Shown here: piece after piece, positions 1 to 64,000 of the stretch | Position numbering within the stretch: position 1 is the first letter of the stretch | Layout of the letters: the number at the start of each line of letters is the position of its first letter | Assembly: GCA_028278555.1 (NCBI GenBank) | Contig: JANQEA010000083.1 | Location: forward strand, 1-64,000 | Source: Candidatus Bipolaricaulota bacterium | GTDB lineage: Bacteria > Bipolaricaulota > Bipolaricaulia > UBA7950 > UBA9294 | DNA: 64,000 bases | Direction: 5' to 3' | Notes under the pieces: model-generated | Seen by the model: only the letters and a program-made list of their open reading frames with translations | Told to the model about the DNA's origin: nothing | Database searches by the model: none | Translations under genes and position numbers: made by a program

Positions 1-1
1 T

Positions 2-148
2 GGGATCAACGTAGCCGGACTGTACGTTGACGCGGCGTACATCCTGGAGGAGACGCTTGGGAACACGCTGGTGCTGTCGGCGGAGTTCTCGCTGGGCGGG
101 CTGCTCGGCGAGGAAGAGGCTCCGGTCGAGGAAGTCGGTAGCGAATAA
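2..148 (+). CDS. C-terminal fragment of an unknown protein
   Basis: An open frame enters from the left edge and ends at TAA 146-148, giving 48 residues that finish in an acidic tail (GEEEAPVEEVGSE). The alternating hydrophobic and small residues (LVLSAEFSLGGLLG) would fit the last strands of a beta-rich envelope protein, but this is weak. It is followed closely by a good terminator, which supports its being a real gene end. The function cannot be told from the piece present. Confidence 0.5.
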   Translation, partial: GINVAGLYVDAAYILEETLGNTLVLSAEFSLGGLLGEEEAPVEEVGSE

Positions 149-175
149 CCTAGACGCCTCACAAGAGCAACGATG

Positions 176-206
176 GGGAGGGGCCACGCGCCCCTCCCTT
201 TTCTTT
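176..206 (+). terminator. Rho-independent terminator
   Basis: An 8-bp perfect GC stem (GGGAGGGG / CCCCTCCC) with a 7-nt loop is followed by TTTTCTTT. It ends the transcript of the partial gene at the left edge. Confidence 0.85.
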
Positions 207-290
207 GTCATCCTTCTTGCCGGGTGGCCGTGGGACACCGATCATGCGGTAGACTGCGTGGGAACCGAGATCACGGAGCAGGGAATCCCG

Positions 291-572
291 ATGACGAACG
301 ACCGGCGACTCGAAGCGACCGTCCATGGGCTCGTCCAGGGCGTCTTCTTCCGACACAACACGCAGATCGAGGCGGCCCGGCTCGGTCTCGCCGGATGCGT
401 CCGAAATCTCCCCGAAGGGACCGTGAGCGTCATCGCGGAGGGTTCGCAGGAGCATCTTGAACGTCTCCTCGTGTGGCTTCGTCGGGGTCCTGAGTTCGCC
501 GTCGTCGAACGGCTCGACGTCGAGTGGAAGAACGCGTCCGGAAGCTACGTCGGCTTTCGGATCGAGCGGTAG
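291..572 (+). CDS. acyP: Acylphosphatase
   Basis: A 93-residue protein of normal family length. It hydrolyses the carboxyl-phosphate bond of acylphosphates in the cytoplasm. The signature VHGLVQGVFFR (residues 9-19) holds the phosphate-binding loop and catalytic Arg, and the second signature region GLAGCVRNLPEGTV supplies the catalytic Asn. The open frame continues far upstream, but family alignment fixes the start at ATG 291; the Shine-Dalgarno sequence is weak (GGAG about 13 nt upstream). It stands alone between the terminator at 176-206 and uvrB. Confidence 0.93.
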   Translation: MTNDRRLEATVHGLVQGVFFRHNTQIEAARLGLAGCVRNLPEGTVSVIAEGSQEHLERLLVWLRRGPEFAVVERLDVEWKNASGSYVGFRIER

Positions 573-605
573 CGTACAGACTTGCGCCTTGGCTTCACAT
601 CTTCG

Positions 606-634
606 TTGATCGCCCTCACGCGAGCGGATACCAT
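606..634 (+). promoter_or_regulatory. Candidate promoter of uvrBA
   Basis: TTGATC (606-611) and TACCAT (629-634) are separated by 17 bp. The expected transcription start is near 641, only about 5 nt before the uvrB ATG at 646, and no Shine-Dalgarno sequence precedes that ATG, so the message may be almost leaderless. Confidence 0.45.
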
Positions 635-645
635 CCTACACTAGG

Positions 646-2640
646 ATGAGACTGCCAAAGGTCGGTGAGAAGGCCGGATTCCAGATTTCTGATCACTTGT
701 CTCCGTGCGGCGATCAGCCGGATGCGATCACGTCGTTGGTCGACGGAGTTGAGGCGGGGTATCGTCACCAGACGCTGTTGGGAGCGACCGGGACGGGGAA
801 GACGTTCACGATTGCCAACGTGATTCAGCAGGCTCAGCGACCGACGCTGGTGATCGCCCACAACAAGACGCTGACGGCCCAGCTCTGCAGCGAGTTCCGC
901 GAGCTCTTCCCGGACAACGCGGTTCACTACTTCGTCTCCTACTACGACTACTACCAGCCGGAGGCCTACCTCCCGCAGACCGATACGTACATCGAGAAGG
1001 ACTCGTCGATCAACGACGAGATCGATCGACTCCGGCACGCGGCGACATCGGCGCTGTTCGAGCGACGGGATGTGATCATCGTCGCCTCGGTCTCCTGCAT
1101 CTACGGCCTCGGGTCGCCGGTCAACTACTACGACATGTCGATCGATCTGAAGCGCGGAGAACACCGAGACCGCGACGACGTGATGCGGGCGATGGTGCAG
1201 CTCCAATACACCCGCAACGAGATCGGCTTCGAACGGGGGACGTTCCGCGCTCGCGGCGACACGGTCGAGATCATCCCGGCGTACGAGGAGAAGGTCGTAC
1301 GGATCGAGTTCTTCGGCGACGAGATCGATCGAATCACGATCCTCGATCCGATCACCGGCCATCCGATCCGCGAGGAGGGCGAAGTCATTGTCTACCCGGC
1401 GTCGCACTTCATCACGCCGGAAGAGCGGACACGCCTGGCGATCGACGAGATTGCCGAGGAGTTGGAGGAACGCCTGAAACGGCTCCGGAAGGAGGGGCGA
1501 CTCCTCGAGGCGCAGCGGCTCGAGCAGCGGACGAGATACGACCTCGAGATGCTGCAGGAGATGGGCTACTGCACCGGGATCGAGAACTACTCCCGCCACC
1601 TCGACGGACGTCGCACTGGGCAGCCCCCGTCGGTCCTGATCGATTACTTTCCGAGCGACTTCCTTCTGGTGATCGACGAGTCGCACCAGACGGTTCCACA
1701 GATTCGCGGGATGTATCACGGAGATCGCTCGCGGAAGACGACACTTGTCGACTACGGCTTCCGCCTCCCTTCGGCACTCGACAATCGTCCTCTAACGTTC
1801 TCGGAGTTCGAGGAGCGGATCAATCAGGTCGTTTACATGTCGGCGACGCCGGGACCCTACGAAGAGGAGCACAGCGTCCGAATCGTCGAGCAACTGATCC
1901 GGCCGACCGGCCTCGTCGATCCGGAGGTCCAGGTCCATCCGGTGAAGGGACAGGTCGATCACCTGGTCGCGGAGATCCGCGAGGTCATCGGACGGAACGA
2001 GCGGGTCCTCGTGACGACGCTGACGAAGCGAATGGCCGAAGACCTGACGGAGTACCTGGTCGAGTTGGGGGTCCGTGCGCGATACCTGCACTCGGAGATC
2101 GACACGCTCGATCGGATTGACATTCTCCGTGACCTACGGCTGGGGAACTTCGACGTGCTCGTCGGGATCAATCTCCTTCGCGAAGGACTCGATCTTCCCG
2201 AAGTCGCGCTCGTCGCGATCCTCGATGCCGACAAGGAGGGATTCCTCCGGTCGGGAACGTCGCTGATCCAGACGATCGGTCGGGCGGCCCGGAACGTCCG
2301 AGGGAAGGTCCTGATGTACGCCGACACGCTGACCGACTCGATCCGACACGCCGTTGGCGAGACGAACCGACGGCGTTCGATTCAGATTGCGTACAACGAG
2401 GAGCACGGAATCACGCCGCAGACGGTCGAGCGGGAAATCACCGACATCGTTCAGGCGCTCCGCTCGGGCGGACCGCAACCACAGCGGGTCCGCGAGCGGC
2501 CTGAACCGGAATCAAAGCAGGAGCTGGTCACGCTCGTCAAGGACCTCGAGAAGCAGATGCTGAAGGCGGCCGACCGCCTCGAGTTCGAGCTGGCCGCAAG
2601 CCTGCGCGATGAGATCCGGGAACTGAAGAAGGGGCTATGA
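646..2640 (+). CDS. uvrB: Excinuclease ABC subunit B
   Basis: UvrB (664 aa, usual length) is the damage-verifying helicase of nucleotide excision repair, loaded on DNA by UvrA and partner of the UvrC nuclease. Visible motifs are Walker A GATGTGKT (about residues 46-53), the beta-hairpin [10 protein letters not shown] (about 100-109), the DESH Walker B box, SATPGPYE, and the helicase motif VI region [11 protein letters not shown]-terminal UVR motif for contact with UvrC is at about residues 625-660. The gene overlaps uvrA by 4 bp (ATGA at 2637-2640), so the two are translationally coupled. The frame opens at ATG 646 close behind a predicted promoter. Confidence 0.98.
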
Positions 2641-5480
2641 ACGTCATCCACGTGAAGGGCGCCAGAGAACACAACCTGAAGGACATCGACGTTGTCCTCC
2701 CGCGCGACAAGCTGATCGTCATCACCGGAATCTCCGGTTCCGGGAAGAGCTCGCTCGCGTTCGACACGATCTATGCCGAGGGGCAGCGTCGGTACGTCGA
2801 ATCGCTCTCCGCTTACGCGCGCCAGTTCCTCGGCCAGATGGATAAGCCGGACGTTGATTTCATCGAGGGGCTGTCCCCGGCGATCTCGATCGATCAGAAG
2901 ACTCGGAGTCACAACCCGCGGTCGACGGTCGGGACGGTGACCGAGATCTACGACTACCTCCGCCTCCTCTACGCGCGGATCGGCCATCCGCACTGTCCGA
3001 CGTGCGGGGAGCCGATCAGCCAGCAATCGGCGGAGCAGATCATCGACGCGGTGATGGATTGGCCGAAGGGGACAAAGGTTCAGATCCTCTCGCCGGTCGT
3101 TCGTGGGAGGAAGGGTGAGTACAAGAAGACGTTCGACGAGATCCGGCAGGAGGGATTCACCCGCGTCCGCGTCGACGGCGTTGTCAGAACCCTCTACGAG
3201 GAGATCGAGCTGGCGAAGCAGCAGAAGCACACGATCGAGATCGTCGTCGATCGTGTCGTCGTCGACCCGGCGAAGCGGTCGCGGATCGCCGACTCAATCG
3301 AGACGGCGCTTAAACACGGTGGCGGACTCGTCAACCTAATCACAGCCGACGGGGAGGAGCGCCTCTACAGCGAGCACTACGCGTGCATCCAGTGCGGTGT
3401 GAGCTACGAGGAACTCTCTCCGCGGATGTTCTCGTTCAACAGTCCATTCGGCGCGTGCCCGGAGTGTAGCGGACTCGGCTATCGGAAGGAGATCGATCCG
3501 GAACTGGTCATCGATCCGCGTCTCGGGGTGATGAACGGAGGACTGATCCCGTTCGCCAACACGTCGAGCAAGTGGTACGAGGCGCAGATGACCGCGTTGG
3601 CGAAGCACCTGAAGATCGCTCCGGAGCAGCCGCTCGGCGAGATCCCGAAGAAGAAGCTCGACGTCATCCTCTATGGGACCGGCGGCAAGGAGATCACGTT
3701 CCACTACAAGTCGGCGTCGGGCTACGAGCGGACGATGAAGCGGCCGTTCCGCGGTGTCGTCGCGAGCCTCGAGCGGTGGTACCGCGAGACGAGCTCCGAC
3801 TACTGGAGGCAGACGCTCGAGCAGTACCTGGCGACGCTCCCCTGCCCCGAGTGCGGCGGCGCCCGGCTGAAGCCGGAGGTGCTGGCGGTGACGGTCGATG
3901 GGCTGAACATCCACGAGGTGACGACGCTCTCCATCCGGAGCGCGCTCACCTTCTTCGGGAATCTGTCCCTCTCATCCCGCGAGGAGCTGATCGCGACCCA
4001 GATCCTCAAGGAGATCAAAGCGCGGCTCGGGTTCATGGTCGCCGTCGGCCTCGACTACTTGACGCTCGATCGCCAAGCGGGGACGCTCGCCGGCGGCGAG
4101 GCGCAACGGATCCGGCTGGCGACCCAGATCGGCAGCCAGCTGACCGGCGTCCTCTACGTTCTCGACGAGCCGTCGATCGGGCTTCACCAGAGGGACAACC
4201 GCCGCCTCCTCGAGACGCTGAAAGGGCTGCGTGACCTCGGGAATACGGTCGTCGTCGTCGAGCATGACGAGGAGACGATGCGTGAGTCCGACTTCATCCT
4301 CGACCTTGGTCCGGGTGCCGGCGTCCATGGAGGGAACGTTGTCGTTGCCGGGCCGCCGGACGAGGTCTCCGGACATCCCGAGTCGATTACCGGCCGGTAT
4401 CTCTCCGGCGATCTCCAGATTCCGGTGCCGGACCGCCGGCGCAACGGGAACGGAAAGTCGCTCAAGGTTCTCGGAGCGGCGACCCACAACCTGCGCGAGA
4501 TCGATGTCGAGTTCCCCTTGGGCCGATTCGTCTGCGTCACCGGCGTCTCCGGATCGGGGAAGAGCTCGCTCGTCGATGAGGTCCTCTATCGCGGCATCGC
4601 TCACGAGCTGCACCTGGCTGCTCGACGGGCCGGTCCACACGAGGCGATCGAGGGGATCGAACACATCGACAAGGTGATCGAGATCGACCAGTCGCCGATC
4701 GGGCGGACGCCGCGATCGAATCCGGCGACCTACACGAAGCTCTTCGACGACATCCGCGCCCTGTTCGCCCGGACGCCCGACGCGAAGCTCCGCGGGTACG
4801 CCGGCGGTCGATTCAGCTTCAACGTCAAGGGTGGTCGCTGCGAATCCTGTCAGGGGCAAGGGCGGGAGAAGATCGAAATGCACTTCCTTCCCGACGTATA
4901 CGTCCCCTGTGAGGTCTGCAAGGGGACGCGATACAACCGGGAGACGCTCCAGGTTCGCTACAAGAACATGTCGATCGCCGACGTTCTGGCAATGCCCGTT
5001 GAGGAGGCACTGACCTTCTTCGAGAACGTCCCGCGGATCCGGCGGAGGCTGCAGACGCTCTACGATGTCGGGCTGACCTACATCCAGCTCGGTCAGCCGG
5101 CGACCGAGCTCTCCGGCGGAGAAGCGCAACGGATCAAGCTGGCGAAGGAGCTGTCGAGACGGTCGACCGGGAAGACGCTCTACATCCTCGACGAACCGAC
5201 GACGGGACTTCACGCCGCTGACGTCCGGAAGCTGCTTGAGGTCCTTCATCGCCTCGTCGACTCGGGGAACACGGTCGTCGTGATCGAGCACAACCTGGAC
5301 GTCGTGAAGACGGCCGACTGGATCATCGATCTCGGGCCGGAGGGAGGCGACGGAGGCGGGTGCGTGGTTGCTACCGGCACGCCCGAGCAGATCATCGAGG
5401 TCGAGGAATCGCACACCGCGGAGTACTTGCGCCGCGCGCTGGAGCAGCCCGTCGCTCAGACCGCGTCACGCGACGGATAG
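2637..5480 (+). CDS. uvrA: Excinuclease ABC subunit A
   Basis: UvrA (947 aa) is the ABC-type ATPase that scans DNA and loads UvrB at lesions. Both ATPase modules are complete: Walker [10 protein letters not shown] near the N-terminus and GVSGSGKSS in the second half, two signature regions ([12 protein letters not shown] and [12 protein letters not shown]), and two [11 protein letters not shown] / [11 protein letters not shown] Walker B boxes. Zinc modules are visible as CIQCG...CPECSG and CESCQGQG...CEVCKG. The start overlaps the uvrB stop. uvrB directly followed by uvrA is a common arrangement and implies joint expression. Confidence 0.98.
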
Positions 5481-5510
5481 GCAGGACGCTTGCAGGGAAA
5501 GGACGGAACC

Positions 5511-6269
5511 GTGAAGAGAATCGGGAATTGGATTGCAGCCTGGATCTGCGTCGTGCTGATCGTCTCTGTCGGAGCGGGTGCGTCCGCGCGATCGTACTGG
5601 GCGTACTACGACTGTGCTGCCGGGATTTCGACCGTTATCGTCGTTGCCAACGCGAGCGAATTTGCCTTGACGGACGCCTTCATGCTGCGGGTGTACGATT
5701 CGGGCGGTTCCCTGATTCACGAGTCGTCACACGGCCTGGCGGAATACGAGTCGAAGGCTCTCTTCCTCAACGGCCTCCTCGATGAGACAGGCGATTCGAC
5801 GTGGGGATTGGCACAGATCGAAAGCGAGCTTCTGCTTCAGGTCGGGGTATGGATTGGGACCGGAGAGGACTGGCTGTTCGTCGAGAACTACGGCGATCTA
5901 CTCGGCGGTGTCGGAGATCTCTCGATCGAGACCTACTGGTATGGCTTGAACTACGCCAACACGAACAACCGTCGCACCACCGTGGCCATTCTGAATCCGA
6001 ACGATCGGATCACGCTCGGGGATCTCTATCTGTACGACGCTTCCGGGGTGCTCCAGTACACCCGCAAGCTCCAGATCCCCCCACATCGCCCGGTCTACAT
6101 CGATCTGGAAGACGTCTTCCCGGTCGGGGACGACGTGTGGGGACTCGTCGACGTGTCGACAAGCCGCGCTGTCCTTCTCGTTTGCTCTTACTTCGATGCC
6201 GAGGGCTACTTCATCGATGTCGACGTGATCGATCAGCCCTACTTCGTGGAGTTTGCTGAGCAGGAGTAG
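5511..6269 (+). CDS. Secreted protein of unknown function
   Basis: A 252-residue protein read from GTG 5511, chosen because AAGGACGG lies just upstream and because the sequence then opens with a clean signal peptide (MKRIGNWIAAWICVVLIVS... cleavage after ASA). The mature part is rich in Tyr and beta-strand-like stretches (STVIVVANAS, TTVAILNPNDR, RAVLLVCSYFD), as in all-beta exported domains. I recognise no family. It begins 30 nt after uvrA and is probably read from the same transcript, although its job is unlikely to be DNA repair. A hairpin follows its stop. Confidence 0.75.
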   Translation: MKRIGNWIAAWICVVLIVSVGAGASARSYWAYYDCAAGISTVIVVANASEFALTDAFMLRVYDSGGSLIHESSHGLAEYESKALFLNGLLDETGDSTWGLAQIESELLLQVGVWIGTGEDWLFVENYGDLLGGVGDLSIETYWYGLNYANTNNRRTTVAILNPNDRITLGDLYLYDASGVLQYTRKLQIPPHRPVYIDLEDVFPVGDDVWGLVDVSTSRAVLLVCSYFDAEGYFIDVDVIDQPYFVEFAEQE

Positions 6270-6309
6270 GCTGATGGCGAGGGGTGCGATGCGCTCTCCG
6301 CCATCAGCC
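6269..6309. terminator. Hairpin between convergent genes
   Basis: An 11-bp perfect inverted repeat (GGCTGATGGCG / CGCCATCAGCC) with a 19-nt loop begins at the last base of the preceding gene and ends before the convergent PKD lipoprotein gene. It has no U-tract on either side, so a bidirectional terminator role is only likely. Confidence 0.45.
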
Positions 6310-6327
6310 CATTGACAGGCGGAAACG

Positions 6328-7263
6328 TCAGTAACAGGTCGAATCGACGTTGATCGATCCTGTCGCGGTGCCGACCCCGCCGCCTTCATCGATCACCGTG
6401 AGCGTGACGATGAAGGTGTTCTGGCGGTCGTAGGCGTGTGTGACGATCGGCCCGGATTCGGTCGTGCCGTCTCCGAAATCCCAGAAATAGCTGATGATCT
6501 TCCCGACGGCCGGACGCGACGCCGTCCCGTCGAATCGGATCGGTTCGCCGACCTGGGCTCCGGAACAGGACCAGTTGCTCGTGATGATCGCGTACGGGGT
6601 ATCGACCGTCCCGCAGGTGTCGTCGTCGTCGGTGCACTCGCTCTGCCCTGGCTGGACGTTAATCCCGATGTGTGTCAGGCCAGTCGCGCCATCCGCATCG
6701 GTAACGACGAGGGTGACGACGTAGTAGCCCCCCTGCTTGTAGGTGTGGTCGACGATCAGCCCGGTCCCGGTCGAGTTGTCACCGAAGTCCCAGTCGTAGC
6801 GGACGATCTCGTCCTGGGCGTCATACGAGGCGGTCGCGTTGAAGATCACCTTGATCCCCGGCAGTGGGTTGTCGTTGTTCACCGACGCCTGCGCGACCGG
6901 AGCGGCGTTCGTGACGACGATCGCGATCTGCTGGGAATCGACCGCACCCTCGTCATCGATCACGGTCAGCTTGACGAGATAGGTGCCGGGCTGGGTGAAC
7001 GTGTGGTTGCATGCGTCGCCGATCTCGGTCCCCATGCTTGCCGGGTCGCCGAAGTCCCATCGATACTCGACGATCGCTCCGTCGTCGTCGTGAGAGAACT
7101 GCGCATCGAAGCCGACGGCCAGGGGTGCGGCTCCCTCTCTCGGCGTGGCGTCGATCACCGCGCTCGGCGCCTTGTTGACGAAGTCGTTCATGATCGTGTT
7201 CAGCACACAGCCGGAGAGGAACAGGGGCGCCAGCAGAACGAGCAGGAGGAGTGTCCGTTTCAT
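6328..7263 (-). CDS. PKD-domain lipoprotein, three repeats
   Basis: A 311-residue exported lipoprotein. It starts at ATG 7263; the open frame upstream of this is not needed. The signal peptide ends in the lipobox LSGC (Cys 19). Three PKD (Ig-like beta-sandwich) domains follow, each with the diagnostic WDFGD core: EYRWDFGD, RYDWDFGD and SYFWDFGD. PKD domains usually mediate protein or polysaccharide contacts at the cell surface. The gene starts 2 nt after the stop of the next PKD gene, so it is the last gene of a three-gene operon (8766 to 6328). The ligand is unknown. Confidence 0.85.
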   Translation of the reverse strand: MKRTLLLLVLLAPLFLSGCVLNTIMNDFVNKAPSAVIDATPREGAAPLAVGFDAQFSHDDDGAIVEYRWDFGDPASMGTEIGDACNHTFTQPGTYLVKLTVIDDEGAVDSQQIAIVVTNAAPVAQASVNNDNPLPGIKVIFNATASYDAQDEIVRYDWDFGDNSTGTGLIVDHTYKQGGYYVVTLVVTDADGATGLTHIGINVQPGQSECTDDDDTCGTVDTPYAIITSNWSCSGAQVGEPIRFDGTASRPAVGKIISYFWDFGDGTTESGPIVTHAYDRQNTFIVTLTVIDEGGGVGTATGSINVDSTCY

Positions 7264-7265
7264 GA

Positions 7266-7967
7266 TCAGTCCACACTCCCGCACGTCCACGGCACGTCAC
7301 CGGTCACGTCCGTGTAGCACGGCGGACCGCCCTTCACGACGACTTGCTCGATGTAGGTCGTCTGACCGCCGTCGTTGTCGGTGACGGTCAGCGCAACACT
7401 GTAGGTCCCCGCGTAGAGGAATTCGTGTGTGACGACGGGCCCTTCCGCGGACGCGGGATCGCCGTTGGCGGCGCGGTAGCCGAAGTACCACTCGTAGGCG
7501 ACGATCTCCCCGTCGTCGCTGCACGTGTCGGACGCGTCGAACGTGATCGTCTCGCTGCACGAGACGAAGTCGACGCCCTCCATGTTGCTCTTCGGCGTGT
7601 AGGAGAAGTCCGCCTCCGGTGGAGGGTTGATCGCATGGATGGTCATCGTTCGTGTCGACGAGACTCCGGCATTGTCGATGACGGTCAGTCGAACGGTATA
7701 CGTCCCGTCCTCACTGTAGGTGTGATCCGCGACCGGGCCCTCGTCGGCCCCTCCGTCTCCGAACGACCACAAGTACGAGACGATCTCCCCGTCCGGGGTG
7801 TAAGACAACGTCGCATCGAAGCTGACGGTGAACGGAACGAGATGCTCGGCGAGCGATGCCGTGAACAGCGCCTGCGGCAGCGCCGGCTGCAGCTTCAAAC
7901 AGCCGGAGATCGACAGAGCGGCGAGCCCGATCACCGCCAAGCACAGCGTGCATTTCCCCCTCTTCAT
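7266..7967 (-). CDS. PKD-domain lipoprotein, two repeats
   Basis: A 233-residue exported lipoprotein starting at ATG 7967. The signal peptide ends in LSISGC, giving a lipidated Cys. Two PKD domains are visible, with cores SYLWSFGDG and AYEWYFGYR; the second core is degenerate (FGY in place of FGD). It lies 4 nt downstream of the barrel-like gene and 2 nt upstream of the three-repeat PKD gene, so all three should be co-transcribed. The end of the protein (PPCYTDVTGDVPWTCGSVD) is Cys-containing and may form a disulphide outside the cytoplasm. Confidence 0.85.
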   Translation of the reverse strand: MKRGKCTLCLAVIGLAALSISGCLKLQPALPQALFTASLAEHLVPFTVSFDATLSYTPDGEIVSYLWSFGDGGADEGPVADHTYSEDGTYTVRLTVIDNAGVSSTRTMTIHAINPPPEADFSYTPKSNMEGVDFVSCSETITFDASDTCSDDGEIVAYEWYFGYRAANGDPASAEGPVVTHEFLYAGTYSVALTVTDNDGGQTTYIEQVVVKGGPPCYTDVTGDVPWTCGSVD

Positions 7968-7971
7968 GATC

Positions 7972-8766
7972 TTACTCCTTCCTCCCATCGAGGGAGAGAT
8001 CGATGTTGATCGAAACGGTCAGTTGGACCGTGAGTCCGCTCAGACTGATCGGCTCGCCGACCTCGTCTCCATCCAGATCGAGAACGACGGCCGCCGAGTC
8101 GGCAAGCTGAGGAATCCTCGCGGAGCGGTACGTGAGGCGACTGCCGAGCATGAACCAGGATGCGACCGGATAGGTCAGCGATAGACCGGCTTCGAAGCCG
8201 ATCGTGCCGCCGGTGTAGCGGCCCTCGGCATCCGGCGGAACGCCGGCGATGACGTCCGGATATTCCGTCGGAATCTCGAAGAGTGTCTTTCGGTCGAGGA
8301 TGGTGTAGTAGTATCCGACGCCGCCGAATGCGCCGAGGCGAAACCCGAAATCGAGGAACGTCGCTTCGGCTGCGAGAATGCCTCCGACCGCATGAAACGA
8401 CAGATCGACAGTGATCTCGGAGGCCCCCACGCCTTCGTAGAACCCGGTCGTCGCTGTTGATGCCCTCGAATACCCGACGTGGCCGCCGAGGGCGAACCAA
8501 TCGGTCAGCCAGTAGCGCTCGGCCGCCTGGAGGTAGACCCCTCCGCCGATCGCAGGGAGCAGGTCGACGCTTCCGGTGACGTCGGGATGGACGGCGAATG
8601 TCTCGTTCAGATGCGTGATCAGCGCGTTGAACAGGCCGATCGATTCATTGATCGCGTCGAGCGAGATCGCTGACGGCCCGCCGCCGAAGGACATCTCCAA
8701 TGGTCCGGCGTGCGCGGCGAGATGAATCAGCCCGATGAACAACAGCGCAGTCGCTAGCCCCTTCAT
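7972..8766 (-). CDS. Outer-membrane beta-barrel-like protein
   Basis: A 264-residue protein starting at ATG 8766, preceded by a strong Shine-Dalgarno AAAGGGGGAACG. It has a signal peptide (MKGLATALLFIGLIHLAAHA) and then a series of amphipathic, Gly- and aromatic-rich strands (YWLTDWFALGGHVGYS, FDFGFRLGAFGGVGYYYTI, TIGFEAGLSLTYPVASWFMLGSRLTYRSA), typical of barrels of the OmpA/OmpW size class. It is the first gene of an operon with two PKD lipoproteins. No specific family is recognised; porin, adhesin or structural roles are possible. Confidence 0.7.
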   Translation of the reverse strand: MKGLATALLFIGLIHLAAHAGPLEMSFGGGPSAISLDAINESIGLFNALITHLNETFAVHPDVTGSVDLLPAIGGGVYLQAAERYWLTDWFALGGHVGYSRASTATTGFYEGVGASEITVDLSFHAVGGILAAEATFLDFGFRLGAFGGVGYYYTILDRKTLFEIPTEYPDVIAGVPPDAEGRYTGGTIGFEAGLSLTYPVASWFMLGSRLTYRSARIPQLADSAAVVLDLDGDEVGEPISLSGLTVQLTVSINIDLSLDGRKE

Positions 8767-8926
8767 CGTTCCCCCTTTGTCAAGGTCGATGAACCGGGCA
8801 CGAGAAACGTCCCTCGTTGGGAGCGTCGCTCGCACCACCCGGTATGACGATGGTAGGGGCCGGGTTCCCGGCGACGAAGCTCATCGAAGGTCTCGGAAGA
8901 CGACCTGTTTCGAGGCGGGGGGGGAC

Positions 8927-9997
8927 CTACGTCCCGCGAAGAGAAGACCGGAGGGCGTCGAGCGCCGTGTCGACATCGGAAGAGGAGACGTCGAGATGTG
9001 TCACCATGCGGATTCTCGGACTCTTTGCGCCGAGCGGGAGCGCGAGGACGCCGCGTTCCTTGAGCCGCCCGCAGAGCGCCTCGGCGTCGAGCTCCGGCTG
9101 CCCGAGCGCCGGGCCGTCGACGCTGAAGTAGACGAGATTCGACCATGTGCCCTCGCCGACCTGCTCGCAGGAGAGACCGTCCAGCGCGTCGATCCCGGCG
9201 GCGAGCTTCGCCGCGTTGGCGTGGTCGTCGGCCAATCGATCGATGTGATGCTCGATTGCGTGAAGACCGGCGGCGGCGAGAATCCCCACTTGACGCATCC
9301 CGCCCCCGACGGCTTTCCGCATTCGGCGGGCCGTCTCGATGAACGAGCGTGTCCCGCACAGAACCGAGCCGACCGGCGTCCCGAGCCCCTTCGAGAGGCA
9401 GATCGTGACGGAATCGGCGCTCCGGGTGAATCGGGTTGGCTCGACGCTGCATGTGACCGCGGCGTTGAACAGGCGCGCGCCGTCGAGGTGAACGATCAGA
9501 CCGTGCCGCGATGCGAGTGCCGCGACCGCGTCGGAGTACTCGGGCGAGAGGGCGATCCCTCCGCACCGGTTGTGCGTGTTCTCGAGGCAGATGACCTTCG
9601 TCTTCGGGAAGTGGACGTTCGATGGATCACGGATCGCCGCCTCGATCGCGGCCAGATCGAGTGTGCCGTCGTCCCGATTCTCCAGGGTATGCGGGTGAAT
9701 CCCGCCGAGGCCGGCACAGCCGCCGACCTCGTAGAGGAACGTGTGCGAGCGATCCCCGAGGATGACCTCGTCTCCGCGTCCGGCGTGCGTCAGGAGCGCG
9801 ACGAGGTTCCCCATCGTCCCGCTGGCAACGAAGAGTCCGGCCTCTTTACCCAGGAGCGAGGAGACTCGCTCCTCGAGGCGGAGGACGGTCGGGTCCTCGC
9901 CGAAGACGTCGTCTCCGACCTCGGCCGACGCGATCGCCTGACGCATTCCCTCCGTCGGGCGCGTCACCGTATCGCTTCGTAGATCGATCCAGTCCAT
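8927..9997 (-). CDS. ltaE: Low-specificity L-threonine aldolase
   Basis: A 356-residue PLP-dependent aldolase that splits L-threonine or L-allo-threonine to glycine and acetaldehyde. It shows the family opening IDLRSDTVTRPTEGMRQA, the GEDPTVLRLEERV region, the LENTHNRCGG segment, the PLP-ring Asp in VHLDGARLFNA, and the Schiff-base Lys in ICLSKGLGTPVGS. The start ATG 9997 follows GGGAGGATCGAGG. It is the last gene of a minus-strand cluster after the TrmY fusion and pcm, 31 nt beyond pcm. Confidence 0.95.
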   Translation of the reverse strand: MDWIDLRSDTVTRPTEGMRQAIASAEVGDDVFGEDPTVLRLEERVSSLLGKEAGLFVASGTMGNLVALLTHAGRGDEVILGDRSHTFLYEVGGCAGLGGIHPHTLENRDDGTLDLAAIEAAIRDPSNVHFPKTKVICLENTHNRCGGIALSPEYSDAVAALASRHGLIVHLDGARLFNAAVTCSVEPTRFTRSADSVTICLSKGLGTPVGSVLCGTRSFIETARRMRKAVGGGMRQVGILAAAGLHAIEHHIDRLADDHANAAKLAAGIDALDGLSCEQVGEGTWSNLVYFSVDGPALGQPELDAEALCGRLKERGVLALPLGAKSPRIRMVTHLDVSSSDVDTALDALRSSLRGT

Positions 9998-10028
9998 CCT
10001 CGATCCTCCCTTCCGTCAGTCGTCCGCA

Positions 10029-10706
10029 CTACGCGCCATCGCTCGGATTCCATCCGTCGACCCCGATCAGGGGGACGAACCGACACGAGCCAAGATCGTC
10101 GCGGGTCGTGCGTTGCGGATGATACTCGATTCGGACGAGCCGCTGTCCGAAGCGCGAGCCGACCGGGCCGATGAAGATGCCTCCGGGCTTCAGCTGACTG
10201 AGGAGCCCGGCCGGAACCTCGGGGAGGCTCCCAGTGGCGAGGATTCGGTCGAACGGTGCCCAGTCGGGGAGCCCGAGGGTTCCATCGCCGACGTGCGCTT
10301 CGATCCGATCGTAGCCGAGTTCCTCGAACAGTGACTTCGCTCGTTGTGCGAGGCTTGTCGAGCGCTCGATCGTCCAGACGCGGGCTCCGACTTCTGCGAG
10401 GATTGCCGTCTGGTAGCCCGAGCCGGTCCCGATCTCGAGCACTGCGGTCTCGGGTTCGAGCGCAAGCGCCTCGGTCATCAGCGCGACGATGTACGGCTGC
10501 GAGATCGTCTGACCTTCGCCAATCGGAAGGGGCGAATCGGCATACGCTTCATCGGCCAGCTCTGCCGGGACGAAGCGATGTCGCGGGACGGTCTGCATGG
10601 CGGCGAGCACGCGGGCGTCGTGGATCCCCCGGCGCCGGAGGTCGTGCTCGACCATGCGCATGCGGCGCGCAGCCTGTGTGGATTCGGACCGAGTCTCTCG
10701 GGGCAT
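10029..10706 (-). CDS. pcm: Protein-L-isoaspartate O-methyltransferase
   Basis: A 225-residue SAM-dependent methyltransferase that starts the repair of isoaspartyl residues in aged proteins. The family features are present: PRHRFVP, YADSPLPIGEGQTISQPYIVALM and the SAM-binding loop VLEIGTGSGYQTAIL. The start is ATG 10706; the frame is open further upstream but would run into the TrmY fusion gene. It lies 31 nt downstream of that gene. The two are unrelated in function but are probably co-transcribed. Confidence 0.95.
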   Translation of the reverse strand: MPRETRSESTQAARRMRMVEHDLRRRGIHDARVLAAMQTVPRHRFVPAELADEAYADSPLPIGEGQTISQPYIVALMTEALALEPETAVLEIGTGSGYQTAILAEVGARVWTIERSTSLAQRAKSLFEELGYDRIEAHVGDGTLGLPDWAPFDRILATGSLPEVPAGLLSQLKPGGIFIGPVGSRFGQRLVRIEYHPQRTTRDDLGSCRFVPLIGVDGWNPSDGA

Positions 10707-10737
10707 GGGCCATTCTAGCCGGCGGCTGCGATCTTCG

Positions 10738-11559
10738 TTACTCCTCGCAGGGCGCTTCGAAGTAGTCGGCGACAATCTGGCGGGCCCGTTCCAAATCGCG
10801 GGAGCGGACCATGATCCGGACCTCCGCGAGGCCGTCGATGGCCATCGGATAGATCGACGGCGGAGCGTGCATCATCAGATTGACGGGGATCTCGAAGTCG
10901 GCGAGAAGCCCTTTGATCATCTGCGCCTGTGGTTCGCCCCACACCTTGTGCGCGAGGACGAGATCGTCGTGGAGGTCCGCAGCTCGCCGATCGAGGAGGT
11001 AGTGCGTAATCGTGATCGCCTGGCTCGTGTGCAGTCGCGTCGAGCCGAGCGATACGCGGGGCCAGCTGGCGAGGAGTTCCTCTTCCTCCTCGGAGAAGTC
11101 GGTGTGGTCTGAGAGGATGAACGCTGGCTCTTCGGGGAGCGCGAACGAATCGAACGCCTCGCCATGCTCGTCGAGGACGATCGGCGCTCCGCCCTGTGCG
11201 ATCAGCCCGTCGATCGCCTCCTGTAGCGTGCAGCGCGAGACGAAGATGCCCGGTGTACTCATCGTCTCCTCGTTGCTGGGCAACGAGGAGACGGCGGCAA
11301 GCGCTCGTCGGATCAGCGCTGCCGTCGACCGCTCATCCGGATTGAGTCGCTTGACTCGATCCCCAGCGATCCGAACCCGCACTGCATTCTGCAACAACAG
11401 GATTGTCTCTACATCACGCCGGATCCCGTGCGAGAGGAGGAGGGACGCGCCGATGGCACGGCAGAGGACGTCGAGCCGCCCCGCCCCGCCGGGGAGATCG
11501 TTCAGATGGAAGTCCGGATCGATCGGAGCATTGTGTCCGAGAATGAGGAAGCGTCTCAT
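10738..11559 (-). CDS. trmY: TrmY-type tRNA pseudouridine-54 N1-methyltransferase fused to a DUF2007-like domain
   Basis: A 273-residue protein from ATG 11559. Residues 1 to about 195 match the SPOUT methyltransferase TrmY: MRRFLILGHN at the start, DLPGGAGRLDVLCR, LLSHGIRRDV, LNPDERSTAALI (about 72-83), and the late ILSDHTDFSEEEEELL and SLGSTRLHTSQAITITHYLLDR segments. The remaining ~75 residues (LADFEIPVNLMM... EVRIMVRSRDLERARQIVADYF) look like DUF2007, a small ferredoxin-like domain. TrmY is mainly archaeal and makes m1-pseudouridine at tRNA position 54; bacterial copies are sporadic. It is first in the cluster with pcm and ltaE. The enzyme assignment is strong, the fusion partner assignment moderate. 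Confidence 0.85.
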   Translation of the reverse strand: MRRFLILGHNAPIDPDFHLNDLPGGAGRLDVLCRAIGASLLLSHGIRRDVETILLLQNAVRVRIAGDRVKRLNPDERSTAALIRRALAAVSSLPSNEETMSTPGIFVSRCTLQEAIDGLIAQGGAPIVLDEHGEAFDSFALPEEPAFILSDHTDFSEEEEELLASWPRVSLGSTRLHTSQAITITHYLLDRRAADLHDDLVLAHKVWGEPQAQMIKGLLADFEIPVNLMMHAPPSIYPMAIDGLAEVRIMVRSRDLERARQIVADYFEAPCEE

Positions 11560-11811
11560 GGGACGGAGTCTACACCCCGAGCGGCTTTCCGGCAATCGGT
11601 GGTAACCCCTCCACGGCCTCTGTCGAGGAATCGAAGGACGTTCGCAGAGCCTCCAGGTGATCCATTTCCCTTGTGGCGCGGTCGTTCCCCGTGTGGCAGC
11701 CGGCGGCGCCGAAGTAGGGTCTTGAACGATGCGTCAGAACGAACGTGTGCCATCAATGGAGTCTGAATCGTGGGGAGCGCGTGAGCGCGCCCTGTCGAGG
11801 GGGAGTGCATC

Positions 11812-13056
11812 GTGAACGGTCGATACCTGCTGGTCGTTGTCGCAGTTCTGCTCTTCGCCGTGAGCGCGCTCGGAAGCGATGGATTCACCGGTAGCTGGCA
11901 TGCGGAGATCGGGCTTTCCCCGCAGGAGGCCGCTCCGTTCTCGGCGTTCCAGTCGACGCTCGACGTTGGCCTCGGCCTGAGCTTCCTCGAGATCGCCAGC
12001 GTGTCCGACTTCCTGTTCGACGGGTGGCTCTGGCAGGAGTTCGATCTGACGGTCGATCTCGGACCGCTGCAGTTCCTCGGCCAGATGCTGTTCGAACCTC
12101 AGAGCGGGTCCTTCATCTATGCCCAGGGAATGCTCAGCGTCCAGTTCCCGCCGGTCATCATCACCATCTACGGTGCTGCCGTCGGGGAGACGTTGCTGCA
12201 GCCGGCGAACTACGGATGGGTCTTCGACATCTACGGGGAGATCTTCGGCGGCGTGCTGACCTTCGAGAGCGCGACGTTCATGGGGGCCGACTTGAGCGAG
12301 ATCACGTTCACGGCCTCGACGACCCAGGTGACGAGCCTGGCGAAGAAGACGTTCCTCACCGATCCGACGATCGATCTGCCGCCGATTGGCTTCTCCGGCC
12401 AGGAGGTCACCTTCACGGCGACCGCCTTCTGCTGCATCGAGCTGATGAGCGTCACGACGTTCAACAAGATCGGATTCGAGAGTCAGGAGCTCGAGCTGTC
12501 GTTCGTCCAATTGTTCGGACTTCCGCTCAGCATCACGCTCGATTTCATCTACACCTTGCAGACGAAGAGCTATGTCTTCACGCCAACGATCGAATCGGAT
12601 TACGGATGCCTCAGCATCTACACGAATCTGCTCGGGGATGGAACCGGGACGATCACCGGCGTCGACGTCTACGGGATCGCGTTCTCGTGCACCTTCGCCG
12701 GGGCGACGCTGACGAGCGTCTCGAACCTGAACACGACCGACTACGTGATCACGACACCCGAGTTCGGCTTCTACGTGGAGGAACTCGCCGAGGCCGATGC
12801 GGAAGGGTACCTCTACTATCCGCAGGAGTACTGGGAGATTGTCTCACTCGTCGTCGATGTGCCGCCGATCGGGTGTGGCTTCTCGTTTATGGTCGACACG
12901 TTCTTCAGCACCTCGACAGGCCTGCTCTTCGACTGGGCGCAGAGCACGATGGGGGTGACCCTCGCCCTGGGCACATCCGTCTCGATGTCGAGCACGATCA
13001 CCGTCGACACGACGGGATTCACCGAGTGGACGTTGTCGTTCGAAGTTTCTTTCTAG
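11812..13056 (+). CDS. Secreted beta-rich, outer-membrane-type protein
   Basis: A 414-residue protein starting at GTG 11812 behind GGGGGAG. A signal peptide (MNGRYLLVVVAVLLFAVSALG) precedes a long series of beta strands rich in Phe, Thr and Gly (ITIYGAAVGETLL, EVTFTATAFCCIEL, ITLDFIYTLQTKSYVF). The protein ends in LSFEVSF, and a C-terminal Phe is the recognition signal of many outer-membrane barrel proteins. No family is recognised. It stands alone between the trmY cluster and the Mrr-like gene. Confidence 0.7.
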   Translation: MNGRYLLVVVAVLLFAVSALGSDGFTGSWHAEIGLSPQEAAPFSAFQSTLDVGLGLSFLEIASVSDFLFDGWLWQEFDLTVDLGPLQFLGQMLFEPQSGSFIYAQGMLSVQFPPVIITIYGAAVGETLLQPANYGWVFDIYGEIFGGVLTFESATFMGADLSEITFTASTTQVTSLAKKTFLTDPTIDLPPIGFSGQEVTFTATAFCCIELMSVTTFNKIGFESQELELSFVQLFGLPLSITLDFIYTLQTKSYVFTPTIESDYGCLSIYTNLLGDGTGTITGVDVYGIAFSCTFAGATLTSVSNLNTTDYVITTPEFGFYVEELAEADAEGYLYYPQEYWEIVSLVVDVPPIGCGFSFMVDTFFSTSTGLLFDWAQSTMGVTLALGTSVSMSSTITVDTTGFTEWTLSFEVSF

Positions 13057-13232
13057 AGTAGTTCCCTGAGAGCTGATGTGGCTGGTAGCAGCCTCGTGTT
13101 GTAGCCAGTCCTCAGTTGTTCAGTTCCGCTGGCCCGAAATCTCTGCGGAAACAGACGAGCCTCCTCAGTCATCCCGTGTGTTGTCCTAAAAGCCTGAGCA
13201 TTAGTAGGATTGATCCCGAAGGAGGTGCGTAC

Positions 13233-14177
13233 GTGCCGGCTCTCAGCTTCCTGGAGATACCAGCGGGAAACGACACTGACTCGGAGTGCGACAGCTTCGA
13301 GTTGTTCGTTCGTGACTTCCTCGAAATGAAAGGATTCAAGATCATCACGGGCCCCGATCGGGGTCCGGATGGCGGTAGGGACATCATTGCCGAAGAAGAG
13401 AGAGTTGGAGGGCTTGGCAGAACGCGTATTCGCTGGCTTGTGAGCTGCAAACATCAAGCGCATTCAGGCAGTTCTGTGAGTGTCAATGCTGAATCAGACA
13501 TACGAGACCGTCTTGAACAGCACGGATGTGCTGGGTTCCTGGCTTTCTACTCAACGCTACCCAGCACATCCCTTAGGGCACGCCTCGACGGTTTGGATGC
13601 AGAGGTTGTAGTCTACGATCGAGAGCGAATCGAAGCTGAGTTGCTTTCGTCACCTGCAGGTTGCAGTCTTGCTAGACGTTACTTCCCGGAATCCATGAAG
13701 CGATGGGAACGCGAAAACCCGAGTGCAGCCGATCTACTCGTAGAAAGAGGCGTGCTCAGGTGCAAGGCATGCGGCAAGGACCTTCTTGCCCCCGAGCCTA
13801 GTGGGATCACCGTTGTGTGGACTCATCGCAACCAAGAAACGGGGAACTCCCTGACGTCTGTTGAGGACTTCTACTGCTGCTGCAAAGGGAATTGTGATCG
13901 GAGCCTGCGAGAATCGCGATCTGAACGCGGATGGGTTGACTCATGGGATGATATCGCTGACGTGATGATCCCTACTGTCTTTCTGAGGTGGGTCTTCACC
14001 CCGCTCAATCAGCTCGGAGCAGGTTGGCGCTACTCAGATTGTGCACTAGAAGGGCTCAAAGACCTTCTGTGGGCTGCGTTCCCGAGGGTTTCTCGTGAGC
14101 TAACAGAGAAAGAGAAGGCCAAGGTGAAGGACCTGTGCAGTCTGCCGTGGTATCTAGGCGGATTGGGAGACGGGTAA
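13233..14177 (+). CDS. Mrr-like restriction endonuclease with a zinc-ribbon-like C-terminal part
   Basis: A 314-residue protein from GTG 13233, chosen because a near-perfect AAGGAGG lies 7 nt upstream. The N-terminal half carries a PD-(D/E)XK nuclease core of the Mrr type: FELFVRDFLEMKGF helix, GPDGGRDI (Asp 46/50) and WLVSCKHQ with catalytic Lys 73. The second half has two Cys clusters (CKACGKDL and YCCCKGNCD) likely to bind zinc. Mrr-like enzymes cut foreign or modified DNA. Codon use is less GC-rich than in the neighbours and it lies beside a tRNA cluster, both signs of transfer. No methyltransferase is adjacent. Confidence 0.75.
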   Translation: MPALSFLEIPAGNDTDSECDSFELFVRDFLEMKGFKIITGPDRGPDGGRDIIAEEERVGGLGRTRIRWLVSCKHQAHSGSSVSVNAESDIRDRLEQHGCAGFLAFYSTLPSTSLRARLDGLDAEVVVYDRERIEAELLSSPAGCSLARRYFPESMKRWERENPSAADLLVERGVLRCKACGKDLLAPEPSGITVVWTHRNQETGNSLTSVEDFYCCCKGNCDRSLRESRSERGWVDSWDDIADVMIPTVFLRWVFTPLNQLGAGWRYSDCALEGLKDLLWAAFPRVSRELTEKEKAKVKDLCSLPWYLGGLGDG

Positions 14178-14242
14178 CGCTGCCATTCGTCTCATTCTGA
14201 CGGCGACGGTCGGGCAGAACATGGTTGCCAATCGATCCGTTC

Positions 14243-14319
14243 TGGTGGAGGCGAGCGGATTCGAACCGCCAACCTCTGCGTTGCGAACGCAGCGCTCTCC
14301 CGGTTAGAGCTACGCCCCC
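14243..14319 (-). tRNA. tRNA-Ala(CGC)
   Basis: Complete cloverleaf with encoded CCA. The anticodon loop is TTCGCAA, and the G3:U70 pair that identifies alanine tRNA is present in the acceptor stem. It is last in a six-tRNA cluster read on the minus strand. Confidence 0.95.
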
Positions 14320-14337
14320 AAAACAAAAAGCCGCAAT

Positions 14338-14411
14338 TAGCGGCGCAGGGACTCGAACCCCGAACCTCTCGGATATGAGCCGAGCGCTCTGGCCAGTTGA
14401 GCTACGCCGCC
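14338..14411 (-). tRNA. tRNA-Met(CAT), elongator type
   Basis: Complete cloverleaf with anticodon loop CTCATAT and acceptor GGCGGCG / CGCCGCT. CCA is not encoded. The overall sequence resembles elongator Met tRNA more than Ile2, but a lysidine-modified Ile tRNA cannot be fully excluded. Confidence 0.9.
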
Positions 14412-14415
14412 CTGC

Positions 14416-14492
14416 TGGTTGCGGGGGCCGGATTCGAACCGGCAACCTCCGGGTTATGAGCCCGACGAGCTTCCAGATTGCTCCACCCCGCG
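14416..14492 (-). tRNA. Initiator tRNA-fMet(CAT)
   Basis: The C1-A72 mismatch and the GGG/CCC run in the anticodon stem (TCGGG CTCATAA CCCGG) identify the initiator. CCA is encoded. Confidence 0.96.
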
Positions 14493-14510
14493 GTATCTTT
14501 GTCTCTCTTC

Positions 14511-14594
14511 TGCCGGGAGCGGGAGTCGAACCCGCACGAGGTCTCCCTCAAAGGATTTTAAGTCCCTTGCGTCTGCCTATTCCGCCATCCCGGC
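14511..14594 (-). tRNA. tRNA-Leu(TAA)
   Basis: Class II tRNA with a long variable arm (TGAGGGAGACCTC) and anticodon loop CTTAAAA. The discriminator is A and CCA is not encoded. Confidence 0.95.
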
Positions 14595-14617
14595 GTTTTC
14601 GACGTCCCGGCGACTCT

Positions 14618-14692
14618 TGGAGCGGGAAACGGGATTTGAACCCGCGACCCCTGCCTTGGCAAGGCAGTGCTCTACCGCTGAGCTATTCCCGC
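14618..14692 (-). tRNA. tRNA-Gly(GCC)
   Basis: Cloverleaf with anticodon loop TTGCCAA, acceptor GCGGGAA / TTCCCGC and encoded CCA after a U discriminator. Confidence 0.96.
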
Positions 14693-14733
14693 AGAGCCCA
14701 CGCATTATACAGACCCGGTTTTTCGCGTTCAAC

Positions 14734-14815
14734 TGCGAAGGGCGGGACTCGAACCCGCACGCCCGAAGGCACTAGCTCCTAAGGCTAGCGCGTCTGCCAA
14801 TTCCGCCACCTTCGC
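14734..14815 (-). tRNA. tRNA-Leu(TAG)
   Basis: Class II tRNA with anticodon loop CTTAGGA and a long variable arm (TGCCTTCGGGCG). It is the first tRNA of the cluster, 9 nt behind a predicted -10 box. CCA is not encoded. Confidence 0.95.
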
Positions 14816-14824
14816 TCGCTTCGT

Positions 14825-14853
14825 AGGCTACCCGGCCGCCGAAAGGCCGTCAA
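14825..14853 (-). promoter_or_regulatory. Promoter of the six-tRNA cluster
   Basis: On the minus strand TTGACG (14853-14848) and TAGCCT (14830-14825) are 17 bp apart, and the -10 lies 9 nt before tRNA-Leu(TAG). The -35 box overlaps the U-tract of the terminator of the preceding gene. Confidence 0.6.
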
Positions 14854-14884
14854 GAAAACGGGGCGAGGAAGGTTCCCCGCCCCG
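14852..14884 (-). terminator. Terminator of the Ala-rich protein gene
   Basis: On the minus strand a stem CGGGGCG / CGCCCCG with further inner pairing (GGAA/TTCC) is followed by TTTTCTT. It sits 30 nt after the stop of the Ala-rich gene. Confidence 0.85.
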
Positions 14885-14913
14885 CGGACTTCGAGTCCCT
14901 AGCTCGTTGATGA

Positions 14914-17900
14914 CTAGTACATCGCGGTCGACTCCCGATAGACGGCTCGGATCTGCCCGCCCTGCTGGATCGTGACGAGCAGGAGCTCCGCTTCGGAGAA
15001 CGGGATCCAGACCCCTTGCTGGGCATCGAAGCGCTCCCAGTGAGAGAACCTGAGCTGTCGCTGCTCGCGGGTCCACGCCTCCTGCTGAGGCTGCAGCAGG
15101 AACTGCGTCCCCGCGCGGCCGCACAGCTCGAACGCCGTCATGTACTCCTCGGAGCGATTGACGACGACGGTGACGGAGATCGGATTGTTCTCGGTCTGTG
15201 GTTGCGAATAGGCGGTTGTCGTTCCGATCACCGTGTACTGATGGACCGCGCTGACGCTGATGCACGGTGTGGTCGGTTCGACCGTGATCCTCGGACCCTC
15301 CGACAGGTAAACCGCGCGAACGGTCAACCCTTGCTGGAGGACGACCGGGAGGACGATTTCCGTCGAGACCGCTGCCCACGAATCGGAGCCCGGATCGTAT
15401 CGCTCCCAGCGATCGAACGGGATCAACTCATCGTCGACGGTGATCTCCGGGAATGCCCGGAGTAGGTACTGATGTCCGGTCTCTCCGCAGAGCTGGAACG
15501 AGGTCGTGTAGGTCTGCGAGTTGTCGACGAGGATCTCCGCTGCGATGTCGGTGATCGACCCCGAGAAGAAGAGGAATCCGGGCGTCTCGTGCGCTGCTCG
15601 GACAGTGATGCATGCCCTCGAGGTCTCCGGGCGACCGCCTGTCGCACTGACCAGGACGATCAGCTCGACGACCGGACACTGCAGCCGATCGATGAACAGA
15701 TACCGAACGGTGTAGAGCCCAGCGCTCGGGAAGGTTCCGGAGAGCGAACCGCGGTTCGTGCCGAGATCGAGCGAGAACATCGCCGACTCGGGGAAGTTGG
15801 TCTCCACTTCGAAGTAGTCGACGATCGGATATCCGGCGAGGACTGCTGCGATCTCCGAAGGGAAGGACTGCGACGAGTTCGTGTAGGCACCGACTTGCAC
15901 CTGCGCGAACTCCCACTTCAAGAGTTGAGCTTCCTCACAGCCTGAAGGCGTGGGCGTCCCGGACCCCTCATCGCAGCACGAGTCACACGGAGGACACCGC
16001 TGCGGATCGGTCTCCTCGCAGACCGGGATCAGACAGTCCGGATCGATGAATGCCTCGACGGACGTCTGGATGTCCGGTACGACGGCGACGGACGTGCGTG
16101 CAGTCGCTGCCGCCTCCGCAGCCGCAGTCGCCATTGTCAGCGCCTGCGACAGGGCCTCGGCCGTCGCCTGGGCGGCGACGACAGCCCGTGCGGTCGCCTC
16201 GGCTGCTGCCGAGGCGTTCGCCTGTGCCGATGCGGCTGCAAGGGCACACGCTTGTGCCGACGCGTAGGCGTTCGCCTCCGCTGCTGCAAAGGCCTGGGCC
16301 GCTGCGAAGGCGTAGGCCTCCGCTTGAGCTTCGGCGGAGGCTGCGGCATACGCATAGGCTGCGGCATCCGCGAATGCGCTTGCGGCTGCTTCGACGCCGA
16401 CGGCAACGTGTGCTTCGGCTGCGGCCAGGGCGAGAGCCGCGGCATAGGCGGCGGCTTCGGCTTCGGCCTGAGCCAGCGCGATCGCTTCGACACCTACGGC
16501 GACATGAGCCTCCGCCTGTGCTTGTGCGAGCGCAGCGGCATGCGCCTCCGCCTCGGCGGAAGCCAGCGCACCGGCCATCGCCGCGACACCGGCGGATGCC
16601 TCCGCCTGAGCGACAGCGAGGGCTTCAGCAGAAGCTGTTGCAGCTGCATAGGCGTCGGCGACGGCGATGGCCATCGCAGAGGCACTCGCGCCGGCCTCGG
16701 CTTCCGCGGATGCTTGAGCGACAGCACACGCGCGAGCTGCTGCCTCGGCCTCGGCGACGGCCGTGCCGACCGCCGAAGCACCGCTGGCTGCAGCCGCTTC
16801 CGCTTCAGCGTATGCGGTCGCGCATGCCTGTGCGGCGGCTTGCGCCTCGGCTGCGGCACTCGCCGCAGCCTGGGCGTACGCGAAGGCGTCGGCCGAGCTC
16901 GTGGCGATCGCTGCAGCGAAGGCCTGGGCGTAGGCTTCACCGGTTCCGGATGCCTCGGCATCGGCCGCGGCTTGAGCGGATGCCGAGCTTGCCGCTGTGG
17001 CACACGCGCTCGCGGCAGCCTGCGCTTCGGCGGACGCACTCGCTGCGGCTTCTGCGTAGGCTTCGGCAGATGCAACGGCCTCTGCGACCGCGGACGACGC
17101 GGCCGAAGCCGCGCTCTGCGCACGGGCATAGGCTGTGGCAGCGGCGTTTGCGCTCGCCAGGGCTTGCGCTTCAGCGGCGGCATAGGCGCTCGCCCATGCA
17201 TCGGCGTAGGCACTCGCCTCGGCGCACGCGTCGGCGGCAGCATCCGCACTCGCGGACGCTGTTGCTCGCGCCACGGAGACCGCGGACGCCATTGCTTCGG
17301 CCGTGGCGGCAGCCACGGCACAGGATTCTGCGATCGCCTCGGCACTCGCTTCGGCGCTTGCTTCCGACCGCGCGATGGCCGTTGCCATCGCACTGGCCTT
17401 CGCGGCAGCGAGTGCACACGCGCGCGCGACGGCACTCGCTTCGGCCTGCGCGCTGCTGTAGGACACGCCGATCGCTTCCGCGGCGGCGAACGCAGCCGCT
17501 CGCGCTTCGGCGGCCGCCGTGGCGATCGCTTCGGCTTGAGCCTCTGCTTGCGCAGCCGCTCGTGCGATCGCGAACGCAGCGGCGGAGGCCTCGGCCACGG
17601 CGAACGCGTGAGCTTCAGCCACGGCGAACGCAGCGGCTTCGGCTTCGGCATAGGCGACGGCAGCGGCCTCGGCGCGGGCCTCAGCTCGAGCATAGGCAGA
17701 TGCAGCCGCTTCCGCTTCCGCGCTCGCCGACGCTGACGCGAGTGCGGTCGCCTGCGCTGCCGCATCGGCGGCAGCATCGGCTTGGGCCACGGCGGTGGCG
17801 ATTGCCTGGACGACGCCGCTCACTTCGGTCACGACGGTTCCGCACGGAACGGTCGTCTGGATGCTCTCGCTGACCAGTTCAGCGATGTCCTGAGCCTGGG

Positions 17901-18789
17901 AGTACGCCGCAGCGGTCGAGTTGGCGTGGGCATACGCCCGTGAAGCCGCCTGGGCGACAGCCTCGGCCCGTGCCGATGCGCTTGCGGCGACTTCAGCGGA
18001 CGCCTCGGCTTCAGCCTCTGCGCTGGCGTACGCTGCTGCCGCCGCAGCGACGCGGGCTTCGGCGATCGCGACCGCTTCAGCAAGAGCTTCCGCGACGGCT
18101 TCGGCGTAGGCATCGACCTCGACGCCGGCGGCGGCGCAGGCCGCGGCACTCGCCATTGCTTCAGCCTCTGCAACTGCAATCGCTTCTTCGATCTCAGCGA
18201 TCGCAGCGCTCGCTTCAGCGCGAGCGGCAGCACAGGCGACGACCGAAGCGGAAGCATTCGCCTCGGCCTCCGCGCATGCGAGGGCGAAGGCTGAGGCACT
18301 CGCTTCGGCTCGAGCGGCGGCCTGGGCACAAGCGCGAACGCTTGCTTGTGCTCGCGCCTCCGCGGCAGCGCACGCGAGCGCGAATGCGGAAGCTTGAGCC
18401 TCGGCTTCGGCAGCAGCGGCGGCGATCGCCTGGACATTCGCGCTGGCGGAAGCCGACGCACTTGCGCAGGACATGGCCAGGCTCGACGCGGAGGCTTGAG
18501 CGGCCGCCTCGGCACTCGCGATCGATTCCGCGATATGTTGGGCCGTCGCTTCAGCGGACTCTGCCATCGATAGCAAAGCTCCGAAATCGAGTCCGAGTAA
18601 CAGACCTTGTGCCTCCTCGGCAATCGCTTGTGCCTCGGCGGCCGCTTCCGCTGCGGATGCAGCCGCGGCTTCCGCCAAGGCGACAAGGTCAGGGAGGACC
18701 GGGGTTTCCGTTTGTGTTTGCGTCCACGCTGGTACGACGACCGCGAGAACGAACCCGAGGGCGATGACCAGTAGCTTCGCTGACTTCAT
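14914..18789 (-). CDS. Giant secreted protein with an alternating-alanine region and two C-terminal repeat domains
   Basis: A 1291-residue protein from ATG 18789, preceded by AAGGAGG at 8 nt. A signal peptide (MKSAKLLVIALGFVLAVVV) is followed by roughly 870 residues in which almost every second residue is Ala, with Glu, Gln, Ser, Cys, Tyr or Phe between (for example AEAEAQASAFALACAAAEA). In its first part Cys residues recur at spacings of 14, 18 and 32. A Cys-rich linker (RCPPCDSCCDEG) leads to about 350 residues holding two related copies of a ~100-residue domain, each with CIxVxAxH, FxLCGxxG, WERYD/WERFD and a final RAVY. No family is recognised. It may form a long rod or fibre; the helical or strand nature of the repeat is uncertain. 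Confidence 0.85.
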   Translation of the reverse strand: MKSAKLLVIALGFVLAVVVPAWTQTQTETPVLPDLVALAEAAAASAAEAAAEAQAIAEEAQGLLLGLDFGALLSMAESAEATAQHIAESIASAEAAAQASASSLAMSCASASASASANVQAIAAAAAEAEAQASAFALACAAAEARAQASVRACAQAAARAEASASAFALACAEAEANASASVVACAAARAEASAAIAEIEEAIAVAEAEAMASAAACAAAGVEVDAYAEAVAEALAEAVAIAEARVAAAAAAYASAEAEAEASAEVAASASARAEAVAQAASRAYAHANSTAAAYSQAQDIAELVSESIQTTVPCGTVVTEVSGVVQAIATAVAQADAAADAAAQATALASASASAEAEAAASAYARAEARAEAAAVAYAEAEAAAFAVAEAHAFAVAEASAAAFAIARAAAQAEAQAEAIATAAAEARAAAFAAAEAIGVSYSSAQAEASAVARACALAAAKASAMATAIARSEASAEASAEAIAESCAVAAATAEAMASAVSVARATASASADAAADACAEASAYADAWASAYAAAEAQALASANAAATAYARAQSAASAASSAVAEAVASAEAYAEAAASASAEAQAAASACATAASSASAQAAADAEASGTGEAYAQAFAAAIATSSADAFAYAQAAASAAAEAQAAAQACATAYAEAEAAAASGASAVGTAVAEAEAAARACAVAQASAEAEAGASASAMAIAVADAYAAATASAEALAVAQAEASAGVAAMAGALASAEAEAHAAALAQAQAEAHVAVGVEAIALAQAEAEAAAYAAALALAAAEAHVAVGVEAAASAFADAAAYAYAAASAEAQAEAYAFAAAQAFAAAEANAYASAQACALAAASAQANASAAAEATARAVVAAQATAEALSQALTMATAAAEAAATARTSVAVVPDIQTSVEAFIDPDCLIPVCEETDPQRCPPCDSCCDEGSGTPTPSGCEEAQLLKWEFAQVQVGAYTNSSQSFPSEIAAVLAGYPIVDYFEVETNFPESAMFSLDLGTNRGSLSGTFPSAGLYTVRYLFIDRLQCPVVELIVLVSATGGRPETSRACITVRAAHETPGFLFFSGSITDIAAEILVDNSQTYTTSFQLCGETGHQYLLRAFPEITVDDELIPFDRWERYDPGSDSWAAVSTEIVLPVVLQQGLTVRAVYLSEGPRITVEPTTPCISVSAVHQYTVIGTTTAYSQPQTENNPISVTVVVNRSEEYMTAFELCGRAGTQFLLQPQQEAWTREQRQLRFSHWERFDAQQGVWIPFSEAELLLVTIQQGGQIRAVYRESTAMY

Positions 18790-18871
18790 CACATCAACCT
18801 CCTTGATTGGTCACCGGATCCGCTGAAGGGGGAGCACGACCTACTACGCTGGCGGTGCGGTGCGTCCTACA

Positions 18872-19429
18872 CTATGGGCAGGCCGAACAGCTGCTGCTGC
18901 CCCAACCCCACCAGAAGAGTCGTGGGAAGGACAAGCAGCCGGTCTGGCACGTGCTGACGAAGACGAGCGTCGTTCGGCAAGCGCAGCTGGTGATTGTCGA
19001 AACACCCTCACAGACACAGGTCGAGCACGGGTTGCACCATCCGCAGTTGTTGCACGGATCGTAGAGCGAGAAGCAGCGAGAGAGCGTTCCCACCGACGTG
19101 TCGACGTACAACTTGTACTGGCCTGCGACAACCGCGATACCGCTCGCGTCAACCTGAGCCCAAGCCCCTTGCCAGACGGCGGATGAGACAGGAGCATCGT
19201 GCACGACGGAGTAGATGACCTGCTCCGCGCTGTTCACGATTCGCCAGCCGAGAACGAGAGTCTCCTCGCATGTGCAGCATCCCCAGAACCATGTGGTCGA
19301 ATCCTCAATGCGGAACTGGATGTTCTCCCCGAGCTTGAAGCGCGTGGAGCTTGCCGGCAACGCGACGAATGACGCGAGGACCATCACCAAGAGGAGCACT
19401 CCACCGATCGAGATCCATCTTCCCTTCAC
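18872..19429 (-). CDS. Secreted cysteine-rich protein
   Basis: A 185-residue protein from GTG 19429, which has GGAGG 8 nt upstream. An N-terminal signal or anchor helix (WISIGGVLLLVMVLASFVAL) precedes a ~90-residue part that looks beta-rich (RIVNSAEQVIYSVVHDAPV, GIAVVAGQYKLYVDTSVG). The C-terminal third is packed with Cys (DPCNNCGWCNPCSTCVCEG, SCACRT, CQTGC, CSACP); 16 Cys in all. It lies 82 nt upstream of the Ala-rich giant on the same strand with no terminator between, so they are probably made together. Disulphide cross-linking outside the cell is an inference. No family recognised. Confidence 0.7.
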   Translation of the reverse strand: MKGRWISIGGVLLLVMVLASFVALPASSTRFKLGENIQFRIEDSTTWFWGCCTCEETLVLGWRIVNSAEQVIYSVVHDAPVSSAVWQGAWAQVDASGIAVVAGQYKLYVDTSVGTLSRCFSLYDPCNNCGWCNPCSTCVCEGVSTITSCACRTTLVFVSTCQTGCLSFPRLFWWGWGSSSCSACP

Positions 19430-19455
19430 AGCTATCACCTCCGAACCAGTTGACC

Positions 19456-19480
19456 ACTATACACCAAACGTGATCGCTCG
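19456..19480 (-). promoter_or_regulatory. Candidate promoter of the Cys-rich / Ala-rich gene pair
   Basis: A TATAGT -10 box (19461-19456, minus strand) lies about 26 nt before the GTG start, giving a start site near 19449 and a leader carrying GGAGG. The -35 region is poor (GAAACG at 17 bp). Confidence 0.4.
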
Positions 19481-19508
19481 TTTCATCCTTCTTCGAGAGG
19501 CTTCGGCC

Positions 19509-19537
19509 TTGCATCGGCGGCGTTTCTGGATGTAATC
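19509..19537 (+). promoter_or_regulatory. Candidate promoter of the RHH gene
   Basis: TTGCAT (19509-19514) and GTAATC (19532-19537) are spaced by 17 bp, about 30 nt before the ATG of the small RHH protein. Confidence 0.35.
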
Positions 19538-19566
19538 TGCAAGCAACACCCTGGGAGGTGAGAACG

Positions 19567-19740
19567 ATGGCGGGGAAGGGAATCATGGACAAACTGTCCA
19601 TCTACATCCCACAGAGGAAGATGGAGGAGAAGCCGGTCGAACGGCTGATGAAGCTGGGGGAGAAGCGTGATCGTTCGGTGAATTACCTCGTGGTCGAGGC
19701 CATCATTCAGTTCTTGGATCGCGAGGAGAATCGAAGCTAG
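19567..19740 (+). CDS. Ribbon-helix-helix (CopG/Arc-type) protein, copy 1
   Basis: A 57-residue protein from ATG 19567, with GGGAGG 8 nt upstream. The sequence DKLSIYIPQRKMEEKPVERL gives the DNA-contacting beta strand and helix 1, then KLGEKRDRSVNYLVVEAIIQFLDRE forms helix 2, typical of RHH repressors and antitoxins. A second copy at 35192-35365 is nearly identical over residues 8-57, and a decayed third copy lies at 30204-30406. No toxin gene is adjacent; the next gene is a cation ATPase 150 nt away. Autoregulation is likely for the family but no operator is proven here. Confidence 0.85.
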   Translation: MAGKGIMDKLSIYIPQRKMEEKPVERLMKLGEKRDRSVNYLVVEAIIQFLDREENRS

Positions 19741-19784
19741 GTCCGTGACGACCCCAGAGCGAGTCACGACGAATGAAGCTCGCC

Positions 19785-19820
19785 AAGCGTCCTTTCGCTG
19801 AGTTGAGCGGAAGGACGCTT
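19785..19820. terminator. Strong inverted repeat after the RHH gene
   Basis: 15-bp arms (AAGCGTCCTTTCGCT / AGCGGAAGGACGCTT) with one G-U pair and a 6-nt loop. There is no U-tract, so it may be a terminator of unusual form or a structured RNA end. Confidence 0.4.
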
Positions 19821-19889
19821 GCACTTGTGGTTGGCGTAGTTTGCCGCAGCCTTGGATGAGGAGCTGCATCCCACTACGACGGGAGGACC

Positions 19890-22691
19890 ATGGCTGAGCA
19901 TTCAGTTGTCGACGCATCCGAGTTTGTCCCCCATGCCGCACCCGTCGATGCGATCGCCGATCGACTGGCAGTCGAGCCGAATCGCGGCCTGACGGCGTCT
20001 CAGGCGGCGGATCGCCTCCGTTCTTCCGGATTCAACGAGCTTCCGCAAGAACCGCGAACCCCGTTCTGGAAGCGGATGCTCTCTCAGCTGCGCGGGGCAA
20101 TCGTCTTGATCCTTCTCGCCGCAGTCGCCCTCTCGATCGCTCTCGGCGATTGGGTCGAAGCCGCGGTCATCCTCGCGATCGTTCTCCTCAACGCCGTGGT
20201 CGGTGCGTTTCAGGAGGCTCGAGCCGAGCGGGCACTCGAATCGCTGCGGGAGTTGTCCGCGCCGGACGCGCGTGTCGTGCGTGATGGGCGACAGCTCGCC
20301 GTCGCTGCGCGGGAGATCGTCCCGGGTGACATCGTGTTGCTCGATGCCGGAGCGATCGTCCCCGCCGACGTACGACTGATCGAGTCGACCCACCTGCGGG
20401 TCGATGAATCCTCGCTGACCGGGGAATCGGTCCCGAGCAGGAAGCGAGCGGACATCGTTCTGGACGCGGGTGCGCCGATCGGCGATCGATTGAACTGTGC
20501 GTACGCCGGAACGATCGTGACCTACGGTCGTGGGATCGGCATCGTCACGGCGACCGGGATCGACACACAGCTCGGAGAAATCGCGGCCGAGATTGCCGAG
20601 ACGGCCGATGAGCCGACGCCCCTCCAGCGGAGACTGGATGCGTTCGGCAGGACCATGGGCGTAGCAGTCCTTGGCGTCTGCGCGCTCGTCTTCGTGATCG
20701 GGATCCTCCGGAGCACGGATGCGGCCCTCCTCTTCCGCGGGGAGTTCGCGGCGTACTTCGCCCATGCTCGCATGGCGATCAGCGGTCTGTTCGTCGTTGC
20801 GGTCAGTCTCGCTGTCGCCGCAGTCCCGGAGGGTCTTCCTGCCGTGGTCACCATGAGCCTCGCGCTCGGAACCCGAGACATGCTCCAGCGCAACGCGTTG
20901 GTCCGACGCCTCCCGTCCGTGGAGACGCTCGGATCGACGACGGTCATCTGCACGGACAAGACCGGAACCCTGACGCAGAATCGGATGACCGCCGCGATGG
21001 TCTGGACGACCGGGGGTGAGTACGGGTTCTCGCGGTCGGAAGCTGAGCAGAAGGCTGCGGTCACACAGGATGGGAGCCCGATCGATCCGTCGGAGCATGC
21101 CGTCCTCCGCTTCGCGCTCCTCGCGGGACTCCTCTGCAACGATGCCGAACTGGACGCAAACGAGGAACCCGGATTCCTCGGCGATCCGACGGAAGGAGCC
21201 CTCCTTCTGGCGGCGGCTGCTGCGGGGCTCGATCCGAAGGCGGAGTACCCGGCGCGAGTCGCCGAGATCCCGTTCGACTCCGATCGGAAGCGGATGACGA
21301 CGATCCACCGAGCGTCCGAGCGGTTCCCGGACCCCGGCTCCGATTCTCCTTGCGTCGCGTTCATCAAGGGCTCCCCCGATGGTGTTCTCGCGCTCTGCTC
21401 TCGGTTCGAGTCGGACGAAGGCCCGGTCGATTTCCCCGAGTCGGCCCGGGAAGAGATCCTCGACGCGAATCGGACACTCGGAGGACAGGGCCTCCGAGTG
21501 CTTGCGGTCGCCTACCGCCGGATCGGCGACATTGAAGGCGAACCGGCGGCGGACGACATCGAAGCCGACTTGACGTTCCTCGGGCTGATCGGACTGCACG
21601 ATCCTCCGCGACCCGAGGTCGCCGACGCCGTGGAGACCGCGCGCCGTGCCGGGCTGAGGAGCGTGATGATCACCGGGGATCACGCGACGACCGCGAGGGC
21701 GATCGCCGAGGAGATCGGCATTCTGCGCCCGGAGCGACGCGTGGTGATCGGAGCCGAGCTCGATCGGCTGGAGGATGAAGAGCTTTGCCACACGGTGGAA
21801 GAGGCAGACGTCTTCGCGCGCGTCTCGCCGCATCACAAGGTCCGGATCGTCGAGGCACTGAAGGCGAACGGCGAGATCGTCGCGATGACCGGAGACGGGG
21901 TGAACGACGCGCCCGCGCTGAAGCGGGCCGATGTCGGGATTGCGATGGGGATCACCGGAACCGATGTCGCCAAGGGGACCGCGGACATCGTGCTCACCGA
22001 CGACAACTACGCGACGATCGTTGCCGCGGTCGAGAAGGGTCGCGTGATCTATGCCAACATTCGGAAGACGGTCTTCTATCTCCTCTCGTGCAACTTCGCC
22101 GAGATCGCCATTCTGTTCATCGCGACGCTCCTCGGGTGGCCGGCGCCGCTGGCGGCGATCCAGCTCCTCTGGCTGAATCTCGTGACCGATGGCGCGCCGG
22201 CTCTCGCCTTGGCGATGGAGAAGGGGGAGGCCGGGATCATGGATCGCCCGCCAAGGGGCGTCAGTGAGCGGATCGTCAGCGCGAAGATGGCGCGGCGGAT
22301 CCTGTTTCATTCCGGGGCGCTCACCGCGGCTGTCCTGGCCGCCTTCGGGATCGCGCTCCGCGGCGGCCGCCCGGCAATCGCTGCGACCGTTGCCTTCGCG
22401 ACGCTGGCGATCGCCGAACTCCTCCGTGCGTATACCGCGCGTTCGGAACGCCTTCCGTTGATTCGGATCGGTCTCTTCTCCAATCGCTGGATGCAGACGG
22501 CTGTCCTCGCCTCCTTCGGACTGATCCTGGCCGTTCTGTACATCCCGTTCCTTCGCCCGCTGTTCGACGCCAGTCGGCTCGGCGCCGCGGAGTGGGGGCT
22601 CATCCTGGCGTTCGGGCTCGGACCGGCGATCCTGATCGAGCTGCGGAAGGGGCTGCGCCATCGTCTGGTCGAGTGGAAAGGGAGTGGCTGA
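19890..22691 (+). CDS. Cation-transporting P-type ATPase, calcium-type (P2)
   Basis: A 933-residue membrane pump. The N-terminal cation-ATPase domain is followed by the actuator motif LTGES, membrane segments with PEGLP (the ion-binding M4 motif of Ca2+ and related pumps), the phosphorylated Asp in DKTGTLTQNRM (Asp 356), the nucleotide-binding domain and the hinge MTGDGVNDAPALKRADVGIAMG. The C-terminal block has the additional membrane helices of P2 pumps. PEGLP without CPC excludes heavy-metal pumps. Ca2+ export is the best guess; Mg2+ or Na+ are possible. ATG 19890 follows GGGAGGACC. The stop overlaps the amidase start by 1 nt. Confidence 0.9.
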   Translation: MAEHSVVDASEFVPHAAPVDAIADRLAVEPNRGLTASQAADRLRSSGFNELPQEPRTPFWKRMLSQLRGAIVLILLAAVALSIALGDWVEAAVILAIVLLNAVVGAFQEARAERALESLRELSAPDARVVRDGRQLAVAAREIVPGDIVLLDAGAIVPADVRLIESTHLRVDESSLTGESVPSRKRADIVLDAGAPIGDRLNCAYAGTIVTYGRGIGIVTATGIDTQLGEIAAEIAETADEPTPLQRRLDAFGRTMGVAVLGVCALVFVIGILRSTDAALLFRGEFAAYFAHARMAISGLFVVAVSLAVAAVPEGLPAVVTMSLALGTRDMLQRNALVRRLPSVETLGSTTVICTDKTGTLTQNRMTAAMVWTTGGEYGFSRSEAEQKAAVTQDGSPIDPSEHAVLRFALLAGLLCNDAELDANEEPGFLGDPTEGALLLAAAAAGLDPKAEYPARVAEIPFDSDRKRMTTIHRASERFPDPGSDSPCVAFIKGSPDGVLALCSRFESDEGPVDFPESAREEILDANRTLGGQGLRVLAVAYRRIGDIEGEPAADDIEADLTFLGLIGLHDPPRPEVADAVETARRAGLRSVMITGDHATTARAIAEEIGILRPERRVVIGAELDRLEDEELCHTVEEADVFARVSPHHKVRIVEALKANGEIVAMTGDGVNDAPALKRADVGIAMGITGTDVAKGTADIVLTDDNYATIVAAVEKGRVIYANIRKTVFYLLSCNFAEIAILFIATLLGWPAPLAAIQLLWLNLVTDGAPALALAMEKGEAGIMDRPPRGVSERIVSAKMARRILFHSGALTAAVLAAFGIALRGGRPAIAATVAFATLAIAELLRAYTARSERLPLIRIGLFSNRWMQTAVLASFGLILAVLYIPFLRPLFDASRLGAAEWGLILAFGLGPAILIELRKGLRHRLVEWKGSG

Positions 22692-24178
22692 TGAATCGTG
22701 AGATGGGGATTCGCGAACTCGGGCGGAGGATGGACGCCGGCGAGATCACGGCGGAGCAAGTCGTCGTCGACTCTCTCGAACGGATCGAGGCGATCGACCG
22801 GAACGGTCCTCGGCTGCGGTCGATCCTCGAGCTGAATCCGGACGCGCTGGCGATCGCCGAGCGGCTCGATCGGGAACGGTCGGAGCGCGGCCCACGCGGT
22901 CGACTCCACGGGATCCCTGCTGTCCTGAAGGGGAACATCGACACGGCCGACCGGATGACGACGACCGCCGGCTCGCTCGCGTTGGCCGGGTCGATCCCTG
23001 CAGAAGACGCGTCCATCGTCGCCAAGCTCCGGGCAGCCGGCGCCGTCATCCTCGGGAAGGCCAACCTGAGCGAGTGGGCGAACTTCCGAGGGAAGCGCTC
23101 CCTCAGCGGATGGAGCAGCCAAGGCGGGCAGACGCGGAACCCGAACGATCCGAAACGAACCCCGTGCGGCTCGAGCTCCGGTTCGGCGGCCGCTGTCGCC
23201 GCCGATCTGTGCACCGTCTCCATCGGGACCGAGACCGATGGCTCGATCGTCTGTCCGGCGCAGACCTGCGGGGTCGTCGGGATCAAACCGACGCTCGGGC
23301 TGCTCAGCCGTGCGGGGATCATCCCGATCGCGCACAGCCAGGACACCGCCGGTCCGATGGGCCGTACGGTCGAAGACGCGGCGATCCTCCTCGCCGCCCT
23401 GGCCGGGACGGATCCGCGTGATTCGGCGACCCGTGAGATTCCCGATGGATACGATATCGACTACGCTCGTTCTTTCGACGCCGACGGGCTCCACGGCGCG
23501 CGGATCGGCGTCGCGAGGACGTTCCTCGGCGCCTACCCGAAGGTCGACCGATTGATGAGCGAGTGCCTCGATCTCCTGAGGGATCTCGGAGCGGGCCTCG
23601 TCGATCCGGCGGACGTCGAGACCAGCGGGACGTGGCGCGATGCGGAGCTGGAGGTTCTTCTCTACGAGTTCAAGCACGGTCTGAACGCGTACCTGGCCTC
23701 GCTCGGGCCGGACGCTCCGGTTCGATCCCTTGAGGACGTCATCGCGTTCAACGCGGCGCACGCCGACCGGGTGATGCCTCATTTCGGCCAGGAGCTGATG
23801 GAGATGGCTCTGGCCAAGGGGACGCTCGGCGATCCGACCTACATCGAGGCGCTCGACACGTGTCGGCGTCTTGCGCGGACCGAAGGGATCGATGCGACGA
23901 TGGAGAAGCACAACCTCGATGCGATCGTCGCTCCGACCGGAGGCCCGGCTTGGCTGATCGACGAGGTGTTCGGGGACTACGGACACAGCAGCTGCTCGTC
24001 TCCGGCCGCCGTCGCCGGCTATTCGCACATCACCGTGCCGGCAGGGCAGATTGCCGGTCTTCCGGTCGGCCTCTCGTTCTTCGGCGGACCATGGGAAGAG
24101 GCGAAGCTGATCCGCTACGCCCACGCGTTCGAGACGGCGGCGAAGGCCCGCCGGCCGCCCGAAATCCCCACTGAGTAA
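22691..24178 (+). CDS. Amidase (amidase-signature family)
   Basis: A 495-residue hydrolase from ATG 22691 (AGGGAG upstream). The catalytic triad region is visible: Lys in AVLKGNIDTADRMTTTAG, the Ser-rich signature TPCGSSSGSAAAVAADL, and the nucleophile region GTETDGSIVCPAQTCGVVGIKPTLG. The C-terminal part VPAGQIAGLPVGLSFFGGPWEEAKLI is also typical. Unlike GatA, there is no gatB or gatC nearby, and the Glu-tRNA-type context is absent, so it is more likely a general amide or peptide-amide hydrolase. It is coupled to the P-type ATPase by a 1-nt overlap. Confidence 0.9.
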   Translation: MNREMGIRELGRRMDAGEITAEQVVVDSLERIEAIDRNGPRLRSILELNPDALAIAERLDRERSERGPRGRLHGIPAVLKGNIDTADRMTTTAGSLALAGSIPAEDASIVAKLRAAGAVILGKANLSEWANFRGKRSLSGWSSQGGQTRNPNDPKRTPCGSSSGSAAAVAADLCTVSIGTETDGSIVCPAQTCGVVGIKPTLGLLSRAGIIPIAHSQDTAGPMGRTVEDAAILLAALAGTDPRDSATREIPDGYDIDYARSFDADGLHGARIGVARTFLGAYPKVDRLMSECLDLLRDLGAGLVDPADVETSGTWRDAELEVLLYEFKHGLNAYLASLGPDAPVRSLEDVIAFNAAHADRVMPHFGQELMEMALAKGTLGDPTYIEALDTCRRLARTEGIDATMEKHNLDAIVAPTGGPAWLIDEVFGDYGHSSCSSPAAVAGYSHITVPAGQIAGLPVGLSFFGGPWEEAKLIRYAHAFETAAKARRPPEIPTE

Positions 24179-24306
24179 GTGTACCGCCGTCCCATTCGGC
24201 CTCGACAAACGTTTCCCGTTCTGACCACCGAGGTACGCTGTGTCAGGTTGCCATCCGCGTACCGTAGTCCTGAACACGATTCGATGGGAATGAGGTGAGT
24301 CAACGC

Positions 24307-24780
24307 ATGAAGACGACGCGAATCCTCTTCATCGTCGCTGCGGTGGTCATTTCGTCCGTGACGGTCGCGGTGGCCTCGGGGGTGGAAATCGGTTTCGGGA
24401 CAGAACCTTCCGTATCGTTCGCGGTCACGTGGGACGTGTCTCCCAGCTTCACGATTGCGCTGTCCCTCGGTGCGGTCTTCGACCAAGGAACGCAGACGGG
24501 CTCGTTTACGGTGCAGAGCGCATCCTACACGATCGGGCTGGAGGCACGCTACGTGGTCGTGCTCGCAACGCCGCTCGTCCGGCCGTATCTCGGATTCGGT
24601 GCGTACCTGCAGATGGGGGACGCCGGCACGTCGATGCTGATGGCGTCGACCATCGGGGTGCGGGTCCGCATGCTTCCGGGGATCTACCTGTTCAGCGAGG
24701 GAACCGCGATCGTGCCGATTCTCGATCCAACGGCATGGTCCTGGCGGCTGAAGCTCGGGGTGGGATTTAGGTTCTTCTAG
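24307..24780 (+). CDS. Small outer-membrane barrel-like protein
   Basis: A 157-residue protein from ATG 24307, with GAGGTGAG 7 nt upstream. A signal peptide (MKTTRILFIVAAVVISSVTVAVA) precedes short alternating strands (FTIALSLGAVFDQG, YTIGLEARYVVVLA, RPYLGFGAYLQM) and a final RLKLGVGFRFF with the C-terminal Phe of outer-membrane barrels. About eight strands would fit. It is followed by a strong terminator. No specific family is recognised. Confidence 0.7.
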   Translation: MKTTRILFIVAAVVISSVTVAVASGVEIGFGTEPSVSFAVTWDVSPSFTIALSLGAVFDQGTQTGSFTVQSASYTIGLEARYVVVLATPLVRPYLGFGAYLQMGDAGTSMLMASTIGVRVRMLPGIYLFSEGTAIVPILDPTAWSWRLKLGVGFRFF

Positions 24781-24831
24781 GACGGGCGAGAGACGGGCGA
24801 GTGGTCACAGATCTGGAGGTAGAACTAGACG

Positions 24832-24860
24832 CGGGAGGGGCTTGACCCCTCCCGTTTCCT
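24832..24860 (+). terminator. Rho-independent terminator
   Basis: A 9-bp perfect stem (CGGGAGGGG / CCCCTCCCG), 5-nt loop, then TTTCCTAAT. It ends the small barrel gene just before the first direct repeat. Confidence 0.8.
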
Positions 24861-24869
24861 AATGCCCGG

Positions 24870-25005
24870 CAGGCTACTGAACCTTGGCTGTTCGGGTCGC
24901 TTGGACGTTCCCGAACAGCACGTCAGTTTCGCTTTGCGAAACTCGGCAGGTTCATCCTGGGGCGTACAGAAGAGGCGGGCCCCAAGGGGCCCGCCTCTTC
25001 TGTAC
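24870..25005. repeat. Structured direct repeat, copy A
   Basis: 136 bp with three successive hairpins: CTGTTCGGG / CCCGAACAG (9 bp), AGTTTCGC / GCGAAACT (8 bp, 3-nt loop), and at 24964-25005 a perfect 20-bp palindromic stem with an AA loop. The 40-bp joint GGCAGGTTCATCCTGGGGC region between hairpins 2 and 3 is identical to copy B. No U-tract follows the last stem. Confidence 0.85.
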
Positions 25006-25203
25006 ACCTTGCTGGACGGGTTCTGAACTCAGATGCAAGGGCTCTAGGCTTCGGTAAGCCGCCCATCTCTAGGTTCTGGGCTCCTCCAGCTTCCCTTGTC
25101 CTACATTCCTCTTGAGGAAGCGACTTCTCGTCAGCTTCGGTACCGAAATTGAGCCAAGCCATTGCACTATGGTGGACCTGGCCCATACGCTCACTGGAAG
25201 CAG

Positions 25204-27144
25204 CTAGTCAGCTGCTTGAGCAACACGCCAAAGCTTCACTGTAGCGTCAGCGCCTGCTGATGCAAGTAGAGTCCCATCTGGGGAGAAGGCAGCCGCTAGA
25301 ACACTATCTCCGTGCACAAACATGTCGATCTGAACGCAATCCCGAACACGAATGATGTACACATGACCGCGCTTGGAGCATAGCGCAAGAAGCTCCAGAT
25401 CCTTGCTGAAGCACGCTGAAGTGTAGGTGCTGCTGCTATACGGGGTGTCCAAGCTTGTTCTGGAAACCGCCTTCTCGGACGAGATGTCCCAGACGATGAC
25501 GTCATTGGCGTCTGCTGAGAGCACCGATGCTCCGTCGGCAGAGAATGCGACAGCGCGAACATCGTCCTCATGCCCCTGCAGGGTCTTCACCCAGCCTGTC
25601 TCGATGAAGTAAATCTTGATCTCTCCGCGCGCAGTTCCTACGGCCAGGAATCGTCCATCTACGGAGAACCCAAGAGAGCGGACAGAGCTGTCGATGCCTT
25701 CGAAGACCCTGACTACATCACCTGACGCAACATCCCAAACGAAGACTTCGTGCTTGCTTCCCCCGCCCCCGGTACCGGCGGCAATCAGTTGGCCACGAGG
25801 GCCAAACTCAATCACCCTAATGCCTTCGTCAATTGCGATGGATTGATGGAACTCTCGCTTCGCGATGTCCATTATTGCCAGCACTTCACTACCTGAGCCG
25901 TATGTGGCAAGGAAGTGTCCGGTCGGATCAAACGCTACATCCCTCACGGTTCTTGGGTGATTGATCGACAGAATCTCTCTGCCCGTGGCAACCTCCCATA
26001 CAAGGGCTAGGGAGTTCTCAGGGTAGCTGATTCCGTCCCCAGACGCAGTTGCCAGCAAAGTTCCATCATGATTGAAAGCTACAGCCCCAACAGGATCGGT
26101 GTGCCCAAGCCTCAACTGGTCCAGGTGGGTGTACTCTGCTGGCGACAACGAGGCCATACCGGCGAACAAGTCCCTCTCAATCCACGCCAGATGCAAGCCA
26201 TCACTTGCGAACGCTACGGTAACTACTCTTGAGAAGTCTTCTCTCTCAGCCTCGAGTACCTTAGTGCCACTGAGAACATCCCAGACAACGACGGACTTCC
26301 CAACGGAGCCTCGAAAGCTATGCCACTCCCACACGCCCGCGGCAATAGATCGTCCATCTGGGCCGAACGCGACAGATGATACGGCCCCGGCGTGCTCACC
26401 AAACTCGCGAATCTCCCACCCGCTGGAGACATCCCAGAGCTTCACAGTGCCATCGTTCCAGCCTGCCGATGCAAGCGAGTTGCCATCTGGACTGAAGGCG
26501 AGCGACTTCACAGTCGAGGAGTGTGCGTTGATACTTCTGAGTTCAGCTGAGTCGTTGGTGTTCCAGAGGCGCAGCACGCCATCTGTAGAACCCGATGCGA
26601 TAACCGAGGAATCAGCGCTCACGGCTAAGGATAGCACTTCGTCCATATGGGCCTGCCAGTGCGAGATCCTCGTTCCTGTTCTCAGATCCCAGACGCTCAG
26701 GTACCCAGTCTGGTCGCCGCAGACGAGCAGGAGGCTATCCAAGCTGAACTGCAGCACGGAGACCGGAGATTCATGATGGATTGGCTCAAGAGCCTCCTCG
26801 CCTGTTGAAGTGTCCCACAATCTGACAGTTGCGTCTGCCGAAGCGGTGGCGAGCAGCTCGCCATCGAGTGAGAACGCCATCGACGTAATCTGACTCGTGT
26901 GAGATTCTAGAGTGAAGAGCGTGGCCCAGTCCTCTGTGCTCACCAGGAACACGACACTCCTCTCGGAGAGGGCGAGATAGCCAAGATCTGGAGAGAAGCT
27001 GGAGACTGTCGACTCGAGCAGTCCGAGGGTGGTCACCGGAAGGTCTGCCGGCTCCGCAACCCCTAAGAGTCCAGCCAACGCCACTCCCAGGACTACTGCC
27101 ACGATGCATCGGATGATCCGGCCTTCCCTTCCACGTGCTTTCAT
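25204..27144 (-). CDS. Secreted WD40-repeat protein
   Basis: A 646-residue protein from ATG 27144 (GGAGGGAGAGAGC upstream). A signal peptide (IIRCIVAVVLGVALAGLLGVAEPA) precedes about 12-14 WD40 blades, recognisable by repeats such as MAFSLDGELLATASADATVRLWD, LAFSPDGNSLASAG..VKLWD and, at the end, AAFSPDGTLLASAGADATVKLW. This would make one or two seven-bladed propellers, which serve as binding scaffolds. No enzymatic domain is seen. Codon use is less GC-rich than the chromosome around it. It sits alone on the minus strand within the repeat-bounded island. Confidence 0.85.
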   Translation of the reverse strand: MKARGREGRIIRCIVAVVLGVALAGLLGVAEPADLPVTTLGLLESTVSSFSPDLGYLALSERSVVFLVSTEDWATLFTLESHTSQITSMAFSLDGELLATASADATVRLWDTSTGEEALEPIHHESPVSVLQFSLDSLLLVCGDQTGYLSVWDLRTGTRISHWQAHMDEVLSLAVSADSSVIASGSTDGVLRLWNTNDSAELRSINAHSSTVKSLAFSPDGNSLASAGWNDGTVKLWDVSSGWEIREFGEHAGAVSSVAFGPDGRSIAAGVWEWHSFRGSVGKSVVVWDVLSGTKVLEAEREDFSRVVTVAFASDGLHLAWIERDLFAGMASLSPAEYTHLDQLRLGHTDPVGAVAFNHDGTLLATASGDGISYPENSLALVWEVATGREILSINHPRTVRDVAFDPTGHFLATYGSGSEVLAIMDIAKREFHQSIAIDEGIRVIEFGPRGQLIAAGTGGGGSKHEVFVWDVASGDVVRVFEGIDSSVRSLGFSVDGRFLAVGTARGEIKIYFIETGWVKTLQGHEDDVRAVAFSADGASVLSADANDVIVWDISSEKAVSRTSLDTPYSSSTYTSACFSKDLELLALCSKRGHVYIIRVRDCVQIDMFVHGDSVLAAAFSPDGTLLASAGADATVKLWRVAQAAD

Positions 27145-27541
27145 GAATTGCTCTCTCCCTCCTGCAGCTGGGCTGCGCCTTTCGAATGCCGAGACCTACT
27201 GCTGCTCCACTCAGACGACAACACGATGGAGTATACCACGTGATATGTGGCTCAAGAACTCTGCCTGTGCACATCCGACATGGCCAGCGAGAGTGTCGAT
27301 ACACAGCTTCTTCCTAGCGCTCCTCTGAACAGTCCGTCGGCGATCTCTGCAGCCTGATCCTCTTTGCGCGCCCAGCGGCATTTGAGTGGAGCCAAGGATC
27401 TCCACGCAAGTCATGCTAGTGCCTTGGATTCGATCTCTTGTGCCAGAAGTCACGGCGAGTTCAAACCCGTCCCATCAAGTCTATCCGCAACACCCTATGA
27501 ACACGGCAGTCTGGAATCGGGCGCACCTTGCTGGAGGGGTC
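27145..27541. other. Intergenic region of 397 bp
   Basis: Apart from the candidate WD40 promoter near 27230-27258 I see no gene, RNA or convincing hairpin here. The short open frames on both strands lack Shine-Dalgarno sequences and resemble nothing known. Confidence 0.5.
27230..27258 (-). promoter_or_regulatory. Candidate promoter of the WD40 gene
   Basis: An extended -10, TGGTATACT, on the minus strand (TATACT at 27235-27230) has a weak -35 TTCTTG at 17 bp. The leader would be about 78 nt. Confidence 0.35.
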
Positions 27542-30217
27542 CTACTCGAATCCATAAATGCGGGCTCTACGCTTGAAGGCCTCTGCGCTCCCTTCAAGGA
27601 TTTCGCATGCTGCATCCCGAGTCTTGCGTGAGTCAATTGAGCCTGCACCCTGAACCTCCGCTCTCTCGCTAGTTGCCTTCAAAGGAAGAATCAGCTCTGA
27701 GTCACCGAGGACAGCGATGTTCGCGTTGTGGGTCACTATGATGACCTGACGGCGCTCCTTCGTTCGCTTCAGGTTCCCAACGATAGTCCTGTAGATGAAC
27801 TCGTTGTCGAGGTTGTCCTCAGGTTGGTCGACGATGAGCGGAGATCCGCTTTCGGAGAGCATCAGGACGGCAAGGAGCACAGCCTGTTGCTGGCCAAGCG
27901 ACAAGCGCTCAAACCCTCTCGTGACTGCGTTGCGGTCCCCGTTCTCCGAATGAGTCCACTTGGTGACCTGGATTCTCGGAAGATCCTCGAAGCTCATTGC
28001 CTCCAGAGCCCTGCGGTGCTGCTTGTCGGCTAGGCAAGCCACCAATCGAGAGGCTTCAGGCTGATCCAACACGATGCTACCGTCCTCATAGGTGACCTGC
28101 AGCAGGCGATCGACATCCGCTCTTCTGCCAACATCAATCAAGTCGAACGGAGAGAAGTGCCTCGTGAGAGCTTGTGCCTTTCGGAAATTCACTGTCCGCC
28201 ACTGCATTGCCTCCGTCAGGAACCTAACGCACTCAGGAGACAACGCACCCTCCTGGAACTTGATGCTGATAACGTAGTCCCGCAGAGTGCCCTTCATGAG
28301 ACCCGTCACTTGTCGTGCCCAAGCGGACCTTGTACTGCTGATCCTAGACCTGGTTCTCCGTCTGTCTTTGACTAGAGTCATTCGGCGAAGCTCCAGCTCC
28401 TTCTGCTGTTTCGCTACGGCCCGCAGCTCCTCAAGTTGGGCACGCGTCTCTGCATGATCATCTGTGATCTTCCGGATTGACTTCAGGTCGGGCTGGATAC
28501 CCTGGGCAATCAGCGCCTTCCTGCGGTCCTCGATGCGAGATTCGAGTTCAGTCTCAGTGCCCTTCCAGGTTGCGATGATCGCTCTCAGTGCAGTGATGTG
28601 ATCGCCGGCGGCATTCGTCCAGTCGGCCTTCGCAGCATCCAAGTGCTGCCCGACCTCTTCTATGATCGCCTTGATGGAGGCCAGGTGTTCGGCCCCCAGC
28701 GAATCCTCTCCTGGCTCAAGGGCCATCAAGATGTCTATTGGTTCGCGATTGCCTAGGCTCTTCTCGATAGTGGCGAAGAGATCGTTGAGCCGACTGATCA
28801 CTTGCTCTCTGAATGTTCGCCCTCCGGACAGCTCTTCCTCGAGACGAACCAGCTCTCCGATGTCCTGCCGCTTCAGAGAGTCCATCTTCGCTTGAAGGTC
28901 ATTGAGCTTCGCGACTACTTGCGGAAGCCGAGATACGCGAAGCTCAACATCCTTGAGATCAGCTTCGTTCTTGGTCAATTCCTCGCGCAAGCGATCGTCT
29001 TCCCGATTGAGGTTCTCAACGCCTGTGAACGGATCAAGGAAAGAGAGAAGAATTCCGGGGTCTTCCTGGCAGTTCTGGATCCTTGATGCAGTCTCTCCCT
29101 GCCCGTAGCTCTCCAGCGGAATCTCTAGACGGGTTTGTGCGGAACCACCGGTTGGATCCAGCTGACCGGACAGCTTCCTACGAGTCAGAACATGCTGAGC
29201 CCCGGTCTCGTCCTCATAGAGAAGCTCGATGAGGTCCGGCCACACTTCACTATCGACCAGCTTCGAGTCAGATCTGTAACCGGCAGCTACCCGAAGAGAC
29301 TCCAGAAGAGTTGACTTCCCCGTCCCCCGACCTCCGATGATGCAGGTGAGGTTGTTGCTGAAGCGGATCGTCTTCTCTCCAAGGAACCCGCCGCTGGTAC
29401 GGATCCCGACGAAACGCGGGACACGTTCGGGCACTGCTTCCTCAATCCTCAAGCGCGAGCTAGGGTCAGCGAAGGCGGTCTTCAAGGAGTCGAAGGAAGG
29501 GGTCTCCATCTTCACCCGCATGACCTTGCCTGTATTCGAAGCGCTCCTGAACGCAGTCAGTGTGTGCGCATCAGAGAAGACGACTACAGGCCAGCAGTAG
29601 GAGTCCGGTCGGTCTAGTGCGTGTCTGCGAAGTGTCAGAAGTGTGCGCCTGGCCTCAGATTCATCGCTGTCCGAGAACCAATCCTGCGAGCTCAAGCTCG
29701 CGACTTCGAGAGCTACGAGCCCTTCATGACCTGCTATCGCCCGTTTTGGATCACCGTACCCTTGGACCTCTAGTTCGAAACCACCGGAAGCATCGATATG
29801 TGCTCCAATGCAGAACCCATGGTTGGCTGCTGCGGCATCACAGCACTGAGGAATGCTTTGCCTGCAGGCGTTGTAGTCGGCATCGAACTCGAGCGAGTAG
29901 TAAAACCGCTTCAGTGAATCCAAGCTGGGGAAGTAGGCCAGCAAGTGACCCTGAATTGTAGAGAGTTCGACCCCCGGGAGCACCAGTACGCTCAGCTCTC
30001 CGGCTGCTTCGAGAGCCGCTTCCACGTTGCCTATTCGATTGTGGTCGGTAATTGCGATCATCGCGAGACCCAAGTCGTCCGCGGCCTTGGCGATCTCGGC
30101 AGGAGTCATCTGAGGGTCCTCTACGCAAGGTGATTCGCCGTGGGAGTGGACATGGAGATCAATGCGGTGGAAGGAAGCGCCGTTTGGGATTCGGCGAAGA
30201 TCGTCAGCAAGAGTCAT
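27542..30217 (-). CDS. PHP-domain / SMC-like AAA ATPase (TrlF-like)
   Basis: An 891-residue two-part protein. The N-terminal PHP phosphoesterase-like domain keeps its metal ligands: HVHSH (22-26), TDH (57-59), GVELS (82-86), GAH (138-140) and FSDAH (214-218). An ABC/RecF-type ATPase follows: Walker A GGRGTGKST (295-303), a long coiled coil (about 400-640), signature LSLGQQQAV, Walker B LIVDQPEDNLD (Asp 797) and H-loop VTHNANI. Proteins of this build, called TrlF-like in databases, often lie in defence islands; a nuclease or phosphatase gated by ATPase action is likely. ATG 30217 lies at the end of the decayed RHH gene. Substrate unknown. Confidence 0.8.
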   Translation of the reverse strand: MTLADDLRRIPNGASFHRIDLHVHSHGESPCVEDPQMTPAEIAKAADDLGLAMIAITDHNRIGNVEAALEAAGELSVLVLPGVELSTIQGHLLAYFPSLDSLKRFYYSLEFDADYNACRQSIPQCCDAAAANHGFCIGAHIDASGGFELEVQGYGDPKRAIAGHEGLVALEVASLSSQDWFSDSDESEARRTLLTLRRHALDRPDSYCWPVVVFSDAHTLTAFRSASNTGKVMRVKMETPSFDSLKTAFADPSSRLRIEEAVPERVPRFVGIRTSGGFLGEKTIRFSNNLTCIIGGRGTGKSTLLESLRVAAGYRSDSKLVDSEVWPDLIELLYEDETGAQHVLTRRKLSGQLDPTGGSAQTRLEIPLESYGQGETASRIQNCQEDPGILLSFLDPFTGVENLNREDDRLREELTKNEADLKDVELRVSRLPQVVAKLNDLQAKMDSLKRQDIGELVRLEEELSGGRTFREQVISRLNDLFATIEKSLGNREPIDILMALEPGEDSLGAEHLASIKAIIEEVGQHLDAAKADWTNAAGDHITALRAIIATWKGTETELESRIEDRRKALIAQGIQPDLKSIRKITDDHAETRAQLEELRAVAKQQKELELRRMTLVKDRRRTRSRISSTRSAWARQVTGLMKGTLRDYVISIKFQEGALSPECVRFLTEAMQWRTVNFRKAQALTRHFSPFDLIDVGRRADVDRLLQVTYEDGSIVLDQPEASRLVACLADKQHRRALEAMSFEDLPRIQVTKWTHSENGDRNAVTRGFERLSLGQQQAVLLAVLMLSESGSPLIVDQPEDNLDNEFIYRTIVGNLKRTKERRQVIIVTHNANIAVLGDSELILPLKATSERAEVQGAGSIDSRKTRDAACEILEGSAEAFKRRARIYGFE

Positions 30218-30406
30218 TGAGTCCCTCCCTCTCCAAGTACTGCAGGATCGCCTCTACCGCCAAAGCAGCCGACCGATCGGTCGCGCTTCCCGCCCAGTCT
30301 GATCAGCCGCTGCACAGGCTGTTGCTTCTTCGCCCTGTCCGGGATGTACATCGAAAGCTTGTCTCGGTTCGGACTTGCCTAGTCGCTGGCTTGAATACAC
30401 GTTCAC
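30204..30406 (-). pseudogene. Decayed ribbon-helix-helix gene, copy 3
   Basis: On the minus strand, one frame reads DKLSMYIPDRAKKQQPVQRL then GGKRDRSV, and a second frame reads AVEAILQYLEREG, matching the two intact RHH proteins at 19567 and 35192. One extra base lies between the two parts (about 30265-30270). There is also no start codon in the first frame: a TAG precedes it, and the GTG at 30406 that overlaps the DUF2513 stop is in another frame. It lies between the DUF2513-like gene and the PHP/ATPase gene, in the position of a regulator. Confidence 0.75.
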
Positions 30407-30816
30407 CCCCGCAATGCCCAGCAGGCACCTCCCCCAAGCTCGCCGTGGAGTGCCTGCTCTACGAACCATGTCGCAACGCGCGAGAGCGCTTGGAACGTGA
30501 GATTCCCTCCAATGGATCTAGCCTTTTGCTTCACTCCCTCCCATACGTCATCGGATCGGATCTTCTCGAGGAATTCGTGGCCCTCCCAAGTCAGCGCGAA
30601 GACAGCACCCATGTCGATGATCCGGTCGCTCGTGGTGCTCCGCATTGGCTCACCGTCCACCAGGCCTCCTTGGTACAGAAGGATGAGGTGATACTTCACT
30701 TCCTTGTCGTCGTGTCCTTCGATGCTTGGCGGATCCTTCCAGAGCCACGGAGACATGTCAGGCTTCTCCTCCAGGAGAAACAGCAACTCGCGTAGTAGAT
30801 CGAAGTTCCGCTTCAT
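30403..30816 (-). CDS. DUF2513-like protein
   Basis: A 137-residue protein from ATG 30816. The opening MKRNFDLLRELLFLLEEKP, the central YHLILLYQGGLVDGE and the ALTWEGHEFLEKIRSDDVWEGVKQKA segment match the DUF2513 family, small winged-helix-like proteins found in phages and mobile elements. The last ~30 residues (GNLTFQALSRVATWFVEQ...) are a variable helix. It is first in a minus-strand set with the decayed RHH gene (overlap GTGA) and the PHP/ATPase gene. Function is unknown; a regulatory role is possible. Confidence 0.7.
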   Translation of the reverse strand: MKRNFDLLRELLFLLEEKPDMSPWLWKDPPSIEGHDDKEVKYHLILLYQGGLVDGEPMRSTTSDRIIDMGAVFALTWEGHEFLEKIRSDDVWEGVKQKARSIGGNLTFQALSRVATWFVEQALHGELGGGACWALRG

Positions 30817-30913
30817 GGCGCCCCTTTGGCTTGCTGCCGCATCATGATCCACGTGACGCCCGACGAGGACAAGCTGAAGGCGGCTTGCGCGCCGACTGCA
30901 GCTATGCCCCGAA

Positions 30914-31049
30914 CAGGATTCAGAACCTTGGCTGTTCGGCCCTACTTGCGGCTTCCGAACAGCTCGTGAGTTTCACTGGCGTGAAACTCGGCAGGTTCAT
31001 CCTGGGGCGTACAGAAGAGGCGAGCCCCAAAGGCCCGCCTCTTCTGTAC
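30914..31049. repeat. Structured direct repeat, copy B
   Basis: 136 bp, aligned without length change to copy A. Hairpin 1 keeps CTGTTCGG / CCGAACAG while its loop has diverged. Hairpin 2 is AGTTTCAC / GTGAAACT, differing from copy A at two positions on each side with pairing kept. Hairpin 3 (31009-31049) keeps the stem with one A-C mismatch. The end overlaps tRNA-Arg by 3 nt. Confidence 0.85.
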
Positions 31050-31120
31050 GCCCGACAGGATTCGAACCTGTGACCTTTGGCGCCGGAGGCCAACGCTCTA
31101 ATCCACTGAGCTACGGGCGC
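31047..31120 (-). tRNA. tRNA-Arg(CCG)
   Basis: Complete cloverleaf, anticodon loop CTCCGGC, acceptor GCGCCCG / CGGGCGT, discriminator A, no encoded CCA. Its 3' end overlaps repeat copy B. Confidence 0.95.
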
Positions 31121-31122
31121 TG

Positions 31123-31211
31123 CGGAGAGGGCGGGATTCGAACCCGCGGAGGAGCGTGAACCCCTCGCCGGTTTAGCAAACCGGTGTCTTGGACCGCTTG
31201 ACTACCTCTCC
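31123..31211 (-). tRNA. tRNA-Ser(GCT)
   Basis: Class II tRNA with anticodon loop TTGCTAA, long variable arm and discriminator G. CCA is not encoded. It lies 2 nt upstream of tRNA-Arg in the direction of transcription. Confidence 0.96.
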
Positions 31212-31290
31212 AAGGCGGGATTCTACCGGCACGGGTTTGCGGCGACAACAGCGTAGAGGGCGCAACGACCAATCGCATACGTCACACAAC

Positions 31291-31317
31291 ACGAGTTTGG
31301 GCGTAGCCCCAACTCGT
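31291..31317. repeat. ACGAGTT hairpin, copy 1
   Basis: ACGAGTT TGGGC / GCCCC AACTCGT: an 11-bp stem with one mismatch and a GTA loop, 27 nt long. It lies after tRNA-Ser(TGA) in the minus direction. A partner of the same size is at 31496-31522. Confidence 0.7.
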
Positions 31318-31342
31318 CCGCGCTCGCTTCGCGAGCGCGCAG

Positions 31343-31428
31343 CGGAGGGGGCGGGATTCGAACCCGCGAGGCCTTGTGGGCCTGCCGGTTTTCAAGACCG
31401 GTGGTTTCGTCCGCTCACCCACCCCTCC
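31343..31428 (-). tRNA. tRNA-Ser(TGA)
   Basis: Class II tRNA with anticodon loop CTTGAAA, long variable arm (CAGGCCCACAAGGCCTC) and discriminator G. CCA is not encoded. Confidence 0.96.
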
Positions 31429-31495
31429 GAATCGAATTATACAGGGCGTGATGACTGCGCAGTTCGCGGTGGAATCAAGTTCACACGTCGCCCAC

Positions 31496-31522
31496 ACGAG
31501 TTCGCGCTATGCGCGAACTCGT
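31496..31522. repeat. ACGAGTT hairpin, copy 2
   Basis: ACGAGTTCGCGC / GCGCGAACTCGT: a perfect 12-bp stem with TAT loop, 27 nt, 29 nt after the mnmA stop. The basal 7 bp are the same as in copy 1 and the upper 5 bp differ but still pair. It may end mnmA transcription although no U-tract follows. Confidence 0.7.
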
Positions 31523-31550
31523 ACGTGATGGCTGCACAGATGTGGAGCCA

Positions 31551-32606
31551 TCACGAAATGGTCCCACCGCCGAGGAGGCGATCGCCGGCGTAGAGGACAG
31601 CCAACTGGCCCGGCGTGATCGCGCGCCGCGGCTCGTCGAAGCGGAGGCGGAATCCGCCGTCCGGCTCCGCATGGAACACGGCGCCGACGGCCGGCGAGCG
31701 GTAACGAATCTTGACGTCGAGGTGGGAGCCGTCCGGCGGCGGCTCGACGGCCAGGTAGTTCGGGTCGACGGCGCGAAGCTCATCGCGAAGCAGTCGGTCC
31801 TCGCTGCCGACGACGAGCGCGTTCCGCTCCGGGTCGATGTCGACGACGTAGAGCGGCCGGTCGGACGGGATCCCGAGCCCCTTCCGCTGGCCGATCGTGT
31901 AGCGGGGCAGGCCCTCGTGTGTTCCGATTCGCTCGCCGTCAGCATCGAGGATCGGTCCGGGAAGAAGATCGGCCCGGTCGAACAGGAACGTGGTCCTTCC
32001 GGCGACGGCGAAGCAGAGATCCTGGCTCTCCGGAAGCTCGGCGCACGTCAGCCCCCGTTTACGGGCGATGGCGTAGACATCCTCCTTCGTCATCCCCCCG
32101 ACGGGGAAGAGGAGCCGGTCGAGATCGTCGGCGCGGAGTCCGTAGAGGAAGTAGGTCTGGTCCTTCGTCGGGTCGCACCCCTTGTGGAGAGACGAACTCC
32201 CGTCCGGCTGACGGAGAAGCCGGACGTGATGCCCGGTCGCGACGAAGTCGAATCCGTTCTCGGCCGCGTAGGCGAGCGCCAGCCCGAAGCGGAGGTGCCG
32301 GTTGCATCGACCGCAGGGATTCGGCGTCTCGCCCGTTCGGTATCTCGCGACGAAGTCCTCGAGGACGAGGCGATGAAACGGTTCGCTCGCGTCGATCTCC
32401 TCGTGGGGGATGCCGACTTCGTCTGCCGCCTGCGCGGCCGAGTCGAGGGAACAGCATTTTGTCTGCTTGGCGTAGTCCGGCGCTCCGGGGAACGACCAGA
32501 ACCAGAACGTGATCCCGGCGACCTCGTACCCCTGTTCGACGAGGAGGTGCGCCGCGACGGTGCTGTCCACGCCGCCGCTCAGGCAGACGACGACGCGCTT
32601 GGTCAT
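31551..32606 (-). CDS. mnmA: tRNA-specific 2-thiouridylase MnmA
   Basis: A 351-residue PP-loop enzyme that makes the 2-thio group of s2U34 in tRNA-Lys, -Glu and -Gln. The ATP-binding PP-loop LSGGVDST is at residues 9-16. The catalytic Cys pair is Cys 98 (in NPCGRC) and Cys 198 (in ESQDLCF). The IGQRKGLGI motif and the C-terminal beta-barrel (RFDEPRRAITPGQLAVLY) complete the family. The ATG follows directly on the cupin gene's TAG, so it is translationally coupled to that gene. Confidence 0.97.
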   Translation of the reverse strand: MTKRVVVCLSGGVDSTVAAHLLVEQGYEVAGITFWFWSFPGAPDYAKQTKCCSLDSAAQAADEVGIPHEEIDASEPFHRLVLEDFVARYRTGETPNPCGRCNRHLRFGLALAYAAENGFDFVATGHHVRLLRQPDGSSSLHKGCDPTKDQTYFLYGLRADDLDRLLFPVGGMTKEDVYAIARKRGLTCAELPESQDLCFAVAGRTTFLFDRADLLPGPILDADGERIGTHEGLPRYTIGQRKGLGIPSDRPLYVVDIDPERNALVVGSEDRLLRDELRAVDPNYLAVEPPPDGSHLDVKIRYRSPAVGAVFHAEPDGGFRLRFDEPRRAITPGQLAVLYAGDRLLGGGTIS

Positions 32607-32963
32607 CTATCCGTCTTCCCCTTCGAGCGGGACGACGCACAGGAACTCGAACGGTTCGGCGCCGACGTTCCGGAACTGGTGCTCGTCGTTCGGGGGGACG
32701 AAGGCGAAGTCGCCTGGGCCGAGTTTCTCGAAGCCGTCGGCGTGCTTCACCACGCCGCTTCCGGACAACACGTAGACCTCGTGCTCCCAGGGATGGGTGT
32801 GATACGGCGTGTGGCCGCCGAGCTGAATCGTGAACTTCCGCATCGAGAAGTTGGGGGCATCCTCCTTCGGCCCGACGAGGATCCGCTTCTCGGCATTTCG
32901 GACGTTCTCTCCATCGTCGTAGAGGCGGGCTTCAATCTCCTGGCTTCTGCCGATGATGACCAT
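32607..32963 (-). CDS. Cupin-domain protein
   Basis: A 118-residue single-domain cupin from ATG 32963 (AAGGAGAACCGC upstream). The metal-binding motif 1 is HTHPWEHEVYVLSG and motif 2 is GDFAFVPPNDEHQFRN, giving the usual His/Glu metal site. Stand-alone cupins of this size include isomerases, dioxygenases and sugar- or metal-binding proteins; nothing in the sequence chooses between them. It lies 14 nt after the phosphatase-family gene and abuts mnmA. Confidence 0.85.
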   Translation of the reverse strand: MVIIGRSQEIEARLYDDGENVRNAEKRILVGPKEDAPNFSMRKFTIQLGGHTPYHTHPWEHEVYVLSGSGVVKHADGFEKLGPGDFAFVPPNDEHQFRNVGAEPFEFLCVVPLEGEDG

Positions 32964-32977
32964 GCGGTTCTCCTTTC

Positions 32978-34231
32978 CTACAGCGGACTCGCGATCAGCG
33001 GGACGAGCATTTCGGCCTCGGTCAGGCCGCCGTGCATCCCCCGGAGTCTCATCGCATCCGGGTACGGATGATCGATCCCGGCGCTTCCGGTCGAGACGAT
33101 CGTCAGATCCCCGAGCCGAGCTCGGGTCGCCGGATGCGGCGTTCCTCCGCCGAGGATCCGATCCTCGATGAGCGTACTCGAATCGACGCAGACGAGGCCG
33201 TCGGCCAGTTCCCGCCCAAGGGTGTCCGCCACCCGCTCTCGCGAACCCTCGCGGATGAAGAGATACGATGCGCGCGGCTCGCCGACCGGCGGGAGGAGGA
33301 GTCCCTTCTCGACGTCCGCGACGTCGCTCAGCGGGAGGTAGTCGGCGGGTTCCATCGGGACGAAGCCGTGGTCGGCGGAGATCAGAAGGAGCGTCTTGCC
33401 GGCCTGTCCGACCAGCTCGCGGCGGATCGCATCGTCGACGGCCCGGAGCTCGGCGGTGTACGCGTCGGTCTCCGGCCCGCGGATGTGGGCGATCGTGTCG
33501 AGTCCGGGCCAATAGAGGGAGAGGAAGGTCTTCTCTCTTGCCTCGGCGAGGAGCCGGCGCGCCGTGACGAGCATGTCGGAGAACCCGGCAGCCGGATGGA
33601 CCTTGGTGCTCCCGACGTAGAGGGCCCGCGAGAGCCCGCTGGACGCGATGTGCTGCGGGAGCAACGTGTGGACATCGATCCCGGCGCTGGCGAGTCGCTT
33701 GTGGAGCGTTGGGCCGGGGAGGATCGTCTCGGGATCGAGGCCGGCCTCGAATGCGGCGTCGTTTCGGCCGTTCCCGACCATCGCGAACCGGATCATGTTG
33801 GTGATCGCCGAGGTCTCGCGGAGGTAGAGTCGATACCCGACCAATCCGTGCTCAAGCGGCGTCAGCCCCGTCCCGATCGAGGCGAGGGACGCGACGGTCG
33901 TCGAGGGGAAGACCGACGTCAGCGGGAAGAAGAGGCCCTTCTCACTGAGCGAGCGGAGAGTAAGGTCGGGGAAGCGGTCGAACAGCGCCTCGGTCTTCCG
34001 ATAGCCGAGACCATCGAGGATCAACAGGACGACATGGTCGAAGTCCGGCGTTCCGTCGGCGACGTCGGCGAGCAGCGCCGCCCGCCCCTCGAGGCCGAAG
34101 AGTCGTTCGACGAGGGAAGGAAGATCGGCGATCGAGTAGCCACCGTAGTCCGGCAGGACCGCCGCCCCGCTCCAGCGGCTCGGCTTGTCCCGGGCGAGCA
34201 GCCGTTTCTCGATCTCGCTTACGCTTCGCAT
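32978..34231 (-). CDS. Alkaline-phosphatase-superfamily phosphodiesterase
   Basis: A 417-residue protein from ATG 34231. The metal-site motifs of the nucleotide pyrophosphatase/phosphodiesterase family are visible: VVLLILDGLGY (first metal Asp), the nucleophile region SVFPSTTVASL (Thr), SLYWPGLDTIAH, LISADHGF and the late RGMHGGLTEAEM (metal His). No signal peptide is seen, so it is probably cytoplasmic. It is first of an operon with the cupin and mnmA genes. No Shine-Dalgarno sequence precedes the ATG, and a TATAAT box ends only 7 nt upstream, so the mRNA may be leaderless. Substrate unknown. Confidence 0.85.
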   Translation of the reverse strand: MRSVSEIEKRLLARDKPSRWSGAAVLPDYGGYSIADLPSLVERLFGLEGRAALLADVADGTPDFDHVVLLILDGLGYRKTEALFDRFPDLTLRSLSEKGLFFPLTSVFPSTTVASLASIGTGLTPLEHGLVGYRLYLRETSAITNMIRFAMVGNGRNDAAFEAGLDPETILPGPTLHKRLASAGIDVHTLLPQHIASSGLSRALYVGSTKVHPAAGFSDMLVTARRLLAEAREKTFLSLYWPGLDTIAHIRGPETDAYTAELRAVDDAIRRELVGQAGKTLLLISADHGFVPMEPADYLPLSDVADVEKGLLLPPVGEPRASYLFIREGSRERVADTLGRELADGLVCVDSSTLIEDRILGGGTPHPATRARLGDLTIVSTGSAGIDHPYPDAMRLRGMHGGLTEAEMLVPLIASPL

Positions 34232-34238
34232 GCCGGCG

Positions 34239-34244
34239 ATTATA
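34239..34244 (-). promoter_or_regulatory. -10 box of a possible leaderless transcript
   Basis: TATAAT on the minus strand, 7 nt before the ATG of the phosphatase-family gene. No good -35 box is seen at 16-18 bp. Confidence 0.4.
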
Positions 34245-34282
34245 CGGTGCCGATCTCTCAACGGCGGGGGCGTTCTGTCTCC

Positions 34283-35008
34283 CTAGTCTCGGGCTTCGGC
34301 GGGCGTCTCTTCCGGGCGAGACTCGTCCGCGAGTTCGGTCGGAATGCTCCCCGTTCCGCAGAGGACGTCGAGAAAGAGCGCGAGGAGTTCGGCGGGCCAT
34401 GACTCCGGATCCCAGGGGAGGTGCGCGAGATAGTCGGGAGCAGCATCCTCGTCGGTCGGCTGATCGTCCGCGACGAGATCTCCGGTCAGATGGTAGGTCG
34501 CGACTCCGTTGATCTGCATCGTTTGCGGCACTTCGGGGGCGACGAATGCCCCGGAGGCGCTCCCCTCTCCCGACCCGATCGCGCGGAAGGATTCAGCGCC
34601 GAGCGTGACGACGGCGAAGAACGGTCCGGTCGCCGAGCCGAGGACGTTGCCCGTCAGATCGGCATCCTCACTGCTTCCGGCCATGCCACCGCGGATCGAG
34701 ATCGGAGTCCCGTCTGCAGTCACACCGGTCGCTTCGAGGATCAGCCAGACATCCATCATCAACGTCGATGAGTCGCCGATCCCTTCACCATAGGCACTCC
34801 CCTCGGCGGTGAAGTGGATCGTTTCGCCCTCGAGCTCGAGTGAGCCCTCGATGCTGAAGCCGCTCACGATCTTCACGGTGACCTGGGTGCCGGAGAACCA
34901 AAGCACGGTCTTCCCGTCTGCGATCCCCTGCGCGTCGATGCTCGGTTGGGCGAACGATGTGCTCGCGCACAGCACCGCGATGATCGCACCGATCCCGATT
35001 CTCTTCAT
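34283..35008 (-). CDS. Secreted protein of unknown function
   Basis: A 241-residue protein from ATG 35008, with GGGAGGTTGAGCAG upstream. A signal peptide (MKRIGIGAIIAVLCASTSFAQ) precedes a beta-rich region of Gly, Ser and Thr (VTVKIVSGFSIEGSLELEGETIHFTAEGSAYGEG), and an acidic, Pro-rich C-terminal tail. No family is recognised. A weak promoter (CTCACA-17-TAAGAT) may lie at 35056-35084 on the minus strand. Confidence 0.7.
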   Translation of the reverse strand: MKRIGIGAIIAVLCASTSFAQPSIDAQGIADGKTVLWFSGTQVTVKIVSGFSIEGSLELEGETIHFTAEGSAYGEGIGDSSTLMMDVWLILEATGVTADGTPISIRGGMAGSSEDADLTGNVLGSATGPFFAVVTLGAESFRAIGSGEGSASGAFVAPEVPQTMQINGVATYHLTGDLVADDQPTDEDAAPDYLAHLPWDPESWPAELLALFLDVLCGTGSIPTELADESRPEETPAEARD

Positions 35009-35100
35009 CTGCTCAACCTCCCTGTCTGCCGGGATTCCTCTTCCGGACGTTGGCTATCTTATCGGATCGTCCGCTCGGTGTGAGGTCGACTCTGCTTAAG

Positions 35101-35138
35101 GAAAGGGAAAGCGCCCCACCGGGCGGCCGGCCGGGCGC
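35101..35138 (-). terminator. Terminator of RHH copy 2
   Basis: On the minus strand GCGCCC pairs with GGGCGC around a GC-rich inner part, followed by TTTCCCTTTC. It lies about 55 nt after the RHH stop. Confidence 0.55.
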
Positions 35139-35191
35139 CTTCGATCGTTCCTCCGCGGTTCTGCGAAGGAGGTCGGTTGAAGACTGGATGC

Positions 35192-35365
35192 TTAGCTCTT
35201 GGTCTCTTCCCGCTCCAGATACTGGAGGATGGCGTCGACGACGAGGTAGTTGATCGAGCGATCGCGCTTCTCGCCGAGGTTGATCAGCCGCTCGACTGGC
35301 TTCTCCTCCATTTTCTTCTGGGGAATGTAGATCGAGAGCTTGTCCAGGATCTCTTTCTTCGGCAC
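35192..35365 (-). CDS. Ribbon-helix-helix (CopG/Arc-type) protein, copy 2
   Basis: A 57-residue protein read from GTG 35365. An earlier GTG (35374) exists, but alignment with copy 1 places the two starts at the same site, each 8 nt after a GGGAGG-type Shine-Dalgarno sequence. DKLSIYIPQKKMEEKPVERL, then LGEKRDRSINYLVVDAILQYLERE, matches copy 1 with conservative changes only. It is probably a small DNA-binding dimer. It stands between two secreted-protein genes with no toxin partner in sight. Confidence 0.87.
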   Translation of the reverse strand: MPKKEILDKLSIYIPQKKMEEKPVERLINLGEKRDRSINYLVVDAILQYLEREETKS

Positions 35366-35602
35366 GGAGTTCACCCCCTCCCTTCATCGGTGGAAACTTT
35401 CTGGGACGATAGCTTCACATTGCCGAGAATGAATGAACGGCTTAAGCGTAGCCGCGCGTGCGGAGGAATCCATGGAGGTAAGCAGAAAGTAAGATGGAAG
35501 AAACATGGAAGGGCCGTCGAGCGGCCCGATCCTCCGTGCTGAACGCGGTTCTGCTTCGCGCTGAGTCGCGAAAAGCGCTACACTCGGAGCCGAGGAGGGA
35601 CC

Positions 35603-36667
35603 ATGAAAGCGTGGCGAGTGATGATGATTCTGGCGCTCTTCGGGGTCCTCGGGGCGACGAGTGGCTGTCTGTTCTTCGCGCGGCCCGAGGCCGTGATCGA
35701 CCTTTCGCCGTCGGCCGGGGTTGTCCCGCTGACGATCTCGTTTGCCGGTGGCGAATCGAGCGGTGCGGGAGGGATCGACACGTACCGCTGGACGTTCGGG
35801 ACGGGGGAGGAGTCGTTCGAGTCGAGTGGGACGTACACGTACGATCACGCCGGTCGGTACACCCTCTCGCTGACGGTGCGCGACGCGGCCGGAGAGACAG
35901 CGACGGCATCGGTCGAGATCGTCGTCGAACCCGCGTTCTGGATCTGCGACGAGAATCTCGCACGGATCTACAAGCTCGATCCGAATGGAGCGGTTCTGAA
36001 GGAGATCGCTTCGCCCATCTCCGAGCCGAGGGGGATCGCGGTGGCCGAGGTGGCGGGGCAGAAGTGGCTGTACGTCGCCTGCTACGGAGGAGGGAATCAG
36101 CGTCTCCTTCGGATCGACCCGACCTCCGGCGCTGTTTCGGATGAGTCCACGGCACCGGCTCAGGATCCGCTCTACCTTGCGTTCGGAGCGAAAGAACCTC
36201 GGAGGCTCTGGCACCTCGACGGGCTCAGTCGGAGGATCTACGGACTGAATCCCGAGACCGCGCAGGTCCACGATTCGTTCGGGACGAACTACTTCCGAGC
36301 GACGCAACAGGTTGGCAACGAGGTCTTCCTGCAGTCGCCGCAGGGTCTCGGCTGGGAGGCGGGAACCGAAGGAGCCGGCCGCCTTTGGTATCTGGAGGGT
36401 GAGACGGGGCTGCTCTATGCGATCGAGATCGATCCGCCGATCGACATCTTCGAGGGAGTGCAGCTTGAGATCGATCGAGTGCCGATCCCGGTCGATGTCT
36501 CGGTCTTTCCGGTTGCGGGGCTCGATGCCTACGATGGATACCTCTGGCTCGTTGCGCGCGATGCGCATGCGCTCGTCCAGATCGATCCGGCGACCGGCCT
36601 GCCGACGGGAGAGCAGATCGCCGGGTTCCCGGGTGCGAACACCTCGGGGCTGGCGATCGAACAGTGA
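35603..36667 (+). CDS. Lipoprotein with PKD domain and beta-propeller-like region
   Basis: A 354-residue exported protein from ATG 35603 (GAGGAGGGACC upstream). The signal peptide ends in a lipobox-like ATSGC. One PKD domain follows (about residues 28-110, core YRWTFGTG, DHAGRYTLSLTVRD). The rest contains spaced motifs such as IYKLDPNGAV, LLRIDPTSGAV, IYGLNPETAQV and LVQIDPATGLP that mark blades of an NHL/YVTN-type propeller. It should sit on the outside of a membrane and bind an unknown ligand. It lies 54 nt upstream of an amidohydrolase gene, perhaps in one transcript. Confidence 0.82.
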   Translation: MKAWRVMMILALFGVLGATSGCLFFARPEAVIDLSPSAGVVPLTISFAGGESSGAGGIDTYRWTFGTGEESFESSGTYTYDHAGRYTLSLTVRDAAGETATASVEIVVEPAFWICDENLARIYKLDPNGAVLKEIASPISEPRGIAVAEVAGQKWLYVACYGGGNQRLLRIDPTSGAVSDESTAPAQDPLYLAFGAKEPRRLWHLDGLSRRIYGLNPETAQVHDSFGTNYFRATQQVGNEVFLQSPQGLGWEAGTEGAGRLWYLEGETGLLYAIEIDPPIDIFEGVQLEIDRVPIPVDVSVFPVAGLDAYDGYLWLVARDAHALVQIDPATGLPTGEQIAGFPGANTSGLAIEQ

Positions 36668-36721
36668 ACGCCGGATGACCGACCGGGCGCCAGCACGCGA
36701 AGACGGAAGGAGATCCTCAAG

Positions 36722-38236
36722 ATGACACGCGCGACGACCCTGCTTCTCAACGGAACGATCTACGATCACCCCGAAGCCGATTCGCTGGCGATCACCGGTG
36801 ACCGGATCGGTGCGATCGGGCGGAGCGAGGCGATCCTCGCACATTTCGGAGACGATGCGCCGAAGTACGATCTGGGCGGCCGAGCAGTCCTGCCCGCGTT
36901 CATCGATGCGCACATCCACCTGATGCACACGGGACTCGTCGAGAGCGGATGGCGGATCGATCTGGCGAACCGAACCCGCGAAGAAACGATCGAGGAGCTC
37001 CATGAGGCGGCTCGGATCCGTGGGGCCGGAGAGTGGGTCGTCGGCTACGGCTGGGATGAGCGCGATTGGACGGAACGCCGTTACCTCAGCCGCGCCGAGC
37101 TCGATCGGGCGTTGCCCGACAACCCCGTTTTGGCGATCCGACTCGATGGGCATCTGCTGACCGCCAATGCGCGAGCCCTCGCGCTTCTTCCTGCTTCGGC
37201 GCCGACCAGGTTGGTCGATCGCGAAGCGGGTCTCCTCCGTGAAGGAGCGGTCACTGCGACGCTCGATCAGATCCTCCCCGACCGGGAAGCAGGGGCCGAG
37301 GCCCTCGACGCGGCGGCCCGCCTCTGTCATCGCTTGGGCATCGCATCGGTCCACACGATGTCGCGACTCCGGAACGTGCCGGACCTGATGAACCGGCGGG
37401 CGGAGCGGCGTCTTCGCGTGACGATCTGCCCGGACGTCGCGTCGTTCGGCAAGGTCGAAGCGGTCGGTCTGACGACTGGGTACGGCGATTCGTGGCTCCG
37501 GTTCGGCGGGATCAAAATCTTCGCCGACGGTTCGATTGGGGCTCAGAACGCCGCGGTCTCCGAGCCGTTCTGCGGTGGAGGTCGGGGTGAGCTGAACCAT
37601 GAGGCCGCCGAGATGGTCTCGATGATCCGCGAGGCCGAATCCGCCGGCTGGCAGACGGTGATCCACGCGATCGGCGATCGTGCGATCGAGCAGGTCCTCG
37701 ACGCGCACGAGACCGTCGGGACCGATCGCGAGTACCGGCATCGGATCGAGCACTTCGAGCTGCCGAACGATGGTCAGATCGAACGGACCGCGAAGCTCGG
37801 CCTCGGCGTCAGCATGCAGCCGAACTTCACCGGCAACTGGTCGGGTCCCGGGAGTCTCTACGTCGAACGGCTCGGCGAGGAGCGAGACCGCCGGAGCAAC
37901 CCGCTGCGGCGGATCGTCGATTCGGGGCTCCCGTTGGCGTTCGGCTCCGACGGGATGCCGATCTCCCCGCTGTACGGGTTGCACTGGGCGGTCAATCCAT
38001 CGTATCCGGACCAGCGGCTGACGATCTGCGAGGCGATCGCTCGGTACACCGCCGGAGGGGCCTGGTTCGGGTTCGAAGAAAAAGCCAAAGGACGGATCGA
38101 ACCGGGGATGCTCGCCGACCTCGTCGTCCTCGATAGGGATCCGATCGACGACCCTACGCGGATCGTCGATCGGACCGTAGAGATGACGTTCGTCGGCGGG
38201 GAGCTCGTGTACCGCACGCTGGAGGGGTCGGGCTAG
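36722..38236 (+). CDS. Amidohydrolase (YtcJ-like metal-dependent hydrolase)
   Basis: A 504-residue metallo-amidohydrolase. It shows LLLNGTIYDHPEADSLAITGDRI at the start, the metal-binding IDAHIHL, the large YtcJ-type insert with GWDERDW, the second ligand region VIHAIGDRAIEQ, HRIEHFEL, the FGSDGMPISPL Asp, and the C-terminal AKGRIEPGMLADLVVLDRDP. The substrate class is amides or imides, otherwise unknown. A predicted cytoplasmic enzyme without signal peptide. The start ATG 36722 follows AAGGAGATCCTCAAG. Confidence 0.92.
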   Translation: MTRATTLLLNGTIYDHPEADSLAITGDRIGAIGRSEAILAHFGDDAPKYDLGGRAVLPAFIDAHIHLMHTGLVESGWRIDLANRTREETIEELHEAARIRGAGEWVVGYGWDERDWTERRYLSRAELDRALPDNPVLAIRLDGHLLTANARALALLPASAPTRLVDREAGLLREGAVTATLDQILPDREAGAEALDAAARLCHRLGIASVHTMSRLRNVPDLMNRRAERRLRVTICPDVASFGKVEAVGLTTGYGDSWLRFGGIKIFADGSIGAQNAAVSEPFCGGGRGELNHEAAEMVSMIREAESAGWQTVIHAIGDRAIEQVLDAHETVGTDREYRHRIEHFELPNDGQIERTAKLGLGVSMQPNFTGNWSGPGSLYVERLGEERDRRSNPLRRIVDSGLPLAFGSDGMPISPLYGLHWAVNPSYPDQRLTICEAIARYTAGGAWFGFEEKAKGRIEPGMLADLVVLDRDPIDDPTRIVDRTVEMTFVGGELVYRTLEGSG

Positions 38237-38323
38237 CCCCGCAGGACTGGAGAATGGAGCATGATGGGCCTTCCCGCATGCGACGGAAGCGATCCGATCG
38301 AGCCGCCGCATCCGTCACGATGG

Positions 38324-40147
<1,824 letters not shown>

Positions 40148-40176
40148 AACCCCTCCCTTCGGCCTTACAGTGTGTG

Positions 40177-40205
40177 AGTGTATCTCACAGAAATCCGGAG
40201 ACCAA
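40177..40205 (-). promoter_or_regulatory. glmS promoter with overlapping dyad
   Basis: On the minus strand TTGGTC (40205-40200) and TACACT (40182-40177) are 17 bp apart. The -10 box lies inside TGTGAG-N5-CTCACA (40173-40189), an operator-like dyad. Confidence 0.6.
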
Positions 40206-40212
40206 CCCGGTG

Positions 40213-40241
40213 TTGGCCGCCCTTTCTTCACTCGTTATAAT
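40213..40241 (+). promoter_or_regulatory. Promoter of the DUF151 gene
   Basis: TTGGCC (40213-40218), 17-bp spacer, TATAAT (40236-40241). It is back-to-back with the glmS promoter; the two -35 boxes are 7 bp apart. Confidence 0.75.
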
Positions 40242-40278
40242 GCGGACCCGAGGGGTTCTCTCGAGAAGGAGGACCGCA

Positions 40279-40779
40279 ATGCGCGAGGTCGTCATCAAGG
40301 CACTCTTGGTCGACCCATCAGACAACACACCCGTCGTTCTTCTGAGAGATCTGGTCACTCGGAAGGCGCTCCCGATTTGGATCGGCGGCGCGGAGGCGAT
40401 CTCGATTGCGTTCGGTCTCCAGAGTGAGGAATTCCCTCGCCCGCTGACGCACGTGTTGATGAACCAGATGATCGGTGAATTGGAGGCGAGGGTGGAGAAG
40501 GTCGTCATCAAGTCGGTCCAGGACGGGACGTACTTCGCATCGATCTTCCTCCGCGATGTTCACGAGGAAGTCCTCGAGTTCGATGCGCGCGCGTCGGACT
40601 CCCTTGCGCTTTCGCTCCGATCGGGCTGTCCGGTCTTCATCTCGGACGAGGTCTTCAAGACGGCGGCGATCGAATCGCCGTTCGCCGATGAGGACGAGTT
40701 CCAGGAGTTCGTCGAAGAGGATCTCGACCTGAGCGAATTCAAGAAGCGGAACGAGCTGCGCCACACGCAAGAGGATTAG
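40279..40779 (+). CDS. DUF151 bifunctional nuclease-type protein
   Basis: A 166-residue protein from ATG 40279, chosen because GAAGGAGGACC lies just upstream. It matches the DUF151 family throughout: VLLRDLVTRKALPIWIGGAEA, TRPLTH-like RPLTHVLMNQMIG, YFASIFLRD and FDARASDSLALSLRSGCPVFISDEV. Some plant relatives were described as bifunctional nucleases; the bacterial role is unknown. The C-terminus is acidic (FVEEDLDLSEF). Its stop is 4 nt from that of the convergent LolA-like gene. Confidence 0.92.
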   Translation: MREVVIKALLVDPSDNTPVVLLRDLVTRKALPIWIGGAEAISIAFGLQSEEFPRPLTHVLMNQMIGELEARVEKVVIKSVQDGTYFASIFLRDVHEEVLEFDARASDSLALSLRSGCPVFISDEVFKTAAIESPFADEDEFQEFVEEDLDLSEFKKRNELRHTQED

Positions 40780-40783
40780 TTGG

Positions 40784-41683
40784 TCAGCCCCGGATCGTCT
40801 CGACACCGCGGGTGGGGAGGTTGAGGATCTCCTCTTCGGTCAGTCCCTGATCGAGTTCGACCCGCTCCACGAAGAGGGTTGTCTCCCGCGTGCCATCCTC
40901 GAAGACGACGATCTTCCGGATCAGAAACGTGCTTCGCTCGACCCAGATCATCCGGATCAGTTCGTCCGACCTGACATCCCTGACCTCGAGGATGTAGCTT
41001 CCTCCGATCGCTCCACTGGTTCCGAGGCCCGTGAATTGGCCCCAGCTTGCCATCGAGTAGGTCTCGTTCGTTTCCGTGCTGGGGCAAAACGAGAACGTGA
41101 TCGGGCAGCCGTATGAAGAGAGAGAGGACGCGAAGTGGAGATCGGTAATCCGCTGCGAGGAGAACGTGGCATTGAGCGCGACGGGCGATTGGAACAGGTC
41201 GAGCGTGAACCCGGGCACATCCTGGACGACCTCGATGCGGACCCGGCCGGCCGACCAATCCGCTTTCAGGTCTGATAGATCGAGGCTTCCTAGCCCGACG
41301 ACCGCGAGCGGCACGCCGACCCATCGCTTGATCACGACGAGGTTCTCCTGAGGGAGGTAGTGCGAGAGTTGGTCGTTCTGTACGACGAATCGCTCGTCCT
41401 TGAGGTTGTCCGGCCGGAGGTATCGGACGGAGAGCGCCGGAATCGGACCGCTGAGATAGCGGACGACCATCCGAATCGGATCGCTCGGCGTGCGAGCCTT
41501 CGTGATTTCGAGGACGGCTTCCAGATCGGTGATCCGGGAGAAGGCGTTCTCGATCCTCCAGATCAGCCCCGCGACCTCGGTCGGGGGATGCTCGTCGAGT
41601 AGATATTGATCGATCGTTGCGACGGTCACGATGAGTGCTACGAAGGCTCCAATCGCAAAGATCAGGAGATTTTGACTGTTCAT
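40784..41683 (-). CDS. LolA-like, membrane-anchored periplasmic protein
   Basis: A 299-residue protein from ATG 41683. An N-terminal membrane helix (LLIFAIGAFVALIVTVATI) anchors it, then the segment IENAFSRITDLEAVLEITK and a series of strands (VRYLSGPIPALSVRYL, ILEVRDVRSDELIRMIWVERSTFLIRKIVVFEDG) resemble the lipoprotein-carrier (LolA/LolB/RseB) fold. Two Cys (GCPITFSFCP) may form a disulphide. It is convergent with the DUF151 gene. The ATG follows a TATAAT -10 box by 8 nt with no Shine-Dalgarno, so it is probably leaderless. The LolA relation is tentative. Confidence 0.6.
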   Translation of the reverse strand: MNSQNLLIFAIGAFVALIVTVATIDQYLLDEHPPTEVAGLIWRIENAFSRITDLEAVLEITKARTPSDPIRMVVRYLSGPIPALSVRYLRPDNLKDERFVVQNDQLSHYLPQENLVVIKRWVGVPLAVVGLGSLDLSDLKADWSAGRVRIEVVQDVPGFTLDLFQSPVALNATFSSQRITDLHFASSLSSYGCPITFSFCPSTETNETYSMASWGQFTGLGTSGAIGGSYILEVRDVRSDELIRMIWVERSTFLIRKIVVFEDGTRETTLFVERVELDQGLTEEEILNLPTRGVETIRG

Positions 41684-41720
41684 CGAATCGCATTATAATC
41701 CGCAACAGAAGGGCATTCAA
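41672..41720. promoter_or_regulatory. Overlapping divergent promoters sharing one -10 palindrome
   Basis: The palindrome ATTATAAT (41692-41699) supplies the -10 box in both directions. Plus strand: TTGACT (41672-41677), 16 bp, TATAAT (41694-41699), serving pgk. Minus strand: TTGAAT (41720-41715), 17 bp, TATAAT (41697-41692), serving the LolA-like gene with a start site within 2-3 nt of its ATG. Only one of the two can be occupied at a time. Confidence 0.7.
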
Positions 41721-41765
41721 TTGCGCTAGCGTCTCGGGCGGGAAGCGGAGAGGGAGGAAGCGTCG

Positions 41766-42941
41766 ATGGAACTGCGCGGAGTCGAGCTGGCGTCTGTTGA
41801 AGGAAGAACGGTCGTCGTTCGGGTCGACTTCAATGTGCCGCTGTCGGGGAAGCGGGTTGCCGATGACACGCGGATCCGTGCCTCCCTGCCGACGCTCCAT
41901 CACTTGCTCGAGGGTGGCGCGAAGGTCGTCTTGCTCTCGCACCTCGGGCGCCCCGAAGGGCATGTCGTCGACGAGCTTCGTCTCGCACCGGTCGCGCTCC
42001 GACTGGCCGAGCTTCTCGATCGCCCGGTCCGCCAGCTCGACGACTGCATCGGGGAGGCGGTCACGGCAACCGTCGGGAGTGGGAATCCTGGAGAGGTCTT
42101 CCTGCTGGAGAACGTCCGCTTCCACCGTGAGGAGACGACGAACGAATCGGGGTTCGCGCGGGAGCTGGCCCGGCTCGGCGAAATCTACGTCAACGACGCG
42201 TTCGCCACTGTCCATCGCGCCCACGCCTCGACGGTCGGGATTGCCGATCATCTTCCCGCATACGCCGGTTACCTGATGAAACGGGAGATCGTCGCCTTGT
42301 CGGCCGTCGAGCGGCCGGAGCGCCCCTACGTGGCGATCATCGGGGGCAGGAAAGCGCGGAGCAAGCTCGGAGCGCTCCGCGACCTAATTCCGCGAGTCGA
42401 TGAGATCTTGATCGGCGGAGGCGTCGCGCTGACGGTGCTCGCTGCCGAAGGGGCCTGCGTCGGGGATTCGGAGGTCGACGAGGAGCTGTTCGAGGAGATC
42501 CGCTCCATTCGGGCCACGGCCGACCGCGAGAAGACGCGGATCCACCTCCCGGAGGATCTCGTCATCGGCGCCGATCTCTCAGCAGAAGGGGAGACCCGGA
42601 TCAGCGATGCACGCGCGATCCCGGCCGGCTGGCAGGGATTCGACATCGGTCCGAGAACGATCGAACGGTTCGCCGATCGGATCCGTGCGGCGCAAACGCT
42701 CGTCTGGGCCGGACCGCTCGGTGCGTTCGAGATCGAACGATTCTCGACCGGCACCCGCCAAATCGGCGAGGTGGTGGCCGATTCGGATGTCTACAGCGTG
42801 ATCGGGGGAGGAGAGACGGGGGAAGCGATCGGTCGGTTCGGATGGGCCGATCGTGTGTCGTACATCTCAACCGGCGGCGGAGCCTGTCTTGCGTTCCTCC
42901 GCGGGAAGCAGCTTCCGGCGCTGGAAGCGCTCCGCATGTAG
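41766..42941 (+). CDS. pgk: Phosphoglycerate kinase
   Basis: A 391-residue glycolytic enzyme, transferring phosphate between 1,3-bisphosphoglycerate and ADP. The N-terminal substrate domain has VVVRVDFNVPLSG, DDTRIRASLPTL, LLSHLGRP and the EETTNESGFARELA region, with the conserved VNDAFATVHRAHAST. The C-terminal nucleotide domain shows VAIIGGRKARSKLGAL, VWAGPLGAFEIERF and the final STGGGACLAFL. ATG 41766 follows GAGGGAGGAAG. It is expressed from its own promoter and followed by tRNA-Gly(CCC). Confidence 0.97.
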   Translation: MELRGVELASVEGRTVVVRVDFNVPLSGKRVADDTRIRASLPTLHHLLEGGAKVVLLSHLGRPEGHVVDELRLAPVALRLAELLDRPVRQLDDCIGEAVTATVGSGNPGEVFLLENVRFHREETTNESGFARELARLGEIYVNDAFATVHRAHASTVGIADHLPAYAGYLMKREIVALSAVERPERPYVAIIGGRKARSKLGALRDLIPRVDEILIGGGVALTVLAAEGACVGDSEVDEELFEEIRSIRATADREKTRIHLPEDLVIGADLSAEGETRISDARAIPAGWQGFDIGPRTIERFADRIRAAQTLVWAGPLGAFEIERFSTGTRQIGEVVADSDVYSVIGGGETGEAIGRFGWADRVSYISTGGGACLAFLRGKQLPALEALRM

Positions 42942-42943
42942 CG

Positions 42944-42972
42944 TTGTTGGCCCGTTTTGACGCTGCTATAAT
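42944..42972 (+). promoter_or_regulatory. Promoter of tRNA-Gly(CCC)
   Basis: TTGTTG (42944-42949), 17 bp, TATAAT (42967-42972). The tRNA starts 12 nt after the -10 box. Confidence 0.7.
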
Positions 42973-42984
42973 GGATTGGTCTCT

Positions 42985-43056
42985 GCGGGCATAGCTCAGT
43001 GGTAGAGCATCAGCTTCCCAAGCTGAGGGTCGCGGGTTCGAATCCCGTTGCCCGCT
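42985..43056 (+). tRNA. tRNA-Gly(CCC)
   Basis: Complete cloverleaf with anticodon loop TTCCCAA and acceptor GCGGGCA / TGCCCGC, U discriminator, CCA not encoded. The UDG gene starts 47 nt later, and no terminator lies between. Confidence 0.96.
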
Positions 43057-43103
43057 TTCGTGTCGCACTTCTTCTTGCGCAGCCGATGGATGGGGAATCT
43101 CCG

Positions 43104-43712
43104 ATGAACGCTTCGTCTGAAGCTGGGCTGACAATCGAGACCCTTCGCCCCCGCGTCCTCTCGTGCACGCGCTGCCCGCTTCACGAAACGAGGTCGAATG
43201 TCGTCTTCGGCGAGGGAGACGAGCATGCGACCGTCCTGTTTGTCGGCGAGGGGCCGGGGGAAGTGGAGGATCAGACGGGGCGGCCGTTCGTCGGGCCGGC
43301 CGGCCAGAAGCTCGATGAGGTCCTCGCTTCGGTCGACATCGCGCGGGAGAGCGTCTTCATCACCAACATCGTCAAGTGTCGCCCGCCGGGGAATCGCGTC
43401 CCGACGAAACCGGAGATGGAGGTCTGTTCTCCGTATCTCGAAGCCCAGATTGCGCTGATCCAGCCGGCACTGATCGTGACGCTCGGGAACACGTCGACGC
43501 AGTGGCTCCTCCCCGACGCGCCCGGGATCACGAAATCCCACGGAACGTTCTATGCGTGGCGCGGCAGGATTCTGCTCTACCCGATGTACCACCCGAGTTA
43601 TCTTCTCCGCAACCCGTCGAGGGCCAAGGGGAGTCCGAAGTACCAGACGTGGGAGGACATTCAGAAGGTGAGGAAGTGGCTCGATGAGTACAGCGCCGTT
43701 GCAGACGCATGA
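43104..43712 (+). CDS. udg: Type-4 uracil-DNA glycosylase (Fe-S)
   Basis: A 202-residue family-4 UDG that removes uracil from DNA, common in thermophiles and archaea. The four Fe-S Cys are visible: SCTRCPLH near the N-terminus, IVKCRPPGNR, and EVCSPYL. The active-site motif VGEGPGEVEDQTGRPFVGPAG and the second motif MYHPSYLLR are complete. ATG 43104 is chosen over ATG 43086 because GGGGA lies 7 nt upstream. It overlaps the TPR gene by 29 nt and probably shares the promoter of tRNA-Gly. Confidence 0.95.
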   Translation: MNASSEAGLTIETLRPRVLSCTRCPLHETRSNVVFGEGDEHATVLFVGEGPGEVEDQTGRPFVGPAGQKLDEVLASVDIARESVFITNIVKCRPPGNRVPTKPEMEVCSPYLEAQIALIQPALIVTLGNTSTQWLLPDAPGITKSHGTFYAWRGRILLYPMYHPSYLLRNPSRAKGSPKYQTWEDIQKVRKWLDEYSAVADA

Positions 43713-44160
43713 AGAACAGGTTGCCTTCGTTCAGGAAGCGATCGAGCGAGCGAACGAGCTGCGAAAGCAGAAGGAGTTCAAAGAAGCGATCTCGCTCCTC
43801 GTCGAGGCGCTGCAGTACGGGATCGACAAGGCGACCCTCTACTACCGTCTTGGGAACGTCTACTTCGACGGGGGCGACCTGAGCCGCGCGGAGTACGCCT
43901 ACAACCGGGCGCTCGAAGTCGAACCGAAACACGTCAACGCAATGCATAACCTCGCGGTCGTCTACAAGCGGCAGAAGAAGATCTCACTCTACGTGAAGAC
44001 CTACAAGAAGTCTCAGCGGATGGCGCTTCTCCGCCCGAAGAATCCGAACCTCTCGGCGGGACAGAAACGACAGATCCGCGGCCTCAGTCTGAGGGTTATT
44101 GTCTGGATTGTGGTCGGGTTCGGCCTCGTGACTCTGCTGATCTGGCTGTTCGGCCGGTAG
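43684..44160 (+). CDS. TPR protein with a C-terminal membrane anchor
   Basis: A 158-residue protein. Residues about 15-105 hold two to three tetratricopeptide repeats (FKEAISLLVEALQYG, TLYYRLGNVYFDGGDLSRAEYAYNRALEVEP, HVNAMHNLAVVYKRQ). A basic linker leads to a single C-terminal membrane helix (VIVWIVVGFGLVTLLIWLF). It would be tail-anchored with the repeats in the cytoplasm and serve as a protein-binding adaptor. The start overlaps the end of the UDG gene. Partner unknown. Confidence 0.8.
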   Translation: MSTAPLQTHEEQVAFVQEAIERANELRKQKEFKEAISLLVEALQYGIDKATLYYRLGNVYFDGGDLSRAEYAYNRALEVEPKHVNAMHNLAVVYKRQKKISLYVKTYKKSQRMALLRPKNPNLSAGQKRQIRGLSLRVIVWIVVGFGLVTLLIWLFGR

Positions 44161-44187
44161 CGAGGAATCGCCGATCCAATAAGGCGT

Positions 44188-44216
44188 TTGACGGCATCCT
44201 AGCGATCCCTTATAGT
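44188..44216 (+). promoter_or_regulatory. Promoter of infB-ylxP-rbfA
   Basis: TTGACG (44188-44193), 17 bp, TATAGT (44211-44216). The start site should be near 44223, giving a leader of about 40 nt with GCGAGG before the TTG start. Confidence 0.75.
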
Positions 44217-44263
44217 CTCGACCGCGTTTGCATTGGACCGAAAAAACGAAGCGAGGACAACGG

Positions 44264-46036
44264 TTGGCCAAGAAGAGAATCTATGAGATTGCCAAAGAGC
44301 TCGGTATATCAAGCAAGGAACTGATTGCTAAGCTCGACGAGATGGGGATGCCCGGTCTGAAGGCGGCGAACTCCGTCGACGAGGAAGAGTACACCCTGAT
44401 CCTCCAGCTTCACCGAGACGAGGGGGAAGCGCCGGATCAGGAACTCCCCGCGGATGCGGCGGACGGATCGTCGGAGCAAGCTGTCTCCGTCGATGCGACG
44501 AAGGCGGAAGCCCCGAAGAAGCGGGATCGCCGGACGGATGGGGTCCCGCGACCGCCGATCGTCTCCGTTCTTGGCCACATCGATCACGGGAAGACGACCC
44601 TCCTCGATGCGATCCGCAAGTCGCACCTCGCCGGCAGAGAGGCGGGCGGGATCACGCAGGGAATCGCCGCGTATCAGGCCGAGCTGCACGGGCAGCGGAT
44701 CACGTTCATCGACACGCCGGGACACAAGGCATTTTCCGGAATGCGTGCACGAGGAGCGCATGTGACGGACATTGCGATCCTCGTCGTCGCGGCCGACGAC
44801 AGCATCATGGCTCAGACGGTCGAGGCGATCGATCACATCCACGCTGCCGGAGTGCCAATGATCGTGGCGATCAACAAGATCGATCGACCGAATGCCAACG
44901 TAGACAAGGTCATGAACGACCTCGCCCAGCGAGGGATGACCGCCGAAACCTGGGGGGGAGACACGATCACGGTCGAGATCTCGGCCCTCCAAGGGGAGAA
45001 CATCGAGGAGCTTCTCGAGATGATCCTTCTCGTCTCCGAGATGGAGGATCTGCGGGCCGATCCGAACGGCCCGGTCGAAGCGGTGATCATCGAGAGCCAT
45101 CTCTCGAGCGGTCGCGGCGCGGTGGCATCCGCCGTGGTTCGAGACGGCACCCTGCGAGAGAAGGATTGGGTCGTCGCCGGTTCGACCTGCGGGCGAATCA
45201 AGGCGCTTCTCGATGAAGGTGGGAAACGCATCAGCGAAGTGGCCCCCGGGATGGCGGCGGAGATTCTCGGATTCAGCGACGTTCCCGAGGTCGGGAGCGC
45301 CATTGCGGTGGCGAAAAGCCAGTCGGAAGCGCGCAAGGTCGCGCAGCAATGCGAGCGGGCGGAGAAGCAACAGGTCGTCGAGCGGCCGCGAAGTTTCGAT
45401 GACTTCTTCGCACAGGCAGAGGAGACGGCGAAGCTCCGCCTCGTCCTGAAGGCGAGTTCGACCGGTGCACTCGAGGCGGCGCGGCGGGAGATCGAGGCGA
45501 TCGACGTCGGTGATGTCGATCTCGAGATTCTCCATGCAGGAGTCGGCGTGATCTCCGAGAGCGACATCCTCCTGGCATCGCCAGTCGCCGAGGAGTGCCT
45601 GATCGTCGGGTTCGGCGTCAAGGCGGATGCGAAGGCGGCGAAGGTCGCCGATCGGGCGAAGGTTGCAGTCTTCACCTATGACGTGATCTACGATTTGGTG
45701 GAGGAAGTCGAGGGCGCGTTGAAGCGTCGGCTCGCCCCCGAGTTCACCGAGTCGCAGATCGGCATCGTCGAAGTGCGCGATCTGTTCAAGGTGCCGAGCG
45801 GGGTTGTCGCCGGCTGCTATGTCGCTGATGGGCGAGTCACCCGCCGGGCGCACGTCCGCGTGGTGCGAAACGATGAGGAGATCCACGTCGGAGAGATCGC
45901 GTCCCTTCGCCGCTTCGAGGACGACGTGCGTGAAGTTCAAGCCGGCCGGGAATGCGGGCTGCGAATTCGGGACTTCGACGGCGTTGAGGTCGGCGATCGC
46001 CTCGAGGTCTTCGAGATGGAAGAGGTCGTCCGCTAG
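44264..46036 (+). CDS. infB: Translation initiation factor IF-2
   Basis: A 590-residue IF-2, at the short end of the family as in Thermus. It starts at TTG 44264 with GCGAGG 7 nt upstream; the frame before this is not supported. The N-terminal domain ([26 protein letters not shown]) is single. The GTPase motifs are [17 protein letters not shown] and NKIDRP, followed by domains II-IV ending in the fMet-tRNA-binding domain. It brings fMet-tRNA to the 30S subunit. It starts an operon with ylxP (6-nt gap) and rbfA. Confidence 0.97.
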
Positions 46037-46042
46037 CCGGCG

Positions 46043-46327
46043 ATGAACGTCGGATTGGCGACCTTGAAGTTCCGTCTCTACGCGATTGATTCGATCAAAG
46101 AGAAGCGGTCGATCGTCAAGCGTCTCCTTGCGGACGTGCAGCGTCGCGGCCCGGCGTTCGCCGCCTGCGAGATGGACGACCAGGACGATCTACGGCGACT
46201 GACCCTCTGCGTCGCGCATCTGTCGAACGACCCCCGCTACACCGAATCGGTCCTCGCGCGACTCGGGATCGAGTTCGAACGTGGGGATGGATTCGAGTTG
46301 GCCGAATCGAGGATCGAGTTCCTGTGA
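46043..46327 (+). CDS. ylxP: YlxP/DUF503 family protein
   Basis: A 94-residue protein. MNVGLATLKFRLYAIDSIKEKRSIVKRL is the family opening, with the later SNDPRYTESVLARL segment. DUF503 genes usually lie between infB and rbfA, as here, and members have been linked to ribosome maturation. The stop overlaps the GTG of rbfA by 4 bp (GTGA). Confidence 0.92.
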   Translation: MNVGLATLKFRLYAIDSIKEKRSIVKRLLADVQRRGPAFAACEMDDQDDLRRLTLCVAHLSNDPRYTESVLARLGIEFERGDGFELAESRIEFL

Positions 46328-46686
46328 GCAGCAAGAGACGACTGGCGAGGCTACGAGAGGAGATCCAGCGGGAGCTTGCGGCGATCATCGAGTTCGAGAG
46401 TCGCGATCCCGTCGTTCGCGACGCCTTCCCGACGGTGATGGAAGTGCGACTGTCGCCTGACGCACGACACGCGAAGGTCTACGTTGCTGCCGGCGCGGAA
46501 ACCGAGCGCGAAGCGTTTCATGACGCCTTGGTACGGGATCGGGGCTTCTATCGGAGCGAGTTGGCTGAACGGCTGTCGCTTCGCCACACGCCGGAGCTTC
46601 AGTTCGTCGTCGACGAAGCGGTCGAGCGATCGCTCCGTCTCAACGAGCTTCTCCGCGAGGACGATGAGGATCTGGAAACGGCATAG
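46324..46686 (+). CDS. rbfA: Ribosome-binding factor A
   Basis: A 120-residue KH-like protein needed for late maturation of the 30S subunit. SSKRRLARLREEIQRELAAIIEFE, VMEVRLSPDARHAKVYVAAG and the C-terminal LRHTPELQFVVDEAVERSLRLNELL are typical. It starts at GTG 46324, overlapping ylxP, and the following membrane-protein gene overlaps its end. Confidence 0.95.
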   Translation: MSSKRRLARLREEIQRELAAIIEFESRDPVVRDAFPTVMEVRLSPDARHAKVYVAAGAETEREAFHDALVRDRGFYRSELAERLSLRHTPELQFVVDEAVERSLRLNELLREDDEDLETA

Positions 46687-47311
46687 AGCGTGGCTGGCGC
46701 TCCCAATCCAGCGTCCATCATTGCTCGCGCCCTCCATTGTCTACGCTGGGCTTCTCCACATGGTGGGGACTCAGGTGGGACTCCTGGACATCCAGAACCC
46801 GTATTGGGTTCTCGGCGTGGGTGGGCTTCTCCTCCTCTCGCCGGTCTACCACGCGCTGTTGCTCCCTGGGATTGCCTCAACGTTCGGCGGAGAGATCGTC
46901 GACTGGCGAACCGCAGTCCGTTCGCTGCACATTCCCTTCGCGCGGCTTTTCGTCGGTGAGATCGTTGTCGCGGCTGCCGTGATCGCCGGAGGGTTCCTGC
47001 TGTTGATCCCCGGGATCTACATCGGGATGCGGCTGATCTACTACAAGCAAGCGATCGTCTTCGGAGAGCATTCGGTCGCCGGCGCGTTCAGAGAAAGCTT
47101 CCGGAGAACGACCGACGTGCGGTCGACGCTTGGGCTGTTCGGCGTTCTTGCGGTGCTCTACGGATGTGCCATCGGACTCGACACGCTTCTCGTGGCATTC
47201 GCGCCGAACCTGATCCTCCATGTCGGGGGCATCCTCGGAACGGCGCTTCTGCTCACCTGGATGAACGTTGCGGTGACGGCGGCCTACAGCAAGCCGGTGG
47301 ATGGCCCGTAA
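46664..47311 (+). CDS. Membrane protein of unknown function
   Basis: A 215-residue protein read from ATG 46664, 23 nt inside rbfA, with GAGG just upstream. At least five hydrophobic segments are visible (LLAPSIVYAGLLHMVGTQVG, YWVLGVGGLLLLSPVYHALL, LFVGEIVVAAAVIAGGFLLL, TLGLFGVLAVLYGCAIGL and LHVGGILGTALLLTWMNVAV). The middle segment PGIYIGMRLIYYKQAIVFGEHSVAGAFRESF resembles DUF975/GlpM-like small membrane proteins, but this is weak. It is the last gene of the infB operon. Confidence 0.75.
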   Translation: MRIWKRHRAWLALPIQRPSLLAPSIVYAGLLHMVGTQVGLLDIQNPYWVLGVGGLLLLSPVYHALLLPGIASTFGGEIVDWRTAVRSLHIPFARLFVGEIVVAAAVIAGGFLLLIPGIYIGMRLIYYKQAIVFGEHSVAGAFRESFRRTTDVRSTLGLFGVLAVLYGCAIGLDTLLVAFAPNLILHVGGILGTALLLTWMNVAVTAAYSKPVDGP

Positions 47312-47347
47312 TCCCTTCCGGAGAGCCGAGTTCTCGGGTGCGGTGCC

Positions 47348-47707
47348 CTACGGATCGACCGTGACGTTCTTCGCTGCCGTGTCCTCCGCGCCGAGATCGT
47401 CGGTTACCGTGAGGATGACGGTGAAGACCTCCGAGTCGCTCTGCACGAGAGTGTAGGTGTAGGTGGTTGTTGGCAGTGTCTCCGACGCGGTCTGTCCGTC
47501 CCCGAAGTCCCACAGATACTCGACGATCGTTCCGTCCGGATCGAAGGACGCGGAGGCGTCGAAGTCGACGTCCAGTGGGCTTGTTCCCTGGCTCGGAGTC
47601 ACCGTGAAGCTGGCGATCGGATTGAGATTCCCGAGGAACGCGCAGGCCGTGGCGATGAGGATCAAGCCGACGGCGATGGTCATACCCCATACGATGCGTT
47701 TCTTCAT
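47348..47707 (-). CDS. Single-PKD lipoprotein
   Basis: A 119-residue exported protein from ATG 47707 (AAGGGGGGAGT just upstream). The signal peptide ends in a lipobox-like IATAC. A single PKD domain makes up nearly all the mature protein (core EYLWDFGDGQTAS, then FTVILTVTDDLG). It is the minimal form of the PKD lipoproteins seen at 6328-7967. It is convergent with the membrane-protein gene. Confidence 0.85.
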   Translation of the reverse strand: MKKRIVWGMTIAVGLILIATACAFLGNLNPIASFTVTPSQGTSPLDVDFDASASFDPDGTIVEYLWDFGDGQTASETLPTTTYTYTLVQSDSEVFTVILTVTDDLGAEDTAAKNVTVDP

Positions 47708-47768
47708 ACTCCCCCCTTGTCTTCGTCATCGTCCCCGTGGGCGGAGACGGAGCAAGGACAAACGGCGG

Positions 47769-47798
47769 TTGCGATGGGTACAAGCGAGCCGGTATAGT
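47769..47798 (+). promoter_or_regulatory. Promoter of the CCA-adding enzyme gene
   Basis: TTGCGA (47769-47774), 18 bp, TATAGT (47793-47798). The ATG at 47809 is only 10 nt after the -10 box and has no Shine-Dalgarno, so the mRNA is nearly leaderless. Confidence 0.55.
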
Positions 47799-47808
47799 CG
47801 ATCGTGCC

Positions 47809-49266
47809 ATGATCGAAATGGACCGAATCGACGTTGGAGAGGTCATTTCCGCGCATCCGTACGTGGGGGTCATTCTCGAACGTCTCCAGGCGTCCGGCCA
47901 CGAGGCGGTGCTGATCGGCGGGGTCGTCCGAGATGGCCTTCAGCTTCGGATGGGACGTCCCGTCGTCTTCCCGCCAGAGGATGTCGACATCGCGACGTCG
48001 GCCCTCCCCGAAGAGATCCGCGCCGTCTTCTCCGACCGACAGATCGTCGGCCTGGGTGAGGACTTCGGAGTTCTCCTGATTGTCGGACCGGATGGCCGGT
48101 CGTACGAAGTGGCGACGTATCGTACCGAGGGAGAGTACGACGGGCGCCGGCCGGGGAGAGTCGAACTCGTCCGCGATCTGGCGGGAGACGTCGCGCGTCG
48201 AGATCTGACGATCAACGGGCTTGCCGCGACAACCGACGGGACTGTGATCGATCTCGTCGGTGGTGTTGATGACTTGGTTTCATCGTGCATCCGAGCGATC
48301 GGAGACCCTGCGGTGCGTTTCGCGGAAGACTACCTGCGGATGCTCCGTGCGGTTCGGTTCGCGTGCCAGGTCGATGGCCGGATCGCCGAGGAGACGGCAG
48401 ATGCGATCGCAGCCAATGCGGAGCGGATCTTGGCGATCTCCAACGAGCGGATCGGAGAAGAGCTCGTGCGGATTCTCCGCACCCCAAGAGCGGCAAAGGG
48501 GCTCCGACTGATGGACGAACTCGGTCTTCTCGAACCGATTCTCCCGGAGCTGACCGCATGCAAGGGAGTGCCGCAGCCGGAGGAATACCATCCCGAGGGC
48601 GACGTCTTCGTTCACACGCTGGCCGCTGTCGAAGCGGCCGATCGGTTCGTTCGCGATCCGATCGTCAAGCTGGCGGTCGTCCTCCACGACATCGGCAAGC
48701 CGGCCGCTCTCGAGCGAAGTGGTGGGGAGAATATGGGAGGACACTGCGCAATCGGCTCCCGGAAAGCCAAAGAGGTCGGACGGCGGCTCCGACTCAGTCG
48801 GTCGGAGATCTTCCGGCTTCACTACTTCGTTCGTCAGCACATGCGGATCGCCGACTTTCCGGAGATGGGGCGCGGGAAGCAGGTCCGGTTTGTCAGCGAA
48901 GGCGAGGATCGCAAGGCTCCGCGCTTGCGCGACCGATTCTCGCTCTTCTTCCAGCTGCTTCAGGTGCTCATCGCGGATTGCGAAGCGAGTGCCCATCGGG
49001 CTTCTGGGTGGGCACCGATCCTCGCCGAAACACTCAAGGTCACAGAACATATCGATCGAGTCTGTGGTCTGCAGCGAGCGCGTGAAATGATCGACGGACA
49101 TGCGCTGATGGCGCTCGGCCTGAAGCCCGGCCCGCAGCTCGGGGAACTCCTGGGCATTTTGCACGACCGGATCCTCGCCGGCCAGGTCGCGACTTCTGAG
49201 GAGGCAATCGCCGAAGCGAAGAAGCTGATCGACGAGGGCGTCGGCGAGACGTTCGAGAACCCGTAA
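47809..49266 (+). CDS. cca: tRNA nucleotidyltransferase (CCA-adding) / poly(A) polymerase family with HD domain
   Basis: A 485-residue class II nucleotidyltransferase. The head shows VLIGGVVRDGL, the catalytic EDVDIATSALPEEI and RRDLTINGLAATTDG, followed by the AIGDPAVRFAEDYLRMLRAVRFACQV region. The C-terminal half carries an HD domain (KLAVVLHDIGKP). Seven of the ten tRNA genes in the window lack an encoded CCA, so a CCA-adding activity is required; a poly(A) polymerase role cannot be told apart by eye. The start is ATG 47809; ATG 47818 is an alternative. Confidence 0.88.
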   Translation: MIEMDRIDVGEVISAHPYVGVILERLQASGHEAVLIGGVVRDGLQLRMGRPVVFPPEDVDIATSALPEEIRAVFSDRQIVGLGEDFGVLLIVGPDGRSYEVATYRTEGEYDGRRPGRVELVRDLAGDVARRDLTINGLAATTDGTVIDLVGGVDDLVSSCIRAIGDPAVRFAEDYLRMLRAVRFACQVDGRIAEETADAIAANAERILAISNERIGEELVRILRTPRAAKGLRLMDELGLLEPILPELTACKGVPQPEEYHPEGDVFVHTLAAVEAADRFVRDPIVKLAVVLHDIGKPAALERSGGENMGGHCAIGSRKAKEVGRRLRLSRSEIFRLHYFVRQHMRIADFPEMGRGKQVRFVSEGEDRKAPRLRDRFSLFFQLLQVLIADCEASAHRASGWAPILAETLKVTEHIDRVCGLQRAREMIDGHALMALGLKPGPQLGELLGILHDRILAGQVATSEEAIAEAKKLIDEGVGETFENP

Positions 49267-49341
49267 CGGGACACTCGCCCTGGCGGCGCGCGAGCCCGCC
49301 GGCTACCGTCGACCCATCACGTCTTGCGGAGAGGGATTCCG

Positions 49342-50862
49342 ATGGCAACGACACTCGACATCAGTCGCGATCTCCATCTCGACCTCGAGGGGATCATCGG
49401 GCAGTGCGTTGCGATCCTCGGAATCCGCGGATCCGGAAAGTCGAACACGGCAGGCGTCATCTTCGAGGAGCTCCTCCGTCACCGCTATCCGATGTCGATT
49501 GTCGATATCGAAGGCGAGTACTTCGGTCTGAAGGAGAAGTACGAGGTGCTCGTCGTCGGGACGGGTGACGGGGTGGAGATCGAGATCGATGCCGACTGCG
49601 CCGGGGAGATCGCCCAGGTCAGCATGGAAGAGAACGTGCCGGTGGTGCTCGATTTGAGCGGGTTCCTCTCCGATGAAAGGACCGAACTCCTCAAGGCGTA
49701 TCTCTCGAGCCTCTGGAACCTGGCGGGAACTCTTCGTCGGCCGTACATCATTGGAATCGAAGAGGCGCACGAGTTCATTCCGCAGGGCGTCAAGAACGAG
49801 CTGAAGGAGATGATCGCGCGAATCGCCCTTCGCGGGCGAAAGCGTGGTCTTGGCGGGATCATTGTCTCCCAGCGGAGCGCCAAGGTCGACAAGGACGTTC
49901 TCAGTCAGGCGGGGATGCTCTTCCTGCATCGGGTTGTCCACGAGGTCGACATGCGGGTCTACAGTGAGCTCCTTCCGTGGCGGAAGAACGAAGTGAAGGA
50001 GATCGTCAACTCGCTCGAGACGGGAGACTGCATCTACGTCAATGGAGACCGAATCCTCCCGATCTACGTGCGCGAGCGGGAGACCTTCCACGCGGGGTTC
50101 ACGCCGTCGCTCGAGTCGGTGCAGTCACCGGAGCTGAAGAAGGTGAGCGAATCGATCATCGAGGCGATTGAGCGTGCGCGAAGCGGGAAACGGCGGAAGA
50201 GTGCCGAAGACGAGCTGCGCGATCGGATCGCACGCCTCGAAGAATCCCTTGCGTCGAAAGACGATCGGATCGCGGAACTCGAGGAAGTCGCGCGAACGCT
50301 CGGCTACATCAAACTGGAGCTCCCTTCGGTCGTGCCCGTTCTTCCTCCAAGTGTGGCAACTCCGAAGGTGGAGCCACTTCCCCGGAGTTCCTATCGACCG
50401 GTGGTCGTTCGCGAGGAGCCGAAACCGGTTCTTCTCGATGTCGCGGATCCGTCGCCTGCCGCCGAGGTGATCATCGAATCGCCGGAAGAGGAACCCCTAG
50501 AGGGACTCCCCCCGGCCGTTCTCCGGCACGTTGATCGTCTTGTGGCGAGGGTCGGCCGTTGCGAGCTCGCGCATCGGCGGCTTCTCGGGTTTCTGATCGG
50601 TCATGCCCCGGGGTCGTATTCCATCGATCAGATCTCGGCTTGGACGAGCTGTGCCCCGGAGATGATCGAGGAGGAACCTCCGCGTGAGCTGATCGACGCG
50701 GGGCTGATCTGCCGTGAGCGCAGAACCGACGGCGTGCACTACCGGGGGACGCTACGAACCTTCGTCAACAGGGAATTCGAGGTCTACCAACCCGACATCG
50801 GCGGCACGGGGTTGCACTCTGTGACGCGGTTGCTGCGCCAGCAGCTCGCGACTCTCGGATAA
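49342..50862 (+). CDS. HerA/FtsK-like ATPase
   Basis: A 506-residue protein from ATG 49342 (GAGAGGG upstream). The ATPase core has Walker A ILGIRGSGKSNTAG (about 27-40), a Walker B VLDLSGF and second acidic region IIGIEEAHEF, and the sensor-like GGIIVSQRSAKVDKD and RVYSELLPWR. A coiled coil (RDRIARLEESLASKDDRIAELEEVA) and a proline-rich linker lead to a small C-terminal winged-helix-like part. HerA-like motors usually act with the nuclease NurA in DNA-end processing, but no nurA is adjacent. It lies 75 nt after cca. Confidence 0.85.
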   Translation: MATTLDISRDLHLDLEGIIGQCVAILGIRGSGKSNTAGVIFEELLRHRYPMSIVDIEGEYFGLKEKYEVLVVGTGDGVEIEIDADCAGEIAQVSMEENVPVVLDLSGFLSDERTELLKAYLSSLWNLAGTLRRPYIIGIEEAHEFIPQGVKNELKEMIARIALRGRKRGLGGIIVSQRSAKVDKDVLSQAGMLFLHRVVHEVDMRVYSELLPWRKNEVKEIVNSLETGDCIYVNGDRILPIYVRERETFHAGFTPSLESVQSPELKKVSESIIEAIERARSGKRRKSAEDELRDRIARLEESLASKDDRIAELEEVARTLGYIKLELPSVVPVLPPSVATPKVEPLPRSSYRPVVVREEPKPVLLDVADPSPAAEVIIESPEEEPLEGLPPAVLRHVDRLVARVGRCELAHRRLLGFLIGHAPGSYSIDQISAWTSCAPEMIEEEPPRELIDAGLICRERRTDGVHYRGTLRTFVNREFEVYQPDIGGTGLHSVTRLLRQQLATLG

Positions 50863-50906
50863 CGCGGATAGCTAGACGAGTTCAGCGTTTTCAACCATTG
50901 GTCCGA

Positions 50907-50935
50907 TTGACCATTCCCTCCGTTTCTGCTACAAT
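50907..50935 (+). promoter_or_regulatory. Promoter of hpf
   Basis: TTGACC (50907-50912), 17 bp, TACAAT (50930-50935). The start site is near 50942, just before AAGGAGGAAG and the GTG at 50956. Confidence 0.8.
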
Positions 50936-50955
50936 CTCTTTGGAAGGAGGAAGCG

Positions 50956-51480
50956 GTGAAGATCAAGATCGCGGAGCGGCACACTGGCCCGAGTGAAGCG
51001 CTTCGAAGCTACGTCGTCGAGAAGACGGAAGCACTCGAACGCTTTTTCGATCGGATCGTTAGTGTCGATGTCGTCCTCTCGGTGGAGAAGGAACGACAGA
51101 TTGCTGACTTCCATGCGCACTTGACGAATCGCAAGCTCATCAGCGCGAGAGAGGAGTCGGGGGATATGTATGCGTCGATCGACAAAGCGATCGATCGTCT
51201 CCGACGACAGCTGGTGAAATTCAAAGATCAGCTCCATGAGGTGAGGGATCGGGGGGGAGCGGCCGAGACCGCGAGAAGCGAAGAGGGAGAAACGAGCGGA
51301 GGGCAGATCATCCGCACGGAGGCATACTTCCAGAAACCGATGTCTCCCGAAGAAGCGGCGCTGCAACTCGACGCGATCGAGAAGGACTTCCTTGTCTTTG
51401 TGGACTCGGAAAGTGATCAAGTCGCGATCATCTATCATCGCCGTGACGGCAACTTCGGGCTGATCGAACCGCGGAGGTAG
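50956..51480 (+). CDS. hpf: Ribosome hibernation promoting factor, long form
   Basis: A 174-residue protein from GTG 50956 with AAGGAGG upstream. The N-terminal HPF/RaiA domain (KIKIAERHTGPSEALRSYVVEKTEALERFF) binds the 30S decoding region, and the C-terminal ~55 residues (FQKPMSPEEAALQLDAIEKDFLVFVD... IIYHRRDGNFGLIEP) form the dimerisation domain of long HPF, which joins two 70S ribosomes directly. It has its own promoter and is 24 nt before the PP-loop-like gene. Confidence 0.95.
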   Translation: MKIKIAERHTGPSEALRSYVVEKTEALERFFDRIVSVDVVLSVEKERQIADFHAHLTNRKLISAREESGDMYASIDKAIDRLRRQLVKFKDQLHEVRDRGGAAETARSEEGETSGGQIIRTEAYFQKPMSPEEAALQLDAIEKDFLVFVDSESDQVAIIYHRRDGNFGLIEPRR

Positions 51481-51504
51481 ACGCAGTAGGGGCAGGGTAA
51501 GGGC

Positions 51505-52557
51505 GTGGCGAAGGTCTTATCGCTGTTTTCCGGAAGCCTGGCGAGCCGGGTAGCGACGCGAATCGTCGAGCAGCATCCGGATGTCGATTGTGTATACTTG
51601 CTCTATTTCCGGTCTCCGTTCTCGTGGGACTCCGAAGACTTGCGCCAGTTGGTGAAGGCCGAGTGGCCTCGCGCCATCTTCCGAACCCAGTCGATCAAGA
51701 AGGAATACCGAAGACTCGTTGAGATTTCGGATGACGGGGAGTTCTCGCTTACGCTGAGCTGCCGGAATTGCCGTTCGATGTTGTTCGCCAAAGCGGTGCG
51801 TTACATGGAGCGTGTCGGCGCTGAGTACCTCGTGTCCGGAGAAGTCCCGGGGGCGAATCGCCTGACAGAGAAACAGATCAAGGCCATCGGCGAAGACCTC
51901 GGTGTGGCCGACCGCATCCTTCGCCCTCTCTGTGTTGGGGCATCGCGGAAACGCGGGCTGCCCAAGTGGGCCGATCACAACCGAGCGTGGAGAAGCCCAC
52001 GGGGCGGCCGTGCGCATCTCCTGAGGCTGGCCGAGGAGAATGGGTTGGAGGTGACGGACCCGCTCGCTGCGTGTCACCGCTGTAAGCTGATGACTCCGGG
52101 ATTCGGTGATCGTGTCGCGAGTCTGTTCGGCGAGGCGGGGTTCACATTGAATGCGCTTCGGCTGCTCGACTTCGCGCTCTACTACAAGATTCAGCCGGAC
52201 GTGAAGGTCGTCCTCGCCCGTGACGAGCGGGAGAAGAGAGATCTACAGAACCTTTTCCTACCTCAAGACTTGAGAGTCTATCCGGCGACGCCGCATGGGC
52301 CGATGACCCTCGTGCGAGCGAACTGGAGCGCAAAGACGGGCGCGGAGCAGCAAGAGATCGTCGGACTTGCCGCGCGGATCACCGCAACAATGGCAGGCGC
52401 GGAGCGGACGGAGACGGTCCCGATCTACTATCGGCTCGAGAGCGAAGACGAGACGCTTCTGCTGAATGCGAGGCCGTTTGAGGAGCCAGAGGAGATCGCG
52501 CAGCTCGAAACCGTCGAGCTGATTCCCTTGACGGAACAGGAAGTGCCGGTCGGTTGA
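51505..52557 (+). CDS. PP-loop-like protein, possible RNA-thiolation enzyme
   Basis: A 350-residue protein from GTG 51505. The N-terminus VLSLFSGSLASRVATRIV looks like the start of a PP-loop ATP-pyrophosphatase (MnmA/ThiI relatives), but the loop is SGSLASR, not SGGxDS. Two Cys pairs, SCRNCRSM and ACHRCKL, and SGEVPGANRL resemble sulfur-transfer or metal sites in that group. The C-terminal part (LLDFALYYKIQPDVKVVLARDEREKRDL) resembles NFACT-R-type RNA-binding domains. A tRNA thiolation role is likely but unproven; the hpf and rpoC neighbours give no clue. Confidence 0.6.
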   Translation: MAKVLSLFSGSLASRVATRIVEQHPDVDCVYLLYFRSPFSWDSEDLRQLVKAEWPRAIFRTQSIKKEYRRLVEISDDGEFSLTLSCRNCRSMLFAKAVRYMERVGAEYLVSGEVPGANRLTEKQIKAIGEDLGVADRILRPLCVGASRKRGLPKWADHNRAWRSPRGGRAHLLRLAEENGLEVTDPLAACHRCKLMTPGFGDRVASLFGEAGFTLNALRLLDFALYYKIQPDVKVVLARDEREKRDLQNLFLPQDLRVYPATPHGPMTLVRANWSAKTGAEQQEIVGLAARITATMAGAERTETVPIYYRLESEDETLLLNARPFEEPEEIAQLETVELIPLTEQEVPVG

Positions 52558-52581
52558 AATCGAGTGGTGGGGCGCTATACT
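52554..52581 (+). promoter_or_regulatory. Promoter of the rpoC leader with dyad around the -10
   Basis: TTGAAA (52554-52559), 16 bp, TATACT (52576-52581). The -10 is enclosed by GGCGC and GCGCC, preceded by TGGGGCGC. It overlaps the end of the PP-loop gene. Transcription should start near 52588, leaving over 400 nt before rpoC. Confidence 0.65.
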
Positions 52582-52637
52582 TCTGCGCCAGTACGTCAGG
52601 GCGTGTGGAGTGCTAGCCGCCAGGGAGGCAGATTTGG

Positions 52638-52682
52638 GCGAAACCCCGAGAAAGTGGGGAAGGGGTTCGTGTGTCTTTTTTT
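52638..52682 (+). promoter_or_regulatory. Possible attenuator in the rpoC leader
   Basis: AACCCC (52642-52647) pairs with GGGGTT (52662-52667), extendable by two pairs across a bulge. A run of seven T follows after 5-6 nt. An alternative shorter stem uses GGGG at 52656-52659. The gap between stem and T-run is longer than in good terminators. Confidence 0.3.
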
Positions 52683-52721
52683 GTGGCTACGAGCTGCGGA
52701 AGACGCACGAAAGGCCGCTGG

Positions 52722-52925
52722 ATGGATTCCCCCGCGGATCTACACCAAGCCGTTCAGAGAGGAATTCTGTATCTCTGTGACAAGCTGGATGGATCGAAGG
52801 GAACGCTGATGGTTCGAGCGGCAATCGCACGGAGCACGCGCGGAATGAAGGAGCATGAAGAGCGGAAAGACGGAAGCGGCATCGAAGGCCAAGTCCACGG
52901 GCGAGAGACGGTCGCCCATCGTTGA
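52722..52925 (+). CDS. Small ORF, possible RNA polymerase omega subunit
   Basis: A 67-residue frame from ATG 52722, with AAAGG about 8 nt upstream; an open GTG at 52671 would lengthen it. The segment DKLDGSKGTLMVRAAIARST resembles the core of omega (RpoZ), for example KLDSKYTLVTVSARRAREM in Bacillus: Lys-Leu, then a Leu-x-Val strand, then AAxxAR. The usual second helix with AxxEIxxG is not seen, so it could be partial, divergent or a chance match. Its place just before rpoC would suit an omega gene. Confidence 0.35.
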   Translation: MDSPADLHQAVQRGILYLCDKLDGSKGTLMVRAAIARSTRGMKEHEERKDGSGIEGQVHGRETVAHR

Positions 52926-53010
52926 TACTCGCGAAGCCACTGAGCTGAGGGAAACTGCGGACTCCCTCGCCGAATCTGGCGAATCAGACCCGCTACACCG
53001 AATGGGGTGA
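52855..53010 (+). CDS. Small ORF before rpoC
   Basis: A 51-residue frame from ATG 52855 to TGA 53010, 5 nt before the rpoC start, so translation could be coupled. AAGGAG lies only 1 nt from the ATG, too close for normal use. The peptide (KSGKTEAASKAKSTGERRSP, then an acidic helix TREATELRETADSLAESGE) matches nothing known. It overlaps the previous small ORF in another frame; they may be one gene with a frameshift. Confidence 0.3.
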   Translation: MKSGKTEAASKAKSTGERRSPIVDTREATELRETADSLAESGESDPLHRMG

Positions 53011-53015
53011 GATGA

Positions 53016-56000
53016 GTGATCTCGGGCGATGACATCCAACGCGTGAAGCTGCAGCTAGCTCCTCCATCCGTCATCCTGAATTGGTCTCACGGCGAAATCA
53101 CCGAATCCGAGACGATCAACTACCGGACGCACCGAGCCGAACGTGGTGGTCTGTACGCGGAAGAGATCTTCGGACCAGACAACGACTACGAGTGCGCGTG
53201 CGGCAAGTACAAGGGGAAGAAGTACGAGGGGATCACGTGCGAGAAGTGCCACGTCCTGGTGACCGACTCGTCGGTCCGTCGTGTCAACATGGGGCACATC
53301 CAGCTCGCGAGTCCGGTCGTCCATTTCTGGTTCCTTAAAGGGGTCTCGAGCCTCCTCAGTCGGCTTCTTGGTATGAAGAAGCGTGAGTTACAAAGGATCG
53401 CATACTACGAGACGGAGCCGATCGAGCAGGCGCTGTTCATCGTTACGTCATCGGATTGCAAAGAGGTTCGCCCGCGAGAAACGCTCCACACATCGGAAGT
53501 CGAAGTCCTGTCGCATACGTTCGCATTTGAGGTCGAGCCGGCCTACTACGTGGAGGACGCCCCTCGAGTCATTGCCGAGGAGGGCGGCCGCGTGACGATC
53601 GAGGATCGTCTGCTGACGAACGGGGAGAAGGTCCTTTCCGTGGTTGTCGGCGCGGTCGAGTATCCGCTTGTTGGGGATGTCGATTTGCTGGTCGAAGAGG
53701 GCGACGACATCGAAGAAGGGACGGTCCTCGCGGAACGACCCGTCGACGAGCTCTGTTCGAAGACGGGGTTCGAGATGCTTGTCGACCGCTACGGCGCCTC
53801 CGTGCAAGGCGTGATCCTCGATCAAGAGATCCTCGATAGCCTCGTCTTTCTCGTGACGCGAATCAGGGATCCGAAGATTCCACTCGATATTGGCGACCGA
53901 CTATCGTTCCTCGAGAAGCGAGCCTTCGAACGGATCTATCCCGAGGGGTTCATCGCGCAGACCGGCGCGGCCGGAATCAAGGGGCTCCTCGAGGCGATCG
54001 ACTTCGATGAACTCCATCGCTCGTTGATGGAGCAGCTGCACCGGGAGACGGCCGCGGGGAATCAGCGACGTCTGATCCGTCGCCTCGAGATCGTCGACCA
54101 ACTCCGGGCTTCGGGGAACAACGCGCAGGACATGATCCTCGAAGTGATCCCCGTCCTTCCGCCCCAGTTGAGGCCGATGATCCAACTCGAGGGCGGTAAG
54201 TTTGCGACGACGGACCTGAACGACCTCTATCGCCGGATCATCAACCGGAACAACCGGTTGAAGAAGCTGATCGACATGGGGGCTCCGGAAGTTATCCTCC
54301 GAAACGAGCGCCGAATGCTCCAGGAAGCGGTCGATGCGCTGATCCACAACGAGAAGAAGGAGAGCCCGATTCGCGGTCGCGACAACCGGCCGCTCAAGTC
54401 GCTCTCCGAGCGGATTCACGGGAAGCACGGTCGACTCCGGCGGAATCTCCTCGGTCGCCGCGTCGACTACTCCGGGCGAGCAGTCATCGTTGTCGATCCG
54501 ACCTTGAAGCTGCACCAGTGCGGTCTTCCGAAGAAGATGGCCCTCGAGCTGTTCAAGCCGTTCATCCTTCATCATCTGGAGACGACGACGTTCTCCGATT
54601 TCGACGAGATCAAGAATCGGGCGATGATGGGCGAGATGCCGGAAGTCTGGGACATTCTCGATCGCCTGATCAAGGATCATCCGGTCCTGCTCAACCGGGC
54701 TCCGACCCTGCACCGGCTCTCGATGCAGGCGTTCGAGCCGGTCCTCGTCGACGGCGAAGCGATCCACATCCATCCGTTCGTCTGTCCGCCGTACAACGCC
54801 GACTTCGATGGCGATCAGATGGCCGTCCACCTGCCCCTCTCCGAGGAAGCGATCCGCGAGGCGCGAAGCCTGATGTCCGCGCCGCGTAACATCCTCTCCC
54901 CGTCGAACGGGGAGCCGATCAGCCTTCCGACGCAGGATCCTGTCTACGCGTACTACTACCTGACGCTCGAAGTCGAAGACGGACTCGGCGCCGGCAAGGC
55001 GTTCCGCGACATCGACGAAGCCCGGAAGGCCTACGAGGAAGGGGTCATCGAGCTGCACAGCCCGGTCGTCATCCGGATCGGTGGAGAGCGGATCCGAACG
55101 ACGCTCGGACGCGCGGAGCTAAACCTCAATCTCCCTGAGGAGATTCGCGACTACGGGATCGTCATGGATCGCCGGACGATCAAGCGGTTGGTGATGGAGT
55201 GCTACCACCGCTTCGGCTGGGAGCAAGCTGCGGAGGTCCTCGATCGCCTGAAGGAACTCGGATTCCGCTACGCCACGCAGGCCGGCTTGACGATCTCACT
55301 CCCGGACTGTCTGATCCCGGGGGAGAAGGAAGAGATCGTCCACGAGTCGCTCGCCGCGGTTCAGCGAATCGAAACGATGTACCGGATGGGCCTGGCGACG
55401 GAGGACGAGCGCCGGAGTGCGGTCATCCGTATCTGGCGACGGACCGTCGATGACGTCGAAGACGCGACGATGGAGAACCTCCGACAACACCGGTTCAACT
55501 CGGTCTACGGCATCGTCACCTCTGGTGCGCGGGGGGGGCCGGATCAGGTGAAGCAGCTCTGCGGGATGCGAGGCCCGATGGCCGGCCCGTCCGGCGACAT
55601 CATCGAGCGTCCGGTCATCTCGAACTTCCGCGAGGGGCTGGACATGATGGAGTACTTCATCTCCACGCACGGCGGGCGGAAGGGTGCGGCTGATACGGCT
55701 TTGAAGACGGCCGATTCCGGATACCTCACGCGGAGGCTTGTCGACGCTTCGTCGGATACTGTCATCCTCGAGCTCGATTGTGGGACGACGCAGGGCATCG
55801 ACATCGACCCGCTGCGCTTCAGCCGAACCGAAGTGATGGAGACGGTCGAGGATCGGATCTACGGCCGTGTCGCGGCGCAGCCGATCATCGACCCCAGCAC
55901 CGGCGAGATTCTGGTCGAGGCGAATCAATGGATCACGCAGGAGATCGCGGCCCACGTCGGTCGGCTCGAGTGTGAGATCCCGCTACGGAGTCCGGCACAG

Positions 56001-58010
56001 CGGGAGAAGACGATCGGGACGAAGACGGTCGAGGAGATCCGCGATCCGAAGACGCAGCGAGTGATCATGAAGGCGGACGAGCTGATCACGCCGCGTCAGA
56101 TCGAGGCGGTGAAGAGCGCGGGGATCAAGGCGCTGCGCGTCCGTCCTCGGGTCGTCATCCGCTCGGCGATGACATGTGAAACGGCCAACGGAATCTGCCA
56201 GCTCTGCTACGGCTACGACATGAGCAACCACGTGCCGGTTGAGATTGGGACCGCCGTCGGCGTTATCGCCGCACAGTCGGTCGGCGAACCCGGGACTCAG
56301 CTGACGATGCGAACGTTCCACACCGGTGGTGTCGCCGGAGAGGACATCACGCAGGGGCTCCCGCGAGCCGAGGAGCTGTTCGAGGCTCGGAAGACGATCA
56401 AGAGCGGCGAAGCAGGCCTCTCCCCGCTCGACGGGTACATCACCGACATCACGACGACTTCGTCGGGAGAGGATCAAGTCGAGGTGACCGGGGATCTTCG
56501 ATCGGCCCGTCTCCCCGCCGGCCTGGTCCGAGCCGAGGTCGGTGACGAAATCGATGCCGGATCGCTGATCGACGCCGCGAGCCCGTGCGCTGGCGAGGCT
56601 TTCCTCGTCGACGTGGCCAAAGGCGGGCAGGAGCTGTTCGTGATCGACACCGAGAACGGGGATCGCTCGTATCTCCTCCCTCCTGTGGCGCGGCCGAAGG
56701 TCGAATCCGGCGACCGCATCTCCGAAGGAGACGCGCTGACCGAACGGTTCAACGTCGAAGGGGTGATCGCCGACCGCCGTGGGACGATCCGACTGTCGGA
56801 GGAGAAAGAGCGTGGCTTCGAGTTGGTCGACGACGACGGCGTTGCGATTGAACTCGAGATCCCGTACGGCGCGCGCCTGATGGTCGAACCGGGAGCGACG
56901 GTCCAGGAAGGGGATCAGCTGACCTCTCGATCGAAGCCGATCTTCATCGCGGCCGAAGGGGAAGGCGTTGCGCAGGTTCTCGGCGATCGCGTCGTCGTCT
57001 ACAATCCGGACGGCCTGGCCGTCCGGGTCCCGCTAACCGGCGATCTCAGATCCCTGAAGAGACACGGAGACCCGGTGAAGTCCGGTGAGCAGCTCGTCGC
57101 CCTGGAGATCGCGCACGAGGGACTCGTCCGGGTCGACTCGATCGAGAAGAAGCGCGGGATTGCGACGGTTCAGCTTCAGCCGAAGAGCGTCGTCAAGATC
57201 GACAAGGCGGTGACGGTCCGAGTCGGGGACAAGGTTGAAGAAGGAGATCTGCTGACCAAGGGCGTCGTCGCGCCACACACACTCCTCGAGGCCGCCGGCG
57301 TACAGAAGGCTCGCCAATACCTGATGAACGAGATCCACAAGGTCTACAAGCAGCAGGGCGTCGACATCAACGACAAGCATCTTGAGGTGATCATCCGGCA
57401 GATCCTCAATAACGTCCGGATCATCGATCGAGGGGATTCCCGCTTCCTGATCGGCGATCTGGTGACGCTGGAGGAGTTCCGGAAGGAGATCCGGGATCTC
57501 GTTGCGTGGAATGAAGAGGCCGACAGGGTGCGGAACGAAGCGCTCGGCAGTGAGCTTGCTGAGGACATTGCCGCCGGAGGACACATCATCGCGACGGCCG
57601 GCGACCCCCTGACGGCAGAAGCGATCTCCAGAGCTGACAGGATGGGGTTGGAAATTGTTCGCGTCCACCGAGACGAGGAGATTGTCGAGGTTCCAATCGC
57701 CGAGAAACGGCTTCCGGATGGTGAGCGTGAATTGTTGAGGATTTCAAAGGCGGCGCTTCAGACGAAGGGCTGGCTCTCTGCGGCATCATTCCAGCGGACG
57801 ACGAAGGTCCTCTCGGAAGCAGCACTGCGAGGGGAGATCGACGAGCTGAGCGGCCTGAAGCCGAGTATCATCGTCGGCAAGCGGATCCCCTCGGGGACAG
57901 GGTTCGCGTTCTACGATCGAATCGAGGACGCGGAGGACGAGACTGCGGAGGGATTCGAAGAGGATCTGGCGCCGGCGACCGTCGGCGAGGAGAGCGTCGA
58001 GCCGAGCTAG
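53016..58010 (+). CDS. rpoC: RNA polymerase beta' subunit
   Basis: A 1664-residue beta', larger than the E. coli protein. It starts at GTG 53016 with GGGGTGAG upstream. The N-terminal zinc finger is [19 protein letters not shown] (Cys 60, 62, 75, 78). An insertion of about 150 residues after residue ~150 matches the position of the sandwich-barrel hybrid insert of Thermus, Aquifex and Thermotoga. The catalytic Mg2+ loop NADFDGDQM is at 594-602, and the second zinc region [11 protein letters not shown] begins at 1054. rpoB does not precede it. It is followed by the rpsL promoter. Confidence 0.98.
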
Positions 58011-58011
58011 G

Positions 58012-58048
58012 TTGAACGCCACTGGGGCGGAATCTATAATCCGCCCCA
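58012..58048 (+). promoter_or_regulatory. Promoter of the rpsL operon with a 9-bp dyad around the -10
   Basis: TTGAAC (58012-58017), 17 bp, TATAAT (58035-58040). The -10 lies in the loop of a perfect inverted repeat TGGGGCGGA / TCCGCCCCA (58023-58031 and 58040-58048), so the dyad covers the melting region and start site. Confidence 0.75.
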
Positions 58049-58063
58049 ATTCAGGAGACAAAG

Positions 58064-58435
58064 ATGCCAACGATCAATCAGCTGATCCGAAAAGGGCGCA
58101 AGCCCAAGACGAAGAAGAAGAAGGCTCCTCAGCTTGACGCGTGTCCGCAGCGACGCGGGGTCTGCACCCGTGTGACGACACGTACCCCGAAGAAGCCGAA
58201 CTCCGCGCTCCGGAAGGTCGCGCGTGTCCGCTTGAGCAACGGCAAGGAAGTGACGGCATATATCGGGGGTGAGGGGCATAACCTTCAGGAGCACTCGATG
58301 GTCTTGGTCCGGGGTGGGCGTGTCAAGGATCTCCCCGGCGTTCGGTATCACGTGGTCCGAGGAACCCTCGATGCTGAAGGGGTCGAAGGACGTCGTCGGG
58401 GACGCTCGAAGTACGGGGCGAAGAAGGGGAGCTAG
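58064..58435 (+). CDS. rpsL: 30S ribosomal protein S12
   Basis: A 123-residue S12 of normal length. It has [12 protein letters not shown] at the start, the [24 protein letters not shown] decoding-centre loop with the usual Lys residues, [12 protein letters not shown] and [22 protein letters not shown] 58064 follows CAGGAGACAAAG. It opens a continuous ribosomal operon running beyond the window. Confidence 0.99.
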
Positions 58436-58444
58436 GAGAGGGCC

Positions 58445-58903
58445 ATGAAGATACCCGGACGAGACGTCACCCCCGATACCAAGCACAACAGCAAACTCGT
58501 GTCGAAGCTGACGAACTATGTGATGCAGGACGGGAAGAAGGCGGTCGCACAACGCATTGTCTACGCCGCGATGGCGATCGTCGACGAGCGAAGCGAGTCG
58601 CCGTCACTCGAGGCGTTCAATGAGGCGGTTACCAACTGCTCTCCGCGGCTCGAGGTTCGCACCCGTCGGGTCGGCGGTGCGAACTACCAGGTCCCCTACG
58701 AGGTCCCGGCGGACCGCCAGGTCGCACTTGCACTCCGCTGGATCGTCCGCGCTGCGCGGGAACGAGGCGAGAACACGATGGCCGAATGCTTGGCGTCGGA
58801 GATCCTGGAAGCTGCACGGAAAGAGGGCAAGGCCTACAACAAGCGCCTCGACGCCCATCGAATGGCTGAGGCGAACAAGGCATTCGCGCACTACCGCTGG
58901 TAG
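58445..58903 (+). CDS. rpsG: 30S ribosomal protein S7
   Basis: A 152-residue S7, which starts assembly of the 30S head. It shows the KLTNYVMQDGKKAVAQRIVYAAM region, the RVGGANYQVPYEVPADRQVALALRWIV core and the C-terminal KAYNKRLDAHRMAEANKAFAHYRW. It starts 9 nt after rpsL, with TAGGAGAGGGCC upstream. Confidence 0.99.
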   Translation: MKIPGRDVTPDTKHNSKLVSKLTNYVMQDGKKAVAQRIVYAAMAIVDERSESPSLEAFNEAVTNCSPRLEVRTRRVGGANYQVPYEVPADRQVALALRWIVRAARERGENTMAECLASEILEAARKEGKAYNKRLDAHRMAEANKAFAHYRW

Positions 58904-58952
58904 CGCTCCCTTTCGCTCGAGACAGTTTTGCAAACGCCGAAGTGAGGGCGCT

Positions 58953-61028
58953 ATGGCTGATGCTGCAACGGTCGATCTAGCGAAGATCCGCAACATCGGC
59001 ATCATGGCCCACATCGATGCGGGCAAGACGACCGCCACCGAGCGAATCCTCTACTACGCCGGACAGATTCACAAAATGGGCGAGGTCCACGAGGGTGACA
59101 CCGAGATGGACTGGATGGTCCAGGAGCGGGAACGCGGGATCACCATCACGTCGGCGGCGACGACGTGTCCGTGGCAGGATCACACGATCAACATTATCGA
59201 TACACCGGGCCATGTCGATTTCACCGCCGAGGTTGAACGCGCACTCCGGATCCTCGATGGCGGGGTGGTCATCTTTTCCGGCGTTGAGATGGTCGAGTCG
59301 CAGTCGGAGACGGTCTGGCGACAGGCCGATCGATACGAGGTGCCGCGGATCGCGTTCGTCAACAAGCTCGACCGGGCCGAAGCGAGCTACACCGAGACGG
59401 TCGAGATGATCGAGGAGCGACTCGGCGTTCACCCGGTCCCTCTTGTCTACCCGTATCGCGATGAGGATCGGCGTTTGCTCGGGATGGTCGATCTCATCGA
59501 GAACGAGCTGATCACCTGGGATCAGGAGATGCTCGGAGCGATGTTCACGCGGGGTCCGGTCCCGGATGCTCTCGTTTCCGATTGTGAGCACTATCGGGAC
59601 ATCGCACTCGAGCGGGCGGCAGAAGTCGACGATCGGCTGATGGAGCTGTATCTCGCCGGAGACGAGATCCCATCCGATCTGTTCCACGAGGCGTTGCGAC
59701 GTGGGTGCATCGAAGGGAAGCTCGTGCCGGTTCTCGGTGGCTCCGCGTTCGCCAACCAAGGGATCCAGTTGCTTCTCGACTCCGTTGTCCGATACCTGCC
59801 GGCCCCGACCGACGTTCCGCCGATCCGAGGTGTCGATTCGGATGAAGTCCGCCGTCCCGATCCGGACACACCGTTCTCTGCGCTGGCGTTCAAGGTCGTC
59901 ACCGATCGCTATGCCGGACGGCTCGTGTTCACTCGCGTCTATTCGGGCCGCGCCTCGGTCGGAGGGCATGCGTACAACGCATCGACGGAGAAGGGCGTCC
60001 GGATCACCAAGATCTTCCGGATGCACGCCAATCGGCGGAGTGCGGTGGACTCGATGCAGGCCGGTGACATCGTGGCGATCGTCGGATCTCAGCCGATTGC
60101 GACCGGAGACACGCTGTGTGACAAGTCGGCTCCAATCCTGCTTGAGAAGATCGAGTTTCCCGAGCCGGTCGTCTTCGTTGCGGTCGAGCCACGGACCGAG
60201 GCGGAGTTCGATGAGCTGATGGACGGGCTGACGAAACTGGCGCACGAGGATCCGACGTTCCACGTCCGTGTCGACGAATCGACGAATCAGACAATCATCG
60301 CTGGGATGGGGGAACTTCATCTTGAGGTGCTCGTCCGGCGACTCCGGGAAGAATACAGTCTATCGGTTCACGTCGGGCAGCCGCAGGTCGCCTACCGCGA
60401 GACGCTCGGGTGCCCGCTGGAGGTCGAGGAACGATTCGTCAAGCAGGCCGCCGGTCGGGGCCAGTTCGCCCACGTGAGGCTTCGGCTGGAGCCGTTGGAG
60501 CGCGGATCCGGCATCCAGTTCACTTGCACGGCACCGGTGGAGGAGATTCCCAAGGAATACCGAACCGCGGTCGAAAGCTCGCTCTGTGCCACGTTGACAA
60601 ACGGACCGGTCGCCGGTTATCCTTTGGCCGATATCGGAGCCACCTTGTTCGGTGGGTCATTTCACCCGGTCGACTCGTCTGAGCTCGCGTTCCGGGCTGC
60701 GACCTCCGAAGCGTTGCGCAAAGCGTACAACGATCGGGCGTTCGAGCTTCTGGAGCCGGTGATGGAGGGTGAGGTCATCACCCCTGGCGAGTATCTGGGG
60801 GAAGTGATGGAGGACCTGGCGCGCAGGCGCGGGGAAATCCGAGAACTCCTGTCGCGGGAAACCGTGCAGATCTTGCGTGTCGCGGTTCCGTTGGCAGAGA
60901 CGTTCGGGTATGCCACGCGGCTGCGTTCTTTGACTCAGGGGAGGGCGACGTATTCGTTGCGCGTCGAGCGATACGACCTCGTCCCGGAGGGTTTGAAGGA
61001 GAAGATCATTCGGAGTAGAGGGTACTAG
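58953..61028 (+). CDS. fusA: Elongation factor G
   Basis: A 691-residue EF-G, the GTPase of ribosomal translocation. ATG 58953 is preceded by GTGAGGGCG; the frame upstream is open but overlaps rpsG. The G motifs are AHIDAGKTT, DTPGHVDF and NKLDR, with switch RERGITITSAATT, followed by domains II-V (ending LRSLTQGRATYSLRVERYDLVPEGL). It lies between rpsG and rpsJ; the usual tuf gene does not follow it. Confidence 0.98.
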   Translation: MADAATVDLAKIRNIGIMAHIDAGKTTATERILYYAGQIHKMGEVHEGDTEMDWMVQERERGITITSAATTCPWQDHTINIIDTPGHVDFTAEVERALRILDGGVVIFSGVEMVESQSETVWRQADRYEVPRIAFVNKLDRAEASYTETVEMIEERLGVHPVPLVYPYRDEDRRLLGMVDLIENELITWDQEMLGAMFTRGPVPDALVSDCEHYRDIALERAAEVDDRLMELYLAGDEIPSDLFHEALRRGCIEGKLVPVLGGSAFANQGIQLLLDSVVRYLPAPTDVPPIRGVDSDEVRRPDPDTPFSALAFKVVTDRYAGRLVFTRVYSGRASVGGHAYNASTEKGVRITKIFRMHANRRSAVDSMQAGDIVAIVGSQPIATGDTLCDKSAPILLEKIEFPEPVVFVAVEPRTEAEFDELMDGLTKLAHEDPTFHVRVDESTNQTIIAGMGELHLEVLVRRLREEYSLSVHVGQPQVAYRETLGCPLEVEERFVKQAAGRGQFAHVRLRLEPLERGSGIQFTCTAPVEEIPKEYRTAVESSLCATLTNGPVAGYPLADIGATLFGGSFHPVDSSELAFRAATSEALRKAYNDRAFELLEPVMEGEVITPGEYLGEVMEDLARRRGEIRELLSRETVQILRVAVPLAETFGYATRLRSLTQGRATYSLRVERYDLVPEGLKEKIIRSRGY

Positions 61029-61030
61029 GT

Positions 61031-61339
61031 ATGGCGAGAGAGAAGATACGAATCAAACTGCGTGGATACGATCACGAACTGGTCGAAAGCTCGATTCGCA
61101 AGATCGTCGAGTCGGCGACGGAGACACGGGCGAAGATCTCGGGCCCGATTCCGCTGCCGACCCAACGTCGCGTTTACACCGTGCTGCGATCTCCGCACAT
61201 CGACAAACGGTCGATGGAGCACTTCGAACGTCGGATTCACACTCGGCTGCTCGACATCAAGGAGCCGACCTCGGAGACGATCAACTCGCTCATGGACATC
61301 GAGCTCCCCACGGGGATCGATATCGAGATCAAACTCTAA
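61031..61339 (+). CDS. rpsJ: 30S ribosomal protein S10
   Basis: A 102-residue S10 with KIRIKLRGYDHELVE, the loop SGPIPLPTQRRVYTVLRSPHIDKRSMEHFERR and LMDIELPTGIDIEIKL. It begins 2 nt after the fusA stop, so its translation is coupled to that of fusA. No separate S10-operon promoter is visible. Confidence 0.99.
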   Translation: MAREKIRIKLRGYDHELVESSIRKIVESATETRAKISGPIPLPTQRRVYTVLRSPHIDKRSMEHFERRIHTRLLDIKEPTSETINSLMDIELPTGIDIEIKL

Positions 61340-61372
61340 CGAACCGGCGAGACTCACGGAGGGCAGCGGACG

Positions 61373-61996
61373 ATGGCACAAGGAATCCTCGGGCGGAAGA
61401 TTGGGATGACCCAGTTGTTCGTCGAAGACCACGCCGTCGGTGCAACGGTCGTCGAAGCACAACCGTGTACCGTTGTGCAGATCAAAACGGTGGAGACCGA
61501 CGGGTACAACGCTCTTCAGCTCGGACACGGGCATCTGAGAGAGTCGAAGGCGACGAAGCCGATGCTCGGTCACTACCGGAAGGCGGACGTTGCTCCTCAT
61601 CGGAGGCTGTTCGAGGTTCGAATCGACAATCCGGAGGACTACAACGTTGGTGATGTTATCGGCGTCGACATCTTCGAGGAAGGCGAGAAGATCGATGTCG
61701 CCGGCATCTCCAAGGGGCTCGGCTTCCAGGGCGTCGTCAAGCGCTGGGACTTCGCTGGTGGTCCGAAGACGCATGGCTCGCACTTTCATCGACGCCCCGG
61801 CTCGGTCGGGATGTGCGTCAAGCCCGGACGCGTCATGAAGGGAAAGAAGCTCCCCGGACATACTGGCGCACGTCGCGTGACGGTCAAGGGGCTGCAGATT
61901 CTCCGTGTCGACCCCGAGCGGAACCTACTCGTGCTCAAGGGTGGAACGCCGGGTTCGCGTGGGACGATTCTTGAATTGGGGAAGCGACATGGCTGA
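61373..61996 (+). CDS. rplC: 50S ribosomal protein L3
   Basis: A 207-residue L3. It opens QGILGRKIGMTQLF and has the peptidyl-transferase-reaching loop GFQGVVKRWDFAGGPKTHGSHFHRRPGSVGM, followed by HTGARRVTVKGLQILRVDPE. ATG 61373 follows GGAGGGCAGCGG. The end overlaps rplD by 8 nt. Confidence 0.99.
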   Translation: MAQGILGRKIGMTQLFVEDHAVGATVVEAQPCTVVQIKTVETDGYNALQLGHGHLRESKATKPMLGHYRKADVAPHRRLFEVRIDNPEDYNVGDVIGVDIFEEGEKIDVAGISKGLGFQGVVKRWDFAGGPKTHGSHFHRRPGSVGMCVKPGRVMKGKKLPGHTGARRVTVKGLQILRVDPERNLLVLKGGTPGSRGTILELGKRHG

Positions 61997-62624
61997 CGCG
62001 AAGCTGCACCAGTTTGCAGGGGGCGGCGAGCCCCAGACTCGGGCGCTCGACGAGCGGATGTTCGGCGCGACGGTCAACGAGGATCTCCTCTATCGGGCTG
62101 TCCGGATGCAGCTGGCCAACCGCCGACAGGGAACGCATTCGACCAAGACACGCGGCGAGGTAAGCGGCGGTGGTCGAAAGCCATGGCGTCAGAAGGGAAC
62201 CGGTCGCGCAAGAGCCGGATCCCGTCGGTCGCCGCTGTGGGTTGGCGGCGGAACGACATTCGGCCCGAAACCCCGTTCCTATGAGACCAAGCTGACGCGT
62301 AAGATGAAGCAAGGGGCACTCTTTTCTGCGTTGTCGGACCGCGCCGGCGAAGAGAGACTGACGCTGATCGACCGGATCGGCTTCGAGGAGCCGAAAACGA
62401 AGACGGCCGTCGAGTTGCTGAACCGTCTCGGGCTATCCGGAAGCGTTCTGGTCGTCGTTGGGTCGTCCGAATACCAGCGGCCGATCAAGAAGTCGTTCAC
62501 CAACCTCCCCCGGGTGAAGTGCATCGCCTGCGGGGGGGTCAACGTTTATGACATCCTCCGCCACGACCATCTGCTGATGACCGTGGGCGCGGTCGAGGAG
62601 TTGGAGGAGAGGTTCCGGACATGA
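61989..62624 (+). CDS. rplD: 50S ribosomal protein L4
   Basis: A 211-residue L4 from ATG 61989, inside the end of rplC. It has NRRQGTHSTKTRGEVSGGGRKPWRQKGTGRARAGSRRSPLWVGGG (the exit-tunnel loop) and the later NVYDILRHDHLLMT. In other bacteria L4 represses its own S10 operon; no leader for that is seen here because the operon is fused to rpsL-fusA. The ATGA overlap couples it to rplW. Confidence 0.98.
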   Translation: MADAKLHQFAGGGEPQTRALDERMFGATVNEDLLYRAVRMQLANRRQGTHSTKTRGEVSGGGRKPWRQKGTGRARAGSRRSPLWVGGGTTFGPKPRSYETKLTRKMKQGALFSALSDRAGEERLTLIDRIGFEEPKTKTAVELLNRLGLSGSVLVVVGSSEYQRPIKKSFTNLPRVKCIACGGVNVYDILRHDHLLMTVGAVEELEERFRT

Positions 62625-62920
62625 CGAGGTTCGCGCATCCCGAGGACGTGCTGATCGCACCGATCCTGACAGAAGACACGTGGCAACAGATGGAGGATCG
62701 CAAGTACGCGTTTCGGGTGTCTCTCGGGGCGAACAAGATCCAGATCAAGAAGGCGGTCGAGGAGCTGTTCAAGGTGCACGTCGAGAAGGTGTGGACCGCG
62801 AACATGAAGGGGAAGCCTCGACGCGAACGACTCAGTCAGCTCCATGGTCGAACCTCGCGGTGGCGAAAGGCGATCGTTCGCCTCGCCCCCGGCGACCGGA
62901 TCGACATCATGGGAGGATAG
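62621..62920 (+). CDS. rplW: 50S ribosomal protein L23
   Basis: A 99-residue L23, located at the tunnel exit and docking site for SRP and trigger factor. [48 protein letters not shown] and the basic loop KGKPRRERL are typical. It overlaps rplD by 4 bp. Confidence 0.98.
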
Positions 62921-62924
62921 CGAT

Positions 62925-63761
62925 ATGGCGCTCAAGCGATACAAACCGACATCTCCAGGACGCCGTCACGCCGAGCATCCGGACTTCAGCGAACTGTCCG
63001 ACGTTGCTCCCGAGAAGAGCCTGCTCCGACCGATCAAGAAGACCGGTGGTCGGAACAGCCAGGGGCGGATCACGTCCCGGTGGCGTGGTGGTGGCCACAA
63101 GCGCCGCTATCGCTTGATCGACTTCGCACGGGACAAAGACGGGATCCCGGCGCGTGTCGTCACTCGCGAGTACGACCCGAACCGATCGGCGTGGATCACG
63201 CTCTTGCACTACGCCGACGGGGAGAAGCGCTACATCCTCGCCCCGATGGAGCTCGAGATCGGTGTGCGCGTCGAGGCCGGCGAGACGGCAGAGATCCGGG
63301 TCGGCAACGCGATGCCGCTGGCGCGGATCCCGCTTGGCTCGGTGATCCACAATCTGGAGTTCTCCCCCGGCAGCGGCGGCAAGATCGCCCGTTCGGCTGG
63401 TACTTCGGCGAAGCTGATCGGCAAGGAAGGAAAGCGGGCCCACATTCGCCTGCCTTCGGGAGAGGTGCGGATCTTCAGTACGGCCTGCCGAGCGACGATT
63501 GGCGAGGTCTCGAATCCGGATCACAAGAACATCAAGCACGGGAAGGCCGGACGCGTCAGGCACCTGGGGCGCAAACCACGCGTCCGCGGCGTTGCGATGA
63601 ATCCGGTCGACCATCCGCACGGTGGTGGAGAGGGCCGAGCGCGGGTCGGACGGCCGCAGGTGTCGCCGACCGGGAAGCTCGCCAAGGGCGGACGGACGCG
63701 GAAGAAGCGGAAGAAGTCGAGCGCCCTGATCGTGCGCCGTGCCGGCAAGGGCCGAAGGTAA
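62925..63761 (+). CDS. rplB: 50S ribosomal protein L2
   Basis: A 278-residue L2 from ATG 62925 (GGGAGGATAGCGAT upstream). It has [38 protein letters not shown], the [24 protein letters not shown] core and the peptidyl-transferase His region [18 protein letters not shown]. It begins 4 nt after rplW. Confidence 0.99.
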
Positions 63762-63770
63762 GGAGTCAGG

Positions 63771-64000
63771 ATGCCGAGGTCGACAAGGAAAGGACCGTAC
63801 GTGAAGGAGAGCCTTCAGAAGAAGGTTCAGCGCGCGAAGCGGGGAGACATTTCGGAGATCACCACGTGGTCGCGTGCATCGATGATCACGCCGGAGATGG
63901 TCGGACTGACGATCCGTGTGCACAACGGCAAGATTCACGTGCCGGTCTACATTGTCGAGAATATGGTCGGCCACAAGCTGGGCGAGTTCGCGCCGACGCG
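63771..64000 (+). CDS. rpsS: 30S ribosomal protein S19 (partial)
   Basis: The first 76 codons of S19 run off the right edge. [48 protein letters not shown] and [14 protein letters not shown] are typical. The start ATG 63771 follows AAGGAGTCAGG, 9 nt after rplB. Confidence 0.98.

What the first reader, a model, noticed from the sequence alone, without database searches (positions are those of the whole stretch)
14914..18789. Giant exported protein with alanine at nearly every second position
Behind a signal peptide, about 870 residues follow an (Ala-X)n pattern with occasional phase slips, which makes the gene a 6-bp-periodic GCN-NNN sequence. In the first part, Cys residues recur at spacings of 14, 18 and 32 residues. 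Two related ~100-residue domains close the protein. I know no family with this build. Strict alternation is unusual for an alpha-helical stalk and could give silk-like strands or a special helix; a surface fibre is an inference.
Basis: partly seen in the sequence, partly recalled or inferred. Interest (0 to 1): 0.8.

Follow-up and report, generated by a model that had tools for sequence, protein, structure and literature searches.

The report
Alanine-alternating three-helix exported rod
A giant exported protein found only in Bipolaricaulota bacteria has alanine at every second position for about 860 residues, and its relatives show that it folds into a roughly 43-nanometre rod of three helices lying side by side, a build that no known family has.

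Summary
Ala fills 85% of even and 16% of odd residues over 40-905. The window protein has no net phase slips.

The silk-like strand reading is not supported. Residues at the other positions repeat every 3.55 residues, the alpha-helix period. AlphaFold2 gives helices only, with breaks near residues 315 and 616. These divide the region into three near-equal helices (285/300/283 residues). Most relatives in the phylum have exactly 253/268/251, that is 32 residues (nine turns) fewer in each helix. Cys173-459 and Cys141-491, equidistant from turn 1, appear and vanish together. Covariation excluding Cys peaks at the three predicted helix-helix registers. Best reading: a rigid antiparallel three-helix rod, about 43 nm, carrying C-terminal Ig-like domains.

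Selection on the protein keeps the Ala: dN/dS is about 0.03 and Ala codons are scrambled. Why polar residues are excluded from even positions even on the outward side is unexplained; lateral packing of rods is a guess. Envelope or surface spacing is inferred, not shown.

The parts
14914..18792 (-). Whole gene, 1292 codons (GTG 18792, or more likely ATG 18789, to the stop at 14914)
   Evidence: ORF; orthologs with open frames of 1205-1343 aa; dN/dS 0.03-0.27 in the closest pair
18798..18804 (-). Shine-Dalgarno AAGGAGG just before the start
   Evidence: sequence; the same kind of motif just before the start in most orthologs
18718..18789 (-). Signal peptide (about residues 2-25)
   Evidence: sequence: basic start, hydrophobic core, then a polar stretch rich in T and Q; the same layout in the orthologs. 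No signal-peptide program was available
17851..18696 (-). Helix 1, residues 33-314, Ala/X alternation
   Evidence: period 3.549-3.551; AF2 helix
18448..18543 (-). 32-residue unit of helix 1 (about residues 84-115, holds Cys109) absent from the short class
   Evidence: exact edges ambiguous in repetitive sequence
17836..17850 (-). Turn 1, VPCGT, residues 315-319; Cys317 kept in every ortholog that covers it
   Evidence: AF2 break at about residues 313-318
16951..17835 (-). Helix 2, residues 320-614, Ala/X alternation
   Evidence: period 3.552; AF2 helix
17182..17277 (-). 32-residue unit of helix 2 (about residues 506-537, holds Cys523) absent from the short class
   Evidence: exact edges ambiguous
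16936..16950 (-). Turn 2, SGTGE, residues 615-619; 0 or 2 extra residues in orthologs (GT--GEAY / GTxGSxAY)
   Evidence: AF2 break at about residues 615-619
16093..16935 (-). Helix 3, residues 620-900, Ala/X alternation
   Evidence: period 3.545-3.547; AF2 helix
16600..16695 (-). 32-residue unit of helix 3 absent from the short class (placed at about residues 700-731; position ambiguous)
   Evidence: searches place it differently, but both give exactly 32 residues; lengths between anchors agree
15943..16092 (-). Linker, residues 901-950, conserved TSVxVVP...IDPxCLxPxC then a Cys-rich stretch
14917..15942 (-). C-terminal head, residues 951-1292: He_PIG-like Ig domain and two related beta-sandwich domains
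   Evidence: He_PIG in 4 of 14 orthologs, best 7e-5; AF2, pLDDT 78, beta
14858..14885 (-). Terminator-like hairpin just past the stop
   Evidence: consensus scan; number found not above chance
14243..14815 (-). Six-tRNA cluster Leu-Gly-Leu-Met-Met-Ala(CGC) directly downstream, same order beside the ortholog in 5 other loci
18875..19438 (-). Small exported Cys-rich protein (weakly FlgD_ig-like in one relative) directly upstream, same strand; kept beside the ortholog in L036, L037, L038, L043

Best explanation
The protein is exported and its Ala-rich part folds back on itself twice into an antiparallel bundle of three alpha-helices of 285, 300 and 283 residues, about nine units of 32 residues (nine helical turns) each. 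This makes one rigid rod about 43 nm long. Helix 1 and helix 2 are joined by turn VPCG (315-318) and are probably tied by disulfides 109-523, 141-491 and 173-459. Helix 2 and helix 3 are joined by turn GTG (616-618). A Cys-rich linker follows the end of helix 3 and carries three Ig-like domains. The rod most likely works as a fixed-length structural spacer or stalk of the cell envelope or surface, holding its Ig-like domains at a set distance, and may pack against other rods through Ala grooves. Shown by computation: helical period, three-segment topology and register, length quantum, selection on the protein. Inferred: cleavage and export (from the signal-like N-terminus), disulfides, abundance, location, spacer role, lateral packing.
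For: (1) X residues have a period of 3.55 residues plus its second harmonic; hydrophobic, polar, Ser/Thr and Ala classes exceed the 95% shuffle limit over helices 2+3, and at least one class does so in each segment. (2) AF2 predicts only helix, with breaks at the two proposed turns. (3) Lengths between anchor motifs are 286/299/284 in the long class and 254/267/251-254 in most of the rest; the aligned lengths differ by exactly 32 per helix and the long class is one clade. (4) Cys173/459 co-occur perfectly (29 both, 4 neither) and Cys141/491 nearly so (phi 0.88); with 109/523 all three pairs sum to 632, centre 316 = turn 1. (5) Covariation without Cys columns, summed along diagonals, has its full-range maximum at h1+h2=636 (p 0.02), h2+h3=1244 (p 0.25) and h3-h1=604 (p 0.035), against 632, 1233 and 601 expected from the turns. 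(6) Length is kept while odd-site identity to the window protein falls to 26-43%, the mark of a molecular spacer (PMC5082667). (7) dN/dS 0.03 at even and 0.11 at odd sites in the closest pair.
Against: AF2 confidence is modest (pLDDT 68.5, pTM 0.35), with low-confidence stretches in the middle of each helix, and the model's inter-helix contacts could not be inspected. The h2-h3 covariation is not significant alone, and one control topology reached p 0.055. The Cys covariation rests on about two evolutionary events, and the shared length change on one branch. One genome (L038) carries a 5-residue insertion that breaks both parity and helical phase. A lone rod does not explain why polar residues are excluded from even positions on its outer side. 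No SLH domain, lipobox, LPXTG or membrane segment was seen, so what anchors it is unknown, and nothing here tests where it sits or what it does.
Confidence: 0.65

Rival explanations
1. The Ala/X region is silk-like: extended beta-strands with an all-Ala face, stacked as sheets in a surface fibre.
For: Strict two-residue period, including outward-facing positions, is what a beta-strand would need and an alpha-helix would not.
Against: The X residues have an alpha-helical period and its second harmonic; Gly and Pro are rare; AF2 gives no strand in the Ala region; the co-varying Cys fit a hairpin of long arms.
Confidence: 0.05
2. The helices do not fold back within one chain: an 870-residue helix, or a homo-oligomeric coiled coil as in SlpA, or a domain-swapped dimer, forms the rod.
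For: Envelope spacers of deep-branching diderms include a homotrimeric coiled coil of 28 nm and rods of 45-50 nm (PMC9388160, PMC5082667).
Against: Helix breakers and a conserved Cys sit at the thirds; the three segments change length together; Cys and covariation registers are antiparallel for neighbours and parallel for 1-3. A domain-swapped dimer with the same contacts is not excluded.
Confidence: 0.12
3. It is the stalk of an interbacterial toxin particle like UmbC of Streptomyces, with the C-terminal domains as cargo or receptor binder.
For: UmbC in the Umb1 particle (8w20_A) is the top, though non-significant, Foldseek match of the Ala region (E 0.06); UmbC has a long helical stalk.
Against: No ALF repeat found in Pfam, no sequence match to that chain at E<=10, no toxin domain found; the C-terminal domains are Ig-like.
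Confidence: 0.04
4. A low-complexity relic of 6-bp/96-bp repeat expansion with no selected fold.
For: The gene is 6-bp periodic, and 32-residue (96-bp) units have been gained or lost.
Against: Ala codons are scrambled while Ala stays; dN/dS 0.02-0.05 at even sites; helix lengths are the same in most of 20 orthologs and the long five share one change.
Confidence: 0.01

Closest known systems
Omp-alpha (Thermotoga) and SlpA/OmpM (Deinococcus-Thermus and other deep-branching phyla) coiled-coil envelope spacers
   Same: Exported long helical rod of 28-50 nm in a deep-branching bacterium; likely role as a fixed-length spacer
   Different: Those have an SLH domain and an outer-membrane anchor (beta-barrel or TM helix), and SlpA is a homotrimer; here one chain makes all three helices, with Ig-like domains, no SLH or barrel, and Ala at every second residue
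UmbC stalk of Streptomyces umbrella toxin particles (8w20)
   Same: Stalk of long helices from a single chain; the whole protein is about 30 nm long
   Different: UmbC has a TAT signal, ALF repeats and a toxin domain; no sequence match and no significant fold match
Alanine-rich helical bundles such as the fish antifreeze protein Maxi (from general knowledge, a lead only)
   Same: Very Ala-rich long helices folded back into an antiparallel bundle
   Different: Maxi is a much smaller four-helix dimer with 11-residue repeats and an ice-binding function; strict two-residue alternation is not a feature I know of there; no match to it appeared
Silk fibroins (alternating small residues)
   Same: Two-residue alternation with a small residue
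   Different: Here the X residues carry an alpha-helical period and Gly is rare

Membership tests
SlpA/OmpM/Omp-alpha envelope connectors | N-terminal SLH domain | tested here: not met
   no Pfam family above its cut-off in the whole protein
SlpA/OmpM/Omp-alpha envelope connectors | Outer-membrane beta-barrel or C-terminal TM anchor | tested here: not met
   C-terminus is Ig-like sandwiches; no hydrophobic C-terminal segment in the sequence
SlpA/OmpM/Omp-alpha envelope connectors | Long length-conserved helical rod | tested here: met
   (prediction and comparison, not measurement)
UmbC umbrella toxins | ALF repeats forming a ring | tested here: not met
   (Pfam)
UmbC umbrella toxins | Variable C-terminal toxin domain | tested here: not met
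   Ig-like domains, no toxin family
UmbC umbrella toxins | Single-chain helical stalk | tested here: inconclusive
   similar idea, Foldseek E 0.06 only
Silk / beta-fibre proteins | Two-residue alternation of a small residue | tested here: met
Silk / beta-fibre proteins | Beta-sheet conformation | tested here: not met
   helical period and AF2; prediction, not measurement
Canonical heptad coiled coil | 3.5-residue hydrophobic period | tested here: inconclusive
   period 3.545-3.552, close to 32/9 rather than 7/2, and large residues are almost confined to every second position
He_PIG / Ig-like surface domains (C-terminal part only) | Profile match or Ig-like fold | tested here: met
   He_PIG in 4 of 14 orthologs, best 7e-5, though not in the window protein itself; AF2 beta-sandwiches, Foldseek matches from E 2e-5

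The most novel reading that the evidence does not exclude
Strict Ala at every second residue is a packing code for alpha-helices: it turns each helix into a two-start screw of large and Ala ridges with a 32-residue (9-turn) pitch, so that rods mesh on their outer sides too and build a paracrystalline layer or filament. That would be a new way of building helical fibres, with 32 residues as the smallest step that keeps both parity and helical phase.
Probability: 0.3. Interest if true: 0.88.

Novelty: new variant of a known kind. Interest (0 to 1): 0.75.

Why it matters
It joins two rules thought to belong to different folds: a strict two-residue alternation (beta-like) and an alpha-helical period. 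Both are conserved across a little-known phylum whose best-studied member has bipolar prosthecae (PMC6092417). Length has changed by nine helical turns in all three helices at once, which makes the fold testable from sequence alone. If rods mesh through Ala grooves, it is a new design rule for protein fibres.

Tried and rejected
Plus-strand translation of the given coordinates: several stops; the gene is on the minus strand. Pfam, NCBIfam: no family for the rod. PDB profile search: the best hits are low-complexity QA runs, not homologs. Foldseek on the rod: nothing at E<=0.001. The first search of relatives with the full protein failed on the server and was replaced by one with the C-terminal part. 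Other Cys column pairs with high phi (377-831, 767-891) were rejected as pairs because they mark one clade and do not fit the turn geometry. Conserved neighbourhood as a clue to function gave only the tRNA cluster and, in part of the family, a small Cys-rich exported protein. A literature search for alternating-Ala helices returned one paper, on another subject. Whether G038 is the prosthecate Ran1 strain could not be settled.

Full report
WHAT IS THERE. The gene is on the minus strand, 18792 to 14914. The likely start is ATG 18789, behind AAGGAGG; a motif of this kind stands just before the start in most orthologs. A signal-like N-terminus is followed by about 870 residues in which Ala fills 366 of 433 even and 69 of 432 odd positions. 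The register never slips in the window protein: the Ala autocorrelation at lag 40 is as strong as at lag 10. Non-Ala residues at even positions are mostly small (S, V, G, T). A Cys-rich linker and Ig-like domains follow.

NOT A DNA REPEAT. Where two orthologs both have Ala, they share the codon 23-35% of the time, close to the random expectation of 24-30%, while even-site identity is 77-86% and odd-site identity 26-43%. In the closest pair dN/dS is 0.03 (even), 0.11 (odd) and 0.27 (C-terminal part). The alternation is therefore held by selection on the protein, most strongly on the Ala.

WHO HAS IT. A search of 60 related genomes with the C-terminal part found it in 19. A search of one genome per species (GTDB 220) with the linker motif returned 20 loci, all titled Bipolaricaulota, Acetothermia or Bipolaricaulis except one titled uncultured bacterium and one titled Thermotoga sp.. 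A 14-fold GCNNNN pattern with up to one mismatch occurs in 43 of 100 genomes of the phylum. Other phyla could only be tested through. In five other loci of two families the gene is followed by the same six tRNA genes in the same order, so these are true orthologs. One divergent form (L099) has shorter arms, and another (L101) has a different N-terminus.

HELIX, NOT STRAND. The odd positions carry hydrophobic, polar, Ser/Thr and Ala classes with a frequency of 0.436 per dipeptide. Undoing the aliasing, this is 3.55 residues per turn. A second peak at 0.127 is where the second harmonic of the same helix must fall. Over helices 2 and 3 together the hydrophobic, polar, Ser/Thr and Ala classes exceed the 95% shuffle limit at this period, and each of the three segments has at least one class above it. 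Sorted by helical angle, each helix has one hydrophobic stripe and mostly polar or small residues elsewhere. AF2 predicts helix only in the Ala region, with breaks at about residues 313-318 and 615-619 (modest confidence: pLDDT 68.5, pTM 0.35).

THREE HELICES SIDE BY SIDE. The breaks are VPCGT and GTG, both conserved. Distances between anchor motifs are 286/299/284 in the window clade and 254/267/251-254 in most others. Aligned, each helix differs by exactly 32 residues between the two classes, with no ortholog in which only one or two helices have the extra unit among 20 complete ones, and the long form is one clade on the tree. L036-L038 add a short Cys-containing loop in helix 1 and L038 five residues in helix 3. 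A length change shared by three separate places in the chain is what lying side by side demands. Cys173 and Cys459 co-occur perfectly in 33 proteins (29 both, 4 neither), Cys141 and Cys491 nearly so, and Cys109 and Cys523 exist only in the long clade, inside its extra units. All three pairs sum to 632, so they are equidistant from residue 316, the first turn. As an independent test, covariation of odd columns without any Cys column was summed along all diagonals. The full-range maximum is at 636 for helices 1-2, 1244 for 2-3 and 604 for 1-3, against 632, 1233 and 601 expected. The chance of such a maximum anywhere is 0.02, 0.25 and 0.035; wrong topologies gave 0.055 or more. Taken one by one these are moderate; taken together they agree on one fold.

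WHAT REMAINS ODD. On the outer half of the helices, even positions have 0.00 (helices 2, 3) or 0.07 (helix 1) polar residues over 35 orthologs, while odd positions have 0.54-0.59. A lone rod in water would not need this. In a helix, residues of one parity lie on the i, i+4 ridges, so alternation makes two large and two Ala ridges winding once per 32 residues; such screws could mesh with neighbours. This is inference. It would also explain why length changes by 32: the smallest step that keeps both parity and helical phase. L038 has one 5-residue insertion that breaks both, an exception that may be an error.

FUNCTION. Three Ig-like domains at the C-terminus resemble surface and adhesion proteins in general (He_PIG in 4 of 14 orthologs; Foldseek from E 2e-5 to domains of GhpA and many Ig/FN3 proteins). 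Helical rods that keep length but not sequence are typical spacers (PMC5082667); Omp-alpha and SlpA play this part in other deep-branching bacteria (PMC9388160). Ca. Bipolaricaulis has bipolar prosthecae and an envelope compared with that of Thermotoga (PMC6092417). I therefore take an envelope or surface spacer as most likely, at about even odds within the rod reading, with location untested.

NOVELTY. Long helical envelope rods are a known kind. A single-chain antiparallel rod of three helices of about 285 residues with Ala at every second residue matches no Pfam, NCBIfam or PDB family tested here, so I call it a new variant of a known kind, with a possible new packing rule.

Noticed in passing
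window 14243-14815 and L037, L043, L044, L064, L070: The rod gene is followed, same strand, by a six-tRNA cluster (Leu-Gly-Leu-Met-Met-Ala-CGC) in identical order across two families of the phylum; the tRNA-Ala would read the many GCG codons of the gene.
   Followed up: partly
window 18875-19438 (-): Small exported protein with an Ig-like part and a very Cys-rich tail, kept just upstream of the rod gene in four other genomes of the family; a candidate partner.
   Followed up: partly
L050 4576-6339 (own genome, contig C57): A 588-602 aa exported protein made of the C-terminal head domains without the Ala rod, with several copies of the last domain.
   Followed up: no
window 11812-13056 (+): Exported beta-rich protein ending in an aromatic residue (LSFEVSF), with a 57% identical copy near the ortholog in L043; may be an outer-membrane barrel, which would bear on whether this phylum is diderm. 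No Pfam match.
   Followed up: no
L098: Genome G061 holds two rod genes; the one in L098 has a 1636-aa open frame and several extra Ig-like domains on a rod of the short class.
   Followed up: partly
L046, L047: Two genomes have the head intact but the Ala region cut down or out of frame; either real loss or assembly collapse of repetitive DNA.
   Followed up: no
L101 2596-5148: Distant relative in another family: a different N-terminal domain, a short Ala/X hairpin with the LPC turn, other C-terminal domains.
   Followed up: no
window 13149-14174 (+): Mrr-type restriction endonuclease next to the tRNA cluster.
   Followed up: no
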